Shown piece by piece: positions 1 through 64,000 of a stretch of 64,000 nt of DNA. A program made the position numbers and the translations under genes. Position 1 is the first letter of the stretch, and every line of letters starts with the position of its first letter. Source of the DNA: Polyangiaceae bacterium (GTDB lineage: Bacteria; Myxococcota_A; Polyangia; Polyangiales; Polyangiaceae); assembly GCA_016933275.1 (NCBI GenBank), contig JAFGBI010000234.1:1-64000 (forward strand), in the 5' to 3' direction. The notes beneath the pieces were generated by a model. The model was not told where the DNA came from. It saw nothing but the letters and a program-made list of their open reading frames with translations, and searched no databases.

Positions 1-1
1 G

Positions 2-17
2 TAGGCCCGAAGGCCTA
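2..17. other. short perfect hairpin at window edge
   Basis: TAGGCC at 2-7 pairs with GGCCTA at 12-17 around a CGAA loop. It lies just upstream of the first gene. It may be the end of a terminator or a regulatory hairpin of the gene to the left, but no T-run follows it, so its role is unknown. Confidence 0.3.
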
Positions 18-28
18 AGAATTTGAAT

Positions 29-718
29 ATGGGACTCGACCGGCATAGTACGGTCATGAGTCTTTCGAGCAACGCATCAGCCCCCGCAGCCGACACCTGG
101 TCGGCGGGTGAAGACGTCGGGCTGAGTGACGTGCCCGAGTCGCTTCTTCAGGACAAGGAGGGCTCGGACGGCGGCCCCCACTGGGTGGAGGTCCAGCTCG
201 CTGACGCTGAGGGAACCCGGCGATGGGTTCACTGCCAGGCCGAATGCCATCCCGCTGGGTTCGACGTTCGAGCAGCTGGTCCCGAACCCGGCCAGCGGTC
301 TTCGCTTCGCCTCGTTCGCACAGGGTCTGTCCTGGGACGTGCCGGGCTGGTGTCCACCTCGTCGCTGGTGGCATCCGCGGCCCCTGGTGAGCTTGCGCCT
401 CCCGAGGCTTCGAGCTCGGCGTCTGCTCGTCGCATGAGGGGCAAGGCCCGGCCTGAACGCTCTCCTGATCCGCTCCTCCCCGAGTCCTTGGTCAACCAGC
501 GGATGCCCGTGGTCGACGAACGGATCTTCATGGCGATGGTTCACTCGGGTGAGCTCGTCGCTGAGCGGCTCGGCCAGCTCCACTACACCAGGTGGGCGGA
601 CTACCAGGCGGCCTTCGATCGCCGCCTGAAGGCTCAGGAACCGAAGCTCAAGCCCTCGGACGACCTGAACGACATCCGCGTTCAGCTCGGTTACCTGCCG
701 AAGAAGGGGCACCGGTAG
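29..718 (+). CDS. hypothetical protein upstream of integrase
   Basis: I do not recognise this protein of about 229 aa. Its N-terminal half is low in complexity and rich in Ser, Ala, Pro and Gly. The C-terminal 75 residues look more globular and end in a basic tail (YLPKKGHR). It overlaps the integrase by one base: its stop TAG at 716-718 shares the G of the integrase GTG, so the two are probably co-translated. That coupling suggests an accessory gene of the integrative element, such as a regulator or recombination directionality factor, but no helix-turn-helix motif is clear. The start is uncertain: TTG at 23, ATG at 29 and ATG at 56 are all in frame and none has a strong ribosome binding site. 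Confidence 0.55.
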   Translation: MGLDRHSTVMSLSSNASAPAADTWSAGEDVGLSDVPESLLQDKEGSDGGPHWVEVQLADAEGTRRWVHCQAECHPAGFDVRAAGPEPGQRSSLRLVRTGSVLGRAGLVSTSSLVASAAPGELAPPEASSSASARRMRGKARPERSPDPLLPESLVNQRMPVVDERIFMAMVHSGELVAERLGQLHYTRWADYQAAFDRRLKAQEPKLKPSDDLNDIRVQLGYLPKKGHR

Positions 719-2142
719 TGGCGCGACCCCCCACCGGGCACGTCTACTTCGACCACGGTTCGCGGTTCGCGGCGTTCAGCATTCTGGGCAAGAGAGAGCA
801 CTTCCGCCTCCCTCTCGCGACGACGGACGAAGAGGCCACGAAGACGAAGGAGGTGATGCTGAAAGCCCTCATCCGTCTCCGCAAGGCAGGCAAGGAAACC
901 CAGGCCAAGGCGTTCCTGGAGCAGATTGCCGCGTCCGATGCTCGCCGCCAGCAGAACGTGATGGTGATCCTGGACGGAGTGGTCCGGGGCGTTGAGCTTG
1001 AGGCCCCGCCGGCTCCACCCCCGCCAACCGTGCTCGCGTCACCGCGAGCCCCCGACAAGGTGGTCACGTTCGGCGAGTTCGCAGAGCAGTGGGTGTCCGG
1101 GGAGCTCGCGAGGCTCTACCCAGACCGCGTGAAGGCGATCCGCCACGCGAACACCAACCGCGAACGGCTCAACAACCACATCCTCCACGTCGTGTTCCAG
1201 GGTCGACGCACCGCGGACGTTCCCCTCCACGAGTTCACCCAGGATCACGCCGAGTACATCCTCCGGCTCCCGACGCTTCCGGCCGGTTCGAGGCGCCACG
1301 TTGCCGTCGTCATCAACCGGCTCCTGAACCTGGCGGTGACCCCGGCTCGACTGATTCCGCGATCGCCGCTCCCAACGCGGTGGCTGCCGATCCCGAACGC
1401 CGTGAAGGCTCGTAGCTGGCTCTACCCGACCGAGGTGGATTCGCTCATGGGCTACCGCGAAGCTCCACTCGTGAAGCGCCTCTACATCGGCGTGGCCGTC
1501 CGGGAGGGCCCTCGTCGCGGGAACCTCGTGAACCTGGACTGGGCGAGCCTGGATCTCGCGAAGGACCGCGGCACGGTCACGTTCGATGAAACCAAGGGCG
1601 GGGAGGGGATCGCCTGGAGGCTGGATCCCGGAACGGCGGAGGCCCTGCGTCGATGGAAGCGAATTTGTCCGTCCAAGACCTGGGTCTTTCCGGAGCTTGC
1701 GGTGCCAGCGGACCGGAAGAGGAAGCGGCGGGATCGGCCGATGTACGTGACCAACCTATCGCGTCTGCTTCGTGGGTGGCTTCTGGATTGCGGTGTCGAC
1801 CGTCCCCAGCTTCACACGGCGACGGAGAAGCGTTTGGCCTTGCGGGCCCATGACCTTCGCGCCACCTTCGTCACCGTCGCGTTGGCCGTGGGCAAGACGG
1901 ACTCGTGGGTGATGGACCGGACGGGCCACAAGTCGTACCAGATGCTCGCCCGCTACAAGCGGAGCGCCCGGATGGCCAACGAGATGGGTGTCCAGTGGTT
2001 CGCTGAATTGCACGAGGTCGTCCCCGAGCTCGCCGCACTCGGAGAAAGCGCCACGGGAACGGACGTCGTGAATGGGCTGACGAACGAAACGACACCCCGA
2101 CCCCTGGGGAAGGACCGGAAGCAGCGTGCACCGACGCCGTGA
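718..2142 (+). CDS. tyrosine recombinase / phage-type integrase
   Basis: Site-specific recombinase that would integrate and excise a genomic island. The ORF track starts at 592, but GTG at 718 is in frame and overlaps the previous stop, giving 474 aa. The N-terminal half fits an arm-binding plus core-binding (SAM-like) region at about residues 120-215. The catalytic domain shows the first Arg in REGPRRGNLVNLDW (about 261), the HDLRATF box (His-x-x-Arg, about 377), a GHKS His (about 402) and a Tyr in ARYKRS (about 411), so the R-H-R-H-Y set appears complete. It reads toward the tRNA-Lys gene 117 bp downstream, the usual arrangement when the tRNA 3' end is the attachment site. The element body would then lie to the left, outside the window. 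Confidence 0.9.
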   Translation: MARPPTGHVYFDHGSRFAAFSILGKREHFRLPLATTDEEATKTKEVMLKALIRLRKAGKETQAKAFLEQIAASDARRQQNVMVILDGVVRGVELEAPPAPPPPTVLASPRAPDKVVTFGEFAEQWVSGELARLYPDRVKAIRHANTNRERLNNHILHVVFQGRRTADVPLHEFTQDHAEYILRLPTLPAGSRRHVAVVINRLLNLAVTPARLIPRSPLPTRWLPIPNAVKARSWLYPTEVDSLMGYREAPLVKRLYIGVAVREGPRRGNLVNLDWASLDLAKDRGTVTFDETKGGEGIAWRLDPGTAEALRRWKRICPSKTWVFPELAVPADRKRKRRDRPMYVTNLSRLLRGWLLDCGVDRPQLHTATEKRLALRAHDLRATFVTVALAVGKTDSWVMDRTGHKSYQMLARYKRSARMANEMGVQWFAELHEVVPELAALGESATGTDVVNGLTNETTPRPLGKDRKQRAPTP

Positions 2143-2144
2143 CC

Positions 2145-2188
2145 TGCCGGCAGAACCACCCGGAGTTCTGCCGGCAATATTGCCGGCA
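2145..2188. repeat. overlapping palindromes between integrase and tRNA-Lys
   Basis: TGCCGGCA occurs at 2145-2152, 2169-2176 and 2181-2188. TGCCGGCAGAAC (2145-2156) is the exact inverse of GTTCTGCCGGCA (2165-2176). A perfect 18-bp palindrome, GCCGGCAATATTGCCGGC, spans 2170-2187. Two mutually exclusive hairpins are therefore possible. They could terminate integrase transcription or bind the recombinase; the sequence alone does not decide. Confidence 0.7.
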
Positions 2189-2227
2189 GCTCCCCCGCCT
2201 CACACGGTGCTCGCCCCCGCACCACGA

Positions 2228-2254
2228 AAAACCCGGCCAATTCCGCCGGGTTTC
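2228..2254 (-). terminator. intrinsic terminator of tRNA-Lys
   Basis: Read on the minus strand, AAACCCGGC and GCCGGGTTT form a 9-bp stem with a short AT-rich loop, followed by a few T residues. It starts a few bases downstream of the tRNA 3' end and is oriented for tRNA transcription. It may be bidirectional and also stop integrase transcripts. Confidence 0.6.
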
Positions 2255-2258
2255 GTCG

Positions 2259-2331
2259 TGGGCCATGACGGACTCGAACCGTCAGCCTCCGGATTAAGAG
2301 TCCGCTGCTCTACCAATTGAGCTAATGGCCC
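2259..2331 (-). tRNA. tRNA-Lys(CTT)
   Basis: The reverse complement is a 73-nt cloverleaf with acceptor GGGCCAT/ATGGCCC and discriminator A. The D-arm is GCTC...GAGC, the anticodon loop CTCTTAA (anticodon CTT, lysine AAG) and the T-arm GACGG-TTCGAGT-CCGTC. The CCA end is not encoded. Pair 27-43 is G-G, a mild defect. It is the likely attachment site for the adjacent integrase. Confidence 0.95.
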
Positions 2332-2476
2332 GGAGCCCTGATCGTACTCCCGAGAGAACACCAGGGAACGCGGCAATTATCACGGCGCGCGCTCCCGTCA
2401 AGGGGAACGGCGCCGCGCGGCGAGGATCGCGGCATCCGGGCCAGGAGTCGCGTATCCTCCAGCGCGGAGCCACCCG

Positions 2477-3046
2477 TTGCCCAACCCTGAGCTTCCCGTC
2501 CAGAGGTCTGCCCCGTCGACACGGGCACCGATCGACGCCAAGCCGGCCGATGACCGATCGGATCGCGCCATTCCGACAGCCGGCACCACGGACGCCACGA
2601 ACCCGGACGCGATCCCCGACGCGGTGGACGCGCGAGCGAGCACCGAAGCCGAGGTCACGGGTGCCGGCGCCAACACCAACGTGGATGGGGCGGAAGCCAT
2701 CACCGAGGTGGGTGCGGTGACCGCGAACGCCGCCGCCACCGCACCGCTCACGCCCGCTGCAGAGGCCAGCGCCTCCCCCATCCCCGGACGTGAACCGGCA
2801 CGGGGCACTCGGCTCGCGTTGACGGCGCTCTGGGTCGGGTACTTGCCGGTCTGGCTGGTGGTGCTGGCCGTCGCTACCCCGAGCGTCCCGGTGGTCCTGC
2901 TCTCGTTCGCGCTCTGGATCCTCCTGCTGGCGCGTGTGCACCAGACGCTGCGTCGCCACCGGTGCGAGCGGTGCGGGGAGCGCTACTACTCGTCCGACCT
3001 CTTCGGGGTGCTCGGCGGCACCGGGTGCACCGGCTGCGAGCATTGA
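2477..3046 (+). CDS. membrane protein with C-terminal zinc ribbon
   Basis: Hypothetical protein of 189 aa. Residues 1-105 are a Pro/Ala/Asp/Thr-rich, low-complexity soluble region. Residues about 112-155 hold two hydrophobic helices (WVGYLPVWLVVLAVA and VVLLSFALWILLLA). The C-terminus has CERCGERYY and CTGC, a four-Cys zinc-ribbon pattern. The listed start is TTG with GGAG seven bases upstream; GTG codons further in are alternatives. A long antisense ORF (2294-3370) is rejected because only this frame gives membrane helices and a zinc-binding motif. Confidence 0.6.
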   Translation: MPNPELPVQRSAPSTRAPIDAKPADDRSDRAIPTAGTTDATNPDAIPDAVDARASTEAEVTGAGANTNVDGAEAITEVGAVTANAAATAPLTPAAEASASPIPGREPARGTRLALTALWVGYLPVWLVVLAVATPSVPVVLLSFALWILLLARVHQTLRRHRCERCGERYYSSDLFGVLGGTGCTGCEH

Positions 3047-3448
3047 CCGACGTTGAGCGACGCCGGGCGGTCGGTCGCGGACGCCGACGACCACTCGGGT
3101 CGAACCGAGCTCGGGGAGCTTCGGTTGCACGCCAATCACCTCGTGGCCAAGGGAGAGGAGCCGTTGCACGGCGAGGTGCGGGCAGCGCAACGGATTGGGG
3201 GACGCACCGAGCAGGGCAACCTTCCCGGGCGGGAGCATGGGGCGATGCGATCCGTCGAGCCGAGGAGGGGATCGCTGCTGGTCGTGCGTGGACGACCCGC
3301 GCGCCGACGCGGGATGCTCTTCATGACCGTGCGCGTGAGGAGTGAAGCGTCCCGCCTCGCGCGAATGCACCTGATCCGCTCTTCCCCAGGGCCGCCCGCC
3401 GAACCCGTTTGCTCGTGCTCGCGGATCGTCTGCACGATGACGGGGATG
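3047..3448. other. intergenic stretch, no supported gene
   Basis: About 400 bp between a plus-strand gene and a minus-strand gene, so both ends are 3' ends. The ORFs on either strand here (3053-4354 plus, 3136-3435 minus) have the Arg/Pro/Ala-biased composition of high-GC shadow frames. I see no hairpin-T-run, repeat or RNA. Confidence 0.5.
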
Positions 3449-3685
3449 CTAGAGAACCCCGGGGACCGTCGCCCCGTAGAACATCCTGAACCCGTCCACG
3501 ATCACGAAGTCTTGGCCGATGTCGCGACCGGCCAGCAACGCCCGCAGCCCGAGCGCGCGGTTGCCGGCCGGGTCGTGGTCGTCATGGTACACGCAGAACA
3601 GGTACGGTTCCCGAGTCTCGAAGTGGAAACCGAGCAGCGCCACGCGCTGGATGGCGGAGGCGGGATCGGGCGGTGGCTCGGGCAT
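3449..3685 (-). CDS. small hypothetical protein (78 aa)
   Basis: A short ORF with natural amino-acid composition: balanced hydrophobics and few Arg, including RVALLGFHFETREPYLFCVY and DFVIVDGFRMFYG. That sets it apart from the Arg-rich shadow frames around it. No signal peptide or TM helix is visible and I do not recognise a family. Its start is close upstream of, and divergent from, the extensin-like lipoprotein gene. Function unknown. Confidence 0.5.
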   Translation of the reverse strand: MPEPPPDPASAIQRVALLGFHFETREPYLFCVYHDDHDPAGNRALGLRALLAGRDIGQDFVIVDGFRMFYGATVPGVL

Positions 3686-3800
3686 CGGTCAGGACCTGGC
3701 GCCGCCAGAGACGGCCGTCGAGAACCACACCGACACCACGACCCGCGCGCCTGTTCACCAGAAACGAGACAGCGCTGGCTTCGAGTGGCACGCTCCCGCC

Positions 3801-4739
3801 GTGCGCCGCGGAGCCTCCCCCCTGGCAACGGTCGCCCGTGCCGCCGCTGGCGGATTGGCGTTGACGCTGGCATTGGCCTGCGCAGTCCGGCACCCGACCG
3901 CCCCCTACACGGCGCCGCCGTTCTACCCAGCGCCAACGGCCACCCCGCCCGCGGCCCCCGGCTACGTCTACGCTGCCCCGAACCCCGCCGGGCTCGAGGT
4001 CATGGCAGGTGGTCCGAGCTTGGGGTCACCAACTACCAATCTGACACCCGAAGCCGCCCCCGCGGGAGGCGCGGCCATCGCCCCGACCGTTCCGTGGCCG
4101 TTCCAGGCGCCCCTCCCCTCACCGGAGCTCTCCCGCAATGCGCCGGCTCGTCGCATCGCCAACCTCTCGCCGGTGGCCTGCCGGGCCGAGCTCGCCAAGA
4201 GCGGGCTCCCTGTCGAGCGGGACCGGCGCCCCACGCCTGGCGTGGCCACGGCCACGCGGGTCACGGGCCCGTTCCACGGGGTGCGGCTGGTGGTGCCTCC
4301 GAAGTCGAGCCCCTACGGGGTGCTCGACTGCCGGCTCGCGCTCACGCTCGGTAGGCTCGCGGAGCTGCTCGCGGAGCGCGGGATCGCGGCCATTCGTATC
4401 GACAACACCTACCGCCCGCGCGCGCACCTGCCCGGGAGCCGGCGCCCGAGCCAGCACAACTACGCGCTCGCGGCCGACGTGACCGCGTTCGTGCTCGCAG
4501 ACGGCCGCACCCTGGAGGTCGAACGCGATTGGCCGGCAGCCATCGGCGAGCCGGCGTGCGGCCCCGAGGCGAGACTCACCAGCGATTCGCCAGAGGCGGT
4601 CGAGCTCCGGAACCTCGTCTGCGCCATCGCCGCCCAAGGCCTGTTTCAGCACATCCTCACCCCGAACTTCGACGCCGCGCATCGAAACCACCTGCACCTC
4701 GACATCCAGCGCGACAACCCACGCGGAACGATCCACTGA
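3801..4739 (+). CDS. extensin-like C-terminal domain lipoprotein
   Basis: Predicted secreted lipoprotein of 312 aa. GTG at 3801 is chosen because it places a signal peptide (ARAAAGGLALTLALAC) with a lipobox Cys at the N-terminus; the track start at 3519 adds an Arg/Ser-rich shadow. A Pro/Ala-rich linker of about 110 residues leads to a domain resembling the extensin-like C-terminal family (PF06904), which is related to zinc M15/VanY-type peptidases. Visible motifs are RPSQHNYALAADV at about 217 (His and Asp) and HRNHLHLDI at about 294 (HxH). Four Cys in the domain could form disulfides. The likely role is peptidoglycan or surface modification; hydrolase activity is inferred only. Confidence 0.75.
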   Translation: MRRGASPLATVARAAAGGLALTLALACAVRHPTAPYTAPPFYPAPTATPPAAPGYVYAAPNPAGLEVMAGGPSLGSPTTNLTPEAAPAGGAAIAPTVPWPFQAPLPSPELSRNAPARRIANLSPVACRAELAKSGLPVERDRRPTPGVATATRVTGPFHGVRLVVPPKSSPYGVLDCRLALTLGRLAELLAERGIAAIRIDNTYRPRAHLPGSRRPSQHNYALAADVTAFVLADGRTLEVERDWPAAIGEPACGPEARLTSDSPEAVELRNLVCAIAAQGLFQHILTPNFDAAHRNHLHLDIQRDNPRGTIH

Positions 4740-4818
4740 TACCCTAGGAGCGATCCGCGTGGGCGGCCGGTGATCGCTGTGCTGGTCGCGGTCGCCGCGA
4801 GACCGCAGCGCGCTGGCG

Positions 4819-6441
4819 TCAGAACCCGAGGCGATCGCGCCGCGTCGCGGTCGCCTTCACGGTGTTCGTCGCGGTCGCCTTCGCAGTCGTGGGGGTCGCG
4901 GCGCCGGTCCCGGTCGTGCGCGCGACCCCGGTCGAACGACCGACCCCGGTCGTGCGGGGACCGGCGACCACCACGCCACGCCCGGTGGAGGTGGCGGTTG
5001 CCGTCGCGGTCTCTTTGCCCGTGTCCTTCCCGGTCTCCCTCCCCGTGTCCTTCCCGGTGGCCGCCTCGGATCCCGGCGTGACCGAGACCGTAGCGCTCGC
5101 GGTGCCCCCGGGGCTCCCGTCCGTCGTCGTCACCGTGGCAGGCTCGGTCACGATCGCCAGACCTTCGCCCGCCTCGGCGGAGACCGAGCCTCCTACGGTA
5201 CCTCGCCCCCCAACGACCTGGCTCATGGCAAGGAGAGCGACCCCCACTGCCCCACCGACCAGGACCACGAAACCCAGGATCACGAAGAGCACGAGCGCGA
5301 AGCCGCCTCGCTTGGGGATCCGGATCTCGTCGTTCGCGAGGGCGCTCGTCGTCGTCGCTTGCCCGGTCGTGACCGCCACGGCCGCACCCCCGGACTGGTG
5401 GAGGGGGACCGTGGGTGGATCGGGCTGCGATCCTGAGAGATCGGGATGGGGAGTAACGACGGGAACTGCGGGGGCGTATCCCGGCACCCCCGGTTCGCTC
5501 GCGCGAAATGCCTCCCCGTAGCTGCCGGGACTGAGCGGCGGCCCTCCATCCCCGACCGCCGCGCGCAGGGTGGTCGCGAGCTCTCGGGCGGACTGGAATC
5601 GTCGTGCCGGATCCCGATCCGTGGCTCTGCTCCACCACGCGTCGAACCCCGGGGGCACCGGCCCATGTTGGGACGGCACCGGAATGGGCGAGGCGCAGAT
5701 CTGCATGATGAGCGAGCCGAGCCCATCGGCCTCGAAGGGACGCCGCCCGACCAGACATTCGTACGCGATCACGGCCAGCGCCCAGAGATCCGTCCGCCAA
5801 TCGACCCGCTTGTCCCCCTGCGCCTGCTCGGGGCTCATGTAGTAGGGCGTGCCGAGGACAGCGCCCGTGCGAGTCTTCGAGGTCGAGGCGCCGACCATGC
5901 CGGTGGCTTTCGCGACACCGAAGTCGACCACCTTTACGACCTCTTCGTCCTCGTCGCGCGCGAGGAAAACGTTGTCCGGCTTGAGGTCGCGGTGCACGAT
6001 CTCCGCGGCATGGGCCTTGCCGATCGCCTTGGCGATCTCACCCACGATGCGAGCCGTTTCCGCGGGCAGAAGCCGGCCGCAGCGGGTCAGCCGATCGGCA
6101 AGACTCTCGCCGACCAAGAGCTCCATCACGATGTACGGGATGCCCTCGTCAACCCCGAAGTCGAGGGTCTGCACGACGTTTGGGCTCCGCAACGCTGCGG
6201 CTGCCTGAGCTTCTCGGAGGAAGCGGGCCTGGGCCTCGGGGCTGCTCGCGATCGTGGGATCGATGAGCTTGACGGCCACCGGCGCGTTCAGAGCCAGGTG
6301 CTGGGCCCGCCACACCGAACCCATACCCCCCTGCCCAAGCAGAGACTCCAGGCGATACCGCCCGGATATTACGAGCCCCGGCTCCGGCCCATAGGCTGCC
6401 ACGTTTCCCAAGCTACCCCCGGACGCTCTTCCCTTCAACAC
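4819..6441 (-). CDS. transmembrane Hanks-type Ser/Thr protein kinase
   Basis: Protein of 540 aa. The kinase domain covers residues about 28-290: Gly-rich loop GQGGMGS (36-42), VAVK Lys58, HRDLKPDN (150-157), DFG (173-175) and TPYYMSPEQ activation/P+1 region. All catalytic residues are present, so it should be active. A Pro-rich juxtamembrane region precedes one TM helix (about 381-406). The C-terminal extracytoplasmic part is low in complexity, rich in Thr, Ala, Lys and Gly, with TGKDTGRE-like units, and has no recognised sensor fold. The gene is divergent from the TPR/PEGA-like gene at 6587 across a 145-bp shared upstream region, a pairing that suggests co-regulation. Confidence 0.93.
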   Translation of the reverse strand: MLKGRASGGSLGNVAAYGPEPGLVISGRYRLESLLGQGGMGSVWRAQHLALNAPVAVKLIDPTIASSPEAQARFLREAQAAAALRSPNVVQTLDFGVDEGIPYIVMELLVGESLADRLTRCGRLLPAETARIVGEIAKAIGKAHAAEIVHRDLKPDNVFLARDEDEEVVKVVDFGVAKATGMVGASTSKTRTGAVLGTPYYMSPEQAQGDKRVDWRTDLWALAVIAYECLVGRRPFEADGLGSLIMQICASPIPVPSQHGPVPPGFDAWWSRATDRDPARRFQSARELATTLRAAVGDGGPPLSPGSYGEAFRASEPGVPGYAPAVPVVTPHPDLSGSQPDPPTVPLHQSGGAAVAVTTGQATTTSALANDEIRIPKRGGFALVLFVILGFVVLVGGAVGVALLAMSQVVGGRGTVGGSVSAEAGEGLAIVTEPATVTTTDGSPGGTASATVSVTPGSEAATGKDTGRETGKDTGKETATATATSTGRGVVVAGPRTTGVGRSTGVARTTGTGAATPTTAKATATNTVKATATRRDRLGF

Positions 6442-6586
6442 GTCGCGCGATCACCCCGAGGGGTGGGGATCCTGCCTGGCCTTGCGGCACCGCCCCCCCG
6501 CCTCCTGCGGCCTGGTGGCCGTGACGATTGCCAAACCCGGCGGACCTCGGGACAATGGCGTTCCTGCTGCGATCCTGGAGGATGAG

Positions 6587-7663
6587 ATGAGAGCCCCGTG
6601 GGTGGTCCGAGGTGTGGCCGTACTCTGCCTGGTGAGCGCGGTCGCCGCCGCGCAATCGGACGAAACCACACGACGGGCGGCGCGCGATCTCGGCAACCAG
6701 GGTATCGAGCTCTACGAAAAGGGGGACTACCCAGCCGCGCTCGACCGACTGAAGCGAGCCTACGAGGTCATGCCGGTGGTGACCCTCGGGCTCTGGTCGG
6801 CGCGCGCCCTGGAGAAGAACGGCAGGCTCGTGGAGGCCTCGGAGCGCTACCTTGCCGTAACGAGAACGGTGCTCAACCCGGGCGCGCCGGACATCCAGCG
6901 CGAGGCGCTGGCGGAGGCACAGCGGGAGTATGACGCCCTCCAACCCCGCATTCCCTCGATCACGATCACCCTCGCCGCCGGTGAAGCGACGGGCGGCGTC
7001 GAAATCGCGATCGACGGCGAGCCGCTGCGAGCCGCCCTCCTCGGGGTGCCCATCGCCCTCGATCCCGGACCGCACCAGTTCGGGGTGACCCGAGAGGGCA
7101 AGCGCCTCCAAGGCCAGGTCCAGCTCGCCGAGCGGGACCGGAAGGTGGTCGAGCTCACCTTCAAGACAGAATCGCCCGCTGGGGCGCCACCCCCCGCCAG
7201 CCCCCCTCCGACCGGGGCCGCACCCGCCGCAGCCCCCCCGCCGGGGCCGGCACCGATGGGACCGGCCGCGCCCACGCCAGCCGAACCCGCTCCCGAGCGT
7301 CCGGTGAACGGAATGCGCATCGGAGCCTTCGTGGCGCTGGGCGTGGGTGCCGCGGGCCTCTTGGCAGGGGGCATCGGGAGCGGCCTCGCCATCGACAAGA
7401 AACACTGGCTCGACCAGTACTGCTTTCACGAGCCTGGAACCAAGGGACAGTGTCCCACCGCAGTCGACGGTCAGGTCGATGAGTATAACCGCTACCGGTC
7501 CATCTCGACGGTGGGGTACGTCATCGGCGCGATCGGGGTGGCGGGAGGGTTCACGCTCCTTCTGCTGGCGCCCCGCAAGGAGTCGGCGCAAAACGAGCCG
7601 ACCGCCCACGCCATCGAGCCCTGGATCGGGCTCGGCGCGGCTGGCCTACGAGGACGGTTCTGA
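6587..7663 (+). CDS. exported TPR / PEGA-like membrane protein
   Basis: Protein of 358 aa. ATG at 6587 has GGAGGA about 5 bases upstream and opens a signal peptide (VVRGVAVLCLVSAVAAAQ). Residues about 25-125 fit TPR helices (GNQGIELYEKGDYPAALDRL). About 125-195 is a beta-rich segment like PEGA domains (GVEIAIDGEPL, GPHQFGVTREGK). A Pro/Ala linker is followed by two hydrophobic segments (about 246-270 and 305-325) separated by a two-Cys loop. This architecture is frequent next to Ser/Thr kinases in myxobacteria (general knowledge). Role unknown, perhaps an envelope scaffold. It ends just before repeat copy A. Confidence 0.75.
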   Translation: MRAPWVVRGVAVLCLVSAVAAAQSDETTRRAARDLGNQGIELYEKGDYPAALDRLKRAYEVMPVVTLGLWSARALEKNGRLVEASERYLAVTRTVLNPGAPDIQREALAEAQREYDALQPRIPSITITLAAGEATGGVEIAIDGEPLRAALLGVPIALDPGPHQFGVTREGKRLQGQVQLAERDRKVVELTFKTESPAGAPPPASPPPTGAAPAAAPPPGPAPMGPAAPTPAEPAPERPVNGMRIGAFVALGVGAAGLLAGGIGSGLAIDKKHWLDQYCFHEPGTKGQCPTAVDGQVDEYNRYRSISTVGYVIGAIGVAGGFTLLLLAPRKESAQNEPTAHAIEPWIGLGAAGLRGRF

Positions 7664-7686
7664 CCGATCCCGACCGCGGCCGGTCC

Positions 7687-7996
7687 AAAGCAGCAATCAG
7701 GTTGATTGCTGCGTCAAACCGATCGCCTAGCCCGGCGGACCCGGAACCAAACAGGCCATCAGCGGCCAGCGGTCAGGCACAACACGGAGACCCTGATTGC
7801 TGACGCCCGGTTGCTGATGGCCACCAGAACGTCGAAGAACATTCTGCCGGATCGGCTCAGAATCCCACCGCCAACGGACTGGGGCACCGACCCGGCAGCA
7901 GACCTCGTCGGTGGCGGCGCTGGAAACACGCCCTCACCTCGCACAGAGGCGTCCTTTGCGCAGCCGTTGCGGTGGGCAACCCGATCGGTGTCCTAG
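7687..7996 (+). repeat. dispersed structured repeat, copy A (long form)
   Basis: The 5' hairpin GCAGCAATCA / TGATTGCTGC is identical to copies B, C and D. A middle module of about 160 bp is shared only with copy B. The ACCGACCCGGCAGCAGACCTCG block is followed by a decayed internal hairpin (GGAAACACGCC against GGCGTCCTTTG) and the terminal block GGCAACCCGATCGGTG, ending in CTAG. It fills the convergent gap between two genes, and its last bases supply the stop codon of the radical SAM gene. Confidence 0.85.
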
Positions 7997-10476
7997 CCGC
8001 GGCGGTCACGCGATCGCGTGGCGCCCGCCTCCGCGGGCGAGCCGGGATCGGGCTCATCGAGCACCGCCCTGACCCAGCGCTCCGCCGCGGGATCCGTGGA
8101 CGAGGGGAGCGGGAACGCCGCCATCTCGCTTATCATGTCCTCCACGTCCATGCACGAGTACTCCCCGCCCCCGAAGGTCTGCTCCGTGAGGTTCGACATG
8201 CCACCCCCATCGTGGTCCTCGGCCCCATCGGGGATCCCGTCGGCATCCGTGTCGGTGTCGGCAGGATCGGTGCCAAAGATCTCCTCTTCGCACTGATCGG
8301 GCAGGCCATCGCCGTCCGTGTCCTCGAGGGGTGGGGGCGCGTACTCGCTCACCATGTCGAAGACGTCCTCGCATTCACCCACTCCCACCTGCTGCTGTTC
8401 CTCGAGGTTCGTCATCCACCCGTAGTCGTGCTCCTCGTCGCCATCGGGCGTCCCGTCGTGATCGGAGTCCACCTGGTCGGGGTCCGTGCCGAAAATCTCC
8501 TCCTCGCACTGGTCCGGCAGGCCGTCGCCGTCCGTGTCCTCGAGGGGTGGGGGCGCGTACTCGCTCACCATGTCGTGGATGTCGGTGCAGGTTTCACCCG
8601 CCTGGGTCTGCTCCTCCAGGTTGTTCAGCGCTCCGCCGTCGTGGTTCTCGCTGCCGTCCATGACCCCGTCGTCGTCCGTGTCGGCGTCGTTGGGGTCGGT
8701 GCCGAAGATCTCCTCCTCGCATCGGTCGGGGAGGCCGTCGTCGTCGCTGTCCCGCATCGGCGGGGGGGCGTATTCGCTGACGCCCGTGGTCTCGCCCCCA
8801 CAGCTCATCACCGCCGCCGCGATGGTGGCGGCCGCCGCCGTCTGCAGGAGCCGCTGTGCGCGGGTTGCCGGGCCGCGCTGGCACGCGACGGTCCGGGAGC
8901 TGGCGGCGAGCCCGAGCGCGCGAACCTGCTCGCGCAGCGCCAGGCCTTCCTCGAGGAGCGCCGCCCGGCTCGCCCGCTCCCGCGCGACCAACGCCCGCGT
9001 GCGCCGGCGAAGCTCGGGATCGTCGAGCCCCGCGGTCTCGGTCGCGACCTGCACGAGCTCGGAGAGTAGCCCGATGAGATCGCCGTTCACGCGGGTGGTC
9101 CAGTCGGCGACGTGCTTCCGGGCCGCAGCGATGCCGGACCCGCGGTGGTAGTGCCGGAGGACGTTGGCGAGGTGATCCAGCCCAATCGCGATCTCCATCA
9201 GGCTCTCCGTCGCCCAGCAACGGTCCTGGAAGATCCGGGTGGCCAGGCGCGACGCCACGTCGATCCGCGAGTCCGCAATAGAATAGGTGCGAGCGAGGTA
9301 GTCGCCCCGGCCGCGTCCCGCCGCCCGGATGCGCGCCTCGAGGGGTGTCCCCGCGTAGGTCTCCACGCGACAGAAGTTCAGCGGGTGCCCCGCGTGGCGC
9401 CGGAGGAACGCGAGGTCGTCCATCACCGTCTTCACGGTCGCGTCGGGGTGGAAGCACATCAAGGTGTACTGCGCCGAGATGCCGAGCTCGCGACAGAGCT
9501 CCAGAGCGGTTTCCGCCGCCGCGACGTCCGCCTCGCGTCCCCAAGCCCCCGCCGAGCGCCCGATCGAACAGAGCCCCTCCGCGGAGCCGGACTCCACCCC
9601 GAGGAAGACGCGCAGGAGCCCCATCTCGCGGAGTTTCTCGAAGACCGAACGGTCCACGTCCGAGGGGCGGCATTTGATCGTGAACCCAACCCCCTTCAGG
9701 CCGCGCTCGGCCCACCCCAGCCGGAGCGCGTCGAGCCGCTCGTGGTTCCGACGCGTGGACGGCACGAGGAAGTTGTCGTCGTGGAAGATGAACTGGCGGA
9801 CGCCGCGCTCGTGATAAAGCGTGGCCATCTCGTCGAGGACGCTGGTCACGCTGCGCTGCCGAAAGCGAGGCCCGGGCGCCACCCGGTGGAGGGTCACGAT
9901 GCAGCAGTAGTCGCAGCTCGAGTAGCAGCCACGGCTCCCCATCAGGTACGCCGTGCGCACCCCCGCCAGGCGACGCACCGGTCCCCGACGGTCGGGGTGG
10001 GGTAGGCCATCGAGGTCCGTGATGGTGGCCCGCGGCGCCGAGCGTCGGAGCACGGTGCCGTCCCGGTAGACCAGCCCCGCGATGTGCGGGAAGCGCGCCG
10101 GGTCGAACCCCGCCTCGACCAGCTCGACCAGGGCCCGCTCACCCTCGTGCAGCACGATGACATCGATGTCGGGGTGGTGTGCCAACAGCTCCTCGGCGGC
10201 GCAGGTCGCGTAGTGCCCACCCGCCACGACCGGCACCTTCGGCGCGTGGAGCTTGAGCGCCGTGGCCAGGGTCAGAAACTCGCGGGCACGCGCCTGGAAG
10301 CACAGGGACAGCCCGACCGCCTCCGCACGGCGCGCGCCGTCGAGGACGCGCGCGAGGTCGTCGAAGCTGTCGAAGGCCGCAATCTGTACCTGGTGTCCCG
10401 CGGCGAGGAGCGATGACGACAGGTAGCGTAGTGACAGATTCTCTTCCCTTTCGGGACCGACGAGCAAGATGCGCAT
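7993..10476 (-). CDS. B12-binding radical SAM protein fused to tandem acidic repeats
   Basis: Protein of 827 aa with AAGGAG upstream of the ATG. Residues 1-130 resemble a cobalamin-binding Rossmann fold of the BchE class, with VVAGGHYAT. The radical SAM domain (about 175-400) has the [4Fe-4S] motif CYSSCDYC (Cys184, 188, 191) and GVESGS. Residues about 400-530 are a helical C-terminal region. A basic-hydrophobic stretch with a lipobox-like end (LLQTAAAATIAAAVMSC) then leads to repeats of about 72 aa, each opening with SEYAPPP and containing DTDGDGLPD-type thrombospondin-3/calcium-binding motifs. Repeat DNA is near identical (51 bp at 8309-8359 and 8525-8575). The catalytic part suggests methylation or another radical modification; the target is unknown. 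The fused repeats may be substrate or a surface module. Confidence 0.88.
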   Translation of the reverse strand: MRILLVGPEREENLSLRYLSSSLLAAGHQVQIAAFDSFDDLARVLDGARRAEAVGLSLCFQARAREFLTLATALKLHAPKVPVVAGGHYATCAAEELLAHHPDIDVIVLHEGERALVELVEAGFDPARFPHIAGLVYRDGTVLRRSAPRATITDLDGLPHPDRRGPVRRLAGVRTAYLMGSRGCYSSCDYCCIVTLHRVAPGPRFRQRSVTSVLDEMATLYHERGVRQFIFHDDNFLVPSTRRNHERLDALRLGWAERGLKGVGFTIKCRPSDVDRSVFEKLREMGLLRVFLGVESGSAEGLCSIGRSAGAWGREADVAAAETALELCRELGISAQYTLMCFHPDATVKTVMDDLAFLRRHAGHPLNFCRVETYAGTPLEARIRAAGRGRGDYLARTYSIADSRIDVASRLATRIFQDRCWATESLMEIAIGLDHLANVLRHYHRGSGIAAARKHVADWTTRVNGDLIGLLSELVQVATETAGLDDPELRRRTRALVARERASRAALLEEGLALREQVRALGLAASSRTVACQRGPATRAQRLLQTAAAATIAAAVMSCGGETTGVSEYAPPPMRDSDDDGLPDRCEEEIFGTDPNDADTDDDGVMDGSENHDGGALNNLEEQTQAGETCTDIHDMVSEYAPPPLEDTDGDGLPDQCEEEIFGTDPDQVDSDHDGTPDGDEEHDYGWMTNLEEQQQVGVGECEDVFDMVSEYAPPPLEDTDGDGLPDQCEEEIFGTDPADTDTDADGIPDGAEDHDGGGMSNLTEQTFGGGEYSCMDVEDMISEMAAFPLPSSTDPAAERWVRAVLDEPDPGSPAEAGATRSRDRRG
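8000..8790 (-). repeat. tandem 216-bp repeats inside the radical SAM gene
   Basis: Three full units and a degenerate fourth encode SEYAPPP + DxDxDGxxD + EEIFGTDP. Units two and three are offset by exactly 216 nt (72 codons), with 51 identical bases at 8309-8359 and 8525-8575. The identity at DNA level indicates recent duplication or gene conversion. Confidence 0.85.
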
Positions 10477-10563
10477 GAGGACTCCTTCCGGTGCTGGCGT
10501 GGCACAATCGCGGCGGGGCCCTGGAGATTAGCACGTGCCATGCCACCGCCTGCCGCTACGCCG

Positions 10564-11154
10564 TCACGCAAGACGGCGGAGCGTCACGGCGCGACACCAG
10601 GAGATCCGGAGATGTCCCACCACCTCCAGCCCGGTGCGCCGAGCTGCCGCGAGCATGCTCTCGAAGTCCGCCGCCGACACGTGTCCCCGCGGCTCGGCGA
10701 GGAGCAGTCGGCCTTCGCCAGTAAGGGTCGGCGCAACCTCGCCGAAGAAGGCCTCCGCGTCGGGCAGTTCGTGCACCGTCGCGAAGGCGAGGGCGAAATC
10801 GACCTGGTTCGCGAGATCGGTCACGCCGAGCCGGTGCCGTGGCGATTGTCGGAGCTCCACGCTTCCGAGGAGCCCGGCGCGCCGCAGGCGCCGGCCGAGC
10901 GCGACCAGGAGCTGCGGTTCAAGCTCCGCCGCCACCACGCGACCGCTCGCGCCGACCCGACGGGCGAGCTCGAGGGTGAAGTAGCCATTGCCTGGCCCGG
11001 GCTCGAGCACCGTCATGCCCGGCCCGACGAAGGGCGCCACGACTGGCCCGGGTTCGTGCACCAGGCGCCGGACCGGACATGCAACGAGGTTGCCAAGCCA
11101 CGAGGGGTAAACGTACGGGGATCCTCGGCGGGCGGATTGGGGAAGGTCGGCCAT
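10564..11154 (-). CDS. class I SAM-dependent methyltransferase
   Basis: Protein of 196 aa with a Rossmann methyltransferase fold. Motif I is VLEPGPGNGYFTLELA (about 50-65), motif II an acidic residue in VVAAELEPQLL, and motif IV about VDFALAFATVHELPD. The small size and the GMTVLEPGPGNG signature resemble UbiE/Methyltransf_11-type enzymes. The N-terminal PSWLGNLVACPVRRLVHEP is also seen in methyltransferases acting on small or lipid substrates. It follows the radical SAM gene's start region on the same strand with 87 bp between them, and could be an upstream partner in its operon. The substrate is unknown. Confidence 0.82.
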   Translation of the reverse strand: MADLPQSARRGSPYVYPSWLGNLVACPVRRLVHEPGPVVAPFVGPGMTVLEPGPGNGYFTLELARRVGASGRVVAAELEPQLLVALGRRLRRAGLLGSVELRQSPRHRLGVTDLANQVDFALAFATVHELPDAEAFFGEVAPTLTGEGRLLLAEPRGHVSAADFESMLAAARRTGLEVVGHLRISWCRAVTLRRLA

Positions 11155-11278
11155 GCCCGCGAGGATAGACTCGACCTCGCCTCGGCGGGAAGGCGCGGCA
11201 GGCCGTCACGTTTGGACCTCGGAGCCCGGCCCGATAGACTGGCAGCCGAGCTGGAGAGGCGAGCCCGAAGGGATCCCG

Positions 11279-12013
11279 ATGGACCTCCACGAACGACCAG
11301 ACGGTGAATTCCTCCGCCATCCCTGGGAGCTGGCGCGGCGCGAGCTCTTCGGCCGCGTGCTGGATCGCCAGGGGATCCTGTCCCGGACGGCCTCGATGCT
11401 CGACGTCGGCGCGGGGGACGCTTGGCTGTCGCGTTCGCTGTTGTCGCTCGCCAGGCGCCCCGTCGATCTGGTCTGCTGGGACGCGGGGTACGAGCAGGGC
11501 GAGCTCGACGCCGCCGCCGACCGCGTGACGGAGCGCCCCGGTCGATGCTTCGATCTCGTCCTCATGCTCGACGTGCTCGAGCACGTCAGCGACGATCGGT
11601 CCTTCCTCTCCGATACGGTGGAGCGCAATGTCGTGCCCGGCGGTCACCTCCTGTTCAGCGTTCCTGCTTGGCAGGGGCTCTTCTCCGGCCACGACCATAG
11701 GCTCGGTCACCACCGGCGCTATCATCCGCGCGCGGCTCGCGAGCTCATCGTCTCCGTCGGGCTCTCCATCGTGCGCGCCGGCGGCGCGTTCCACTCGCTC
11801 CTCCCCGTTCGATGGGTCAGCGCCGTCGTCGAGCGCCTCCGCGGGTCGCCGGGAAAGGACCGTAGCGAGCTATGCTGGCAGGGAAGCGAGCTCTCGCAGC
11901 GGGCAGTGACGTGGGTGTTGACGCGAGAGCACCAGCTCTCGCTGGCGCTGCAAGCGGTGGGACCAGAGCTTCCCGGACTGAGCTGGTGGGCGCTGTGCCA
12001 GAAGCCGTTCTGA
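11279..12013 (+). CDS. class I SAM-dependent methyltransferase
   Basis: Protein of 244 aa starting at ATG 11279; the track's earlier in-frame start gives a shadow N-terminus. Motif I is MLDVGAGDAWLSRSLL (about 40-55), an acidic Asp in CWDAGYEQ follows, and the motif IV region reads FDLVLMLDVLEHVSDD, which is typical of Methyltransf_11/23 and of polyprenol/sugar methyltransferases. The His-rich GHDHRLGHHRRY segment is also common in that group. Its end overlaps the following glycosyltransferase start by 28 bp, so the two are probably translated together and may act on the same glycan or lipid carrier. Confidence 0.85.
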   Translation: MDLHERPDGEFLRHPWELARRELFGRVLDRQGILSRTASMLDVGAGDAWLSRSLLSLARRPVDLVCWDAGYEQGELDAAADRVTERPGRCFDLVLMLDVLEHVSDDRSFLSDTVERNVVPGGHLLFSVPAWQGLFSGHDHRLGHHRRYHPRAARELIVSVGLSIVRAGGAFHSLLPVRWVSAVVERLRGSPGKDRSELCWQGSELSQRAVTWVLTREHQLSLALQAVGPELPGLSWWALCQKPF

Positions 12014-12765
12014 TCGTCGTTCCCTGCTTCAATGAAGCACGACGGCTGACGCCGGCGGCGTTCGCTCCGTTGCTGGTGTCACCGGATCTCGCGCTGCTCT
12101 TCGTGGATGACGGCTCCACCGACGACACGGCCATGGTGGTCGAGAGACTCCTTGCCCAGGCAGGCACGGGACAACTGCATCGACTCCCGAAGAACCGCGG
12201 AAAAGCGGAGGCGGTCCGCGCGGGACTGCTCTTCGGCTTGGAGCGCGGCCATCGCTGGGTCGGCTACGCAGACGCGGACATGGCGACCTCGGCCGACGAC
12301 GTGGTCCGGCTCGCGCACACGGTGAAGGACGGGGACGTCGCCGCGGTGATCGCGGCTCGGGTACAGATGCTCGGCTCGCGGGTAGAGCGCAGGTTCACCC
12401 GTCACGTGGTGGGCAGAGTCTTCGCCACCGTGGCGTCGCTAGGGTTGGGGGTCCCCGTGTACGACACGCAGTGCGGGGCCAAGGTGTTCGCGGACGACCC
12501 AGCGCTCCGCTGCGCGCTCGCTCGTCCGTTCAGCAACCGCTGGGCGTTCGACGTCGAGCTGCTGGGACGCCTGCTGTGCCCGGAGGATCCCGCGATCGAG
12601 CCCGTCGCCCCCAGCCGCATCAGGGAGCTCCCGGTCCAGAGCTGGGTCGACGTCCCCGGATCGAAGCTGAGACCGACCTCGATGGTCGCGGCCGGCTTGG
12701 GGCTGCTCCGCATCTGCGCCGACTATCGGTGGCGCCAGGACCGCACGCGCGGCGGGCACCGCTGA
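11986..12765 (+). CDS. GT2-family glycosyltransferase
   Basis: Protein of 259 aa from GTG 11986; the ORF track begins at 11872, but the GT2 fold starts right after VGAVPEAVLIVVPCFNEA. It has the nucleotide-sugar signature VDDGSTDD, the DAD acceptor/metal motif in GYADADMATS, and DTQCGAKVF followed by RWAFDVELL, which is characteristic of dolichyl/polyprenyl-phosphate hexose synthases. No C-terminal membrane helices are present, so it is a soluble or peripheral enzyme. It overlaps the upstream methyltransferase gene and sits before a DUF2079 gene. The inferred role is charging a polyprenol phosphate with a sugar for the adjacent membrane proteins. Confidence 0.85.
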   Translation: MGAVPEAVLIVVPCFNEARRLTPAAFAPLLVSPDLALLFVDDGSTDDTAMVVERLLAQAGTGQLHRLPKNRGKAEAVRAGLLFGLERGHRWVGYADADMATSADDVVRLAHTVKDGDVAAVIAARVQMLGSRVERRFTRHVVGRVFATVASLGLGVPVYDTQCGAKVFADDPALRCALARPFSNRWAFDVELLGRLLCPEDPAIEPVAPSRIRELPVQSWVDVPGSKLRPTSMVAAGLGLLRICADYRWRQDRTRGGHR

Positions 12766-12905
12766 TCGCCAGCACGAGCCGGCTGCGATTGGGGTGCCGT
12801 CCCATCCCCAAACCCGCAGCTCGCCCGGCGAGCCGCCGATCGAGAGTGCGCGGCGGGGACCGGCCTTGGTGAGGGAAGAGCTGCCATGGTACGGTTCGCC
12901 TCGCC

Positions 12906-14972
12906 GTGGACCGGTCACCCCAGGAAGGACCAGGCGGGCCCACGTCTGGTCCCGGGCAGGAAACGCCCAGCGCCACCCTCCCCACGACGCTCGCCGGCCC
13001 GGCGACCCCCCTGTTGACTCGTTGGCTCGCGGCGGGGGCGGTCTTTGGTTGCGTGGGCGCCTCCCTCGGGTTCGCGATCTGGACGCTGGGGCACCCCCAG
13101 TTGTTGCCGCACTACCTGAGCACGAACGTGATCGACCGCGGCCACCGCCTCGCGCTTCTGGTTTGGATGGGTGGAATGGCAAGCTCCCTCGTCGCGGCCA
13201 CGGTGTTGGCGCTCGTCCTCCAGGGTAGCGAGCGAGCGATCCACGGAGTGGAACGCTGGCGCTACCTCCTGGCCCCCGCGGTCATGACGGGACCCATCGT
13301 GCTCCTTTTTCACTGGCGTGCGTGGGGACGCAACGACCTCCCCTTCTTGGGGCTCGCGACGGTGGTGGTCGTCGGGCTCCGGCCGCTGGTAGAACAGGCG
13401 TTGGCGCACGCGCGCTGGGACCTCCACGTGCCACAGTGGCTGCCCGGACGGTGGCGGAGGATCGGACCGTGGTCGCTCGCGCTCGGCTCAGCGGTGTTCT
13501 TCGCGACGTTCTTCGGCTACTTCACGGTACACAATCATTACAATCTCTGCACCCAGGCCTTCGATCTCGGGGTCGAGCACAACGTCGTCTACAACACGAT
13601 GTTCGAGGGGGAGTTCTTGCGGTCGACGCCGCTCGGCGGCAGCTTCTCGCACAAGGGCTACCACCAGACCTACTTCACCTACCTCATCGGGCTCTTCTAC
13701 CTGGTCGCGCCCTACGTCGAAACGCTCCTCGTCATCCAAGCGCTCGTCGTCGGCGCGGCGGTGATCCCCATCTTCTTGCTGGCGCGACGCCTGGCGGGCA
13801 CCGGGACTGCCACTACGCTGGCCGTGGCCTTCTCCTTCTACGCCCCCGCCCAGGGCGGGATCATGTACGACTTTCACTACCAGCCGTTCAGCGTCTTCTT
13901 CATCCCCCTCATCTACTACCTCTTCCTGACTCGTCGAGATATCGGCCTGCTCGCGGCGATCATCCTGCACCTCTCGCTCCGTGAGGACATGGGGATCCCG
14001 CTGGGTGCGCTGGCGGCGTTTCTCGCGCTCACCGGCCAGCGTCCCCGGGTCGCCGTGGCGATCCTGGCGGTCTGCTCGGCGCATTTCGTGCTCTTCAAGT
14101 TCGTGATCATGCCCCCGTACCTCCAGGGCGCGGAGGCCTACACGTACATGTTCCAGCGCCTCGTCGCCCGTGACATCGGCGGCTTCGCAGGTGTGCTGGC
14201 CACCGTCATCGGGAACCCCGGCTACCTCCTGAACACCGTGCTGACACCCGATCGGTTGGAGTACGTCCTCCTGATCTTCCTCCCGATGGCGTTCCTGCCG
14301 CTAACACGACCGAGCGGCTGGCTCCTCGCCATCCCCGGCGCGATGTTCACCCTGATGACCACGGACGTCACGGCGAGCGTGATGATCTCGTTCCAGTACA
14401 CCGCCCTGTGGACCCCGTTCGTGTTCATCGGCACGGCTTGGGCGATAGCGTCGGTCGAGGGCTCCACGAAAGCCGTGGCGGCGCGGAGACGGGCGGCGTG
14501 GTTGTTCGCGCTCGCGACGGGGCTCCTCGTCACCACCGTCCGGTACGGCTACGTCTTCCAGGACGAGACCACGCTCAGCGCATGGGATCCGGTGCACTTC
14601 GGGTCGACGGCACGCGATCGGAGGAACCACGACGACCTCTACGCCCTCATCGCGCAGCTCGGACCCAACGACAAGGTCGTGGCCTCGGAGTGGCTCGTCC
14701 CTCACCTCTCGAATCGTCGCGACATATACGCCCTGCGGTATGGTGTCTTCGACGCCGAATGGCTGGTCTTCTGGCACGACCTCCGGGGGGACGAGCGACC
14801 GCACGTCGAACGCGTGCTCGGCCGCGGCGAATTCTCCGTGATCGAGCGGCGGGGTAAATTCGTGCTGGCGCGCCGTGGTCTGGCCTCCAAAAAGCTCAAC
14901 TCGGAGACCCTCGCTTGGCTGAGGACGCGTTACGAAGATGGGCCAGAGACGCGCAAGAACACCCTGCCCTGA
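12906..14972 (+). CDS. DUF2079 multi-spanning membrane protein (1 of 3)
   Basis: Protein of 688 aa (GTG start) with roughly a dozen TM helices. Diagnostic DUF2079 (PF09852) features are YNTMFEGEFLRSTP, YDFHYQPFSVFF and LREDMGIPLG. The family is thought to be related to GT-C glycosyltransferases that use polyprenyl-phosphate sugars; this is family knowledge, not shown here. The C-terminal soluble part carries DKVVASEWLVPHLSNRRDIYAL, also seen in the other two copies in this window. It lies downstream of the methyltransferase-GT2 pair. The N-terminal 35 residues are Pro/Gly-rich and may be partly untranslated if a later start is used. Confidence 0.85.
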   Translation: MDRSPQEGPGGPTSGPGQETPSATLPTTLAGPATPLLTRWLAAGAVFGCVGASLGFAIWTLGHPQLLPHYLSTNVIDRGHRLALLVWMGGMASSLVAATVLALVLQGSERAIHGVERWRYLLAPAVMTGPIVLLFHWRAWGRNDLPFLGLATVVVVGLRPLVEQALAHARWDLHVPQWLPGRWRRIGPWSLALGSAVFFATFFGYFTVHNHYNLCTQAFDLGVEHNVVYNTMFEGEFLRSTPLGGSFSHKGYHQTYFTYLIGLFYLVAPYVETLLVIQALVVGAAVIPIFLLARRLAGTGTATTLAVAFSFYAPAQGGIMYDFHYQPFSVFFIPLIYYLFLTRRDIGLLAAIILHLSLREDMGIPLGALAAFLALTGQRPRVAVAILAVCSAHFVLFKFVIMPPYLQGAEAYTYMFQRLVARDIGGFAGVLATVIGNPGYLLNTVLTPDRLEYVLLIFLPMAFLPLTRPSGWLLAIPGAMFTLMTTDVTASVMISFQYTALWTPFVFIGTAWAIASVEGSTKAVAARRRAAWLFALATGLLVTTVRYGYVFQDETTLSAWDPVHFGSTARDRRNHDDLYALIAQLGPNDKVVASEWLVPHLSNRRDIYALRYGVFDAEWLVFWHDLRGDERPHVERVLGRGEFSVIERRGKFVLARRGLASKKLNSETLAWLRTRYEDGPETRKNTLP

Positions 14973-15267
14973 ACCGAGCGCCCGGCGACGTCCCCCGCCG
15001 CTGGAGCGACAAGAGAGGAGTGTCGGCCTCCTGGCCGATCCCCCTGGAGCGGCGAAAAACCGGGGCCGACGACCCGGCGAGGCGGGGCCCGCCTCATCGG
15101 GGGGCGGACGGATGACGCTCCCCGGTCCGCTCGACTCGATGCCCATGGTAGGAAAGCTCTCGGTCCTGGCCGCCGTGGCCCCCTTCGAACCTGAAGCCTG
15201 CCATCCCCGTGGCGCGGAGGCGCTCCCCCTGCACCGACCGAGCCCCTTGAGCCCCTAGAGACTTCGC

Positions 15268-16266
15268 ATGAGGGACCCACTCCCACCGCGTCCGGCGCTC
15301 TCCCTGGTCATCCCCATCTTCAACGAGGAGGAGACCATTCCCGAGCTCGCGCGGAGGCTCGAGGCGTTCCTTGCCACCGTGGGCGAGACGTGGGAGGTCG
15401 TCTTCGTCGATGATGGGTCGAAGGATCGTTCCCTCGACCTCTTGCGGGGGCTGACCGCCCGCGAGCATCGCTTCAAGCTGGTGGGGCTGGCGCGGAATTT
15501 CGGGCACCAGATCGCGATCACCGCCGGACTCGACGTGGCGGACGGCGACGCGGTGGTGGTGATGGACGCGGACCTGCAGGATCCGCCGGAAGTCGTGACC
15601 GAGATGCTCGCCCGCTTCCGAGAAGGATACGACGTCGTCTTCGCGATTCGCAGCAAGCGCCACGGAGAGACGGTCTTCAAGCGGGTCACCGCCGGCGTGT
15701 TCTACCGGCTGTTCAACATGATGCTCGGGTTCGAGGTTCCCAACGACGCCGGGGACTTTCGGCTCATGTCCCGCAAGGTGGTGCTGACGCTCCGCTCGCT
15801 GCGCGAGCGTCACCGGTTCGTCCGCGGGATGGTAGCCTGGATCGGCTTCCGGCAGACGCGGGTGTCCTACGAACGCCCCGTTCGCTTCGCCGGGGAGACG
15901 AAGTACCCGTTGAGCAAGATGGTGCGCTTCGCCATCGATGGGATCACGTCCTTCTCCACGGTACCCATGCGCACCGCGACCTGGCTGGCGGGGGCCACCG
16001 CCTCCCTGGCGGTCGTGATCGCAGGCTGGGCGATGCTCCAGAATCTTCGCGGGGAACCGGTCGTCCGCGGGTGGACCACCATCATGATGCTGGTCGCACT
16101 GTGTGCATCGGCGCAGCTTCTGATGATGGGGATCCTCGGGGAGTATGTCGGGAGGATCTACGACGAGGTCAAACGCCGGCCTCTTTACACGGTGCAGGAG
16201 CGGATCAACTTGGATGAACCATCCCGCGAGATGGCCGAACCAACGTCCCGCACCGGGCCCCACTGA
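15268..16266 (+). CDS. GtrB/DPM1-like polyprenyl-phosphate glycosyltransferase
   Basis: Protein of 332 aa. The GT2 domain shows SLVIPIFNEEETIPEL, FVDDGSKDRS, LARNFGHQIA and the DxD in VMDADLQDPPE. The acceptor region includes NDAGDFRLMSRKV and RFVRGMVAW. Two C-terminal TM helices (about 228-250 and 262-285) precede GEYVGRIYDEVKRRPLY, the classic ending of GtrB/ArnC-type undecaprenyl-phosphate sugar transferases. It would load a sugar on undecaprenyl phosphate at the inner face of the cytoplasmic membrane, supplying GT-C-like enzymes such as the neighbouring DUF2079 proteins (inference). No strong ribosome binding site precedes the ATG. Confidence 0.92.
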   Translation: MRDPLPPRPALSLVIPIFNEEETIPELARRLEAFLATVGETWEVVFVDDGSKDRSLDLLRGLTAREHRFKLVGLARNFGHQIAITAGLDVADGDAVVVMDADLQDPPEVVTEMLARFREGYDVVFAIRSKRHGETVFKRVTAGVFYRLFNMMLGFEVPNDAGDFRLMSRKVVLTLRSLRERHRFVRGMVAWIGFRQTRVSYERPVRFAGETKYPLSKMVRFAIDGITSFSTVPMRTATWLAGATASLAVVIAGWAMLQNLRGEPVVRGWTTIMMLVALCASAQLLMMGILGEYVGRIYDEVKRRPLYTVQERINLDEPSREMAEPTSRTGPH

Positions 16267-16663
16267 TCGACTACCGCGAGGAACCACCTCGCCGCACGCG
16301 GAGGGGACAGCGGACCACGGATCGCGAGCCACGGACCGGGGCAACGATCGAGGGGTCGAGGGCGAAGCCCGCGCGAAGGTTTGGTGTGGCCCGGCGTCGG
16401 GACCCGACGGCACGCGGTGATCACCTGGTGTCGCCACGCCGCGCTGCGCTCGTTCAACGATTCAAGATCATTGGCGAAACGATCCGCGCGAGTGAGCCGA
16501 TGGTTCACAGATCCCGAACCCGTGACCAGCGGGGAGACCGGCTCGGATGAGGCGCCTCCACGCACCGCCGGCGGTCGTTCTGCTCGAATGACCAACCCGC
16601 CCCGCCCCTTTCGAGCGCCGGTACCGATGTGCTAGCATCCGCGGCCCCCGGCAGCAGGAGTAC
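16267..16663. other. intergenic stretch upstream of methyltransferase
   Basis: About 400 bp between two plus-strand genes with no credible ORF, although short Arg/Ser-rich shadow frames exist. CAGGAG close to 16664 is a good ribosome binding site for the next gene, so its promoter probably lies here. I cannot assign -35/-10 boxes. Confidence 0.45.
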
Positions 16664-17422
16664 ATGGCCGCAAACCACGAATACGACGACGGTTTCTTCC
16701 AGTATATCAACGCTGGATCACTGGCCGCGGCGCGCGTCGTCTGTCCGATGCTGGTTGATTGGCTCAAACCGCGCTCGGTGCTCGATGTGGGGTGTGGCGC
16801 CGGCGCCTGGTGCCGAGTCTGGCTGGAGAGCGGGGTGCCCGAGGTGCTGGGCGTCGATGGCGAGTACGTGAATCGAGCGTCGCTGTTGGTGGCGGCCGAG
16901 CATTTCCGGAGCTTCGACCTATCCCAGCGGTTCGACGTCGGTCGCCGCTTCGATCTCGTCACCTCGCTCGAGGTGGCCGAGCACATCCCGGCCGCGAGCG
17001 CCGATGCCTTCGTGGACAACCTGGTAGCACACGGTAAGGTGGTGCTCTTCTCCGCTGCCGTGCCCGGCCAAGGGGGCGAGTTTCATGTCAACGAGCAGCC
17101 GCTCGAGTACTGGCGTGCTCGCTTCACGACGCGGGGCTATCGCTGCTTCGACCCGCTCCGCTCACGCCTGCTCCGCAACCCCCAGGTCGAGCCCTGGTAT
17201 CGCTACAACACGTTGCTCTACGTGGCACCGGGCGCCGTCGCGTCGCTGCCGGAGGCGATCATGAGTCTCGAGGTCCGGGACGGACGGCCCATCCCCGAGC
17301 TGTCGCCCCTCAGGTGGAGAACGCGCAACGCGGTCCTGCGTGCCGTGCCAACGCGAATGCTCGATCTGCTGGTGGCTGCCAAGCACGAGTGGGTTCGCCG
17401 AACCCGCTCTCGCCGAACTTGA
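16664..17422 (+). CDS. class I SAM-dependent methyltransferase
   Basis: Protein of 252 aa with CAGGAG four bases before the ATG. Motif I is SVLDVGCGAGAWCRVWLE (about 38-55), the acidic Asp is in VLGVDGEYV, and motif IV is FDLVTSLEVAEHIP. FHVNEQPLEYWRARF and the size fit the Methyltransf_23/FkbM-adjacent group often found in glycan and O-antigen loci. It precedes a DUF2079 gene by 45 bp and is probably in one operon with it. Expected substrate: a sugar or lipid-linked glycan; not provable from sequence. Confidence 0.87.
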   Translation: MAANHEYDDGFFQYINAGSLAAARVVCPMLVDWLKPRSVLDVGCGAGAWCRVWLESGVPEVLGVDGEYVNRASLLVAAEHFRSFDLSQRFDVGRRFDLVTSLEVAEHIPAASADAFVDNLVAHGKVVLFSAAVPGQGGEFHVNEQPLEYWRARFTTRGYRCFDPLRSRLLRNPQVEPWYRYNTLLYVAPGAVASLPEAIMSLEVRDGRPIPELSPLRWRTRNAVLRAVPTRMLDLLVAAKHEWVRRTRSRRT

Positions 17423-17467
17423 CCGTGCGCGTCGAGCACCTCGTTCGCCGGAGGAGCCTTCACCGCA

Positions 17468-19441
17468 ATGACCACCCGTGCCGCTGAGCTACCCCCTTTC
17501 ACCCTGTTGGCACGTTCCTTCACGGGGATTACGCTGGCCACGGGATCCCTGCTGCTAGCGTTGACGCCGCTGGTGCTCGGCGAAGCGCCCGGTAGGTTCT
17601 TCATCAACAACAAGCTCCCGCTCGAGACCCGGCTCCAGGTGGTCGGGGCTTCCTGGGTCGGCGGCTGCGCGTTTGCTCTCCTGGCGCTCCTGATAACTCA
17701 CTTCCGCGCCGATCCGAACGCCGCCCGGGTGCGGCTCTCCAAGCTCATGGCCCCGCTGGTGGTGAGCTGCTTCGTGCCGGTGCTCTTCCAGCGCGAAGCC
17801 TGGACCGGGAAGGAGCTCTCCTTCCTGGCGTTCACGCTCGCCCTCGGTCTCGGCCTCGAACGCCTGTTGCGCCCAGCCGTCGAGGCGGTCCATCCGTGGC
17901 TCGAGCGGTCTTCGTTCCTCGGATCGAAAGCACATCGGATGGGTCGCTATCGAATCGTGCGCTGGTCGGCGGTGGCCATCGCGGCAGCGCTCGCGGGTGC
18001 CTACGTCTATCGGATCGGTCGGCTCACCAACGCCTGCCACGTCAAAATGACGACGATGAGCTCGGACCTGGCCGAGTACGACAACATGTTCTTCAATGCC
18101 CTGCACGGGCATCCCTTTCGTTCCCCCGCGATCGCCGGCCACCTGCAGGATTTCAGCACCCTCCAGGGCCACGCGGAATTCGGCCTCTACCTGTTGCTCC
18201 CGTTCTACTCCCTCTCCCCCGGCTCGGAGGCGTTGCTCTGGATCCAATCCGCCGTCGTGGGCCTGACGGCGATCCCGATCTTCCTCCTCGCTCGTGCTCG
18301 GCTGGGCAGCATCGGGGGACTCTGCTTCGCCGTTGCCTACCTGATGGCACCCGCGGTTCAGCAGCCCAATTTCTACGACTTTCACTTCACTTGCCTGGGC
18401 ATGTTCTTCGTGGCCTGGCTGCTCTTCTTCGCGACGACCTTGGCCCAGACGCCCCCTCGGGTCAGGCGGTGGCGCAGAGTCGGCCTCTACGTGACGCTGC
18501 TCCTGGCCTTCTTGTGCCGCGAGGACATGCCCATGGGAACCGGCGTGTTGGGCGCCTTCCTGGTGCTGAGCGGCCTCTTGGTGAGGGACGGGCTGGCGGT
18601 GGTGATCCTGTCCAGCATCTACTTCTTCTCCATGAAGTTTGCCATCATGCCCCTGTTCGGGACCTGGTGGTTTGACACCATGTACGAGGACCTCAAGGCG
18701 GAAGGCGCGAAGGGGTTCGGCGCGATCATCCTGACCATCCTCACCAATCCCTCTTTCACGCTACGTGCGATGCTCACGGAGCCCAAGCTCCTCTACGTCT
18801 TGCACATGACGGCGCCCGTCCTCGCGCTCTGGCTCCGGCGGCCGCTCTTCTGGCTGGCGTTCCTACCGGGAATGGTGGCGACGCTGCTCGTGACCAATCG
18901 ACCGCCGATGTACACGGCCTCCTTCCAGTACACCTACTTCTGGGTGCCGTACGTCTTCGCCGCTGCGATCCTGGCGACGCGCCGAGGTTTCCGGCGCTTC
19001 GCCGTGTGCGGAGCACTGGTGGTCTGTGCCGCGGCGTTGAGCCACCAGATGGGGGCTTTCCCGGCAGGGAAGAGCATCGTCGGAGGATTCGGCGTGAAGA
19101 CCTTCGCCGTCAGCCCCGCCGAACGGACCGAGTACGAGCAGCTTCGGTCGCTGATCACCAAGATCCCTCCCGAGGCGTCGGTGACAGCCACCGAGGTGGA
19201 AGGGCCACACGCCTCGGCACGACTGATCCTCTACAGCCTGAAGTACACGCTCGGGGTGGACCCCGACTATCTGCTGATCGGCCACGTGCGCCCGGGCGGC
19301 GAGGCCGAACACCTTCGCCAGGCGCTGGGATCGGGGAAGTACGGGGTCGTCGCGGAGGCAGGCCGCTTCGTTCTGGCGCAGCGCGGGGCCGACCCCAGGA
19401 ACAACGACGTGCTCTGGCGCAGGGTTGGGGGACGGCGGTAG
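17468..19441 (+). CDS. DUF2079 multi-spanning membrane protein (2 of 3)
   Basis: Protein of 657 aa with many TM helices and a C-terminal soluble domain. Family hallmarks are YDNMFFNALHGHPFRSP, YDFHFTCLGMFFVAW and LCREDMPMG. A GGAGGA lies 12-13 bases before the ATG. It shares its layout with the copies at 12906 and 19466, but protein identity appears low outside the motifs, so this is an old gene family rather than a fresh duplication. Its 3' end faces the third copy with only 24 bp between stops, leaving little room for terminators. Confidence 0.85.
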   Translation: MTTRAAELPPFTLLARSFTGITLATGSLLLALTPLVLGEAPGRFFINNKLPLETRLQVVGASWVGGCAFALLALLITHFRADPNAARVRLSKLMAPLVVSCFVPVLFQREAWTGKELSFLAFTLALGLGLERLLRPAVEAVHPWLERSSFLGSKAHRMGRYRIVRWSAVAIAAALAGAYVYRIGRLTNACHVKMTTMSSDLAEYDNMFFNALHGHPFRSPAIAGHLQDFSTLQGHAEFGLYLLLPFYSLSPGSEALLWIQSAVVGLTAIPIFLLARARLGSIGGLCFAVAYLMAPAVQQPNFYDFHFTCLGMFFVAWLLFFATTLAQTPPRVRRWRRVGLYVTLLLAFLCREDMPMGTGVLGAFLVLSGLLVRDGLAVVILSSIYFFSMKFAIMPLFGTWWFDTMYEDLKAEGAKGFGAIILTILTNPSFTLRAMLTEPKLLYVLHMTAPVLALWLRRPLFWLAFLPGMVATLLVTNRPPMYTASFQYTYFWVPYVFAAAILATRRGFRRFAVCGALVVCAAALSHQMGAFPAGKSIVGGFGVKTFAVSPAERTEYEQLRSLITKIPPEASVTATEVEGPHASARLILYSLKYTLGVDPDYLLIGHVRPGGEAEHLRQALGSGKYGVVAEAGRFVLAQRGADPRNNDVLWRRVGGRR

Positions 19442-19465
19442 CGGCAGCCTGAACACCGCACCGCG

Positions 19466-21514
19466 TCAGCGTCCGATTCGGTCCAAGAATGCGGGGTTCT
19501 GCCCGGTGCCGTGGCCTCGACGAGCCAGGGCAAACGGCGGCTCGACCGCCACGATCCCGAAGGTCCCGCTGGTGAGCAGGCGCACGGTCGTCGGGTGCTC
19601 GTCGACGATGAAGTCCTGGCGCTCGCTCGGGACCAGGAGGTACTCGGCATCGAAGAGGCCGATCGTGAGGTTGTAGGCGTCCGGACGGTTGGTGACCTGG
19701 GGGGTGGTGAAGCCCGACGCCGCGATCTTCGCCCTGGGGGGCACCAGGGCCAGCAGCTTCGCCATCGCATCTCGGCGCCAGGCTCCCTCCGCGTCGATGC
19801 CGAACCGATAGTGAACCGGCCCCGCATAGACCGCCTGTCGCTGGAGCACGGCCCCGAACTGGTAGCTGATGGGAAGCGTCGCGCTCAGCATGCCGACCAC
19901 GGCAGCGGTCCGCGCTCGAGCCCACGGCTGGTCGACCGTGCGCTCGAGCGCCCACACCGCGCCAACCAGGAAGAACACCAGCGCATGCGCGCCGTACTGG
20001 AACCGAATATGGGCAACGGGGAGGTATTCCGTCGAAAGGAACGAGAAGACGAGCGTCGGCGCCGCCAGCACCAGGAAGATCGGCCGCCTCACCGGCAGGA
20101 AGAACAGCGGCAGCAGCAGCTGAAGGGAATAGACGAGCTTCTGCTCCTCCCACACCTGGATCAGGGTGAGGAGCGGATTGGTGAGGACCGTCTTGAGGAT
20201 CCCGCTCAATCCCACTTCCCCGGGAGGCAGGAGCTTGCGGTAGATGAAGACGAAGGACTCGGCGCCCGCAAACCGCGGCATGACGAGGAATCTCATCACC
20301 AGGAAGTACACCGCGCCCGCGGCGGCCACGATGAGTCCGGCACGGGGACGAGTGCCCGTCAGAGCGAGCGCCACCCCGAGGATCACGACCCAGGTGGCGA
20401 CGTCTTCCCGCACCGACAAGGTCAAGACGATGGCCAGCGCGGCCAGCACGTCGCGTCGAGTCTCCAGGAAATTCAGCGCCGCCCAGAGGAAGACCATGCC
20501 CAACGGCAGGAAGTGAAACTCGTAGAGATTGGCGTTGTGCACCGCTGGGTGCAGGAGATAGACGAGGGCGAAGGCCGCACCGAACCAACTTCCTACGTGG
20601 CGCCGAGCGAAACAGTATAGAGGCCAGGCCGCAGCGCCGATCAGAACCGATTGCGCCACGAGCAGCGAGTGCGCCCGCGGGTAGATCGCGTAGACCGGTG
20701 CCAGCACATAGGCGAAGAGCTCCGCGTGCACGCCGAAGTGACCACCTTCGGGCCCGAAGCGGGAGGACGATTTGAAGAAGGGCCCCCCGTGGACGAGGTT
20801 CCAGACGAGGTTATCGTAGATGCTCGTGTCGTAGCCAGTGCGCACACAGACGTGGAACGCCACCGTGTAGTACGAGAAATAGGCGACATAGCCGAGGATA
20901 CCCGCCGCCACCAGCAGGGTCGGCGCGCTCGGTGGTCGCCAGCGGCCCCGCCACCTCGGTCGGCATGGCCACCTCGGTCGACCCCACCACGGTCGGCACA
21001 GCCGACGCCAGAGCCGAGCCGGCGCGGTATCACCGCATGGCGCGGGCAGCGCCGCCGCCGCCAATCGAGTCGTACCGTAGGCCGCTAGCGAGAAGGCGGA
21101 GACCAGGCCCAGGAACAGGAGCGGCCGGGATCCCCAGATCGACCAGCGAAACAGGAACGGGATCACGCTAACGAGGAACAACGGCGAGACGACGCGAACA
21201 GCCGCGTAGAGACGGTGGCTCGACCGTGAAAGGGACCTTCGACCTCCTCGCCACGCGGCCAGCCCGAGGTAGAGGGCCGCCGCGAGCGCGAGGAACGCCG
21301 GTAGACCGACCATCGCCGCCAGCATCGTCTTCTGCGACATGGGCGACAGGCCGCCCTCTAGGAAAGCAGGGACCGGCTCGTCGATGAGCAGAAAGGCGCA
21401 GAAGAACCCGAGCGAGACGCCGCCGACGCCCGCGATGGCGAGGGCCCGAAACGCCACGGTGAGGGCCGGGAGGCTGGGCTCGACGAGGGTGGGCTCGGCG
21501 CGCTGGCAGGTCAT
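19466..21514 (-). CDS. DUF2079 multi-spanning membrane protein (3 of 3)
   Basis: Protein of 682 aa if translation starts at ATG 21514. The track start at 21745 adds 77 Arg/Pro-rich residues that look like a shadow, and the shorter form matches its paralogues (688 and 657 aa). Motifs: YDNLVWNLVHGGPFFKSS, LYEFHFLPLGMVFLW and LSVREDVATWVV. The N-terminal MTCQRAEPTLVEP is soluble, followed by repeated TM helices. The C-terminal ASGFTTPQVTNRPDAYNL matches the soluble tail motif of the other two. It is transcribed toward copy 2. Likely a GT-C-like enzyme of the same glycan pathway; the reaction is unknown. Confidence 0.85.
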   Translation of the reverse strand: MTCQRAEPTLVEPSLPALTVAFRALAIAGVGGVSLGFFCAFLLIDEPVPAFLEGGLSPMSQKTMLAAMVGLPAFLALAAALYLGLAAWRGGRRSLSRSSHRLYAAVRVVSPLFLVSVIPFLFRWSIWGSRPLLFLGLVSAFSLAAYGTTRLAAAALPAPCGDTAPARLWRRLCRPWWGRPRWPCRPRWRGRWRPPSAPTLLVAAGILGYVAYFSYYTVAFHVCVRTGYDTSIYDNLVWNLVHGGPFFKSSSRFGPEGGHFGVHAELFAYVLAPVYAIYPRAHSLLVAQSVLIGAAAWPLYCFARRHVGSWFGAAFALVYLLHPAVHNANLYEFHFLPLGMVFLWAALNFLETRRDVLAALAIVLTLSVREDVATWVVILGVALALTGTRPRAGLIVAAAGAVYFLVMRFLVMPRFAGAESFVFIYRKLLPPGEVGLSGILKTVLTNPLLTLIQVWEEQKLVYSLQLLLPLFFLPVRRPIFLVLAAPTLVFSFLSTEYLPVAHIRFQYGAHALVFFLVGAVWALERTVDQPWARARTAAVVGMLSATLPISYQFGAVLQRQAVYAGPVHYRFGIDAEGAWRRDAMAKLLALVPPRAKIAASGFTTPQVTNRPDAYNLTIGLFDAEYLLVPSERQDFIVDEHPTTVRLLTSGTFGIVAVEPPFALARRGHGTGQNPAFLDRIGR

Positions 21515-21850
21515 GCAGTCGATCGGTGGCCTCCCTGAGGAGACCGTCCAGAAGCTGCGTTGGATCGGGACATGCCGCCCCGAAACCAACCACGACAACG
21601 AGAATAGCATGCGCCCCCGACAAAACTCGGCCCCTGCTTGGCGCCGATCGGGGCCATGGACCCGTTCGAGCCGAATTCGTGCCGCCTCGCGGGCGCATCG
21701 GCGGTGAAGCCCGCCGACCTCCGGCGGCTCGATGACGGTCCCCATGGCGGGTGGGGACCGCCCGTGGCTTCGACGCGTCGCACCCGAACGACGGCCAATG
21801 GCCGAGCCCGCCTCATGGTCGGGCTCGACCCGGCCCTTCCAAGAGACTCC
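21515..21850. other. upstream region of third DUF2079 gene
   Basis: About 335 bp between the chosen start at 21514 and repeat copy B. The reading frame of the DUF2079 gene stays open to 21745, so part of this could be coding if an earlier start is used, but its composition is shadow-like. It must hold the promoter of the minus-strand gene; no boxes are convincing. Confidence 0.4.
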
Positions 21851-22203
21851 CTAGAGCAGCAATCAGGTTGATTGCTGCGTCCAATCAACAACCCAAGCCG
21901 GCGGAGCCGGAACCAAACAGGCCAGGCCATCAGCGGTCAGCGGTCAGCGTTCAGGTAGAACGCGGAGACCTTGATCGCTGACGCCTGATTGCTGATAGCC
22001 ACGAGAACGCTGAGAGATTTTCTGCCGGATCCGGTCAAGATCACACCGCCAAGGGACTGGAACACCGAACCGGGAGCAGATCTCGCCAGAGGCGCCGCTG
22101 GAAGCGCGTCCTCGCCTCGCACGGACGCGTTTTCAGCGGCGCCGTTGCGATCGGCAACCTGATCGGTGGTCCACAGCTGCAATCAACCTGACAGCTGCGC
22201 TAG
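21851..22203 (+). repeat. dispersed structured repeat, copy B (long form)
   Basis: Begins CTAGAGCAGCAATCAGGTTG, followed by the same 160-bp middle module as copy A. The internal hairpin is the longest in the window: GCCGCTGGAAGCGCGTCC (22094-22111) against GGACGCGTTTTCAGCGGC (22123-22140), 18 pairs of which two are G-T wobbles, extending three more G-C pairs outward. The terminal GGCAACCTGATCGGTGG block is followed by a further hairpin-like fragment, CAGCTGCAATCAACCTG. It is intergenic, upstream of a minus-strand gene and of a small plus-strand gene. Confidence 0.9.
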
Positions 22204-22348
22204 GGTCGAGGATCTCGGGATGTCGGTGTCGGGGCCTAGATCGAGGCGAAAGTCCGTGTCGATAATGGCGTGTCGACCGACGCGCTTCACCGCGGCCGCG
22301 CCCTCGCGCCATCTCGCCCGGCGGCCCTCCCCGCGTATACTCCGCGAC

Positions 22349-22645
22349 ATGATGACCGCTGCGCGTCGGATCGGGCTTCCGCTCGCCATCAACCTCGTGG
22401 CCCTCGTCGCTCTGTTCGGTGGTGCGTTCGTCGCCGCTCCATACGGCTGTGCCGGCGGCACCTCTGCCTATGTGTTCGGTGGGATCGGGGTCGTCCTGCT
22501 CGTCATGGCCGTGCCCATCGTCTTCGGGCGGAGGGAATTGGGGACGGCAATCGGCCTCGCGGGACTGAGTGCGCTCGTCGGTCTCACCACCTGGATTTCC
22601 GGCTTTTTCTTGGCGGATCTCCCGGTTATCTGTGCCTTGTTCTAA
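22349..22645 (+). CDS. small hydrophobic membrane protein (98 aa)
   Basis: Starts at the first of two adjacent ATGs (22349, 22352); the longer ORF from 22166 runs into repeat B and is Arg-rich. Three hydrophobic helices are visible: IGLPLAINLVALVALFGGAF, YVFGGIGVVLLVMAVPIVF and TAIGLAGLSALVGLTTWISG. The short basic N-terminus suggests its end is cytosolic. Two Cys (in APYGCAGG and VICALF) would lie near the outer side. No family is recognised and its role is unknown. Confidence 0.65.
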   Translation: MMTAARRIGLPLAINLVALVALFGGAFVAAPYGCAGGTSAYVFGGIGVVLLVMAVPIVFGRRELGTAIGLAGLSALVGLTTWISGFFLADLPVICALF

Positions 22646-22776
22646 CTACCCGGACACGATCCGCGGCAACCAGGATCGCAAGCTAGACTGGACACGAACG
22701 GTCCGCCCCCCTCTCAGGCCATTCCTGAGCGAAGAGCAGTCGCCGAGCGACTCGCTCCACGCTAGGCTGCTCCACC

Positions 22777-24936
22777 ATGCGGCGACCGTGGTTGATTCGC
22801 ACCCCCGACGGTGACTTCGAGGCCAGGGTTGCACACCTTGGCGCGAGTCCCGCCGATCGGACCGCATCCGATCGGGCTTCGGCCTGGTTCAGCGCCGATT
22901 TCTCGCTCGCGAACGGCGAGCCCGATGCGCTGTCCAGCGTTCAGGAGCTCCGGCGAGTGGTCACGGGATCCCAAGGATCCTTCCTCGGCGATCGGGAAGA
23001 CGTCTTCGCCATCGCGGAGCTCCGTCGCTGGCTAGAGCAGGCTTGGCGAACCGGGCGAGTGGTCTTCACCCCCATCGCGAGGCCGGTCATCCGCGTGCTC
23101 CGTTCGGCAGCACCAGCCGTGGAGTTCGCGCCGCCACCCGCCTCCACCGACAGCTCGGCCCCAACCTACTTCGAGGTGCGCTTCGTCGACGAAATCGGCG
23201 AGGCCATCGCCGGACTCGAGGTGATCATCACGACCGAAGGGAAGGGGAACCCCGTGACGACCGATGGCGACGGCGTGGCCCGACTCGACGGCGTCACGTC
23301 CAGCTTCGCGAACGTGCGGGTAGCGAGCATCAGCAAGCTTGGTGAGATCGTCGAGCCGAGGTGGTCCACGGTGCGCGCCGGAGATCCTCCGACGGCCGCG
23401 CACCTTACCAGAGCGACCCTCGCCACTCTACCTTCTGGCATCGCCCTCGAGAGCGAGCAGCAGCATCTGGTCGTGATCGAGCCGCGGCGTGGCAAGCTCT
23501 TCATGGAGCTCTGGGACAAGGCTGGACGGGTGCGTCACGTGGGGTGTCGGTACCGCATCAGCGGTCCGACGAGCTTCGATGGAGAGACCGACGAGAACGG
23601 ACGTCTGCTTCACGAGGACGTCCCGCCAGGCGACTACGAGCTGACGTTGACGGTCGAGGTCGAGCTCGCGGGAGAGGTCACCTCCAACGACTACCAGAGC
23701 CCGGCCGTGGTTCTGGACGGAACCGAAGCCGAGCCGCACATCCGTCGCCTCGGCGTGGTCCCGCGGGTGATCATGGCTCGCGTGCGGGGACTGCTCTTCG
23801 ATCTCAACAAGTCCTTCCTCCTGCCTTCCGCGATCCCCGCCCTGCGGCGGATCCGCGACGTATACGCCACCAACAACCCGAGCGAGCTCTTGATCGTCGG
23901 GCATACAGATACGAGCGGGGAGCCCAACATCAACGATCCGCTCTCCGTCGAGCGCGCCGATACGGTCGCCGCCTTCTTGAAGGACGACGTCGACCCGTGG
24001 CTCGCCTGGTATGGCCAGGGGAAGCCCGTGTCCAAGCGGTGGGGCGCGACGGAGGATCTGATGATGATCCAGGCGATGGCCGACTACGGCACCAAGCCGG
24101 CCGATCTCGATCCGGTGAGCTGGTTTCAGAAGCGCCACAACAACAAGCCGGAATCCCACCGCCAGCCGATGAGCTCGCTGAAGGAGGACGGCATCCTGGG
24201 CCCGAGCACGCGCCGGCAGCTCGTGAGCGACTACATGGGATTGGATGGGGCCACCCTGGGAACCGAGAACGGGCTCGACATCCGCATCACCACCCACGGC
24301 TGCGGCGAGAACTTCCCGGTCGACGACACCGGGACCCAGCTCGACAGCGCGCCCGCGGATGACCGTCGAGACCAGCTCGACCGCCGCGTCGAGCTCTTCT
24401 TCTTCGATTCGGAATTCGGCATCGTGCCCCCGCCGCCGGGCAAGAACTCGCGCGCCGGGAGCACGGCGTACCCCGAGTGGCGGAAACGCGCGGAGCAGGA
24501 GCACTTCTTCGATGTCCTCGACCCGATGCGGCTATTGCGACTGCGGGTCCTGGTGCAAGGTGAGGTCCACGCCAGCGCCGCGTACCGCCTCTTCATCGAC
24601 GGTCAGCTGATCGGTGCCGGGGAGACGAACGAGGATGGCTACCTCGTGCTGCCGGTCCCCGTGGACGCCAGCGAGGCGCTCCTCGAGCTGCCGGCGGTCG
24701 GTCTTCGCCGGACGGTGTCGTTGGTGGCGAGCGAGGGATTCCCGAGCGTGGACACGCTGGAGGGGCAGCGGACTCGGCTCCATCAGCTCGGTCTCTACGT
24801 CGGACCGCTCACGGGGGATGCGGACGCAGCCTTCTCCGACGCCGTCGAGCGGTTCCGCGCCGAACGGAGCCTCGGACCAGGCACGGAGCTTGACTCTGCC
24901 GCCCAGCAGGAGCTGGCCGCAACCTACGGGAGCTAA
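22777..24936 (+). CDS. OmpA-domain protein with peptidoglycan-binding segments
   Basis: Protein of 719 aa. Residues about 130-180 and 230-310 look like carboxypeptidase-regulatory/Ig-like beta modules (EVIITTEGKGNPVTTDGDG, FDGETDENGRLLHED). The OmpA C-like fold starts about 331 (LLFDLNKSFLLPSAIPAL) with GHTDTSG at 374. Its closing strand, DRRVELFFF, comes only at about 535. Between them sit about 140 residues including DGILGPSTRRQL, a PG_binding_1-like motif. A second such segment (LHQLGLYVGPLTGD) ends the protein at about 668-715. No signal peptide is seen. It is first of three genes (8 bp to the next), ending with a lipase, which suggests an effector or envelope-targeting system; no T6SS core gene is in the window. 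Confidence 0.75.
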   Translation: MRRPWLIRTPDGDFEARVAHLGASPADRTASDRASAWFSADFSLANGEPDALSSVQELRRVVTGSQGSFLGDREDVFAIAELRRWLEQAWRTGRVVFTPIARPVIRVLRSAAPAVEFAPPPASTDSSAPTYFEVRFVDEIGEAIAGLEVIITTEGKGNPVTTDGDGVARLDGVTSSFANVRVASISKLGEIVEPRWSTVRAGDPPTAAHLTRATLATLPSGIALESEQQHLVVIEPRRGKLFMELWDKAGRVRHVGCRYRISGPTSFDGETDENGRLLHEDVPPGDYELTLTVEVELAGEVTSNDYQSPAVVLDGTEAEPHIRRLGVVPRVIMARVRGLLFDLNKSFLLPSAIPALRRIRDVYATNNPSELLIVGHTDTSGEPNINDPLSVERADTVAAFLKDDVDPWLAWYGQGKPVSKRWGATEDLMMIQAMADYGTKPADLDPVSWFQKRHNNKPESHRQPMSSLKEDGILGPSTRRQLVSDYMGLDGATLGTENGLDIRITTHGCGENFPVDDTGTQLDSAPADDRRDQLDRRVELFFFDSEFGIVPPPPGKNSRAGSTAYPEWRKRAEQEHFFDVLDPMRLLRLRVLVQGEVHASAAYRLFIDGQLIGAGETNEDGYLVLPVPVDASEALLELPAVGLRRTVSLVASEGFPSVDTLEGQRTRLHQLGLYVGPLTGDADAAFSDAVERFRAERSLGPGTELDSAAQQELAATYGS

Positions 24937-24944
24937 CGGCATTC

Positions 24945-25799
24945 ATGACGATCCTACCGACCCCGCCGGTGCCGATGGACCTCTACGGGGCCACCTTGAA
25001 GCGCCCCGCCTGGATGAACGATCGAACGTGGTACGAGTTCCGGTTCCCCACCGGCCACGTCGGGTCTCTTGCCGTGGAGGCGCAGATCGTGCCACCGGAA
25101 GCGCTCGAGTACCTCGTGACGCAGCGACGAGCGCGGATGCTGGGCGGACCCGGCGTCCAGAGTCCGGACATCACGTCCTATCCGGGGCCATTCCCTGCTC
25201 GCGGGTTCTCTCTGCAGCCAAAAGGCACCGCGGAGACGATGTGCCTGGTCGCCCTCGCCACCCCGGGCCGCGCCACCACGATCCTCAGCACGGGAGCGGT
25301 GGGCCACGACCAGCAGCTGTCGGACTGGCTCGCCCGCGCCGCGGCGCTGCCTGCCACTTGCGTCCTCCGCCAACAGGAACGCCCCTTCTCCGTCCTGGGT
25401 CTCAGCCTCCCGCTGCCGGAGGACGCCATCCCGCCCCGCTCCTTCCAGCTTGGAGGCGAGCGATCGACGCTGGTCATCGACTGGGTGAAGCCGACGAGCG
25501 CGCCGCCCTCGGTAGATCCGGGGGAAGCCTTTTCGCTCGGCCCCGATGCCGGGGTCGAGGTGCGACCCGCGCAGCACTGGCACCGGCGAGACGGGTCGGT
25601 GGTGACCGACACGTGGACGGTCGATGCGCGGGGCGTCGTCGACGGCGATGCGGTCGACCTCTTCGTCGGAGGGGCGAGGGTCGTGAGGGAAGGGTCAGCG
25701 CTCGATATCTTCGCCAAGGCCGAAGCGAGCGATGCGCCTCGACTTCGCGCCGAATTCACCGCGATCGTGGTCTCCGTGCTCATGGAGGTGGCCTCGTGA
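24945..25799 (+). CDS. hypothetical protein between OmpA-like and lipase genes
   Basis: Protein of 284 aa with no TM helix or signal peptide and no recognised motif. It is predicted to be mixed alpha/beta; stretches such as LIDWVKP, GHDQQLSDWLARAAALPATC and ALDIFAKAEASDAPRLRAEF look globular. It begins 8 bp after the OmpA-like gene, and its TGA overlaps the lipase start (GTGA), so it is surely co-expressed with both. A dedicated chaperone, adaptor or immunity protein for the lipase would fit the position, but this is context inference only. Confidence 0.7.
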   Translation: MTILPTPPVPMDLYGATLKRPAWMNDRTWYEFRFPTGHVGSLAVEAQIVPPEALEYLVTQRRARMLGGPGVQSPDITSYPGPFPARGFSLQPKGTAETMCLVALATPGRATTILSTGAVGHDQQLSDWLARAAALPATCVLRQQERPFSVLGLSLPLPEDAIPPRSFQLGGERSTLVIDWVKPTSAPPSVDPGEAFSLGPDAGVEVRPAQHWHRRDGSVVTDTWTVDARGVVDGDAVDLFVGGARVVREGSALDIFAKAEASDAPRLRAEFTAIVVSVLMEVAS

Positions 25800-27310
25800 C
25801 CCAAGGTCAGACCCACCTGCCCGAGACGGGACGTGCGGACACCCTAAACACCAACGTCGTACCCGTGATCCTCGTCCCCGGCGTCATGGGAACCCGCCTC
25901 TTCATGCGGGGGGCGGGTCCCAATTGGGACCCCGCCAACGCGCTGGAGATGCTAAAATGGGTAGCCTGCGACCAACGCCGGGTGGCCCACCTACTCGATG
26001 CCGGGACCCCCGCCGACATCGCGATCGATCTCGTCAAGGCCGCGCAGAAGGCCATCGTGCGTCGCGAAGCGCTCATCGAGTGCGCCCGTCGGAGCCTACC
26101 GCCAGGAACCAGCTCGACGGTGAGCAGGGTCTACACCGACCGAGGCTGGGGCCAGGTCGTCTGGGGCTTCTACGGCCCCGTCCTCATGGAGCTCGAGGAG
26201 CGGCTCAACATGGAGGGAAGCGGCAGCATGCTCCGCCCCGTCTATGCCGTCGGCTATGACTGGCGCCAGAGCAACCGCAACAGCGGCCGGCACCTGATCA
26301 ATCGGATCCGCGCCATCCTGGCGCGCCATCCCCCTGCCCAAAGGGCCATCATCGTCTCCCACAGCATGGGCGGGCTGGTGACGCGGTCGGCACTGCGAGA
26401 CGGAGCGGACCAGCTCCTGGTCGGGGTGGTGCACACCGTCATGCCGAGCGACGGCGCCACCGTCGCCTACCGGCGGTTCCAGACAGGAGCGGTCGCTGCC
26501 TTCGACGCCAACGGGTTCTTCGACATCCCGAGCCACGTGTTGCGCGGGATCATGGGCACCACCCGGCTCGAGTACGCCGTGACGCAAGCGCGCTCGCGGG
26601 GCCCACTGGAACTCCTCCCCGCAGACACGTACCCGGAGCCGTTCGTCACGTTCCAGGACGGGACCACGAACCGGAACGTCACGGACATCTTCAACGAATA
26701 CCTGCGCCAGGATCCCCCCGGCATCGTGCCCCGGGCTGGCGAGCACGATCCCGACCAGATCATCCCGACCGCGCCTCCGGTCGGGATGGGCGGTGCCTTC
26801 CCCGGCATGTTCGAGCCCATCGTCATCCCCGGCTTCCGGGCAGAACAGGCCGACGTCGACGCGCTCAGCCGGAGTCTGCGCCAAGCCCGTGACTTCCTTC
26901 GCTTCCTGCATGGGCCCGCGCCGACCGCGCATCCGCGCACAATCGTTCTGCTCGGTGACGAGCATACGACGGACCTGACCTTCAACTGGCAAGCCGCAAC
27001 GCCCAACGTGCGCGATCGGTTCAACGCCAAGGTGGGCCGAGGACCGCGCGGCGATGGAACGGTTCCCGCCGCCAGCGCCGAGTTCCGAGACGCCGCCCCG
27101 GCGCCCACCGATCGCGGCACCTACCCGGTGGAACACGCCGCCTGCTTCGCGGACCCCGTATTCCGGCTGGTGGTCGAGCTCGGGGTCCGGCGGCAGCTAT
27201 CGCAGGTCGGCGTGTTTCCACCCACGGCGCCGCCACCGCCACCACCGCCCACTGACGACGAGCTCGACGGGGGCGTAGACGACCTACCGGGTGGCGTCGG
27301 CGACGACTAG
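25796..27310 (+). CDS. LCAT-like alpha/beta hydrolase (lipase/acyltransferase)
   Basis: Protein of 504 aa starting at GTG 25796, coupled to the previous stop; the 898-aa track ORF begins in a wrong-frame region. Lecithin:cholesterol acyltransferase-like features are VPVILVPGVMGTRLF (oxyanion region, about 25), YDWRQSNRNSG (about 155) and the nucleophile elbow IVSHSMGGLVTRSAL (Ser about 189). GDGTVPAAS and a C-terminal VEHAACF supply plausible Asp/His. No signal peptide is present, so export would need a dedicated system or the enzyme is cytosolic. The C-terminus is Pro-rich and acidic. With the OmpA/peptidoglycan-binding gene upstream it could be a secreted phospholipase effector (inference). 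Confidence 0.82.
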   Translation: MTQGQTHLPETGRADTLNTNVVPVILVPGVMGTRLFMRGAGPNWDPANALEMLKWVACDQRRVAHLLDAGTPADIAIDLVKAAQKAIVRREALIECARRSLPPGTSSTVSRVYTDRGWGQVVWGFYGPVLMELEERLNMEGSGSMLRPVYAVGYDWRQSNRNSGRHLINRIRAILARHPPAQRAIIVSHSMGGLVTRSALRDGADQLLVGVVHTVMPSDGATVAYRRFQTGAVAAFDANGFFDIPSHVLRGIMGTTRLEYAVTQARSRGPLELLPADTYPEPFVTFQDGTTNRNVTDIFNEYLRQDPPGIVPRAGEHDPDQIIPTAPPVGMGGAFPGMFEPIVIPGFRAEQADVDALSRSLRQARDFLRFLHGPAPTAHPRTIVLLGDEHTTDLTFNWQAATPNVRDRFNAKVGRGPRGDGTVPAASAEFRDAAPAPTDRGTYPVEHAACFADPVFRLVVELGVRRQLSQVGVFPPTAPPPPPPPTDDELDGGVDDLPGGVGDD

Positions 27311-27326
27311 CCAGCCGTACCCGTCC

Positions 27327-28877
27327 TCACGGGCTCGGCGGCGGCGGCTGGGCTGGGGTCGCCCCAGCCGCCGGCGGGGCCACGATCGGGGCGTTGGACA
27401 CGATGATGTCGGCGGGATCGACATCCGAGTCTGCCTCGCAGGGCCCGAGCTGAATCGTGACGGTGCGCGTCAACTGGGAGCGGTTCATGAACTCGTACGC
27501 CAGCCGCGACACCTGGAAGCGACCATTGTCGCTGTCGGGAGCGCCAGTGGCGATGTCCGCTGCGCCAGGATTGAAATTGTACATGTCCTCGGCGTGAAGC
27601 GTCAGGACGATGTCGAAGCGCCGTCCCGTGGCCGGTTCAGTCACCACCTTCACGTCCGTGCTCAGCCAGATGGCGTGCCCGCCGATGGCTTTTTGCCAAT
27701 TCTCCGTGGCGGGGTACGGATACCGATTGCCGGCGCCCACCGACACGGCGTCGCTGACCATCGAGTAACTGTCCTCCCGTCGCTCGGGGGGAGTGAACGG
27801 GACCTTGGATTGGTGGAGCACCACCGCCGCGCGCACCGCGTCGTCCACCGCTGAGCGGAGCACCTTCCGACCGCTCGCGTCCTGTGCCACGAAGCGCTCG
27901 TAGCTGAAGGAGGACTCGGTTCCCCCACCGAAGAGGTAGTGTTCGTAGGCATCGGTCGCGTCAACGAGATCGGCGCGCAGGAGCTGAGCGCCAGCGAGCT
28001 GCGTCCTCCATTTCGTGAGCGCGAGGTGGTCACCCACGGTTGGATCTCGGTACTTGGACGAGTCGATGTTGCCGTTTCCGTCGTCGAGAAACCCGTGGTC
28101 GTGTTGGATGGCCGGAGCCGCCGCCGGCCCCTCCTTGAACCTGGCGATCTGCGGGGGCGGCGGGGGCGGCGGGGGCGTGGCGTCCGTGGCGACGTCCTTC
28201 GGCCCGCCGATGACGTCGCTCGCGTCCGCCAGCAGGATCGGCTCCGGGGGCGGCTCCTCCACGTACACCGCCTTCGGCTTCTGCGCCGAGATCGGGAACT
28301 CGCGGGTGACGAACAGAGGGATGTCCACGATCCCCGTGGTACCCAGCTCCGCCTCTGGCGCGCCCGCCACCTCGAGCTCCGCCTGGAGCTCGGCGTGGTG
28401 CCAGGTGCCGTCTGGCTCCTGGGGAAGCACGAGGTTCTCGTTGAGCCCCTCGCTGTCAGCCATGTTCTCGAACTGCCCAGCGGCGAACTCCAGCCCCAAC
28501 ACCCGACGGGGTCGGTGCGCCTCGGCAGAGCCCTTCTCCGGTGTCGGATCCAACTCAATCGGCTGCTCGTAGGTGAGGGCGCGCCCCCCTCCCGAGTCGG
28601 CATCGTTCACGAAGACCGGACGCCGTTCGGGACCGCGGAGCTCGACCTGGCCGGTCAACGACGCGAACAGTTCGAAGTCGGTGGCCTTCTCCGGCTGGAC
28701 ACGAGCGAGGTAGCGCGCGAAGAGCTTGAGCGTGGCTGGGACGCGGCCAATGTCCGGCGCCTGCGATTGGCCCGCCCCGAAGCCCGTCAAGGACACGCGA
28801 ACCCGGAGCACCGCGTTGATCTGCTCGGGCTGGGGGGTGGGAATGGGAGCGAGGATTGCTCGGATGCCGTGGGCCAC
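27327..28877 (-). CDS. hypothetical protein facing the lipase gene
   Basis: Protein of 516 aa from GTG 28877 (VAHGIRAILAPIPTPQP); the additional 158 residues of the track ORF are Arg/Ser-rich and probably untranslated. Beta-rich N-terminal half (LRVRVSLTGFG, LKLFARYLARVQPEKATDFELF), a Pro-rich hinge (eight consecutive Pro) at about 270, then a well-ordered C-terminal domain with EDMYNFNPGAADIATGAPDS and GRFQVSRLAYEFMNRSQLTR. The GRF..S.LA.EFMN pattern recurs in secreted toxin-like proteins in my memory, but I cannot name a family with confidence. It converges with the lipase operon, 16 bp apart. Unknown function; possible effector partner. Confidence 0.65.
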   Translation of the reverse strand: MAHGIRAILAPIPTPQPEQINAVLRVRVSLTGFGAGQSQAPDIGRVPATLKLFARYLARVQPEKATDFELFASLTGQVELRGPERRPVFVNDADSGGGRALTYEQPIELDPTPEKGSAEAHRPRRVLGLEFAAGQFENMADSEGLNENLVLPQEPDGTWHHAELQAELEVAGAPEAELGTTGIVDIPLFVTREFPISAQKPKAVYVEEPPPEPILLADASDVIGGPKDVATDATPPPPPPPPQIARFKEGPAAAPAIQHDHGFLDDGNGNIDSSKYRDPTVGDHLALTKWRTQLAGAQLLRADLVDATDAYEHYLFGGGTESSFSYERFVAQDASGRKVLRSAVDDAVRAAVVLHQSKVPFTPPERREDSYSMVSDAVSVGAGNRYPYPATENWQKAIGGHAIWLSTDVKVVTEPATGRRFDIVLTLHAEDMYNFNPGAADIATGAPDSDNGRFQVSRLAYEFMNRSQLTRTVTIQLGPCEADSDVDPADIIVSNAPIVAPPAAGATPAQPPPPSP

Positions 28878-29335
28878 GGCAGGACGGTAACATTTGGCGG
28901 GACCCACGGCCTCACCGTTCGCAGGGTCTGCGCTGGTGCGGTGGGGCGAGGAGGTGTCCAGTTTCGGGCGCCATCCGGGGGTTGATCGACGTCGACTGGT
29001 CCTGTCATTGAACGACGACTGCTTCTGCAGCCAGTCCGCCACGAGCGTGGAGACGGCCTTGACTTCCTCGGCGCTCCGTTGAACGTGGCAAGCGGTCCTC
29101 CAGGATCGGGAGCTCGAAGGGAACGAGCTACTGGATTGCCTTCGGGAGGGCCAGGGCGGCTCTGACCGCGAGCCGTTCCTGAACCAGACGGCCGCCGCCG
29201 AACGCGCAGCCACTCGGAACGGGAACCCCGCGCCTCCCACCTCCGTGGTCGAGCGCGCTCTCCCTCGGCATCCTGCTGCCGCGACGACCTCGGTCGGGAC
29301 AACCTTCGAAGGAGGTCGCGCGTCTCCCGGTCGTA
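28878..29335. other. intergenic stretch, possibly decayed coding DNA
   Basis: About 460 bp between two minus-strand genes. Both strands hold only short Arg/Ser/Pro-rich ORFs. The frame of the downstream 516-aa gene stays open across it, which is usual at this GC content. No hairpin-T-run or repeat is obvious. It must contain the promoter for the 516-aa gene. Confidence 0.4.
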
Positions 29336-32300
29336 CTACGGCACCACGCACACCTCGCTCAGGCCCGGTCCCACACGCCGGACCTCCACCCGCACGGGGA
29401 TGCGCTCCTTCATCTCCTCGACGTGGGTGACGAGACCTACCTGCTGGCCCTGGGCGTGGAGAGCGTCAAGCGCCTTCATCACGTGGCGCAGCGTGTCGCC
29501 GTCGAGGCTGCCGAAGCCCTCATCGATGAAGAGCGTCTCGATCGCCTGGCCACCGCTCACGAGGGTGGAGAGCGCAAGGGCCAGGGCGAGAGAGACCACG
29601 AAGGACTCGCCCCCCGAGAGCGTATGCACCGGGCGGGCCGTGTCGTAGTTGTCGTGATCCACGACCACGATGTGCATCGAGTCTCCGAGCTTCTCCAGCG
29701 TGTAGCGCGGCGTGATCTCGCCGAGGCGGAGGTTCGCGTGGACGAGGAGCATCTCAAGCGTGTACTGCTGCGCGAGCTGGCGAAAGGCCTTGCCATCGCG
29801 GGTGCCGACCAGCTCGTGGAGCTGCCCGAAGCGACCGGCGATCACCTGCTGGTCGGCGAGCCGCTGGGCGAGCTCGGCGCCGAGGACCCGGTGCGCGTCA
29901 TCGAGGCGGAGCTTCTCGTCGAGGGCACCCACCTCCTTCTGCAGGGCTTCGCGCCGGGCGTCGAGGGCTCGGCGACCGACCTCGAGCCACGGGAGGAGAT
30001 CCTCCGGCCGGGCGCGCGCGAAGTCAGCCGGTCCCGGCAGGATCCCGAGACGGAGCAGCTCCAGGGCGCGCGCGCAGGGGGGGCCGTGCTCCGCGAGGAG
30101 CAGGGCGGTCTCGCGGAGGTCCGCTTCCGCGCCCGTGAGCTGAGTCGACAGCCTCGTCTCGTCGGTCTCGGCAGCGCGCAGGGCGGCGTCGAGATCCGTC
30201 ACGGCCCGCGTGCGGTCCTCGAGGAGCTGCTGATGGCGCGCGCGCAGACCCTCCACCGGCCGTCCCTCCAGGAGCTCGCCCCGCTGCTGGCGAGCTCCCT
30301 CGAGCTTCGCCCGTCGTCCGGCGACGTCGGTTTCGACCTCGGCGACCTCGCGCCGCGCGGCGTCGCCGTCCCTGACCAGGGCCTCGACGGAGACGCCGAG
30401 CTTCTCCACCTCGTGACGGAGGGAATGCGCGTCCGCCTCGTTCCCCGCGTACTCGACGAGCGCCGCGAGCTCGCGCTCCGCGAACGCCTCCCCCTGCTGC
30501 TCGAGCCTCGGTTGCCAATCGGCGATGGGCCAGAGCGGCGCCAGCTTCTCTGCGGCGTTGTCCGAGGCCTCCTCCAGCTGCGCGAGCTCGTGCGCGAGGC
30601 GCTCGATCCGGTCGGCCAGGCCACGGAGCTCTCCCCTCGCCTTCTCCTGCGCGAGCTGCGCCTCCTTCAGTGCTCGGTGTGCCTCGCCCCAGCTCCGGTG
30701 GCGCTGCCGCAACGTCTGCAGCTGCTCGAGATCGCTGCACGCGAGGGCGGCCTCGTACTCGACCGCGATCGCGGCCGCCCGTTGCTCGGCAGCCTGCCGG
30801 CGCCGCACCGATTCCTCCATCCTATGTCGCGCCTCGTCTCGCTGTCCAACGAGCTCGCGCAGGTCCCGTTCGGCTCGATCGAGCTCATCCTTGAGGCGGC
30901 GTACCTGCTCCCGCAACGCGTCCTCCGTCTTGGATCGATAGGGGTGATCGGTCGCTCCGCACACCGGACAGGACTCGCCGGCCACCAGCCCTGCCCGGAG
31001 TCGCTCGACCGCCCCCTCGGTCACCTCGGCGCCGATCCGATGAGCATGGCGGGCGCGTTCATGGCGCAAGGCAGCCTCGCGCAGGAGCGGTTCAACCGCC
31101 GTGGCGTCGCGCTCGGCGCTGACGAATCGAGCGGCGTGGTCCGCGATCTCCGCGCCCAGGCGTAGCTGCTCCGCTCGCAGCTGGAGCTCGTCATCCAGCG
31201 CCGCCAGCCGAGCGACGTCGACGCCGTCGAGCTCGCCCGTGAATCTGGCCGCCTGCTCCCCGAGCACGGCGAGCGAGGTCGCCAGCGCGGGGAGTTGCTG
31301 CCGCTCCCGGTCGAGCTCAAGCTTCCGGCTCGGCTGCGCGCGGAGCGCGCCGAGGTAGATGTCGAGCTGCTCCTTCACGAACGCGCGCTCGCTGGCCCGG
31401 GGGGCAAGGTGCGCATGCGCCGCCAGCCAGGTCTCGCGCTCGACCAGCTCCCGCCGCCCGTTGTCCAGCCGGGCGCGCTCGCCGGCCAGCACCTGCTCGC
31501 GCTCGGCGAGCACGTCGCGCTTCGTTCTCAGCATCACCCGCCGCGACTCCAGCTCTTGCCCGAGCGCTGCGAGCTGGCTGTCGAGCGCGATCGCGCGGTC
31601 GAGCTCCGGCTGGAGGGAATGCCACTCGGCGCGGGCGCGCTCCGCTTCGTCTTGGGCCGCCGTGAGCCGCGGGCCGAGCTCGGTAAGCCGCTGGCGGAGC
31701 TCGGCGAGCGGCCCCGTGATGCGCTGGAAGACGTTCTCCGCAGTCCTTCGACGCTCGACGATGGTCTGCAACTGCCGCACGAGCTCTACCGAGACAGAAG
31801 CAGCGGCGAGATCACGCAGGCAGTCGCTCCGCCGCACCTCCACCTGCGCCCGGACTACGTCATCGAGGAGGGTCAAGGTCTCGCGCTGGCTCACCAGGGT
31901 TCGGAGCCGCTCGTCCTCGGCCCGCCGTCGGTCCGCGATGGCGCGGCCGATCCTCGTGTAGATCTCGGTGCCGGTGAGCCGCTCGAGGATCTGCGGGCGC
32001 TCGTCGGTATCGTTCGCCTTGAGGAAGGCCGCGAACTGCCCCTGGGCGAGGAGCACCGTGCGGGTAAACTGCGCGAAATCAAGGCCGACCAGCGCCTGGA
32101 TCCGCTGCGCGCATTCCTGCTTGCGGTTGGCGAGCAGCTGCCCGGAGCGGAGGTCCAAGAGGTAGATGTCCTCCTGGGAATGGGCACCCCGGCGCTTGGG
32201 GGCCCGGTAGCCCCAGTGCGCGCGATAGCGCAGGCCGTCACTCGCCAAGAACTCTGCTTCGGCGTGGGCGGTGGCCGCACCGCGTCGGATCACGTGGCGG

Positions 32301-32545
32301 GCATCGCCGAGCGTGGCCTCGCCGAGCGCGCTCTCGAAGGCGATCCCTCGCGCGCCCGCCCCGCTCAGGCGAGGCACCTCATGATAGAGCGCTAGGCACA
32401 GGGCATCGAGCAGGGAGCTCTTGCCCGAGCCAGTAGGCCCCACGATGGCGAAGACCCCTGCCGAGCGGAGGGGCTCTCGATCGAGATCCACCACGAACGT
32501 GCCCAGCGACGCGATGTTGGAGCCGGAGATGGAGAGGACCCTCAC
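29336..32545 (-). CDS. sbcC: exonuclease SbcCD ATPase subunit
   Basis: Protein of 1069 aa, typical SbcC length. The N-terminal Walker A is IVGPTGSGKSSLLDALCLAL. Long coiled-coil arms rich in Glu, Arg, Ala and Leu flank a zinc hook ESCPVCGATDHPY. The C-terminal ATPase half has HTLSGGESFVVSLALAL (signature) and ETLFIDEGFGSLD (Walker B). With SbcD it forms the Mre11/Rad50-like nuclease that opens DNA hairpins and processes double-strand ends. Its GTG overlaps the sbcD stop by GTGA, with a GGAGG-rich ribosome binding site inside the end of sbcD. Confidence 0.96.
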   Translation of the reverse strand: MRVLSISGSNIASLGTFVVDLDREPLRSAGVFAIVGPTGSGKSSLLDALCLALYHEVPRLSGAGARGIAFESALGEATLGDARHVIRRGAATAHAEAEFLASDGLRYRAHWGYRAPKRRGAHSQEDIYLLDLRSGQLLANRKQECAQRIQALVGLDFAQFTRTVLLAQGQFAAFLKANDTDERPQILERLTGTEIYTRIGRAIADRRRAEDERLRTLVSQRETLTLLDDVVRAQVEVRRSDCLRDLAAASVSVELVRQLQTIVERRRTAENVFQRITGPLAELRQRLTELGPRLTAAQDEAERARAEWHSLQPELDRAIALDSQLAALGQELESRRVMLRTKRDVLAEREQVLAGERARLDNGRRELVERETWLAAHAHLAPRASERAFVKEQLDIYLGALRAQPSRKLELDRERQQLPALATSLAVLGEQAARFTGELDGVDVARLAALDDELQLRAEQLRLGAEIADHAARFVSAERDATAVEPLLREAALRHERARHAHRIGAEVTEGAVERLRAGLVAGESCPVCGATDHPYRSKTEDALREQVRRLKDELDRAERDLRELVGQRDEARHRMEESVRRRQAAEQRAAAIAVEYEAALACSDLEQLQTLRQRHRSWGEAHRALKEAQLAQEKARGELRGLADRIERLAHELAQLEEASDNAAEKLAPLWPIADWQPRLEQQGEAFAERELAALVEYAGNEADAHSLRHEVEKLGVSVEALVRDGDAARREVAEVETDVAGRRAKLEGARQQRGELLEGRPVEGLRARHQQLLEDRTRAVTDLDAALRAAETDETRLSTQLTGAEADLRETALLLAEHGPPCARALELLRLGILPGPADFARARPEDLLPWLEVGRRALDARREALQKEVGALDEKLRLDDAHRVLGAELAQRLADQQVIAGRFGQLHELVGTRDGKAFRQLAQQYTLEMLLVHANLRLGEITPRYTLEKLGDSMHIVVVDHDNYDTARPVHTLSGGESFVVSLALALALSTLVSGGQAIETLFIDEGFGSLDGDTLRHVMKALDALHAQGQQVGLVTHVEEMKERIPVRVEVRRVGPGLSEVCVVP

Positions 32546-33825
32546 GCGGACTCCCCCTCCGTCATCACCGCGGTCATGACCTCTTCGAACGCCGCCCGGA
32601 CGGGATCGGGCGGTGGTGCCCCGTGCCTGCGCTGCCAGGCGAGCGCGAAGACCTCGAGCGGCGCGGCCCGATCACCGAGGCGCCAGGTGGGCTCGGCAGC
32701 GGCCCGGGACTCGCCGACCATCGGTGCAGGAGCCTCGGGGGGAAACCGGCGGGGAGAGCCGACGAGGCGCAACGGCCTCCCCGAGCAGAGCTTCTCCACG
32801 CGCGCGCGGAGATCGGGCAAGGTCCCATCGTCCAGGAGCTCGAGCTCGACGAAGGGGTAGAGGGCGCGAGGCCTGTCCGCGTAGTCCGCCCAGGCCACGG
32901 CCGCGAACGCCCTGGCGAGGTCGTCCCAGCTCCCCGGCTGTTCGGGGATGCGCAGGAGGGGGACGAAGACGGGCACCTCGATCTCGCTCACCGCTGGCGT
33001 GGCCCCCCGCGCGGCGAGCTCGACGAGCAGGATCCGATGACGATAGCGCCGCTCGTCGAAGTCGATGGCGAAGGGGCTGCCACTGTAGTGGATCCGTTCA
33101 CCACCCACCCGCTGACCACGGTGCAGGTGCCCCAGCGCAAGGTAGTCGAGCCCCTCGGCGATCCCCTCGACGCCGATCCCGTCGATCCCACCCACGAGGA
33201 GGTGCTCGCTGCCCGCCTTCTGGCCCCCACCGAGCGTGAGGTGCCCCATGCCGATCAAGGGCTTCTCGGGGGCGAGACGCTCGGCCTGCGCGCGGAGCGT
33301 GGCGTACAGAGCGCCGAGGCTCCGTTCGTACGCGACCGCCGGGGACTCGTCCGGCCCGAGACGGCAATCGAGGTCGGACACCCGCAGAAAGGGCACCGCG
33401 AGGCAGACCGCAAGGAGGTCACCCCGAACGTCGCGGAGGGGGACCAGCGCCTTCTCGGCCAGGTCGGGAGCGCGTTGGTCGAGCCCGCCGACGATCGCGA
33501 GCCGGCCCAGGGCTTGGCCGAAGGGGCGCGCGGTCTCGAGCCGCAGCGCGGAGTCGTGATTCCCCCCGGTGAGAACGACGGTCGTGTGCGGACAGTCCCG
33601 ATGCATCCCCACGAGGAAGTCCGCGAGCCACCGCTGGGCCGGCGCGGACGGGCTCACGATGTCGTAGATGTCGCCCGCGACGAGCAGGGCGTCCACCTTC
33701 GCTGCTCGGCATTGCTGGCGCAGCCATTCGAGGAACCGCCCCTGCTCGTCGAGACGATCGTGACCCGCCAGATCGAGCCCGAGGTGCCAATCGGAGGTGT
33801 GGATGAAGCGCACGACCCGCATCAT
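32542..33825 (-). CDS. sbcD: exonuclease SbcCD nuclease subunit
   Basis: Protein of 427 aa from the double ATG at 33825/33822; the track start 28 codons earlier is less likely because the phosphoesterase fold begins MMRVVRFIHTSDWHLG. Metallophosphatase motifs are complete: TSDWHLG, AGDIYD, TGGNHD, and the late GHLHRGQ. The long C-terminal capping region is normal for SbcD. Partner of SbcC, with Mn-dependent nuclease activity. The gene is divergent from the CotH-like lipoprotein gene 185 bp away. Confidence 0.95.
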   Translation of the reverse strand: MMRVVRFIHTSDWHLGLDLAGHDRLDEQGRFLEWLRQQCRAAKVDALLVAGDIYDIVSPSAPAQRWLADFLVGMHRDCPHTTVVLTGGNHDSALRLETARPFGQALGRLAIVGGLDQRAPDLAEKALVPLRDVRGDLLAVCLAVPFLRVSDLDCRLGPDESPAVAYERSLGALYATLRAQAERLAPEKPLIGMGHLTLGGGQKAGSEHLLVGGIDGIGVEGIAEGLDYLALGHLHRGQRVGGERIHYSGSPFAIDFDERRYRHRILLVELAARGATPAVSEIEVPVFVPLLRIPEQPGSWDDLARAFAAVAWADYADRPRALYPFVELELLDDGTLPDLRARVEKLCSGRPLRLVGSPRRFPPEAPAPMVGESRAAAEPTWRLGDRAAPLEVFALAWQRRHGAPPPDPVRAAFEEVMTAVMTEGESA

Positions 33826-34010
33826 GCTCGATTCTGGACCGATCGGCTCCTTCCTCGAGCAGCTCCGAAGCGTGAGCCGGAATCCGCGGGACGGGTGACT
33901 GACGGGCATCGCGCTTGCGTGCTCCTCGGTCGCCGGGCCACAATCCCGTCCCGCGCGGTCCCGGGTCGGGCCGGGAGGGCAGTCAAGGAACGAGCGTCGG
34001 GAGGACGACG

Positions 34011-36008
34011 ATGAGAAGCTCTGTCGGTTGGGTGCTTGGCCTCGGGTGGTGGGTGTTGGCCTGCAGCGGCACGAGCCAGGACGAACCCCTCACCTCCCTC
34101 GGGTCTGGCGGCACCAACGCGGAGGGCAACGAGCGCGCCGGCGCGGGGAATGGCGGGGCGGGCAACCCCTGCGGCTCCGCCGATCCGACCCTGGCCGAAG
34201 CGGACGCGGAGGAGCTCTTCGGGTTTGCCACGGTGCCGACCTTCGATCTCTTCCTCCCCGCGGACGATTGGGAGGCGCTCGAGCTCCACGCCGTGGACGA
34301 GCAATTCACCGAGGCCGAGGCCTGCTTCGAGGGGCGCTCGATCGGCCGGGTGGGGCTCCGGTTCAAGGGGTCCTACGGCTCGCTCTACAACTGCTTCGAG
34401 GAACCCGGGGTCAACACCTGCCGCAAGCTCGGGATGAAGCTCAAGTTCGACAAGTACGACCCGGACCAGCGCTTCTTCGGCCTGAAGCGCCTGAACCTCC
34501 AGGGAAACCGCTACGACGCCACCTATCTCAAGGAACGGCTCGCCTACGACATCTATCGGGCCGCCGGGATCGTCTCCCCCCGGGCGGCCTGGGCGCTCGT
34601 GCGCGTCAACGACGAACCGCAGGGCCTGTTCGGGATGGTCGAGGCAATCGACGGCCGGTTCACGGCGGATCGCTGGCCCGAGAACGGGGACCAGAATCTC
34701 TACAAAGAGACCTGGCCCATCAACACCGACGCCGAGTGGGTGACCGAGCGACTCAGGACCAACGAAGAAACGGCGGACGTCTCCGCCTTCGTCGCGTTCT
34801 CGCAAGCGATGCTGGACGTCGACGAGACGGACGGCGAGCGCTTGCGTGAGACCCTCGGGCGGTTCGTGGACCTCGACTACTTCGCCCGCTACATGGCGGC
34901 AGACGATGCCGTGGCCGCCTACGACGGCGTCACGGCCTACTACACGAGCAGCGACGCGCTGTGGTCCGGGAACCACAACTTCTACCTCTACCAGGAGGCA
35001 CCCGAACACTTCACGATCATCCCCTGGGACCTCGAGTCGTCGATGCTCCCGAACACCGGGTTCGGTGACGTGCCGCACTGGACCCGAGTGCCGGAGGACT
35101 GCGGCGAGCGCTACCACGCGTGGGGTACCGAGGTACTGGCGATCGCGCCCGGTTGCGACCGCGTGTTCCGCGCGCTGGCCGCCGATCTCACGAGCTACCG
35201 CGAAGCCGGCGAGGCGCTCCTCGCGGGCCCATTCTCCGAGGAGATGCTCCTCGCGGCCATCGACGAGCACGCGGCGTTCATCCGCGAGCACGCCGTCGCC
35301 GACCCGCACGGCCCGGGCGAAACGGCCTTCGAGAGCGACCTCCAGTATCTGAAGAGCCAGCTGCCCCTCCTCGTCGCTCGCTTCGAGCACCTGCTGACCG
35401 GCGATACCTGGACCAGCCTCTCGTTCGGCACGACCGTGGTGAACGGCTTCGAGGAACAGGACGATTTCGGCCTCGTCATGGGCCCAGAGTTCCTGGCGAA
35501 CCCGACGTCGACCATTTCCATCGCGATCAACACGACGAACCCGATGGGAGGGGGCCAGGATGTCCTGATGAGCTTCGAATATCGAAACGAGGACGAACCC
35601 TGGCAGCAATGGATCCACTACCGGGCCCCGCTGGCGGAGGGTCTGGTGGACGTGCGCTCGATGACCGGTATCCGCATGTGGGTGCGCGCGGACCAGCCGC
35701 GGATCTTGCGGTTCGACCTCGACAGCCCGGAGGAATCGGCGGCGGTGGAGGGGATCCGCCTCGGCTGGGAGGTGCCGCTCACCTCGGAGCCGACGCAGGT
35801 GGAGGTGCGGTTCGCCGACGCGCGCGTGCCCGATTGGGCCATCGATCAAGGTCGTGACCCCGGCGACGACCCGCAAGCCATCCTGGCCAACGTGAGCGGG
35901 CTCGCCTTCCACCCGATGTGCGTCAATCGGGGCTCGACCGGGTTCCTCCCCGAAGGCGAGACGGACGCCGGGTTCTTCGCGGTGGACGACCTCGAGTTCT
36001 TCAGGTGA
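34011..36008 (+). CDS. CotH-kinase-family surface lipoprotein
   Basis: Protein of 665 aa. GGGAGG lies eight bases before the ATG. Signal peptide SVGWVLGLGWWVLAC ends in a lipobox Cys, followed by a Gly/Asn/Ala-rich linker. Residues about 65-455 match the CotH family (PF08757): RVGLRFKGSYGS, KFDKYDPDQRFFGLKRLNLQ, YLKERLAYDIYRAAGI, NEPQGLF-type region and IIPWDLESSM with the conserved Asp. CotH proteins are atypical secreted protein kinases. The C-terminal 200 residues form a beta-rich, carbohydrate-binding-like domain (FRVWVRADQPRILRF-type). The longer track ORF (33915) is Arg-rich upstream of this start. Confidence 0.87.
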   Translation: MRSSVGWVLGLGWWVLACSGTSQDEPLTSLGSGGTNAEGNERAGAGNGGAGNPCGSADPTLAEADAEELFGFATVPTFDLFLPADDWEALELHAVDEQFTEAEACFEGRSIGRVGLRFKGSYGSLYNCFEEPGVNTCRKLGMKLKFDKYDPDQRFFGLKRLNLQGNRYDATYLKERLAYDIYRAAGIVSPRAAWALVRVNDEPQGLFGMVEAIDGRFTADRWPENGDQNLYKETWPINTDAEWVTERLRTNEETADVSAFVAFSQAMLDVDETDGERLRETLGRFVDLDYFARYMAADDAVAAYDGVTAYYTSSDALWSGNHNFYLYQEAPEHFTIIPWDLESSMLPNTGFGDVPHWTRVPEDCGERYHAWGTEVLAIAPGCDRVFRALAADLTSYREAGEALLAGPFSEEMLLAAIDEHAAFIREHAVADPHGPGETAFESDLQYLKSQLPLLVARFEHLLTGDTWTSLSFGTTVVNGFEEQDDFGLVMGPEFLANPTSTISIAINTTNPMGGGQDVLMSFEYRNEDEPWQQWIHYRAPLAEGLVDVRSMTGIRMWVRADQPRILRFDLDSPEESAAVEGIRLGWEVPLTSEPTQVEVRFADARVPDWAIDQGRDPGDDPQAILANVSGLAFHPMCVNRGSTGFLPEGETDAGFFAVDDLEFFR

Positions 36009-36107
36009 GCTTCTCCCGCGCACGCTTCACCTGGGCCACGCACTCGCGTTGCCGATGTTCGTCGCGGCTTGCGGCGACCGTCAGGGTCGCGCCGGTACGA
36101 GGACCAC

Positions 36108-36220
36108 CTAGAGCGCCGATCAGGTTGCCAACAGCAACGGCAGCGCTAGAGAGATCTGCTGCCGGTTCGGTGCTCTAGGTTGTTGATTTGACGCAGCAAT
36201 CAACCTGATTGCTGCTCTAG
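36108..36220 (-). repeat. dispersed structured repeat, copy C (minimal form)
   Basis: The shortest complete copy (113 bp), inverted relative to the others. Ends are CTAGAGC and GCTCTAG. It keeps the terminal hairpin GCAGCAATCA/TGATTGCTGC and both end blocks but lacks the internal variable hairpin: the sequence passes directly from GCAGATCTC to the GCGCTGCCGTTGCTG block. It lies between two convergent genes. Confidence 0.9.
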
Positions 36221-36281
36221 CTCCAGCCCCGCAAATCGGGGGCCGACTGCAGCGCCGGCTTCGACACCAACGGGCGGTTCT

Positions 36282-36312
36282 GACGCCGCAGTCAACCTGA
36301 TTGCTGCTCTAG
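36282..36312 (-). repeat. partial copy of the repeat's terminal hairpin
   Basis: GACGCCGCAGTCAACCTGATTGCTGCTCTAG repeats the end hairpin of copy C with two stem mismatches, then diverges. It sits 61 bp beyond copy C and in the same orientation, so it is either a solo end or the rest of a second, decayed element. Confidence 0.75.
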
Positions 36313-36331
36313 CGGCTGGGTGCTGCCTGGT

Positions 36332-37588
36332 TCAACGAATGATGGGCGCCGAGGCGCAGCCGAACATCAGCTCGAGACGTAGCTCTGGATCGGACTGAAC
36401 GAGGGAACAGCTCTCGGAGCAGAGGCGGACGCGCTCGGTCGCCGCATCGAAATACCACCCCTGGGTGCAGTCTGGGTCCTGGGATCGCAGGATCTGGATG
36501 GGATCGGTCCCGCCCGGCCAGATGAACAAGTTGATCGCGTCAGAGGAGACCTCCTGTCCCGCTGGCGGCGTTCCCAGGCCATAGTCGCAGCTGATGACCC
36601 GCCCCGCGATGGTCTCGAGGGTCTGCTCGAGCGCGGTGGAGAAGTCCGCTACCTCGACCAGATCGAAGTGGCAGTAGGGCACCCTGTCGTGCGTGCAGCC
36701 GTTGCCGAGGGAGGTACCGCCGAACTCGGCAGCCTCCGAGAGCCACCACCGGTTGTCCAGGCCGGTGTCCATGTGCTGCTCGCTGCCCGGGGAGCCGAGC
36801 ACGAAGGTCTTGATGTCGAGGTCCTGGTTCGCGCTCGTGATCGCATCGATCACCGGCTGCTCGTAGCCGCTGCCCGCCGCGCACTGACCCGGTTCGCAGC
36901 CGAGGGTTAGGGTGGGCGTGCCGTCGGTCATGAGGAGGATGTACTTCTGGCCCACCACGTTGGCGTTCCGGTACGCCTCGACGGCGACGTTGTAGGCGTC
37001 GTGCGTCGGGGTACAGGTCTCCGTCTGGATGGCGTTCAACCCATCCACCACGCGCTGGCGATGCCCGTTGACATCGAGGATCTCTGGCGTGATGGCGGCA
37101 GCGACGTTGACGCACTCCTCGGACCCGCCGGGATTGCCGCTCACCACGCGGTTCGGGTAGCCGAGGAGGCCCACCGCGGTGGTCCCGGGAAGGTTCTGCA
37201 CCGCATCGATCAGCGCGTCACGGGTCGCATCCCACTTGGGACGCCCGTTGGTGTTGGCGGCTTCCGCGTCCATCGAGGAGCTGGCGTCCACGACGAGGAA
37301 CAGACTGGAGCCCATGGGTTCGGGCTCGGCAGACCAGCCCGTGCAGGCGCCGGTCCGAGCGGCATCGATATCGGCGTCGGTGACCGCCACTGCCCCGCCG
37401 CCAAACTCCTCGGCCTGGAGCGGATCGGGCACCCCGTCACCATCCACGTCCCGGAACTGCGGGATGTTCGCGCCGCCGCCGGTTCCATCCGGGTCATCGA
37501 TCCCGTTGTCGTCCTCCTCCGCACAGCTGACGGGTACGAAGAGCCCGAACAACGTACATGCAACCAACGCCGCGCAACGCCTTGCCAT
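36332..37588 (-). CDS. VWA-domain lipoprotein
   Basis: Protein of 418 aa; ATG 37588 has GGAGGA six bases upstream, so the 27 extra codons in the track are dropped. Signal peptide RRCAALVACTLFGLFVPVSC with lipobox Cys. A short acidic thrombospondin-3-like DVDGDGVPDP motif follows. The VWA domain (about 95-345) begins SLFLVVDASSSMD, with a complete MIDAS DxSxS, and continues KYILLMTDGTPT and TFVLGSPGS. Twelve or more Cys suggest disulfides in an extracytoplasmic protein. Such lipoproteins are common in myxobacteria and may mediate adhesion; the ligand is unknown. Confidence 0.87.
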   Translation of the reverse strand: MARRCAALVACTLFGLFVPVSCAEEDDNGIDDPDGTGGGANIPQFRDVDGDGVPDPLQAEEFGGGAVAVTDADIDAARTGACTGWSAEPEPMGSSLFLVVDASSSMDAEAANTNGRPKWDATRDALIDAVQNLPGTTAVGLLGYPNRVVSGNPGGSEECVNVAAAITPEILDVNGHRQRVVDGLNAIQTETCTPTHDAYNVAVEAYRNANVVGQKYILLMTDGTPTLTLGCEPGQCAAGSGYEQPVIDAITSANQDLDIKTFVLGSPGSEQHMDTGLDNRWWLSEAAEFGGTSLGNGCTHDRVPYCHFDLVEVADFSTALEQTLETIAGRVISCDYGLGTPPAGQEVSSDAINLFIWPGGTDPIQILRSQDPDCTQGWYFDAATERVRLCSESCSLVQSDPELRLELMFGCASAPIIR

Positions 37589-38268
37589 ATTCTTCCTCCG
37601 AGAGGTCCTGGTGCACAGGGCCGCCGACCCGCCGCCTCCGCCACCACGGGTGATTCGGGACCCTACCACAACGAATTCAATTGGTTCTCTGGTTCTGGGC
37701 GAGACCTGCCGCCTGCTGGAGCAGGCGCTCCGACCGCGTGAGCGTCGGCTGTATCAGGTATGTCGTGTTTCGGGGACGAAGGGAGGCGAGTAGTTGGTGG
37801 CGCTCGCGTCTTCGCCCACCTCATCGGTAAGCTTTGCATGACCGTCGGGCGACGCCAATCCCGCCGCAGCTCTCGAACCCCCGAGACTTGGTCTGCCGCT
37901 GAGAGTGGAACGTGGGAGGGTAGACACCTACCGTGCTGCCTGTCCCCGTTCTGTCGTAGTAGAGGTGAGTCGGCGCCATGGCAATGAGCCGCGAGGCTCC
38001 ATGAGACAGACAGCCCCATGACGGCCGGCAGCTCGGCACTCTGCTGGTCGACTCCGTGCTCGCTCGTGGCTGTGGCGGTCGGACCATTGGCGACGTCGAA
38101 GGACATCTCCCCACAAAGAGCGCTGCCGGCGCCTGGTTCGTCAGAGGTGGTTCGACCCCGGCGAGTGGCGACGACGGGGAACGACAGAGGCAATCCGGCT
38201 CATCCCGGTGACAGCTCCGCGAGCGAGGCACCGACGCTCGCGGGATACGCGCGGAGACCGCGCGTGGC
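37589..38268. other. 680-bp stretch without a supported gene
   Basis: Between the VWA gene start and the 3' end of the dehydrogenase gene (both minus strand). It holds the VWA promoter and an AT-richer tract near 37660-37700 (acgaattcaattggttctctgg). Minus-strand ORFs 37663-38193 and 37821-38366 have mixed composition without motifs. The segment around 37880-37930 looks tRNA-like for a few bases but does not fold. Decayed coding DNA is possible. Confidence 0.4.
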
Positions 38269-39738
38269 CTACCCTCCCGGCACCACGGCGTTCGTGAGGT
38301 CGCTCCGGCGCTTGCCGGCGAGGTACTCGGCGATGTTGCCGAGCGTCGTCTCGGCGATATTGGCAAGCGCCTCCTCCGTGAGAAACCCCTGGTGGCTGGT
38401 GATGATCACGTTATTGAACGTCATCAGGCGGGCGAGTAGGTCGTCGGTGATCACCCGGTCGGAGCGATCCTGGAAGAAGTACTCGCTCTCCTCCTCGTAC
38501 ACGTCGAGCCCGGCCGCGCCGATGTGCCCGGTCTTGAGCCCCCGCACGAGGGCCGTCGAGTCGATGAGACCGCCGCGGCTCGTGTTGATCAGGACCACGC
38601 CGGGCCGCATCCGCTCGATGCGCTCGGCGTCGACCAGGTGGTGGGTGGCGGGAGTGAGCGGCGCGTGGAGGCTGACCACGTGCGAACGGACGAGGAGCTC
38701 GTCGAGCTCGACCAGGGAGACCCCGAGCTCCACCGCGGTCTCCGGGCGGGCGAACGCATCGTGGGCGAGCACGGTCATGCCAAAGCCACGCAGGATCCGG
38801 GCGAGGCACTGCCCGATCCTGCCGAGACCGACCAGCCCCGCCGTGCGCCCGTGGAGATCGAAACCAACCAGGCCCGCCAGGCTGAAGTTGCCCTCTCGAA
38901 CCCGACCGTGAGCACGGTGCACCTTGCGGTCCAGGGCAAGGATGAGCGCCACCGCATGCTCGGCCACGGCGTGGGGCGAGTAGGCGGGGACTCGGGTGAC
39001 GGAGAGCCCAAGGCGAGCAGCAGCGTCGAGGTCAACGTTGTTGTAGCCCGCGCAGCGCATGGCGATGAGCTCGACCCCGGCCAGCGATAGCCGCTCGAGC
39101 ACGGGAGCACCCAGGTCGTCGCCGACAAAGGCGCAGACCACGCGGAACCCATGGGCGAGCGCGGCCGTCGTGGGGCCGAGTCGCGCTTCGAGGTAGTGCA
39201 GGCGCATGCCCGCCGGGACGCGAGCGTCGAAGCTCTGCCGATCGTAGGGCTTGGCGTCGAAGAACGCGATGCCGATGCGTCCGTCCGGGAGCGCAGCGGC
39301 CTCCAGGGTGGCGATCCGTTGGTTCTTGGCGCGCACCTTCGCGCCGAGGTGCGCGAGGATCGCGCGGCCGAGCTCGGCGTGCGAGCCCAGCAGGACAAGG
39401 AAATCCTGCCGAGCAACGGTGACCAGGACCGACTCGACGCGAGCGCGGAGCGTCGCCGAGCGCCCCTGCTCGAGCGCAACGCTGGTCAAGCCGCCGACGT
39501 CGCCGACGCCGAGCAGGCGGAGCGGTACGTCCGCGCCCTGATCCGAGCGCTTGGTGGCTTCGACCACCCCCCGCGCCACCACGAACACGTAGTCGCTCGG
39601 CTCTCCCTCGCGGAAGACGAGATCCCCAGCCGGAATGACGCGCCGCTCGGCCACAGCCGAAATGGCAAGCCGGGTCGCCGACGTGAGACCGGCAAACACC
39701 TCGGCTCGATCGAGCAGGTCCAGGGTTGAGTCGGCCAT
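38269..39738 (-). CDS. cNMP-binding domain fused to D-2-hydroxyacid dehydrogenase
   Basis: Protein of 489 aa from ATG 39738, which has GAGG six bases upstream; the track ATG ten codons earlier lacks a site. Residues about 5-125 are a cyclic-nucleotide-binding beta-barrel (LLDRAEVFAGLTSATRLAI, FREGEPSDYVFVVARGVVE). Residues about 155-489 are an LdhA-type D-isomer dehydrogenase: RCAGYNNVDLDAAARLGLSV, Rossmann GLVGLGRIGQ, SRGGLIDS (catalytic Arg region), DVYEEESEYFF and HQGFLTEEAL (catalytic His). It would reduce pyruvate or a similar 2-oxoacid with NADH. The fusion suggests that cAMP or another ligand directly gates a fermentative or redox enzyme, which is unusual. Confidence 0.88.
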   Translation of the reverse strand: MADSTLDLLDRAEVFAGLTSATRLAISAVAERRVIPAGDLVFREGEPSDYVFVVARGVVEATKRSDQGADVPLRLLGVGDVGGLTSVALEQGRSATLRARVESVLVTVARQDFLVLLGSHAELGRAILAHLGAKVRAKNQRIATLEAAALPDGRIGIAFFDAKPYDRQSFDARVPAGMRLHYLEARLGPTTAALAHGFRVVCAFVGDDLGAPVLERLSLAGVELIAMRCAGYNNVDLDAAARLGLSVTRVPAYSPHAVAEHAVALILALDRKVHRAHGRVREGNFSLAGLVGFDLHGRTAGLVGLGRIGQCLARILRGFGMTVLAHDAFARPETAVELGVSLVELDELLVRSHVVSLHAPLTPATHHLVDAERIERMRPGVVLINTSRGGLIDSTALVRGLKTGHIGAAGLDVYEEESEYFFQDRSDRVITDDLLARLMTFNNVIITSHQGFLTEEALANIAETTLGNIAEYLAGKRRSDLTNAVVPGG

Positions 39739-39848
39739 TTCGGACCTCGTCGGGGCTTCGGGCGTCATCGGCTCGGAAGAGTCATGCGTCCACCGCTAGG
39801 GGATGGCAAGCATCGAACCGGCCCTTCGTCTCGAGCTTGCCGCGATCC

Positions 39849-40045
39849 TGCCTCAGCGAGGCGCAGTGGCTGCTCGTGATCCGTCGTCATTGGGGCGTCG
39901 AAACCGCCCACCAGATCCTCGATGTTGCCCTGGCCGAGGACGACCGCCCGTGGATCGAGGCGAACCCGAGAGGTGCACTGGCGTCGCAATCCCTCGTCGC
40001 CTGGCGCAGTCGAGTAGGGGCGCCCTTGCTCGTGGCTGAGGACCC
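39849..40045 (+). pseudogene. transposase remnant
   Basis: CLSEAQWLLVIRRHWGVE followed by ILDVALAEDDRPWIEANPRGAL matches the conserved C-terminal part of DDE transposases (RxHWxVE...EDDxPWxEANPRGAL...). The expected continuation (AIPRRLAQ, like AILRRLAY) appears in another frame, so a frameshift has occurred. No N-terminal part, inverted repeats or target duplication are visible. It marks an old insertion between the dehydrogenase and the RCC1 gene. Confidence 0.7.
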
Positions 40046-40346
40046 CGCTCACAGAACCGGGCTTGCGGGCCGCACATCCGGCTCTTCGGGATGCCGACGT
40101 CCTCGGATCGTCCGCGGGCAGCATGCTCGCCGCGCGCGGCCGGTGAGGCGAGGAGTCCGGCCCCGCCTACCCCGTCCGGCCCCAGATCCCAAAGGCTCGC
40201 GCAGCGAGCCACCGATCGAGATGGTGCGCGGCTCCGGCACCGTTGCGACGAGGTTCGGGCGACGGTACCCTTCGGCACGGCTGGCAGATCGTAGACCAAC
40301 GCCCTGGGCGCGGAGCCCGAAGGGGCCACGAGACGGGATCGATGCC

Positions 40347-43127
40347 ATGACCACTGCACGCGATGGCGGGGGTGCGACGCGTGACCGCGACGGCAGGGTT
40401 CTGCGCTTCGGCGCGGTGCCCCTCGGCGTCGTCCTCACGCTGGGCTGCGGCAGGTCGAGCGTGGTCGAGGAGTATCTCCGGACGACGGGGGCGATCGCCG
40501 GGGCTCCCACCGGATCTGTTGGCGCGAGCCCGACAGCAGGTGGCGCGCCAACCACGGGGGGAGGGACCGGGGGGCAAGCGAGCGGCGGCGTGGCCGTGGG
40601 GAGCTCGACCGGCGGAATGACTGCCGGCGGGGTCGCGCCAGGCGGGACCGTGGCCGCTGGTGGCCACGAAGGCGGCAGCGGTAGCCAGGCCGGGGGCGGC
40701 GGGTTCGTGATCCACGCCGGCGCCGCCGGCGAGGCGGGGACGCCGATTGGCGGGGGGACCGCGGGGATTGCCAGCGGAGCGGTTGGAACGGGTGCGGCGG
40801 GCGAAGCGGGTGCGGCGGGCGGAGGCAACGTCCCATCGTGTCCCGCCGGCACCTTCGAGCACGACGGGGATCCCAGCACCCATTGCGTGCCCTGGACGAA
40901 CTGCGAACGAGGCAGCCACGTCGCGAGCGAGGCGAGTCCATCGAGCGACCGGACCTGCCGCTTCTGCACCGACGGCTACAGCACGGAGACCAACGCCGCG
41001 AGCTGTCTGCCCTGGAGCAACTGCCCGACGGGCACGACGGTGCCGCGGACCTCGACGGCGGACGCTCCCTGCGCCGCCGGGATCGCTCGCGTGGCGGCGG
41101 GCGGTCGCAGCAGCTGCGTGCTCCGTCACGACGGCACGGTCGCCTGCTGGGGCCTGCTCCGCGGCTGGCCCGCCGAGTGGGAGACGAGCGCGATTCGCAC
41201 CGCGCCCGTGACCGTGCCTGGCGTGACCAGCGCCACGACGATCGCCACGAACGACGGCCGCACCTGCGTGCTCCTCGAGGACGGCACCGTCGCCTGCATC
41301 GCCGACGGCGCCTATGCCATCGTCCCCGGGATCGCCGGCGCGGTCGCGCTCGACACCGGCGACGACCATTCCTGCGCCCTGCTGGCAGACGGCACCGTCG
41401 CCTGCTGGGGCGCTAACGTGTACGGCGAGCTCGGCGACGGGACCACGACCCACAGCTCCACTCCCGTGACCGTGGTCGGGCTCGATGACGCCATCGCCAT
41501 CACGACCGCCGAATTCCATTCCTGCGCTCTACGCGACGGCGGCACCGTCGTCTGTTGGGGCGCCAATGCCTACGGCGAGCTCGGCGACGGGACCACGACC
41601 CACAGCTCCAGTCCCGTGACCGTGGTCGGCATCACCGCGGCCACTGCGATCTCCAATGGCTCCGCCCACACCTGCGCCGTGACGGGTGACGGGTCGGTGT
41701 CCTGTTGGGGCAACAACGGGAATGGCCGGCTCGGCGACGGGACGAGCGCGAACAGCTCGGTTCCGGTCACCGTGATCGGCCTCTCCGAGATAGCGGACGT
41801 CTCGGCCGGCTTCGCCCACACCTGCGCCCTCGGCCGCGACGGCGCCGTCGCCTGCTGGGGAACCAACCTGGAGGGACAGCTCGGCGACGGCACCTACCGG
41901 ACGAGATCCACCCCGGTCCCCGCCGTCGGCGGAGTCGCCGCGGTCTCTGCTGGCGGGTTCCATACCTGTGCCTTGAACCAAGATGGCACGGTGAGCTGCT
42001 GGGGGAGCGGAGACACCGGCGAGCTCGGAAACGGCTGCTCCGTGCAGACCGCTGCCCCCACCAAGGTGCTGGGCCTCTCCGCCGCCATCGCGATCGCGGC
42101 AGCCGCGTATCACACTTGCACCGTCCTCTCGGAGGGTGAGGTCACCTGTTGGGGTGACAACGGCCTCGGCCAGCTCGGCGTCGAGGCCAAGATGGCCAGC
42201 GACGTGCCGATCACCATCCCTGGGCTGGCGGGAGTATCCACGATCACGGCAGGCCACCTCCACACCTGTGCCTTGCGGCAGAACGGCGGGGTCGCCTGCT
42301 GGGGGCACAACGGACACGGTAAGCTCGGCGATGGAACGACGGTGGACAAGGACACGCCGGTCGCCGTCGTCGATCTCGACGACGCCACCACGGTTGCCGG
42401 TGGCAGCGAGCACACCTGCGCCTCGCGCGCCAACGGCGCGGTCGCCTGCTGGGGGAGCAACGGTTTCGGCCAACTCGGCGACGGCTCCACCACGGACCGC
42501 CTGACGCCCGTGGCCGCCTCTGGCGTCGACGACGCGATCGCGGTCGCCAGCGGCAACGGCCACACCTGCGCCCTGCGAAGGGTCGGCTCCGTCGCCTGCT
42601 GGGGCAACAACGACTCGGGACAGCTCGGCGACGGAACCACCGTGGGCAGCCCGGTGCCGGTCGCGGTCGGTGGTTTGGGTGATGCCCTTGCCCTCGCAGC
42701 CAACGGCGCACACACCTGCGCCCTGCATCGGGGTGGGGCGGTGGTCTGCTGGGGTAGGAACGACTCGGGACAGCTCGGCGACGAAACCGGCGGGGACAGC
42801 CCGACGCCCGTGGCGGTCATCGGTGTCGACGACGCGACCGCCCTCGACGCCGGACCGGCTCACACCTGCGCAGCGCGCCGTGACGGCTCGGTCGCCTGTT
42901 GGGGCAACAACGATGCGGCCCAGCTCGGCGACGGTTCCACCACGGACCGCAACCACGCCGTGGCCGTCGATACCCTCACCGCCGCCATCGCCGTGACCAC
43001 CGGCACCTCCCACAGCTGTGCGCTTCGCCAGAACGGCGAAGCCATCTGCTGGGGGAACAACGAGTTCGGCCACCTCGGCTGTGGGGTCATCAGGTCCAGT
43101 ACTCCGCTGCCCATGCGCTGGCCATAG
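40347..43127 (+). CDS. RCC1-repeat surface lipoprotein
   Basis: Protein of 926 aa; ATG 40347 replaces the track start at 39726, which reads through the transposase remnant. Signal peptide with lipobox LGVVLTLGC, then a Gly/Ala/Thr-rich linker of about 120 residues (GGTGGQASGG-type). A Cys-rich module with CPAGTFEHDG and CVPWTNCERG resembles EGF/TNFR-like repeats. From about residue 245 there are at least a dozen RCC1 blades of about 50 aa with the consensus CALRxDGTVACWGxNxxGQLGDG. Together they could form two seven-bladed propellers for protein or glycan binding at the surface. Two neighbouring blades are almost identical in DNA, which implies recent duplication. Confidence 0.88.
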   Translation: MTTARDGGGATRDRDGRVLRFGAVPLGVVLTLGCGRSSVVEEYLRTTGAIAGAPTGSVGASPTAGGAPTTGGGTGGQASGGVAVGSSTGGMTAGGVAPGGTVAAGGHEGGSGSQAGGGGFVIHAGAAGEAGTPIGGGTAGIASGAVGTGAAGEAGAAGGGNVPSCPAGTFEHDGDPSTHCVPWTNCERGSHVASEASPSSDRTCRFCTDGYSTETNAASCLPWSNCPTGTTVPRTSTADAPCAAGIARVAAGGRSSCVLRHDGTVACWGLLRGWPAEWETSAIRTAPVTVPGVTSATTIATNDGRTCVLLEDGTVACIADGAYAIVPGIAGAVALDTGDDHSCALLADGTVACWGANVYGELGDGTTTHSSTPVTVVGLDDAIAITTAEFHSCALRDGGTVVCWGANAYGELGDGTTTHSSSPVTVVGITAATAISNGSAHTCAVTGDGSVSCWGNNGNGRLGDGTSANSSVPVTVIGLSEIADVSAGFAHTCALGRDGAVACWGTNLEGQLGDGTYRTRSTPVPAVGGVAAVSAGGFHTCALNQDGTVSCWGSGDTGELGNGCSVQTAAPTKVLGLSAAIAIAAAAYHTCTVLSEGEVTCWGDNGLGQLGVEAKMASDVPITIPGLAGVSTITAGHLHTCALRQNGGVACWGHNGHGKLGDGTTVDKDTPVAVVDLDDATTVAGGSEHTCASRANGAVACWGSNGFGQLGDGSTTDRLTPVAASGVDDAIAVASGNGHTCALRRVGSVACWGNNDSGQLGDGTTVGSPVPVAVGGLGDALALAANGAHTCALHRGGAVVCWGRNDSGQLGDETGGDSPTPVAVIGVDDATALDAGPAHTCAARRDGSVACWGNNDAAQLGDGSTTDRNHAVAVDTLTAAIAVTTGTSHSCALRQNGEAICWGNNEFGHLGCGVIRSSTPLPMRWP
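41421..41629 (+). repeat. near-identical RCC1 blade duplication
   Basis: 59 bp starting TACGGCGAGCTCGGCGACGG at 41421 recur at 41571 with one mismatch, exactly 150 bp (50 codons) apart. Other blades in the gene are much more divergent, so this pair arose recently. Confidence 0.85.
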
Positions 43128-43201
43128 GGGCTGACGGCGACTGACCGTTGGGGGTCGGCGGTCAGCCCGAAGCTCCCAGCCGCCAGCCCGAAGCCGCCAA
43201 C

Positions 43202-43912
43202 CTACTCGGCTCCGTGCTTCTTCAGATACCCGCAGGCTTCCCCGTGCCCGCCGTCGCAGGCTCGGTGGAGCGCAGCGCTCGCGCCGCCCGGATCCTTCTC
43301 CACCCCGCGATCGCCCATCCGGAGGAGCACCCCGAGGTTGAAGCACGCGTCGCCGCTGCCCTTGGCGCAGGCCTTCTCCAGCAATCCCTTGGCCTGCGAC
43401 GGGTTCTTCGCGATCCCGCGACCGCGCCAGAGGGACACCGCGTACTCGGTGCAGCCCCCGGTGTGGCCTTTCTTGCACGCTTGGTCGAAGATCGAAGCCG
43501 CCCGTGCTTCGTCCTGCGCCACGCCCTCGCCGTTCTGGTAGCCCCGTCCAAGCGCGACGCAGCCGCGCGGATCGCCCCCGTCGCAGCCCTTCTCGTACAG
43601 CTTCATGGCCGCTGCGGGGTCCTTCTCGACCCCCTCGCCGAAGGCATACATCTCGCCGGACCTCGTGCAGCCCTCGGCGTCGCCGCCCTCACAGGCCCGA
43701 CCGTAGAGCTTGGCCGCCTCCTTGTAGGCACGCTGGCCGTATGCCTCGTTACCTGCTCTGACACCCTTTCCTGACGATTGCGAACCTCCGCAAGCGACGA
43801 CGGCCGCGATGAGTGCGAGCGCAGCGAGCCGTAGGATCCGCCCCCTCCGGCGGACAACGGGAACGACCACGGTAGAGGAGACGAGGGATACGCTCTTCGT
43901 TGGGTTGGGCAT
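43202..43912 (-). CDS. Sel1-like repeat lipoprotein
   Basis: Protein of 236 aa from ATG 43912; the track start 22 codons earlier is Arg-rich. A basic N-terminus and hydrophobic core end in a lipobox-like LIAAVVACGGS. Five or six Sel1-like repeats follow, with the pattern AxxLYGRACEGGDAEGCTRSGEMYAFGEGVEKDPAAA, each carrying two Cys spaced as in cysteine-rich Hcp-type SLR proteins, so helices are probably clamped by disulfides in the periplasm. SLR proteins act as adaptors or scaffolds. It converges with the RCC1 gene with 74 bp between the stops. Confidence 0.85.
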   Translation of the reverse strand: MPNPTKSVSLVSSTVVVPVVRRRGRILRLAALALIAAVVACGGSQSSGKGVRAGNEAYGQRAYKEAAKLYGRACEGGDAEGCTRSGEMYAFGEGVEKDPAAAMKLYEKGCDGGDPRGCVALGRGYQNGEGVAQDEARAASIFDQACKKGHTGGCTEYAVSLWRGRGIAKNPSQAKGLLEKACAKGSGDACFNLGVLLRMGDRGVEKDPGGASAALHRACDGGHGEACGYLKKHGAE

Positions 43913-44054
43913 GCGCGGCACCTTGCGGGGAGTTCGACCCTGGCGCAGAGCATGCGACGAGGCACGGACCCGACGCAATCCACATCGCAGGAGCGCGGCC
44001 GCCCGCTCTGCGCCCGCGGATCCCGCCAGCGTGGCGGCTTCGTTGCCGCGCGCG

Positions 44055-44525
44055 CTACTCGAGATACGCCGCGAGCGGGCTGGCCTGGGCGACCAGGCCA
44101 GCGATCACCGGCGCGCCGGAGGCGGAGAAGTGCGTGTGATCGTCGCAGAAGAATTCACCCACGGCACCCGTGGTGGTCGCCGAGACGCCAGCCCCAGGCA
44201 GCGGGCAGAACCCGCGCTCGTTGTAGAGATCGGCGCTGAGCTGGTGAAGATCGATGACCGGAACGTCGTAGTCCTCGCCGGCTTCGAAGGTCACCGTTAC
44301 CTAGCCACCGCGCGTCCCCGCGGCCGTGGTGCCGCTGCGGGAGATCGCGCTCACCGGGGTATGAAGACCGGGTTCGCTCCTCGTCCCCGCGCGGTCTCCG
44401 CCATCATGCCGCACTCTTGCTTGAACCGATCGATCCCAACGTGACGGTCGCAGGTGGAGGAGCCATCGTTGGTGCCGAGCTGGACCAAGAGGTAGTCACC
44501 CTCGACCATGCCGGCGAGTAGGGGA
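44055..44525 (-). pseudogene. decayed GDSL/SGNH (CE12-like) esterase
   Basis: Two pieces of an SGNH hydrolase lie in different minus frames. VEGDYLLVQLGTNDGSST, with the GxND block, is near 44500-44440, and CDDHTHFSASGAPVIAGLVAQ, with the catalytic DxxH, is at about 44140-44070. The N-terminal GDS block and signal peptide are missing, and the frame is broken between 44295 and 44400. It sits directly downstream of the intact esterase gene and resembles it in order of motifs, so it is probably an old tandem duplicate that decayed. Confidence 0.75.
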
Positions 44526-44554
44526 TCGCGAGGGTAGGAAGAGGAACTGACTCA

Positions 44555-45841
44555 CTAGCGAAGGAGATAGGCCTCGAGCGCGAGCTCGATCTCTTCGATG
44601 CACTCGGCGAGGAAGCCGGCCATGATCCGGGCGCCATTCTCCTGGAAATGCGTCCCGTCCACGGTGCCGTCTGCCTTCAGGAAGAAGAAGTCCTCCGGAG
44701 ATGGAGCCGGGCAAACGGAGCTGAGGTGGTCGAAGGTCTTGGTGTTGAGGTCGAGGACCGCCACCTCCTCCGCCTCGCCGAGCTCGCGCATCGCCTGCGC
44801 GTAGCTGCCGAGCGAATTCCCGGTCCCGCAGTACGCGGAGTTGCGCGGCGGGGGCGTGACCAGCACGGGGATCGCACCCGCGGCGCGCGCGGGATCGAGG
44901 TAGTAGTCCTTCAGGTGCGTCTTGAAGTCCGTATCCGGATCCGCGTACCGCTGGTAGGTGACTCCGTCCACGGTGAAGGTCGCGGTCCGGTTGCCGTCGT
45001 TGTGTCCGAACTGGATGAAGAAGTAGTCCCCGGTGGCGATCTCCTCGAGGATCCGCGCAACCGCACCCTCGAGGTGAAACCAGAGCGCCGTGCGCCCTCC
45101 GGCGGCGCGGTTCACCACCGTCAACTGGTCGCTGAAGAACTCGGGGAGCATCTGACCCCAGCCAGCCTGGTCGGCCGCGCTCGCCGTGTCGGTGTAGGTG
45201 GACACGGTCGAGTCGCCTGCCAGGTAGATGGTCCGATCGAGGAGCGGCCCGCCGCCGGTCCCTCCCCCGCCCGCTTCCGTGCCGCCGGTTCCTCCGCTGG
45301 CCGCTCCCGTGCCGCCCGTCTCCGCGCCCGCCATACCGCCGCCGCCGGCTTGCCGGCCACCGGTCTCCGCCCCGCTCGCACCCATGGCTCCGAATCCCCC
45401 GGTCCCCACGCCACCCGTCGGGTCGCCGCCCATCGCTGTCCCGCCCATCTCCGCGCCACCGCTGGTGCCACCGACGCCCGCACCGCCGGTGCTGGCCTGG
45501 CCACCAGTAGCGCCAACGGTTTCGCGGCCACCAATGCCGGTCGTCCCACCCGTCGCCGCGCCGCTGGTCCCGCCTGTCCGCACGCCCCCCGTGCCACCGT
45601 TCCCGCCCGTCGCGCTCACACCGCCGACCGCTGCCCCACCGGTCTGCACGCCACCGGATGGGACCCCCCCTGTCTGACCGCCGCCGGTCCCCCCGGTCAG
45701 CGTGGCACCGGCTGCACCGCCCGCACCCCCACTCGTGCCACCCTCACCACCACAGGCAGCGGCGAGCCCGACGAGGAGCAGGGCCCCAGAGCGGAGGATC
45801 CGATGCGGACCGCGGACAGCGAAGGACCCCTTGGGGTGCAT
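44555..45841 (-). CDS. CE12-like GDSL esterase lipoprotein (rhamnogalacturonan acetylesterase type)
   Basis: Protein of 428 aa from ATG 45841; the 674-aa track ORF has a shadow N-terminus. Signal peptide with lipobox ALLLVGLAAAC. A long linker of about 140 residues is made of Gly/Thr/Ala/Val units (GGAxTGG, GGTGG). The SGNH domain starts IYLAGDSTVSTY (Ser), with NRAAGGRT (block II), FIQFGHNDGN (block III) and VDGTHFQENG (DxxH, block V). All catalytic residues are present. Members remove acetyl groups from pectin or other polysaccharides; the substrate here is unproven. The long linker would hold the enzyme away from the outer membrane. Confidence 0.88.
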   Translation of the reverse strand: MHPKGSFAVRGPHRILRSGALLLVGLAAACGGEGGTSGGAGGAAGATLTGGTGGGQTGGVPSGGVQTGGAAVGGVSATGGNGGTGGVRTGGTSGAATGGTTGIGGRETVGATGGQASTGGAGVGGTSGGAEMGGTAMGGDPTGGVGTGGFGAMGASGAETGGRQAGGGGMAGAETGGTGAASGGTGGTEAGGGGTGGGPLLDRTIYLAGDSTVSTYTDTASAADQAGWGQMLPEFFSDQLTVVNRAAGGRTALWFHLEGAVARILEEIATGDYFFIQFGHNDGNRTATFTVDGVTYQRYADPDTDFKTHLKDYYLDPARAAGAIPVLVTPPPRNSAYCGTGNSLGSYAQAMRELGEAEEVAVLDLNTKTFDHLSSVCPAPSPEDFFFLKADGTVDGTHFQENGARIMAGFLAECIEEIELALEAYLLR

Positions 45842-46195
45842 GGGTCTCGGATGGCAGGCAGGCTTGTTGGCGTGGAGGAGGTCGTCGTGGCTCTTGCGGG
45901 GCAGAACCTTCGCCGTCACGAAAGCTTGTATGTTCCCTGGTTGCGCGCCAGAGCGAGATCCGGTCACGCCCGGCATGGCGGGTCCCTCCGCCACCCGGCC
46001 CGTCTCCGGCAGCGCCGGGCCATTCGCCCTGATCGTCTCGAAGAAACCTCGGCGCTGACCGGCTCGGGGCCGATGAGGCAACCAACCACATGAGCTGCTG
46101 TGATGGTGCCCGTTCCCACGCTCGCCTGTCCGGTGCCCTTCGTCCGTTCCATTTCGGGACCTCGCGAGAGGTTCTTCCCTCCTCGCGCCGCCGGT

Positions 46196-46837
46196 ATGCT
46201 CCACGGCCTGCCCTTGGCGAGCCGAACCTTGTCCCTCCCGCGCACGAACGACTCGCTCCGCTCGCTCGCAAACCGCGCGGCCGAGGGGGATGCGGCGGCG
46301 ATCCAGAGCCTCGTGGCCGAGGTTGGAGGGTCGATGTTGCATACTGTGCGCAAGGTGCTCGGAAATGAGCACCCAGACGCCGAAGATGTGACCCAGGAGG
46401 CGGTGCTCGGCCTGTTGCGCAGCCTCCCTCGCTTTCGCGGCGAATGTGCCGTAGGACATTACGCCCAACAGGTAGCGCTCCGCACGGCGCTCCACGCGCG
46501 GCGGCACTTCCGGACCCGAGGCAAGCTCGGCGAGCCCGGTGAGGTCGAGCTCGGCGATCCCGAGGATGGCTCGGGCCAATCCCCGCTCGAGGGCGCCCTA
46601 TCACGCGAGCGGCGACGGATCGTGCGGTCGTTGCTCGCCAAGCTCCCGGCGGCGACCGCAGAGGCAATGGCGATGCACTTCATGCTCGGCTTTACGGTCG
46701 AGGAGGTCGCGTCGGCGATGAACGTCTCACCCAACACCGTCTGGAGCCGTCTCAAGCTCGGCAAACGCGCGCTGCAACAGGCGCTCGAACGAGACGAGCG
46801 GCTGAAGGAGCTGCTCGGGGGAGCTTGCCATGGCTGA
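46196..46837 (+). CDS. ECF-type RNA polymerase sigma factor
   Basis: Protein of 213 aa from ATG 46196; the track also allows a start 32 codons earlier, which is Pro/Arg-rich. Region 2 includes LRSLANRAAEGDAAAIQSLV and DAEDVTQEAVLGLLRSLPRFRG. Region 4 is LPAATAEAMAMHFMLGFTVEEVASAMNVSPNTVWSRLKLGKRAL, a clear helix-turn-helix for the -35 element. No region 1 or 3, so group IV. It overlaps the following anti-sigma-like gene by 8 bp. The gene is divergent from the esterase gene across about 350 bp, so it may control its neighbours as well as itself. Confidence 0.9.
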   Translation: MLHGLPLASRTLSLPRTNDSLRSLANRAAEGDAAAIQSLVAEVGGSMLHTVRKVLGNEHPDAEDVTQEAVLGLLRSLPRFRGECAVGHYAQQVALRTALHARRHFRTRGKLGEPGEVELGDPEDGSGQSPLEGALSRERRRIVRSLLAKLPAATAEAMAMHFMLGFTVEEVASAMNVSPNTVWSRLKLGKRALQQALERDERLKELLGGACHG

Positions 46838-47726
46838 CTGCCGCGGAGAGCTGCTCGAGAGGGCAAGGCTCAGCAGCGCCGCCGAGGAGGATCGGGTCCT
46901 GCTCGACGCGCACCTGGTAATCTGTCCGATCTGCCGGCTGACGCAGGCGATCCAGCGCGACTTCGAGCGCTTCGACGCCGTCCGCCCCAACGACACCGAA
47001 TCCTTGACTCGAATCACGAGCGCCGTGATGGAGCGCTTCCCCGCGGAGTACGAGCCGGGCACGCTGAACCCCCGCGCCTCACGCTTCGGTTGGCGGTTGG
47101 CCACGGCAGCTCTCGTCCTCGGCGCGACGGCCGCGGCAGGAGGGCTCGGCTGGTCCCGCCTGGTCGGTGGTTCCTCGCCGGACTCGGTGGACGAGCCGAT
47201 ACCGTCGGCGAGCGGGCCATCGCAGCGTGCGGGCATGGCCAGACCGGCGGTCAGTGCCACGAGGAGTCGCCCTGCCGCCTCGGCCAGTGCAGCGGCCGCA
47301 CCCCGGATGGTGGCAGAGGCCCGGAGCGGCGCCACCCCGCCTGCCGCTCCGGCGACGGCGGCCACGCTCTTCCAGCTCGCCAATGACGCCCGCCGAGCCG
47401 GGCAACCCGAACTCGCCATCGCTCGCTATCGAGAGCTCCAGCACCGGTTCCCGGGCTCGGAGGAGGCGTCACTGTCACGGGTCTCGCTCGGTGGCCTGCT
47501 CCTGCAGCGTGGCGCGGCGGCCGCTGCGTTCGCCGAGTTCGACGCCTACCTCGGCCAAGGGGGTGGCCAGCGGCTGGGAGCCGAGGCACTCTTCGGCCGC
47601 GGTCAGGCCCTGCGCGCGCTCGGCCGCCATGCAGAGGAGGTTCCAAACTGGGAGGAGCTCCTGCTCCGCTACCCGGACTCGCCGTACCGCAGCCAGGCCA
47701 AACGCCGACTCGTCGATCTGCGCTAG
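46830..47726 (+). CDS. anti-sigma-like membrane protein with TPR domain
   Basis: Protein of 298 aa. The N-terminal cytosolic part contains HLVICPICR, the H-x3-C-x2-C zinc anti-sigma (ZAS) pattern. One TM helix (about 90-110, LATAALVLGATAAAGGLGW) follows. The outer part is a Pro/Ala/Ser-rich linker then TPR-like repeats (ANDARRAGQPELAIARYREL, GQALRALGRHAEEVPNWEEL). It overlaps the sigma gene and so very likely binds and restrains it. The TPR domain outside the membrane may sense a partner. The next gene starts 26 bp later. Confidence 0.82.
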   Translation: MADCRGELLERARLSSAAEEDRVLLDAHLVICPICRLTQAIQRDFERFDAVRPNDTESLTRITSAVMERFPAEYEPGTLNPRASRFGWRLATAALVLGATAAAGGLGWSRLVGGSSPDSVDEPIPSASGPSQRAGMARPAVSATRSRPAASASAAAAPRMVAEARSGATPPAAPATAATLFQLANDARRAGQPELAIARYRELQHRFPGSEEASLSRVSLGGLLLQRGAAAAAFAEFDAYLGQGGGQRLGAEALFGRGQALRALGRHAEEVPNWEELLLRYPDSPYRSQAKRRLVDLR

Positions 47727-47752
47727 AGGCGGAGACGCGACGCTCGAAGACG

Positions 47753-48895
47753 GTGCATACGCCGCGTTGGGGTGCCGCTTGGGGGCTGCTCTGGTCGCTC
47801 GGAATGGGCGGTCTGGTGCTCGCGCAGGAACCCGCCTCGACCGCGAGCTCAGCCCGGACGGTCGATTCCGTGCCCGCTCCCCCGGCCGTCGGTCGGGCCC
47901 GTGTAGAGCTCATCGTCATTGGCGAGGTCGCAGCGGACTTCGACCTCTCTGCCGCGCTCGGGCCGAACCTTCGCGCGGAATACGAGCTCCGCTTCATGAC
48001 AGCGCGTCGCTTCGACCCTCAGGAGCTCTTTCGGGCGCGCTTCGACTCCACGATCGACGTTCACGTCTGGATCGACGCCACTGACCCGAAGCTTGGCCGG
48101 CTCTACTTCGCCGAGCACACCGGCACGCGCTTCCTCGTCCGTGCGCTCGAGCTGTCGGGGGAGATGGACGAGATGGATCGCGAGGTCCTGGCGCAGGCGA
48201 TCGAGTGGTCGCTTCGGGCGCTCACCGATCGGTCCACGGAGACCCTGACGCGCGCCGAGGCAGAAGCTCTGGTTGGGGGCGGGGACCGCACGGAACCCAC
48301 AATTGCGACGCCGACCACCACGAAGCCGCGAGCAGGGAGCCGCCCCGCCCCGCGCGTTTCGGGGCGTTTCGGATCGTTCTACGGTCTCGGCGCCCACTCG
48401 AACGAGATCCCAATCGTGCACGGCCCAGGACTGCGCCTCGGTCTCGAGGCTCCCCTCGGGCAGCAGCGGCTGGCCATGATGCTCGGCGGACAGTATCAGA
48501 TCCCCCAACGCTGCTCCGATGGACGGCTCGAGCTCGAGCTGCACGCGCTGGTGCTGCGCGCCGCCCTGAGGCTGCTCGGTCCGGAGCTCGGCGCTGGTCT
48601 GCGCATGGGACCGTACCTCGGGGTGGGTGCTGATGCCGTGTTCGCCTCGGTCGAGGTGCTCGACCCCACCGCGGTCACTGCCCATGAGACGGGCACCGAG
48701 CGGACCTTCGTCGCGACGGGCGGGCTCGCGATGGGGCTCGATCTCTGGTCACGCCTCCGGCCGGCGCTCGAGCTCGGGGTCGAGCTGGATCCGGTCGAGC
48801 TCCATTTCGACGTCGAGACGCCGGATGGCCCCGAACCGTTCGTGGAGCACTGGCGGGTGAGGCCAGTGGTGAGCCTCGGCGTTGAGCTGCCGTGA
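47753..48895 (+). CDS. exported hypothetical protein, beta-rich, in sigma operon
   Basis: Protein of 380 aa with GTG start. Signal peptide WGAAWGLLWSLGMGGLVLAQ, with cleavage after LAQ likely. Residues about 45-140 form an alpha/beta domain (RVELIVIGEVAADFDLSAAL, DVHVWIDATDPKLGRLYF). The C-terminal half (about 195-380) has alternating-polarity strands ending VVSLGVELP, which fits a small outer-membrane beta-barrel. It is third in the sigma/anti-sigma operon and is probably an output or signalling component of that system. No named family is recognised. Confidence 0.72.
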   Translation: MHTPRWGAAWGLLWSLGMGGLVLAQEPASTASSARTVDSVPAPPAVGRARVELIVIGEVAADFDLSAALGPNLRAEYELRFMTARRFDPQELFRARFDSTIDVHVWIDATDPKLGRLYFAEHTGTRFLVRALELSGEMDEMDREVLAQAIEWSLRALTDRSTETLTRAEAEALVGGGDRTEPTIATPTTTKPRAGSRPAPRVSGRFGSFYGLGAHSNEIPIVHGPGLRLGLEAPLGQQRLAMMLGGQYQIPQRCSDGRLELELHALVLRAALRLLGPELGAGLRMGPYLGVGADAVFASVEVLDPTAVTAHETGTERTFVATGGLAMGLDLWSRLRPALELGVELDPVELHFDVETPDGPEPFVEHWRVRPVVSLGVELP

Positions 48896-49131
48896 GGCCA
48901 GCGGCGGGAGGGCGGAGGCGAGACGGTGGCCTCCAGGCCATCTCCCCTGGAGCCGCCGGACCTGAGAGGATAGCGACACCGTGGGCGGCCGCTCGCCGGA
49001 CCTCCCCCGGATGTCACCCCGCGGTAGCCAACGGCGTGGTAGCAACGAGGCTCGCGCGCGGATGCGGGCGACGAGCGATGGGGTAGGTCGCTCACGCCGC
49101 ATCCTCACGAATACGACTCCTGGAGGCATCG

Positions 49132-50415
49132 ATGGCAGCGCGTGTTTTCTGGCCACTCCTGTTCGTCGCGTGCGGGATCGCCGGGTGCTCGGGCAAGGAC
49201 GAGTCGCCTGGCGAGGACCGGGGTGGCAGCGGCGCGACTGGCACCGGCGGCCAGGCGAGCGGTGGGGCCGCCGCGGGCGGGGTAGCCACCGGGGGGACGA
49301 TGGGCAGTAGCTCGACGGGCGGCCAGGCGAGCGGTGGGGCCACCACGGGCGGGGTAGCCACCGGGGGCGGCACGACCGGGGGCGTAGTGACGGGCGGTCG
49401 CGCGTCCGGGGGCAGGGCAACCGGCGGCAGGACGACTGGCGGCACCGCCGGCAGCCCGACCGGGGGCGCGGAAGCGGGAGGGAACCCGGCGGGCGGTCGG
49501 GAAACGGGCGGCGTGGCGACCGGAGCCAGGGCGGCCGGGGGCGCGGAGACGGGAGGCGACGCGACCGGGGCGGAGGGTGGCGCGGGCGAGAACGGCTGGG
49601 AGCTCGTCTGGTCCGACGAGTTCGACGGCGCGAGCATCGACGCGACGAAGTGGGAGCATGAGGTGAACTGTTGGGGCGGGGGCAACAACGAAGACCAGTG
49701 CTACGTCACGGACACGAAGAACTCGTTCGTCGCGGACGGGATGCTGCACATCGTGGCCATCGACGACCACCCGAGCGGCCCTATCGCTGGTCCGGAGGAC
49801 AATCCCACGGTCGTCACGCTGGGCCACTCCTCCGCTCGGCTCCGGACCATGAACCGCGGCGACTTCAGGTACGGACGGATCGAGGCCCGCATGCAGCTTC
49901 CGTTCGGGCAGGGGCTCTGGCCAGCCTTCTGGATGCTGCCAACCGATTCAGTCTACGGTGGTTGGGCGGCGAGCGGCGAGATCGACATCATGGAGGCGGT
50001 GAACCTCGGGCCCGGAGACCGCCTCGTCCACGGCACCCTCCACTATGGCGGCGCCTGGCCGGACAACACCAGCTCCGGCTCGAGCACGTCACCGATCGGC
50101 AACGCCTGGGAGGCGTTCCACGTGTACGCCATCGAGTGGGAAGCGGGGGAGATCCGCTGGTTCGTGGACGATCGTCACTACCAGACGCAGACCGAGTGGC
50201 ACACCACGGACGCAACCTTCCCGGCGCCGTTCGATCAGCGTTTCCACCTCCTGCTCAACGTGGCCGTTGGCGGCAGCTGGCCGGGACCGCCCGACGCGTC
50301 AACGACCTTCCCTCAGGAGATGATCGTCGACTACGTGCGCGTCTATCAATGCGTTGCGGACCCGGATACCGGCCACGGCTGCGGTACCACGGACCCTGAG
50401 GTCGAACCGCTCTGA
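49132..50415 (+). CDS. GH16-family beta-glucanase lipoprotein
   Basis: Protein of 427 aa. Signal peptide VFWPLLFVACGIAGC with lipobox, then about 120 residues of Gly/Thr/Ala-rich linker. The GH16 domain (about 150-415) starts WELVWSDEFDGASIDATKW and carries the catalytic GEIDIMEAVN, with Glu-x-Asp-x-x-Glu as in laminarinases, and GLWPAFWMLP. It should cleave beta-1,3 or mixed beta-glucans at the cell surface. TGGAGGC precedes the ATG. It lies 1.4 kb upstream of a thaumatin-like/TOS1-like lipoprotein, a plausible partner on the same polymer. Confidence 0.93.
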   Translation: MAARVFWPLLFVACGIAGCSGKDESPGEDRGGSGATGTGGQASGGAAAGGVATGGTMGSSSTGGQASGGATTGGVATGGGTTGGVVTGGRASGGRATGGRTTGGTAGSPTGGAEAGGNPAGGRETGGVATGARAAGGAETGGDATGAEGGAGENGWELVWSDEFDGASIDATKWEHEVNCWGGGNNEDQCYVTDTKNSFVADGMLHIVAIDDHPSGPIAGPEDNPTVVTLGHSSARLRTMNRGDFRYGRIEARMQLPFGQGLWPAFWMLPTDSVYGGWAASGEIDIMEAVNLGPGDRLVHGTLHYGGAWPDNTSSGSSTSPIGNAWEAFHVYAIEWEAGEIRWFVDDRHYQTQTEWHTTDATFPAPFDQRFHLLLNVAVGGSWPGPPDASTTFPQEMIVDYVRVYQCVADPDTGHGCGTTDPEVEPL

Positions 50416-50590
50416 CGAAGCGGCCTCGGCGCGAGCGCCTCCTCTCGTGAACCGGTCAACCTGCTTGCAGATGGGCCGCCTCGCCTCGACCATTTCGCGG
50501 AGCCGCTCGCGCAGGGCGCCGTCCGCCGAGCTTCCCGTTCCACCCGCGCCGCCTCTTGGTTGGCGGCCAGCAAGTCGGTAAGCTCTCCCC

Positions 50591-51703
50591 ATGACGGGAT
50601 CCCCCGATGCCACCGGGAACGAGCGGTGCATCGTGCTGACGACAGGGCGGCAGCCCTTCGTCACCCTGGGCCTCCTGCTGGGAGTGCTGCCAGCGCTGTG
50701 GACAATCGGGATGCTCCTCGCCCCCGACACCTTCGTGCTCTTCGAGACCGACCTGAACGGTTCATCGCCCTCCACCGGTGCGAGCATGGTAGCCGGGGTC
50801 GCCCTCCTGGGGTTCGTCCTGTTGACCGTCCGCACACGGAGGGAGCTCAGCGGCCGAGACCCGACAATCCTCGTGGGGAAGCTCTCCGTGTTCGGACGGA
50901 CACTCAGCGAGTATCGCCGAGAGCTGGGGAGGCCAAACGCGGTGACCCTGCAGCGCGAGATCCGTGGGAAGGGCAAGCTCCGATGCGTGGTGTTCCCTCT
51001 CTCGCTCGAGCTGGACGGGCTCGCGCACGAGGTCCACGCGGGCACCGGCTGGCGGAATGCGCGACGGGCTGCGGAGGGGGCCGCGCGGATGTTCGCGGTG
51101 CCGCTGCGCGATCACAGCTCTGGTGGGCTCGTGGAACGCACACCGTCCGAGCTCGACAGCCCCGCCATCACCCGAATCACCGAGGAGGATCTGGTCACCC
51201 GACCGCTGCGCAACGACAGCGCCCTCTCGGTGAAGGCCCTGCCTCGCGGAGCCAAAGAGCTCACGGTCCGGCCGCGGCTCTGGGCGACCAACGTGCTCCT
51301 CGGCGAGCTCGTGCCGACCGTGGTCTTGGCGCTCGCGTTCGGGATGCTCGGGCTGACGGGCGCCTCTAAGCTCGCCATCGTGATCCTCGGCGGCCTATTG
51401 CTCCCGGTGACGCTGCTGCCCGCACTCACTCGGATCTCGCAAAGTGGGCTTCTGCGGCAACGGATCCACGTAAACCAGGAGGAGCTGGCCGTGGCGGGGA
51501 CCTACGGATACCGGATCCCAACCTCCGCGCTAGAGGAGGTCGTCATCATCGAAGGTCCGCTCGGTACGTCCCACGTGCATGTGGCCAGCGACCGGATCGC
51601 CTGCAAGCTCGGCGTGGGGCTCGGGGTGGACGAGCTCGAGCACCTGCGCGCGGCCCTGCTGTCGGGGCTCTCCGGCCGGGAGCTGGTCATCCGTGACGCA
51701 TGA
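50591..51703 (+). CDS. hypothetical four-TM membrane protein
   Basis: Protein of 370 aa. Two hydrophobic helices near the N-terminus (VTLGLLLGVLPALWTIGMLLA, GASMVAGVALLGFVLLTV) and two in the middle (ELVPTVVLALAFGMLGLTG, LAIVILGGLLLPVTLLPAL). Soluble segments in between and at the C-terminus are alpha/beta, with the tail LEEVVIIEGPLGTSHVHVASDRIACKLGVGL resembling a PH-like or regulatory fold. No catalytic motif or known family is visible. It is flanked by the GH16 and thaumatin-like genes in the same direction. Confidence 0.7.
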   Translation: MTGSPDATGNERCIVLTTGRQPFVTLGLLLGVLPALWTIGMLLAPDTFVLFETDLNGSSPSTGASMVAGVALLGFVLLTVRTRRELSGRDPTILVGKLSVFGRTLSEYRRELGRPNAVTLQREIRGKGKLRCVVFPLSLELDGLAHEVHAGTGWRNARRAAEGAARMFAVPLRDHSSGGLVERTPSELDSPAITRITEEDLVTRPLRNDSALSVKALPRGAKELTVRPRLWATNVLLGELVPTVVLALAFGMLGLTGASKLAIVILGGLLLPVTLLPALTRISQSGLLRQRIHVNQEELAVAGTYGYRIPTSALEEVVIIEGPLGTSHVHVASDRIACKLGVGLGVDELEHLRAALLSGLSGRELVIRDA

Positions 51704-51774
51704 GCCTCCGATCGACCATCGGGTGGCTTCCAGGCCATCTCCCGCGGACCGCCAAGACCTGCCAACCTGCGTCC

Positions 51775-53916
51775 ATGACGAGGAAGACCACCGCCATCGC
51801 GGTCGCGGGGCTCACGTTGGTGGCGGGCTGTTCGACCGGAGGCGACGGGGGATCGCCTCGTGACCCGGATCCCAACACCGGTAGCGCTGGTTGGGGAGGA
51901 GCGCTGGCGAGCCAGGCGGGTGGGGTGACGACGGGCGGTGAGGCAGCCGTGGGCGCCACCGAGGCCGGCGGGGAGGATGGGAGCGGAGCCGCCCCAGCGG
52001 GCAGCACCCCAATCGCGGGCGATGGCGCCGGCAGCGGTGAGGAGACGGGTGGGGCGGCAGGCCCCGCGAGCGGCGGCGCGGCCACCGGCAGCGGCGCGAC
52101 CACCGGCGGCACCCTCGCGGGCGGGTCATCGACGGGCGGAGCCGCCGGCACCACCGGTGGCGGGGAGCCCGTCTCCGTCGAGATCACCTGCCGCTCGGAC
52201 GGCGACGGGCGGACGACGGTCGCGTTCGTCAATCGTTGCGAGCGCACAGTGACCTACAATGGCAGCGACATCCCCCCCGCGACTTTGGCTCCAGGTGGTT
52301 TCGCGTGCGAAGACATCGGCAATGCCACGGAGGAGCTCAGCTCCAGGCGCTACTGGGGCTTCGTCGGCAAGGACCCTGGCCCCGAGCGGCATACGCTCGC
52401 CGAGTTCACGTTCAACACCGATTTCTACGACTTCGACTGGTACAACATCAGCCACGTCGACGCGCACAACCTGCCGATGTCCATCGTGCCCGTCGCCCGC
52501 CCCGATTGTCACCCCCTCGCCTGCCCCCAGGACTTCCTCGCGACCTGTCCGGAGGTCGGGCAGGTGCGCGACGTGACGGGTGTGGTCGTCGCATGCGCGA
52601 ACCCCGAGCGCGACGATCCGACGAACCCGATTGCGACCCTCTTCGAGAGCTGCGACGACGCGTACGCATGGTCGGGCGACGACGCCGAGGGCGACGATGT
52701 GAGCCCCATGCGTGCCTGCGCCGGCGAGGACTGGGACGTCGTGTTCTGCCCCGGGGCGGGCGACAGCGGTTCCACTGCGCGCGGCGACGACGCGCTCGGC
52801 GCCTATCCATACACCGAATCGCCGGTCACGCGTGGGGGCACGATGACGTTCACCAACGTCGGCGCCGCGGGGTGGTGGCCGCGCCGGCTGGATGCCGCCG
52901 AGGGCGATCCAGCGTGTGACTACAAGGACGGGCTCGACACCTGGGGTGGACATTGCTGCATGACGCGGCACGAAACCACGAGCCGCGCGCTCTCCCCGTT
53001 CGACGAGGAGATGACCCTCATCCTCAAGGCAATCGACGTCAAGCAGCTCGCCATCTACCAGCCGAGCGCCGCGAGCAGCCAAGCCGACTGGACTCGAGTC
53101 ACGGCCTGGGATCGCCGCCGAGAAGGCGCAGAGAACCTCTGGTTCGCCCAACAGGGAGCGGGGAGCGCGAGCTTCTCGGGCGATCTGACCCATGATGACT
53201 GCGTCGGCTACGTGATGCAGGAGCCGAGCGTCGACTGCGGCGAGGGTCTCGGCTACTACTGCCCGGACGATCCCGGGATCCTACATCGAGGGTACGCCGG
53301 TTCGAAGCTCGTCGTCTTCCTCGGCTCGATGAGCTTCGACGACGAGGGGGTCGCTGCCTGCACCGGCAGCGGCACGGGACACCCGGGTCCCTGGGTCGCC
53401 TTCGTGGCCTCGGAGCTGGTCCGCGACGGGGGACGCAAGTGGAACGGCCTCTGCAACTGCTACACGAAGGCGGAGAACGTGGGCGATGGCTGCGGCGAGC
53501 TCAACCTCTTCGAGGTGGTGATGGACGACAACCAGTACTCGAACCGCGAGTTCATGAGCACCGGGCTGCGCTCCTTCCAGGCCGGACACGTCGGCGGCGC
53601 TGTGTGCCAGGCCACGTGTGACCGCGATGCGTTTCCCAGTGACGTCGACGTGGTCGACGCTTGCGCTCAGGAGGCCTACGCGAATGGGCCCGAGCTCGTC
53701 GTGGGCGGAGACACGGACAGTTGCCCCGTGTGGCGGCGCCCCGACGGCGACCGCTACTTCTTCGTCCTGCTCGACGAGGTGTCGCGGACGATCCAGGTCG
53801 GCATCGTGCATCCCGGCCTCGTCCCTGCGGCCGCGAGCGGTCTATTGCCCGAGCTCCCGGGCGCGTTGCCTCGCACCGTGATCGACGGCGTGGTGGCGAT
53901 GCGGCTCCCGAGCTGA
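51775..53916 (+). CDS. thaumatin-like / TOS1-like fusion lipoprotein
   Basis: Protein of 713 aa from ATG 51775; 25 codons of the track ORF overlap the previous gene and are dropped. Lipobox GLTLVAGC, then a Gly/Thr/Ala-rich linker of about 110 residues. Residues about 138-345 fit a thaumatin fold: FVNRCERTVTYNGS, FTFNTDFYDFDWYNISHVDAHNLPMSIVP, paired Cys, then CDDAYAWSGDD and DWDVVFCPG. Residues about 350-690 resemble fungal TOS1-like glucanase (DUF2401): DWTRVTAWDRRREGAENL, KLVVFLGSMS and CNCYTKAENVGDGCGELNLFEV. Both families are linked to beta-1,3-glucan. About 25 Cys suggest a disulfide-rich secreted protein. The TOS1 assignment is from motif memory. Confidence 0.72.
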   Translation: MTRKTTAIAVAGLTLVAGCSTGGDGGSPRDPDPNTGSAGWGGALASQAGGVTTGGEAAVGATEAGGEDGSGAAPAGSTPIAGDGAGSGEETGGAAGPASGGAATGSGATTGGTLAGGSSTGGAAGTTGGGEPVSVEITCRSDGDGRTTVAFVNRCERTVTYNGSDIPPATLAPGGFACEDIGNATEELSSRRYWGFVGKDPGPERHTLAEFTFNTDFYDFDWYNISHVDAHNLPMSIVPVARPDCHPLACPQDFLATCPEVGQVRDVTGVVVACANPERDDPTNPIATLFESCDDAYAWSGDDAEGDDVSPMRACAGEDWDVVFCPGAGDSGSTARGDDALGAYPYTESPVTRGGTMTFTNVGAAGWWPRRLDAAEGDPACDYKDGLDTWGGHCCMTRHETTSRALSPFDEEMTLILKAIDVKQLAIYQPSAASSQADWTRVTAWDRRREGAENLWFAQQGAGSASFSGDLTHDDCVGYVMQEPSVDCGEGLGYYCPDDPGILHRGYAGSKLVVFLGSMSFDDEGVAACTGSGTGHPGPWVAFVASELVRDGGRKWNGLCNCYTKAENVGDGCGELNLFEVVMDDNQYSNREFMSTGLRSFQAGHVGGAVCQATCDRDAFPSDVDVVDACAQEAYANGPELVVGGDTDSCPVWRRPDGDRYFFVLLDEVSRTIQVGIVHPGLVPAAASGLLPELPGALPRTVIDGVVAMRLPS

Positions 53917-53937
53917 ATGGAGCGTCGCGCCGGGAAG

Positions 53938-54438
53938 CTATCCCGAGGCGACGACGCGAATGCGCTCGCGGACGAGGTGGGCGACGTGCCCGATCTCCTC
54001 CCCGATGAGCCGACGGATCCGTTCGCGGCCGGCCGATTCGGGGATGTACGCCTCCAAGCCCTGGAAGACCGCAATCGAATCGCGCTCGAACCCGATGGCA
54101 ATCTCCAGAACCTCGAGCGCTGACTCGTTCCCCCGGAACACCTCCGCGGGGCCGAGCCCCTGGTTGAGGACGTGGCGCGCCGCCATCGCCGTGAGGTATA
54201 GGAGGGTGTCGTCCTCGGGATCCAGGGGTTGCGCGGCCTTCTCGGCCCCCACGAGCTCGCTGCGGAGCTGGCCGAACAGAGCCTCGTGGCTCGCTTCCCA
54301 CTCGGCGAGTTCGAGGAGCGTGGCACGAACGGCTGGATCGCGGACGATCTCGGCGGCGCGCCGGTAGAAGGAGGTGCCGCTCCGTTCGATCCGTTCGGCC
54401 AAGGCGAAGGCTTCGTCGGCGGTGAAGGCGAGGGGCAT
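53938..54438 (-). CDS. rubrerythrin-like ferritin-family protein
   Basis: Protein of 166 aa, all helical. The first half shows LAERIERSGTSFYRRAAE and LAEWEASHEALF, the second IAIGFERDSIAVFQGLE and IGEEIGHVAHL. Each half carries Glu and ExxH ligands, so a four-helix diiron bundle is expected (rubrerythrin/ferritin-like, PF02915). The C-terminal rubredoxin domain is absent. Likely roles are peroxide reduction or iron handling. It is convergent with the preceding thaumatin-like gene, 21 bp apart. Confidence 0.88.
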   Translation of the reverse strand: MPLAFTADEAFALAERIERSGTSFYRRAAEIVRDPAVRATLLELAEWEASHEALFGQLRSELVGAEKAAQPLDPEDDTLLYLTAMAARHVLNQGLGPAEVFRGNESALEVLEIAIGFERDSIAVFQGLEAYIPESAGRERIRRLIGEEIGHVAHLVRERIRVVASG

Positions 54439-54599
54439 GACGACGGATCCCTTTCAGACCGCGGGGCGCCGGTCCCACCATGGATGGCCCCGTGATGCTA
54501 CGCGCGCGGACAGATGGGGCCGCCTGGGTGGACCGTCAAGCATGGCCGGACCAGCGACGCTGGCGCCGACCGTCGAGCATGGCCGTTCTCGTGCGGCGC

Positions 54600-55724
54600 C
54601 TACAGCACCTCGATACTCACGACATGGGCCCGCACCACGCGCTGCGGGTGGGAGCCGATGTCCGCGGGATCGATGCCGAGGTTCAGCAAATCCAGCCCGA
54701 TCCGCGGCGCAGGCAGCCGCACGGGTGCGCCGCCACCCGGATCGGGCACGTCCACCATGTCAACCTTGAGCTGCGGCTTGAGGAGGTCGATCTGCGCTGA
54801 CCTCTTGCCCTTCCCCTTCTTGAGCGGGATCCCGGCCACGGTCACCCCGAGCCCGGGGTCGGCACCGCTCGGGAGCTGTTCGCGGGCCTCCAGGTGGATC
54901 TTGAGCGCGAGCCCACGGGCACCGTCAGAGAGGGCCAGTCGCCGCCCGTCCAGCGCGGTCCGCGCGTGTGCGGCGACGCGCGACCACGCACCGAAGTCCC
55001 GCGAGGTCTCCAGCAGCTCGAGCCGCACCACCCGCCCCTCGTGATCGACCCGCGCCACGAAGAGGGCGGTCGCATTGGTCGGGGTCAGCACGAGGTTCGC
55101 GGCCTGCTCGAGCGCGGCGATGATCGGCCCATGAGGCCCGAGTCCGAGCTCGACGTCGTGCTCGGCGGCGGGCTGAGCGAGGGATCGCGCAAGGCGTTGT
55201 TCCGCCGAAGGCCGCGTCGGTGCCCCCGGACGGTGAAGACCGAGCACGGCGCGTCCCCCGGGTCCGACACCCAACGCCTCGAGGCTCAGCGACGCGTGCG
55301 GAGCCGCGCCGGCGCCCTCTCCTGATCCGTCCCCGGCGCCGCCGGGTTCGCGGTCGCCGCCGCTGCCGTCGATCCCCAGCTCCACGCCGGCAGCATCGAG
55401 CCCAGAACGGTCGCCGGGATTTGGAGTGAGCGAGGCCACGACCGATGACAGGCGCGCCCCCGCGGGCGCGGCGCTGCGCTCGGCCCCCCCTGACACGCCG
55501 CGGAACGCCGCGGCTGCCGGCACTCGATCGACCGGCTCGAGGTCGACCTCGATCGCGGACTCGAGCCGCGCTGCTGACACCGCCGGCGCGAGAGGCAGGC
55601 GTGGCAGTGCCACCACGATGGCGATCGCGACCCCATGCAGAGCCAGCGCCACCGCCACCGCAACCGCGTCGCGCCACCACGCGAACCCGAGCAGCGTCGC
55701 CCGTCGTCGGTGCATGGCCTGCAT
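54600..55724 (-). CDS. TonB-like single-TM envelope protein
   Basis: Protein of 374 aa from ATG 55724 (a second ATG follows at 55715). A short cytosolic N-terminus is followed by one TM helix (WWRDAVAVAVALALHGVAIAIVVAL). A long Ala/Gly/Pro-rich region spans the periplasm. The C-terminal domain (about 225-320) has TNATALFVARVDHEGRVVRLELLETSRDFGAWSRVAAH, which fits TonB C-terminal-like folds (FxxxRVxxDGxVxxVxxxxSS). The TM-linker-TonB layout is typical for energy transducers or TonB-like proteins in deltaproteobacterial lineages. No ExbB/ExbD gene is in the window. Upstream it is separated from the GMC gene by repeat copy D. Confidence 0.7.
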   Translation of the reverse strand: MQAMHRRRATLLGFAWWRDAVAVAVALALHGVAIAIVVALPRLPLAPAVSAARLESAIEVDLEPVDRVPAAAAFRGVSGGAERSAAPAGARLSSVVASLTPNPGDRSGLDAAGVELGIDGSGGDREPGGAGDGSGEGAGAAPHASLSLEALGVGPGGRAVLGLHRPGAPTRPSAEQRLARSLAQPAAEHDVELGLGPHGPIIAALEQAANLVLTPTNATALFVARVDHEGRVVRLELLETSRDFGAWSRVAAHARTALDGRRLALSDGARGLALKIHLEAREQLPSGADPGLGVTVAGIPLKKGKGKRSAQIDLLKPQLKVDMVDVPDPGGGAPVRLPAPRIGLDLLNLGIDPADIGSHPQRVVRAHVVSIEVL

Positions 55725-55828
55725 GATATCTCCGAACGCCAACGATGGCCCGGACTGGGCCAATCGGACCGAAACCCTGGTCGCACGGATCCCGAGCAGG
55801 TATCCCATCCGGAATCCCCCGAGATCCC

Positions 55829-55987
55829 CAGAGCAGCAATCAGGTTGATTGCTGCGTCAAATCAACAACCTAGAGCACTGAACCGGCAGCAGACCTCGCC
55901 AGAGGCCGCGCTGGAAACGCGTCCTCCCCTCGCACAGACGCGTTTCCAACGCTGCCGTCGCTGTTGGCAACCTGATCGGTGCTCTAT
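55829..55987 (+). repeat. dispersed structured repeat, copy D (short form)
   Basis: A clean short copy. Outer hairpin GCAGCAATCA/TGATTGCTGC is followed by ATCAACAACCTAGAGCACTG. The internal hairpin pairs GGAAACGCGTC (55913-55923) with GACGCGTTTCC (55937-55947), a perfect 11-bp stem with a 13-nt loop, and the end block is GGCAACCTGATCGGTGCTCTA. The 5' ATCAGGTTG is complementary to the 3' CAACCTGAT, so the whole element can fold end to end. It lies between divergent genes and so may overlap promoters. Confidence 0.9.
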
Positions 55988-56058
55988 TAGATCAGGGGCG
56001 TGGGGTTGGGTCCGCTTGACCCGCTCGCGCGGCTACTGTTAGCTTCGCGCGAACCGCC

Positions 56059-57669
56059 ATGCCTGCCGATTCCACTCCCGTCGATCCACGAGAAGAGTCC
56101 TGGGATGTCATCGTGGTGGGAACGGGAATGGGAGGCGCCACTCTGGGATACGCGTTGGCGCGACGGGGAAAGAAAGTATTATTCTTGGAGAAGGGGCTGG
56201 ACCTCTTCGGCAGTCACGATCGGGGCGACGGGAGCATGCCGAGCGATGAACCCGAGGACGCAGAGGAGCGCTTGCGCTCGGGTCGCTGGCCCTTGCGATT
56301 GGAGGGTGACACCTCGTTCGGCGCCATGAAGTTCTTCGGCGCGATCGGCTGCGGCACCGGGGGTTCCAGCAGCATCTATGCGGCCCAACTCGAGCGGCTG
56401 ATGCCCCACGACTTGGAGCCTCGCCGGCACTTCGCGAAGTACAAGGATACCTCGCTGCCTGAACGTTGGCCGATCACCTATGACGAGCTCGTGCCTTACT
56501 ACCGCCAGGCCGAGGCGCTCTACCGGGTCTGCGGCTCGCCGGATCCGTTGAATCCGGACCCCAAGAGCCCGATTCTCGAGCCACCACCGATGAGTGACCG
56601 GGACGCTTCCTTGTTCGCTGCCTTCCAGCAGCTGGGGCTGCACCCGTATCGCGCCCATCTCGGATGCCGTTTCCTCAGCAAGGACTGCGGCGGCTGCGCG
56701 GGGGTCCTCTGCCCCCGGGGGTGCAAGAGCGATTCAGGGAACATCTGTCTCTTGCCGGCCGTCGAGCAACACGGGGCGCGAGTCATCACCGAAGCCGAGG
56801 TGCTTCGGCTCGAGGCCAACGGGTCGCGAGTCGAACGCGTGATCTACCGGCATCGCGGTGAGGAGCGGTGGGTCCGCGGCAAGGTCGTCGCCGTGGCCGC
56901 AGGGGCGCTCATGACGCCGGTGCTGTTCCTGCGCTCCCAGTCCGACGTATGGCCGAACGGTCTTTCGAACCGGACAGGCCTCGTTGGCCGCAACCTGATG
57001 ATGCACACCTCGGACTACTATGCGATCCGCCCGAGCCGCTATCATTCGCCGGAGGGGCCATACAAGGGGATCTCCCTCAACGACCTCTACCTCAAGGATG
57101 GGGTCAAGATGGGGACCCTGCAGTCGGCGGGGATGGCCGTAAACGCGGGGATCATCAACTACTACCTCAAGACCCTCGCCGAGAAGCTGTGGTACATGAG
57201 GATCGGCAAGGTGGCGCGAAAACTCGCGTCATACGCCGGCGCCGCCATCTTCAATCGCTCGGCGGTGATGGTCAGCATCGTGGAAGATCTCCCCTACCAT
57301 GACAATCGCGTCGTGCTCGATTCGAATTCGCTCGACGGGAGGCGCTTCATCTACACCTATCCTCGAGAGCTGGCAGAACGCAACGAGCAGTTCTATCGAC
57401 ACCTCCGCCAGCTGCTGGCGCCGAAGCTGATGGTCCTCCCCATCTTCTTCGGCAAGAACAACCTCAACTTCGGGCACGTCTCGGGGACTTGCCGTGGGGG
57501 TGACGACCCCGCCACTAGCGTCGTCAACCGCGACAACCGGAGTCACGACGTAGAGAACCTCTACGTCGCGGACAGCTCGGCGTTCCCGTCGAGCGGGGGG
57601 ATCAACCCGTCGTTGACGATCGCGGCCAGGGCACTCCAGGTGGCCGACGCGATCGACGCCGCTCTGTGA
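56059..57669 (+). CDS. GMC-family FAD-dependent oxidoreductase
   Basis: Protein of 536 aa. The N-terminal dinucleotide-binding motif is WDVIVVGTGMGGATLGYALARRG with acidic EKG in strand 2. GAIGCGTGGSSSIYAAQL is the FAD-covering stretch, and the C-terminal NLYVADSSAFPSSGGINPSLTIAARAL is the typical GMC ending with the active-site region. Four closely spaced Cys (CGGCAGVLCPRGC) form an insertion that could bind a cluster or make disulfides, as in some cholesterol-oxidase/GMC relatives. It probably oxidises an alcohol or sterol-like substrate; the substrate is unknown. No strong ribosome binding site precedes the ATG. Confidence 0.9.
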   Translation: MPADSTPVDPREESWDVIVVGTGMGGATLGYALARRGKKVLFLEKGLDLFGSHDRGDGSMPSDEPEDAEERLRSGRWPLRLEGDTSFGAMKFFGAIGCGTGGSSSIYAAQLERLMPHDLEPRRHFAKYKDTSLPERWPITYDELVPYYRQAEALYRVCGSPDPLNPDPKSPILEPPPMSDRDASLFAAFQQLGLHPYRAHLGCRFLSKDCGGCAGVLCPRGCKSDSGNICLLPAVEQHGARVITEAEVLRLEANGSRVERVIYRHRGEERWVRGKVVAVAAGALMTPVLFLRSQSDVWPNGLSNRTGLVGRNLMMHTSDYYAIRPSRYHSPEGPYKGISLNDLYLKDGVKMGTLQSAGMAVNAGIINYYLKTLAEKLWYMRIGKVARKLASYAGAAIFNRSAVMVSIVEDLPYHDNRVVLDSNSLDGRRFIYTYPRELAERNEQFYRHLRQLLAPKLMVLPIFFGKNNLNFGHVSGTCRGGDDPATSVVNRDNRSHDVENLYVADSSAFPSSGGINPSLTIAARALQVADAIDAAL

Positions 57670-57736
57670 TCTGCTTGCCTGCCCGCCGTCCGAACCAGGT
57701 ACGCGCTCGGGAACGGGTGGCCAGCCGTGGCGCGCC

Positions 57737-58165
57737 TCAGGTCTCGCCGGATCCCTCGGTGAGCAGCGCGCAGTAGCGCGCCATCGCGGCCAGACGCCGC
57801 AAGGAGCGCTCGGAGTCGAGGTCGACCTCGTCAACCAATTCCGCGAGCTTGACGCGCTCCTGGTCGTCATTCGCTTCGAACGAGAACCCGGCTCGACTCC
57901 CCTCCGACCAAACGAGGGAGGCACGAACGGACATGGGCCGAAGACGTCCCGGAACATGAAGGAGCATCGGGATCGTCACCTCATGCTCGTGAGCAATGGC
58001 GCTTGGTCGCTCGACCCTGATACCGGTGGAGGATAGATCGGTCGCCCGTGCGCGCACCTGCCAGCGCTCGTGGCCCCAGACAACATCGAAAGCGACACGA
58101 CGCCGCTCGGCGCCACGGCGCTCCGCAGCGGGGGGGGGACGGCGCACGGGCTCCCTGCTAGCCAT
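57737..58165 (-). CDS. PilZ-domain protein
   Basis: Protein of 142 aa from ATG 58165; the 37 extra track codons upstream approach repeat E and look non-coding. PilZ signatures are present: RRGAERRRVAFDV (RxxxR c-di-GMP motif) and TDLSSTGIRVE (D/NxSxxG). A short helical tail follows (LSELVDEVDL-type). It should bind cyclic di-GMP and act as a stand-alone effector on motility or secretion. It converges with the GMC gene 67 bp apart. Confidence 0.85.
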   Translation of the reverse strand: MASREPVRRPPPAAERRGAERRRVAFDVVWGHERWQVRARATDLSSTGIRVERPSAIAHEHEVTIPMLLHVPGRLRPMSVRASLVWSEGSRAGFSFEANDDQERVKLAELVDEVDLDSERSLRRLAAMARYCALLTEGSGET

Positions 58166-58304
58166 TGCCGACAACTCGGTTAGTGTGCCGAGAAGGACCC
58201 AATCATCCAGAAATCTGTGTCCCGTTCCGAGAACGCCTCGATTTCGGCCGAGCAGCCACACTAGCGGGCTGGACACCCCGGCCCAACTTCCCGTTCCCGC
58301 TAGC

Positions 58305-58463
58305 CAGAGCAGCAGTCAGGTTGATTGCTGCGTCATATCAACAACCCAAAGCACCGAACCGGCAGCAGATCTCGCCCGAGGCGCCGTTGGAAACGTACCC
58401 TCGTTGGGCATGGGTACGTTTGCAGCAGCGCTGTTGCTGTTGGCAACCCGATCAGTGTTCTAG
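58305..58463 (+). repeat. dispersed structured repeat, copy E (short form)
   Basis: Outer hairpin GCAGCAGTCA/TGATTGCTGC has one G-T wobble relative to the other copies. The internal hairpin has different bases from copy D but is still perfect: AAACGTACCC (58391-58400) and GGGTACGTTT (58412-58421), loop TCGTTGGGCAT. The flanking blocks CCGAACCGGCAGCAGATCTCG and TGTTGGCAACCCGATCAGTG are conserved. It is followed by a short relic of the long-form module (tcagccgtcaggcgg). Confidence 0.9.
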
Positions 58464-58570
58464 TCAGCCGTCAGGCGGGACGCAGAATGCTGGTTGCCGA
58501 TGGCCGAGGGATCTCCGGCGGGCTCTGGTCAAGACCGCAACACCACGGGACTGCGCTCGCCGCGGGCGCT

Positions 58571-60145
58571 TCAGCCCCCTCGCACCCGCGCCACGTTCCG
58601 CCCGAGCGCGTGCTCGAGCCGCACCACGGCGATCCGAGCACCGACGAGGGCGTCGATGAGCTCGATGCGTGCCCGAGTGAGGTCCGTCTCGGCGTCCGTC
58701 AGCTCGACGGAGGTGGCGCGACCGGCAAGGTACTGGTCGCGCCGCACTCCATACGCCGCGGTGGCCGCGCGGTGGGCACGCTCCGCCGCGCTGATCGCAC
58801 GCTCGGCCTGCTCGACCCCACGGATCGCCGTCACCACCTCGGTCCGCAGCGCATCGCGAACCGCGCCCTGCTGAGCGGTGATTGCCCGCACCTGGGCGGA
58901 GATCCCGCGACGACTCGCCGCCGCGATCGGCGCGTCGTTCACGGTCCAGGTCGCTTGCACGCCGAGCGCCCAGGTCGCGTGAAACACGTCGTCGGCTGGA
59001 AAGTAGCGGGGGTTCGGGTTCGCGAGCAGGGCCTCGCCCGTGGCATCGAGTCGTGGCAGCTGCTGCGCGCGCAGCGACGCTTCCTGCTCACGGAGTTTTT
59101 CGCGGTTGGCGGCGAGGGCGCGGAGCTCCGGTCGCAATCGCTCAGCCTCGGCCCAGGCCGCCTCCACCGTCGGCGCTCGAGGAAGCGCGGGGGCGGCGAG
59201 CACGTCTTCTCCGATTGTGAACACCGTACCCGGAGGCAAGTGCTGCAGGGTGGCGAGGCGTTCGACGGCGACGCTCGCGGCGTCGGCAGCGCGGAGCTCG
59301 ATGAGCTCGGCCTGGGCCTCCTGCGCTTCCACGGCGCGGACATCCGCGCTGGTCGCGAGCCCCGCCGCGAGGGCCCGCTCGACGTCACGGAGGTGCTGGG
59401 CCGCACGACGACGCGCTTGCCGCATGGCGACGGACCCTAGCTCCGCCCTCACCCAAGCGTAGTAGGCAAGGCGCGCTTCGCTGTCCGCGCGCACACGCCG
59501 CGCAACGGCGTCGTGGTCGGCGACGGAGCGGGCGTGCTTCGCCGCGGAGAAGGCCTGGGGGAAACGAAGGAAGTAGTCGGTCAGGGGAACCACCAGCGAG
59601 GCCCGAAACTGGATCTGATTGAGGATCACGGGGAACGAGATGGGAGCGGCGACGAGCAGCGCGTCGTCCGGGAGGCGTTGGCTAGGTTCGGCGCCCGGCG
59701 CGGCAACCAGGGTCCCGAGCACGGGTTCTTCGATCGGGGACAGCCGCTGGTAGCCCGCGCCGAGCGTGAGGCGAGGCGCGTAGCGGACGCGAGCACCGTC
59801 AACCTCGGCGTCGGCGACAGCGCGCAGGGCTTCCGCCACGGAGACGTCCTGGCTCGTGGCCACGACACGCTCCGCGACGGTGTCGGCGGTGAGTCCACCG
59901 GGGCGCCCCACGAGCTCGGCGAGCTCGCGTTCGAGCGCGGCCGCCGCATCCTTCGGCGCGGCCGTCGCGGCCGTCGCGGCCGGGGCGTTGCTGCTGCCGG
60001 CGGCCGCGGTGGGGGCCGGGTCTGCGGGTTGTGCGCGAGCGGTCGTCACCCCAACCTCCCAGGCGATGAGCACCAGCAAGCACAGGCCGAGCGCTGCGCG
60101 CGCGCCGTTGGTGAGACGACGGCCCATCGTTGTTGATTTCGTCAT
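58571..60145 (-). CDS. TolC-family outer-membrane efflux protein
   Basis: Protein of 524 aa from ATG 60145 with AAGGAC upstream; the 25 extra track codons are dropped. Signal peptide GARAALGLCLLVLIAWEVGVTTARAQ. Two homologous halves, rich in Ala, Glu, Arg and Gln with long coiled-coil helices, each with beta strands (PRLTLGAGYQRL, WALGVQATWTV). These fit the OEP (PF02321) repeats and typical TolC length. It lies 67 bp after the last ABC permease gene of the operon and would form its outer-membrane channel. The periplasmic adaptor is not in the window; its gene may lie to the right. Confidence 0.88.
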   Translation of the reverse strand: MTKSTTMGRRLTNGARAALGLCLLVLIAWEVGVTTARAQPADPAPTAAAGSSNAPAATAATAAPKDAAAALERELAELVGRPGGLTADTVAERVVATSQDVSVAEALRAVADAEVDGARVRYAPRLTLGAGYQRLSPIEEPVLGTLVAAPGAEPSQRLPDDALLVAAPISFPVILNQIQFRASLVVPLTDYFLRFPQAFSAAKHARSVADHDAVARRVRADSEARLAYYAWVRAELGSVAMRQARRRAAQHLRDVERALAAGLATSADVRAVEAQEAQAELIELRAADAASVAVERLATLQHLPPGTVFTIGEDVLAAPALPRAPTVEAAWAEAERLRPELRALAANREKLREQEASLRAQQLPRLDATGEALLANPNPRYFPADDVFHATWALGVQATWTVNDAPIAAASRRGISAQVRAITAQQGAVRDALRTEVVTAIRGVEQAERAISAAERAHRAATAAYGVRRDQYLAGRATSVELTDAETDLTRARIELIDALVGARIAVVRLEHALGRNVARVRGG

Positions 60146-60212
60146 GCGGCAAGGTCCTTCTTCGATTCCGGCGTCCGGAAGGGAGAACAGCCACTCGGGC
60201 AGGCGTGTGTCG

Positions 60213-61385
60213 TCACCCAAGCCCCCGTCGGAAGCGCCAGGCGGCGAAGGCGAGCACAGTGACCCCGATCCCGGCGAGCGCCAGAAGCTCGAACCAGAGC
60301 TCCGAGAGGGTCGCGCCCTTGATCAGGACACCACGCACGATCACCGCGTAGTAGCAGACGGGGTTGACGTACGTGAGGGGTCGCAACCATTCGGGGATCC
60401 CCCACAGCGGGGTCATCACTCCGGAGAGCAGGAGCGCCGGGAGCATGCAGAGGAACCCGCCGATGAAGGCCTGCTGCTGGGTGCGGCTGAGGGTGGAGAC
60501 AAGCAGGCCCGTGCCGAGCGTCGAGGTGAGGTACGCGGCAGTGCCGAGGAACACCACGCCGAGGTTGCCGTTGATGGGGACCCCGAAGGCGAAGGCAGCG
60601 ACCACGAGCGCCATCAGCAGGTCGAACAGCCCGGCGACGAGGTAGGGCAGGAGCTTGCCCGCGAGGAGCGTCGTGGCTCCAATCGGGGTCACCATCACCT
60701 GCTCGAGGGTCCCGGTCTCGCGCTCGCGAGCCAGGCCCATCGCCGCGATGATCAGGGTAACGACGGCCAGGAGCAGCGCCATCACGCCGGGGACCATGTA
60801 GACCGCCGTCCGAAGCCGGGGGTTGTGCAGGACGCGAGGTACGAGGACGACCGGTCCGGGTGCTTGCCTCACGGAACCGGTGGAGGGCCCCCCCGCCGTC
60901 GGGGTGCCACGCGCGCTCCGGGCCGCAGCAACGAGGCGGGCGCTCTCGAAGCGCGCGTAACGCCCTGCCGCCGCGGTCGCGACAGCGCTCTGGTTCGGGT
61001 CCGTTCCCGCGGCGACGAACTGGATCTCCGCCGGTTCCCCCCGCTCGAGGCGCTCGCCGAACCCAGGGGGAACGATCACGGCGGCGACCGCGCGACCCTG
61101 GTCGATCGCCGCGAGCGCCTCCGCGTCGGAGGTGGTGTCGAAGGCACGGCGCAGGGTGCCGTCGGCGAGCACATGCTCGATGTGGTGACGGCTCGCTGCA
61201 GAGCGATCGTGATCTACTACCACCGTGGCCACGCGGTCCACGTCGAAATCCACGGCCGCCCCGAGGATTCCTAGCTGGAGGGCGGGGGCGATCATGAGGA
61301 GCGCCACCATGCGGCGGTCGTTGACCGTCTGCAGGGTCTCCTTCTTCGCGACCGCCAAGAGCTGGATCAGAGGGCGGGGGAGCAT
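60213..61385 (-). CDS. ABC-2 type permease (YbhR/YhhJ-like)
   Basis: Protein of 390 aa. The N-terminal TM helix (MVALLMIAPALQLGILGAAVDFDVDRVATVVVDHDRS) is followed by a large periplasmic domain, then five TM helices (YMVPGVMALLLAVVTLIIAAM, LLAGKLLPYLVAGLFDLLMALVVAAFAF, and others). Signatures ERETGTLEQVMVTPI and QQQAFIGGFLCMLPALLLSG are typical ABC-2 exporters. It immediately follows the other permease gene (stop and start abut) and would pair with it as a heterodimer driven by the two ATPases upstream. Confidence 0.92.
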   Translation of the reverse strand: MLPRPLIQLLAVAKKETLQTVNDRRMVALLMIAPALQLGILGAAVDFDVDRVATVVVDHDRSAASRHHIEHVLADGTLRRAFDTTSDAEALAAIDQGRAVAAVIVPPGFGERLERGEPAEIQFVAAGTDPNQSAVATAAAGRYARFESARLVAAARSARGTPTAGGPSTGSVRQAPGPVVLVPRVLHNPRLRTAVYMVPGVMALLLAVVTLIIAAMGLARERETGTLEQVMVTPIGATTLLAGKLLPYLVAGLFDLLMALVVAAFAFGVPINGNLGVVFLGTAAYLTSTLGTGLLVSTLSRTQQQAFIGGFLCMLPALLLSGVMTPLWGIPEWLRPLTYVNPVCYYAVIVRGVLIKGATLSELWFELLALAGIGVTVLAFAAWRFRRGLG

Positions 61386-62516
61386 CTAGTCGAGCCTCCT
61401 CCGGAACTTGGCCGCGCTCACCCCCACGATCACCGCAGCGAACGCGCCCAGGGCGAGGAGCTGTACCCACACCTCGGAGAAGCCATTGCCGCGTAGGAGG
61501 ATCCCGCGCAGCGCCCCGATGTAGTGGGTGGCGGGCATGACGTAGGCAAGCGGCTGGAGCCACCACGGCATGTTCGCGACGGGGAACACGAACCCACTCA
61601 GGAGCTGCGTGGGGATGATCGAGCTCAGGGCGCCGACCTGAGTAGCGACCATCTGGTTCTTGGTAATGACGGAGATGAAGAGCCCCTGCCCCAGCATTCC
61701 CACGAGGAAGAGGAGCGACGCCGCACCGAGCGCCGGGAGCGAACCCCGGATGGGAACGTCGAAGACCCAGGCGCCTACCGCGAGCACGAGGAGCACGTCG
61801 AGGACACCGAGCCCGACGTATGGCAAGAGCTTGCCAACGACGATCTCATCACGCCGAATCGGCGTGGTGAAGAGCTGCTCCATCGAGCCACGCTCCCACT
61901 CACGGGCCACGGTGAGCGCGGTCAGGAGCACGCACACCATGGCCAAGATGTAGGCCATGAGCCCCGGCACGATGAAGAGGGCCGAACGCCCGCCGGGGTT
62001 ATAGAGCGTCCACGTCTCAGCTACCAGCCGGGGAGCATCGCTCGTCGCACCCGGCTCCAGAGGGAGCGCCATGCTGGAAATGGCGTCGGCCTTGTTGATG
62101 GTCTGGACGGCCGTGTTCGCGTCGACCCCATCGACGAGGAGCTCAAGCTCGCCCGCCTCGCCCCGCCCGAGGGACCGGGAGAACCCGGCGGGGATGATCA
62201 GCACCGCCACGGCCCGCGTCCGGCGCATCTCCCGTTCGCCGTCGGCGACGCTGTCGGGGCGAGCGGCGACCACTATCTCGCGAGAGTTGGCGAACGACTC
62301 CGTGACGGTCCGCGAAACGCTGGTGCGATCCTGGTCTACGACCGCGATGGGGAGACGCTCGAGATCGAAGGTGACCCCGTAGCCGAAGAGGAGCAGTAGT
62401 CCCACCGGCATCGCGAGGGAGAGCGCCAGGGTTTGGGGGTCGCGACGGATGTGGGTCGCCTCCTTGACCGCCATGGCGACGATCCGCAGAAACGATCGCT
62501 GGAGGGCGCCTCCCAT
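61386..62516 (-). CDS. ABC-2 type permease (YbhS-like)
   Basis: Protein of 376 aa from ATG 62516, which overlaps the ATPase stop in TGATG; the 115 extra track codons are a shadow. It has the same layout as its neighbour: N-terminal helix (ALSLAMPVGLLLLFGYGVTF), a periplasmic domain, then TM helices with SALFIVPGLMAYILAMVCVLLTAL and signature EWERGSMEQLFTTPIRRDEIVVGKLLPY. The two permeases are diverged paralogues, as in the E. coli YbhFSR and YhiI-RbbA-YhhJ exporters. Confidence 0.93.
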   Translation of the reverse strand: MGGALQRSFLRIVAMAVKEATHIRRDPQTLALSLAMPVGLLLLFGYGVTFDLERLPIAVVDQDRTSVSRTVTESFANSREIVVAARPDSVADGEREMRRTRAVAVLIIPAGFSRSLGRGEAGELELLVDGVDANTAVQTINKADAISSMALPLEPGATSDAPRLVAETWTLYNPGGRSALFIVPGLMAYILAMVCVLLTALTVAREWERGSMEQLFTTPIRRDEIVVGKLLPYVGLGVLDVLLVLAVGAWVFDVPIRGSLPALGAASLLFLVGMLGQGLFISVITKNQMVATQVGALSSIIPTQLLSGFVFPVANMPWWLQPLAYVMPATHYIGALRGILLRGNGFSEVWVQLLALGAFAAVIVGVSAAKFRRRLD

Positions 62517-63463
62517 CACCCCTTCCCCATCGGCGCAGCGCCGCTGCCGTTCGTGACGACGGCGAGGAAGACGTCCTCGAGCGACACGTCGGCGGACTCC
62601 ACGGTGACTCCCTCCAGGGCCGCGAGCGCCGCCGTGACCGCCTCGCAGCTCGGCGTCTCCGTGGAGAAGCGCACGTGCACCGTGGCGCCGAACGGCTCCA
62701 CCGCCAACAGCCCCGGGCAGTCGGTGACCGCCGTCCGCACGGCTGCGAGGTCGCGCCCACGCACGGCGAGCACCCTCCCGGGGACCCAGGTTCGCTTCAA
62801 CGCGCGGGGCACGTCGAGGGCCACCAGACGCCCGGCGACCATCAATCCGATGCGCCCGCAATACTCCGCCTCATCCATGTAGTGGGTGGTCACGAACACC
62901 GTGGTCCCGCCGCGCGCGAGCTCGCGGATCAAGCGCCAAAAAGCGCGCCGGGACCCCGGGTCCACCCCCGCGGTCGGCTCGTCCAAAAAGACGACTCGGG
63001 GCTCGTGGAGCAGGGCCGTCGCGAGGGCGAGGCGCTGCCGGAGCCCACCAGGAAGGTCCCCGGTCAACACCCTTCGCGCGTCGCCGAGCTCGATGAGGTC
63101 GAGCACCGCGTCACGGCGCCGGGCGAGCGCGCGCCCGATGAGCCCGTACGCCCCGCCGAAGAAGTCGATGTTCGCCTCGACGGTGAGGTCGAGGTAGAGC
63201 GAGAATCTCTGAGACATGTAGCCGATGCGGGAGCGCAGGGCGAACGACTCCTTCCCCACCGCGCAGCCGGCGACGGTCGCCCGTCCGCCGGACGGGGCGA
63301 GCAGCCCGCAGAGCATGCGGATCGTCGTCGACTTGCCGGCACCGTTCGCGCCGAGGTAGCCGAAGATCTCCCCCTCTTCGACGGTGAACGAGACGTCATC
63401 GACCGCGACGAAGCGCCCGAAGGTCCGCCGGAGCGCCGCGACCTCGATGACCGGAGCGCTCAT
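62516..63463 (-). CDS. ABC transporter ATP-binding protein
   Basis: Protein of 315 aa. Walker A is GYLGANGAGKSTTIRML. The signature region LPGGLRQRLALATALLHEPRVVFLDEPTAGVDP joins an LSGG-like motif (here LPGG) to Walker B, and the switch His is in VTTHYMDEAEYC. The C-terminal 90 residues are the regulatory extension of drug-exporter-type ATPases, ending in a KG tail. Its start overlaps the stop of a second ATPase gene (ATGA). Confidence 0.95.
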   Translation of the reverse strand: MSAPVIEVAALRRTFGRFVAVDDVSFTVEEGEIFGYLGANGAGKSTTIRMLCGLLAPSGGRATVAGCAVGKESFALRSRIGYMSQRFSLYLDLTVEANIDFFGGAYGLIGRALARRRDAVLDLIELGDARRVLTGDLPGGLRQRLALATALLHEPRVVFLDEPTAGVDPGSRRAFWRLIRELARGGTTVFVTTHYMDEAEYCGRIGLMVAGRLVALDVPRALKRTWVPGRVLAVRGRDLAAVRTAVTDCPGLLAVEPFGATVHVRFSTETPSCEAVTAALAALEGVTVESADVSLEDVFLAVVTNGSGAAPMGKG

Positions 63464-64000
63464 GCGTCACCCCTCGCGACTGGCCCCGCCAGCGGTCGTG
63501 CAGCGGCGGACGCTCGCGGCGCGTCGCCCGCGGCCGCGATGCGCGTGAGGAAGACGTCCTCGAAGTCCGCCGTCACCGGCGCGAGGGCGGCGCCGAGCGT
63601 CCCGAGCTCTGCCGTCAGCGCCGGCACGGTCGAGGCCACGAGCACGACCCGCAGGCGGTCACCCGCGGGGGACGCCGCGATGACACCGGAGAAGCCCTCG
63701 AGCAGGGCGTGCAGGGCCACCCGGTCGCCGCCCCGCACCTCGAACACGGGGTGCTCGAGCTGCCGCACTAGCGCTCGCGGCTCCCCCGCAGCGATGACGC
63801 AGCCGCCGTGGAGGAGGCACACGCGATGGCAACGCTCGGCCTCGTCCATGTACGCAGTGGACAGGAGCACCGCCATCCCCTCGCCAACAAACTCGTGCAG
63901 AAGCTCCCAGAGCTCGCGGCGACTCACGGGATCCACTCCGTTCGTGGGCTCGTCGAGCAGGAGAACCGCTGGACGGTGGAGGAGGGCGCAGGCGAGGGCG
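63460..64000 (-). CDS. ABC transporter ATP-binding protein, partial
   Basis: The gene runs off the right edge, so only its C-terminal part (about 180 codons) is present. Visible are ALACALLHRPAVLLLDEPTNGVDP (Walker B, in frame up to the window end), STAYMDEAERC (switch region) and the regulatory C-terminal domain. The missing Walker A and signature lie to the right. It may be a separate ATPase or, as in RbbA/YbhF, the second half of a tandem ATPase split into two genes. Its 3' end overlaps the next gene by ATGA. Confidence 0.93.
   Translation of the reverse strand, partial: ALACALLHRPAVLLLDEPTNGVDPVSRRELWELLHEFVGEGMAVLLSTAYMDEAERCHRVCLLHGGCVIAAGEPRALVRQLEHPVFEVRGGDRVALHALLEGFSGVIAASPAGDRLRVVLVASTVPALTAELGTLGAALAPVTADFEDVFLTRIAAAGDAPRASAAARPLAGPVARGDA

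Follow-up and report, generated by a model that had tools for sequence, protein, structure and literature searches.

An enzyme and a repeat-bearing tail in one gene

The window, by which we mean the whole 64,000-nt stretch of DNA analyzed here, comes from a draft assembly of 464 contigs (8.25 Mb). On its minus strand, positions 7993–10476 hold a complete gene of 827 aa, read in one frame from an ATG start to a TAG stop, in which a B12-binding/radical SAM enzyme (residues 1 to ~530) is followed by a hydrophobic segment leading to Cys559 and then by three repeats, each made up of SEYAPPP and a TSP3-type acidic repeat. GC3 is 0.82–0.95 over the entire ORF, the junction included, and with this uninterrupted high level the frame is coding throughout. 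The first-pass annotation had seen a B12-radical SAM enzyme and SEYAPPP repeats in one protein, which the single frame and the Pfam domains confirm.

Both enzyme domains exceed the Pfam gathering scores: the B12-binding domain at residues 12–119 (10120–10443, minus strand, as for all features of this gene; PF02310, E 3e-16) and the radical SAM core at residues 181–355 (9412–9936; PF04055, E 8e-14). The cluster ligands of the CxxxCxxC motif (C184, C188 and C191; 9904–9927) are invariant in all 48 aligned rows. The DxHxxG cobalamin-ligand motif is missing, and a conserved G-x-x-x-E-E-N-L stands in its place; DxHxxG is also absent from some B12-radical SAM enzymes. A Foldseek search with residues 1 to ~530 returned TsrM, OxsB, TokK, CysS and MgmA at E 1e-15 to 1e-18 (MgmA 2e-16), structures to which the window enzyme is 15–20% identical. 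These proteins share the fold; they have other substrates, and none is fused to a lipoprotein. By its domains, CxxxCxxC motif and fold, the enzyme is of the cobalamin-dependent (class B) radical SAM type, with predicted cobalamin binding.

The best NCBIfam match was the ApyD family (NF050148; 91.3 bits, curated cut-off 750), with HpnJ at 78, HpnR at 76 and BchE at 75 bits, and the RiPP maturation radical SAM C-methyltransferase family (TIGR03975) scored 55.4 bits, under its curated cut-off of 281.85. No NCBIfam equivalog cut-off was reached by the enzyme, and a PHROGs search with it gave no matches. Since the scores for RiPP enzymes are little above those for lipid and porphyrin enzymes, the enzyme part by itself does not imply a peptide substrate.

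The enzyme part closes with a helical region (residues 403–533; 8878–9270) in an AlphaFold2 model of the fused protein whose pLDDT mostly exceeds 90 as far as about residue 520. Beyond it lies the hydrophobic segment LLQTAAAATIAAAVMSC (residues 541–559; 8800–8856), which ends in the lipobox-like Cys559 and is modelled as a helix over residues 539–558. The remainder of the tail is disordered in the model, at a pLDDT of about 30, and is not seen docked in the active site.

Repeat 1 (8566–8778) opens with SEYAPPPMRD and continues into a TSP3-type acidic repeat recognized by TSP3_bac (PF18884). By sequence, repeats 2 (8350–8565) and 3 (8131–8349) both open with SEYAPPPLED ahead of a TSP3-type repeat, and a degenerate fourth start, SEMAAFP, begins the C-terminal end (7996–8130). 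The SEYAPPP starts fall at residues 567, 638 and 710, and SEMAAFP at 783. The repeats had been described as nearly identical in DNA, which overstates an identity that we measured at 71–78% (65–75% in protein). Of the described pattern, the SEYAPPP start is present in all three repeats, while the DTDGDG loop is lacking in repeat 1, which reads DSDDDG. Three copies of EYAPPP in the window tail compare with 0.01 expected from shuffled tails. Free SEYAPPP repeats had been proposed as a check, and we searched the organism's own 8.25-Mb genome for the EYAPPP DNA pattern: it occurs solely at these three places, so that there is no free EYAPPP gene elsewhere in this genome, and a reversed control of the pattern had zero occurrences.

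Other features of the window can be noted briefly. A class I SAM methyltransferase gene (10564–11154, minus strand) ends 87 bp upstream of the fused gene on the same strand; it is not kept beside relatives of the fused gene. No RNA elements were found near the fused gene, apart from a tRNA at 2259. At 4819–6441 (minus strand) lies a Ser/Thr protein kinase that has a hydrophobic segment and a C-terminus of low complexity, rich in Thr, Ala and Gly, and at 39726–43124 (plus strand) a 1133-aa protein with a dozen RCC1 repeats, containing 150-bp tandem arrays at 41388–41743 and 42261–42941.

Fused homologues and the junction

We found 39 further homologues that carry a tail at the same junction, among them a paralogue in the same genome and sequences from Acidobacteriota and Spirochaetota. 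On a tree of 64 enzymes, 40 are fused, including the window; these come from Myxococcota, Acidobacteriota, Spirochaetota and one contig titled Proteobacteria. The fused or tail-less state requires 4 changes on this tree, compared to 19.5 with shuffled labels, and the window sits within a 9-row, all-fused clade with an SH-aLRT of 100. Close relatives, 49–53% identical, are found on contigs of two Acidobacteria, two Spirochaetes, one Polyangiaceae and one 'Proteobacteria' MAG. Homologues at E ~1e-55 or better are present in 34 of 379 Myxococcota genomes, and at 1e-30 in 39, a count that takes in some more distant B12-radical SAM proteins; such tallies rest on genome samples and on single-sequence or one profile query.

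The paralogue in the same genome (contig C402; L004, L107) is 35% identical in its enzyme part and is also fused, with a hydrophobic segment, a Cys and repeated DPxPx motifs after the enzyme. A second paralogue in this genome (L050; G000:C464:1766-2860), 61% identical, lies on a 3-kb contig whose end cuts the gene.

Of 36 fused rows, 32 have a Cys at the position of Cys559, which bears out the description of the hydrophobic segment as ending like a lipobox. Upstream of this Cys the segment is Ala/Leu-rich, usually with an Arg, and its modest hydrophobicity resembles that of lipoprotein signals. We read it as a lipoprotein signal with a lipobox Cys ahead of the motif region, at which lipidation is predicted. 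The signal is internal in the fused form (residues 541–559) and N-terminal in split relatives. We also asked whether the tail might be translated separately, from a start inside the gene. No in-frame start precedes the hydrophobic segment in the window, the sole one being a GTG-ATG inside the lipobox, and for 6 of 35 other fused genes the 35 codons ahead of the segment contain none, so that this is not a general rule.

Tail motifs and neighboring lipoprotein genes

The exported domains of the tails vary. They comprise TSP3, Ig-like, the AgmX/PglI C-terminal domain (L051), TonB-C-like, ASH-like and ankyrin repeats, the last three assigned partly by eye. TSP3 occurs in the window tail, and similar acidic repeats occur in the Spirochaetes sequences L012 and L015. 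The gliding lipoprotein family CglD (NF033765; curated cut-off 400) scored 58–65 bits, from TSP3-like repeats only. A short acidic-Pro motif recurs across these tails in forms such as SEYAPPP, SEMAAPPI, CEYAAAPM, IEAPPPPMD, FEAPPPPM, SEFAQPPP, EMAPAP, MVVDPPPPD and VVDPLPPD. The proposed SEYAPPP/calcium-type tail holds in the window; family-wide, the motif is broader and TSP3 is one of several exported domains.

Compared to composition-preserving shuffles of 38 tails, DPxPx was seen 103 times against 9.6 expected and the E-[YMFA]-[AV]-x-P-P type 17 times against 0.2, statistics that count related sequences more than once as the tails share ancestry. Motif density was 16.3 per 1000 aa in tails and 0.11 in enzyme parts. 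Four full tails (L012, L015, L049 and L117) have no motif by the patterns used, and the tail of L013 is cut by a contig end. One fused protein, L151, contains HPTEMAPVP, HEMAPMPP and REYAPRPP and thereby bridges EYAPPP and AEMAPTP, the latter a motif of the split lipoproteins described next.

The tail is absent in two clades and in single cases. Beside 24 of 27 tail-less enzymes we found a same-strand gene for a motif-bearing lipoprotein (e.g., YGVVDPMPPP or AEMAPTPI), and several of these enzyme/lipoprotein gene pairs overlap by 4 bases. Those without a partner are L094, L120 and L059, the last on a contig of 7.5 kb. Five loci from a family-wide search made after this rule was formulated (L148, L150, L153, L154 and L155) all have the partner. 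Apart from the lipoprotein gene, nothing is conserved among the neighbors of the relatives.

In the first split clade (L064, L066, L067, L069, L073, L076, L082, L086, L100, L121 and L075), the partners are small lipoprotein genes whose products start VRxRTLxHL..., followed by a Cys and then by YGVVDPMPPP-type motifs; L075 belongs to the same genome as the window, and its lipoprotein motif is CDPAPEPDC. At one locus (L100:1759-4330, plus strand; G351:C467), five tandem motif-bearing small lipoprotein genes stand behind one enzyme gene, an array suited to a study of substrate tolerance. In the second split clade (L078, L089, L092, L095, L097, L131 and L132), the lipoprotein gene is upstream and its product follows WxSSGxxCxxC....E[MK][AVI][APC]xP[IL]. 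Within E-[MK]-[AVI]-[APC]-x-P, which has the spacing of EYAPPP, neither the E nor the P varies among these split lipoproteins. At L062 the lipoprotein gene is downstream and its product contains DDPLPKP.

Comparison by hhalign relates the Ig-like domain of the second-clade lipoproteins to the domain at the C-terminus of some fused tails (probability 94%, E 9e-8), two other comparisons being weaker. The split lipoproteins match no Pfam or NCBIfam family above cut-off; one has PKD at E 0.003 as well as other sub-threshold matches. A model of a split lipoprotein shows two beta domains with the motif in the low-confidence linker that joins them, and a fold search gave weak Ig/cadherin-type matches with low TM-scores, which we take as beta-sandwich-like at most. 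As the motif and the Ig-like domain are common to the fused tails and the neighboring lipoproteins, enzyme and lipoprotein form a pair that is encoded in cis or in trans.

A candidate substrate and the alternatives

We think it probable that the fused gene encodes an enzyme together with its substrate: the radical enzyme would modify the acidic-Pro motif, and the tail would then be exported as a lipoprotein, with the target, chemistry, lipidation and cleavage all predicted. Fusion in some lineages, tight linkage in others and one common motif make enzyme and substrate the simplest account. Among the three readings offered by the first-pass annotation, the enzyme carrying its own multi-core substrate is the best supported, because motif-bearing lipoprotein genes adjoin the tail-less relatives.

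A cytosolic iron-sulfur enzyme could reach the motif only before export, and modification would therefore precede export and lipidation. Working in the cytosol, the enzyme would modify motifs in its own tail or in that of a sister molecule, in the order of translation, radical modification, and export with lipidation at the Cys, the fused chain being cleaved or not; signal peptidase II may free the modified tail from the enzyme. Relatives would produce the same pair from two adjacent genes. More tentatively, and with less confidence than in the pairing itself, we hypothesize a self-processing polyprotein, in which several tail motifs are modified, signal peptidase II cuts the internal lipobox, the enzyme stays cytosolic and the lipidated tail goes to the surface; such a polyprotein might be widespread across Myxococcota, other lineages having it split into two genes.

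Our first guess for the chemistry is C-methylation close to the acidic residue or to the prolines. ApyD beta-methylates Tyr (PMC10635010) and BipD forms a biaryl bond (PMC12707348), and since their folds are similar and their chemistry differs, the reaction is not predictable from sequence. Both are B12-radical SAM enzymes of RiPP pathways and thus of the same enzyme class as ours (PMC10635010, PMC12707348); their systems differ in having separate precursors and extra tailoring enzymes, and the ApyD match falls at 91 bits against a cut-off of 750. Tyr is unlikely to be the general target, because Met, Phe or Lys replace it in relatives; the constant part of the motif is the acidic residue and the prolines.

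Against the enzyme–substrate reading, the TSP3 region could serve only as a surface domain that binds calcium, with the Pro motif as a spacer, and a large folded enzyme preceding a lipoprotein signal is unusual. The strongest alternative, which we nevertheless regard as unlikely, is a membrane-tethered enzyme, which corresponds to the membrane-anchored modifying enzyme among the three readings of the first-pass annotation. It would be held by an uncut anchor on the inner membrane face and act on a lipid or other protein substrate, with a tail that would serve only as an outer sensor, anchor or adhesion domain. The modelled helix at 539–558 is consistent with an anchor, the lipid enzymes HpnJ and HpnR are nearly as close as the RiPP enzymes, and the tails contain exported domains (TSP3, Ig-like, AgmX/PglI C-terminal). 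However, a tethered enzyme leaves unexplained the separate motif-lipoprotein beside tail-less enzymes, the five lipoprotein genes with one enzyme at L100 and the repetition of the motif, and the segment itself is modestly hydrophobic, Ala-rich and Cys-ended in 32 of 36 rows, as in lipoprotein signals.

We consider it improbable, to a greater degree, that the lipoprotein is a partner of the enzyme and not its substrate, the two serving a common third molecule or surface complex, with the Pro motif binding a periplasmic or surface partner. Linkage and fusion as such indicate a functional association and not an enzyme–substrate relation. Yet a cytosolic enzyme and an exported lipoprotein have no common compartment afterwards, so that contact is best made before export, and modified cores typically take the form of such a short, invariant motif placed in an accessible linker.

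That an ordinary Pro-rich surface protein acquired the enzyme by chance, its motifs being composition noise, seems very improbable: tails reach 44% Pro and DPLPP arises easily, but in 26 of 38 tails the motifs outnumber those of composition-matched shuffles at p < 0.01, again with related sequences counted more than once, and these include tails with just 8–12% Pro, and the same motif classes reappear in trans. A sequencing or assembly artefact, in which a lost stop or frameshift joined two adjoining genes, might be suspected in a draft genome of 464 contigs and is rejected because independent genomes have forty fused cases with the same junction, because the coding GC3 is continuous, and because 6 of 35 other fused genes lack an in-frame start in the 35 codons before the segment. 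The suggestion of a fusion by stop loss accordingly fails as an error, given 39 other fused homologues, and probably holds as a gene fusion in evolution, since fused and separate forms occur on one tree. An error had been tied to homologues that are always separate and unlinked; those we found are fused or linked.

If the fused gene encodes enzyme and substrate, it shares with RiPP systems in general a precursor with a conserved short core motif encoded together with the enzyme. In Bacteroidetes, the TIGR04133/TIGR04134 systems have a radical SAM gene of a different subclass adjoining a lipoprotein gene; neither TIGR04133 nor TIGR04134 appeared in our NCBIfam scans. DAG-RiPPs, reported in 2025, are RiPP-lipoprotein hybrids of MNIO enzymes, found by mining applied to MNIOs only (PMC12636315). 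There, too, a modifying enzyme adjoins a small lipoprotein precursor with a short conserved, sometimes repeated motif, and modification is expected in the cytosol ahead of signal peptidase II processing (PMC12636315), whereas here the enzyme is a B12-type radical SAM protein and not an MNIO, the precursor is mostly fused and lipidation is predicted from sequence.

Borosins, with fused types I–III and a split type IV, likewise join an N-terminal enzyme and a C-terminal substrate in a single chain and have split counterparts in other lineages (PMC8429565). Their enzyme, however, is a backbone N-methyltransferase and not a radical SAM protein, and there is no lipoprotein signal between the parts; the window protein has no Pfam match to an alpha-N-methyltransferase domain. 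The BURP-domain cyclases of burpitides also occur in fused (autocatalytic) and split forms, as parallel pathways with multi-core substrates (PMC12186524), but these are plant copper enzymes with cross-linking chemistry and no lipoprotein. The window gene works like a fused-precursor RiPP-lipoprotein system and is a member of no tested family. We found no description of such an enzyme–lipoprotein pair in the literature, where subscription papers may hold an earlier account.

The pairing offers a candidate substrate for a large, uncharacterized group of B12-radical SAM enzymes: in cis it is read directly off the gene, and a matching trans form lends itself to in vitro work. If the reading is right, the fused-precursor RiPP logic of borosins and burpitides would reach radical SAM chemistry as well, and RiPP-lipoprotein hybrids would extend past MNIO enzymes. 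The pairing also poses a question of cell biology, namely whether signal peptidase II is able to act on a lipobox preceded by a folded enzyme of 540 residues.

A more distant B12-radical SAM clade (L101, L102, L103 and L132:2991-5240, plus strand) is likewise fused. L102, L103 and L132 have a hydrophobic segment with a Cys, and the tails of L101–L103 have a terminal domain with F-P-C-[LM]-A near the C-terminus and no Pro motif. Enzymes of this class may be joined to lipoprotein-like tails more generally.
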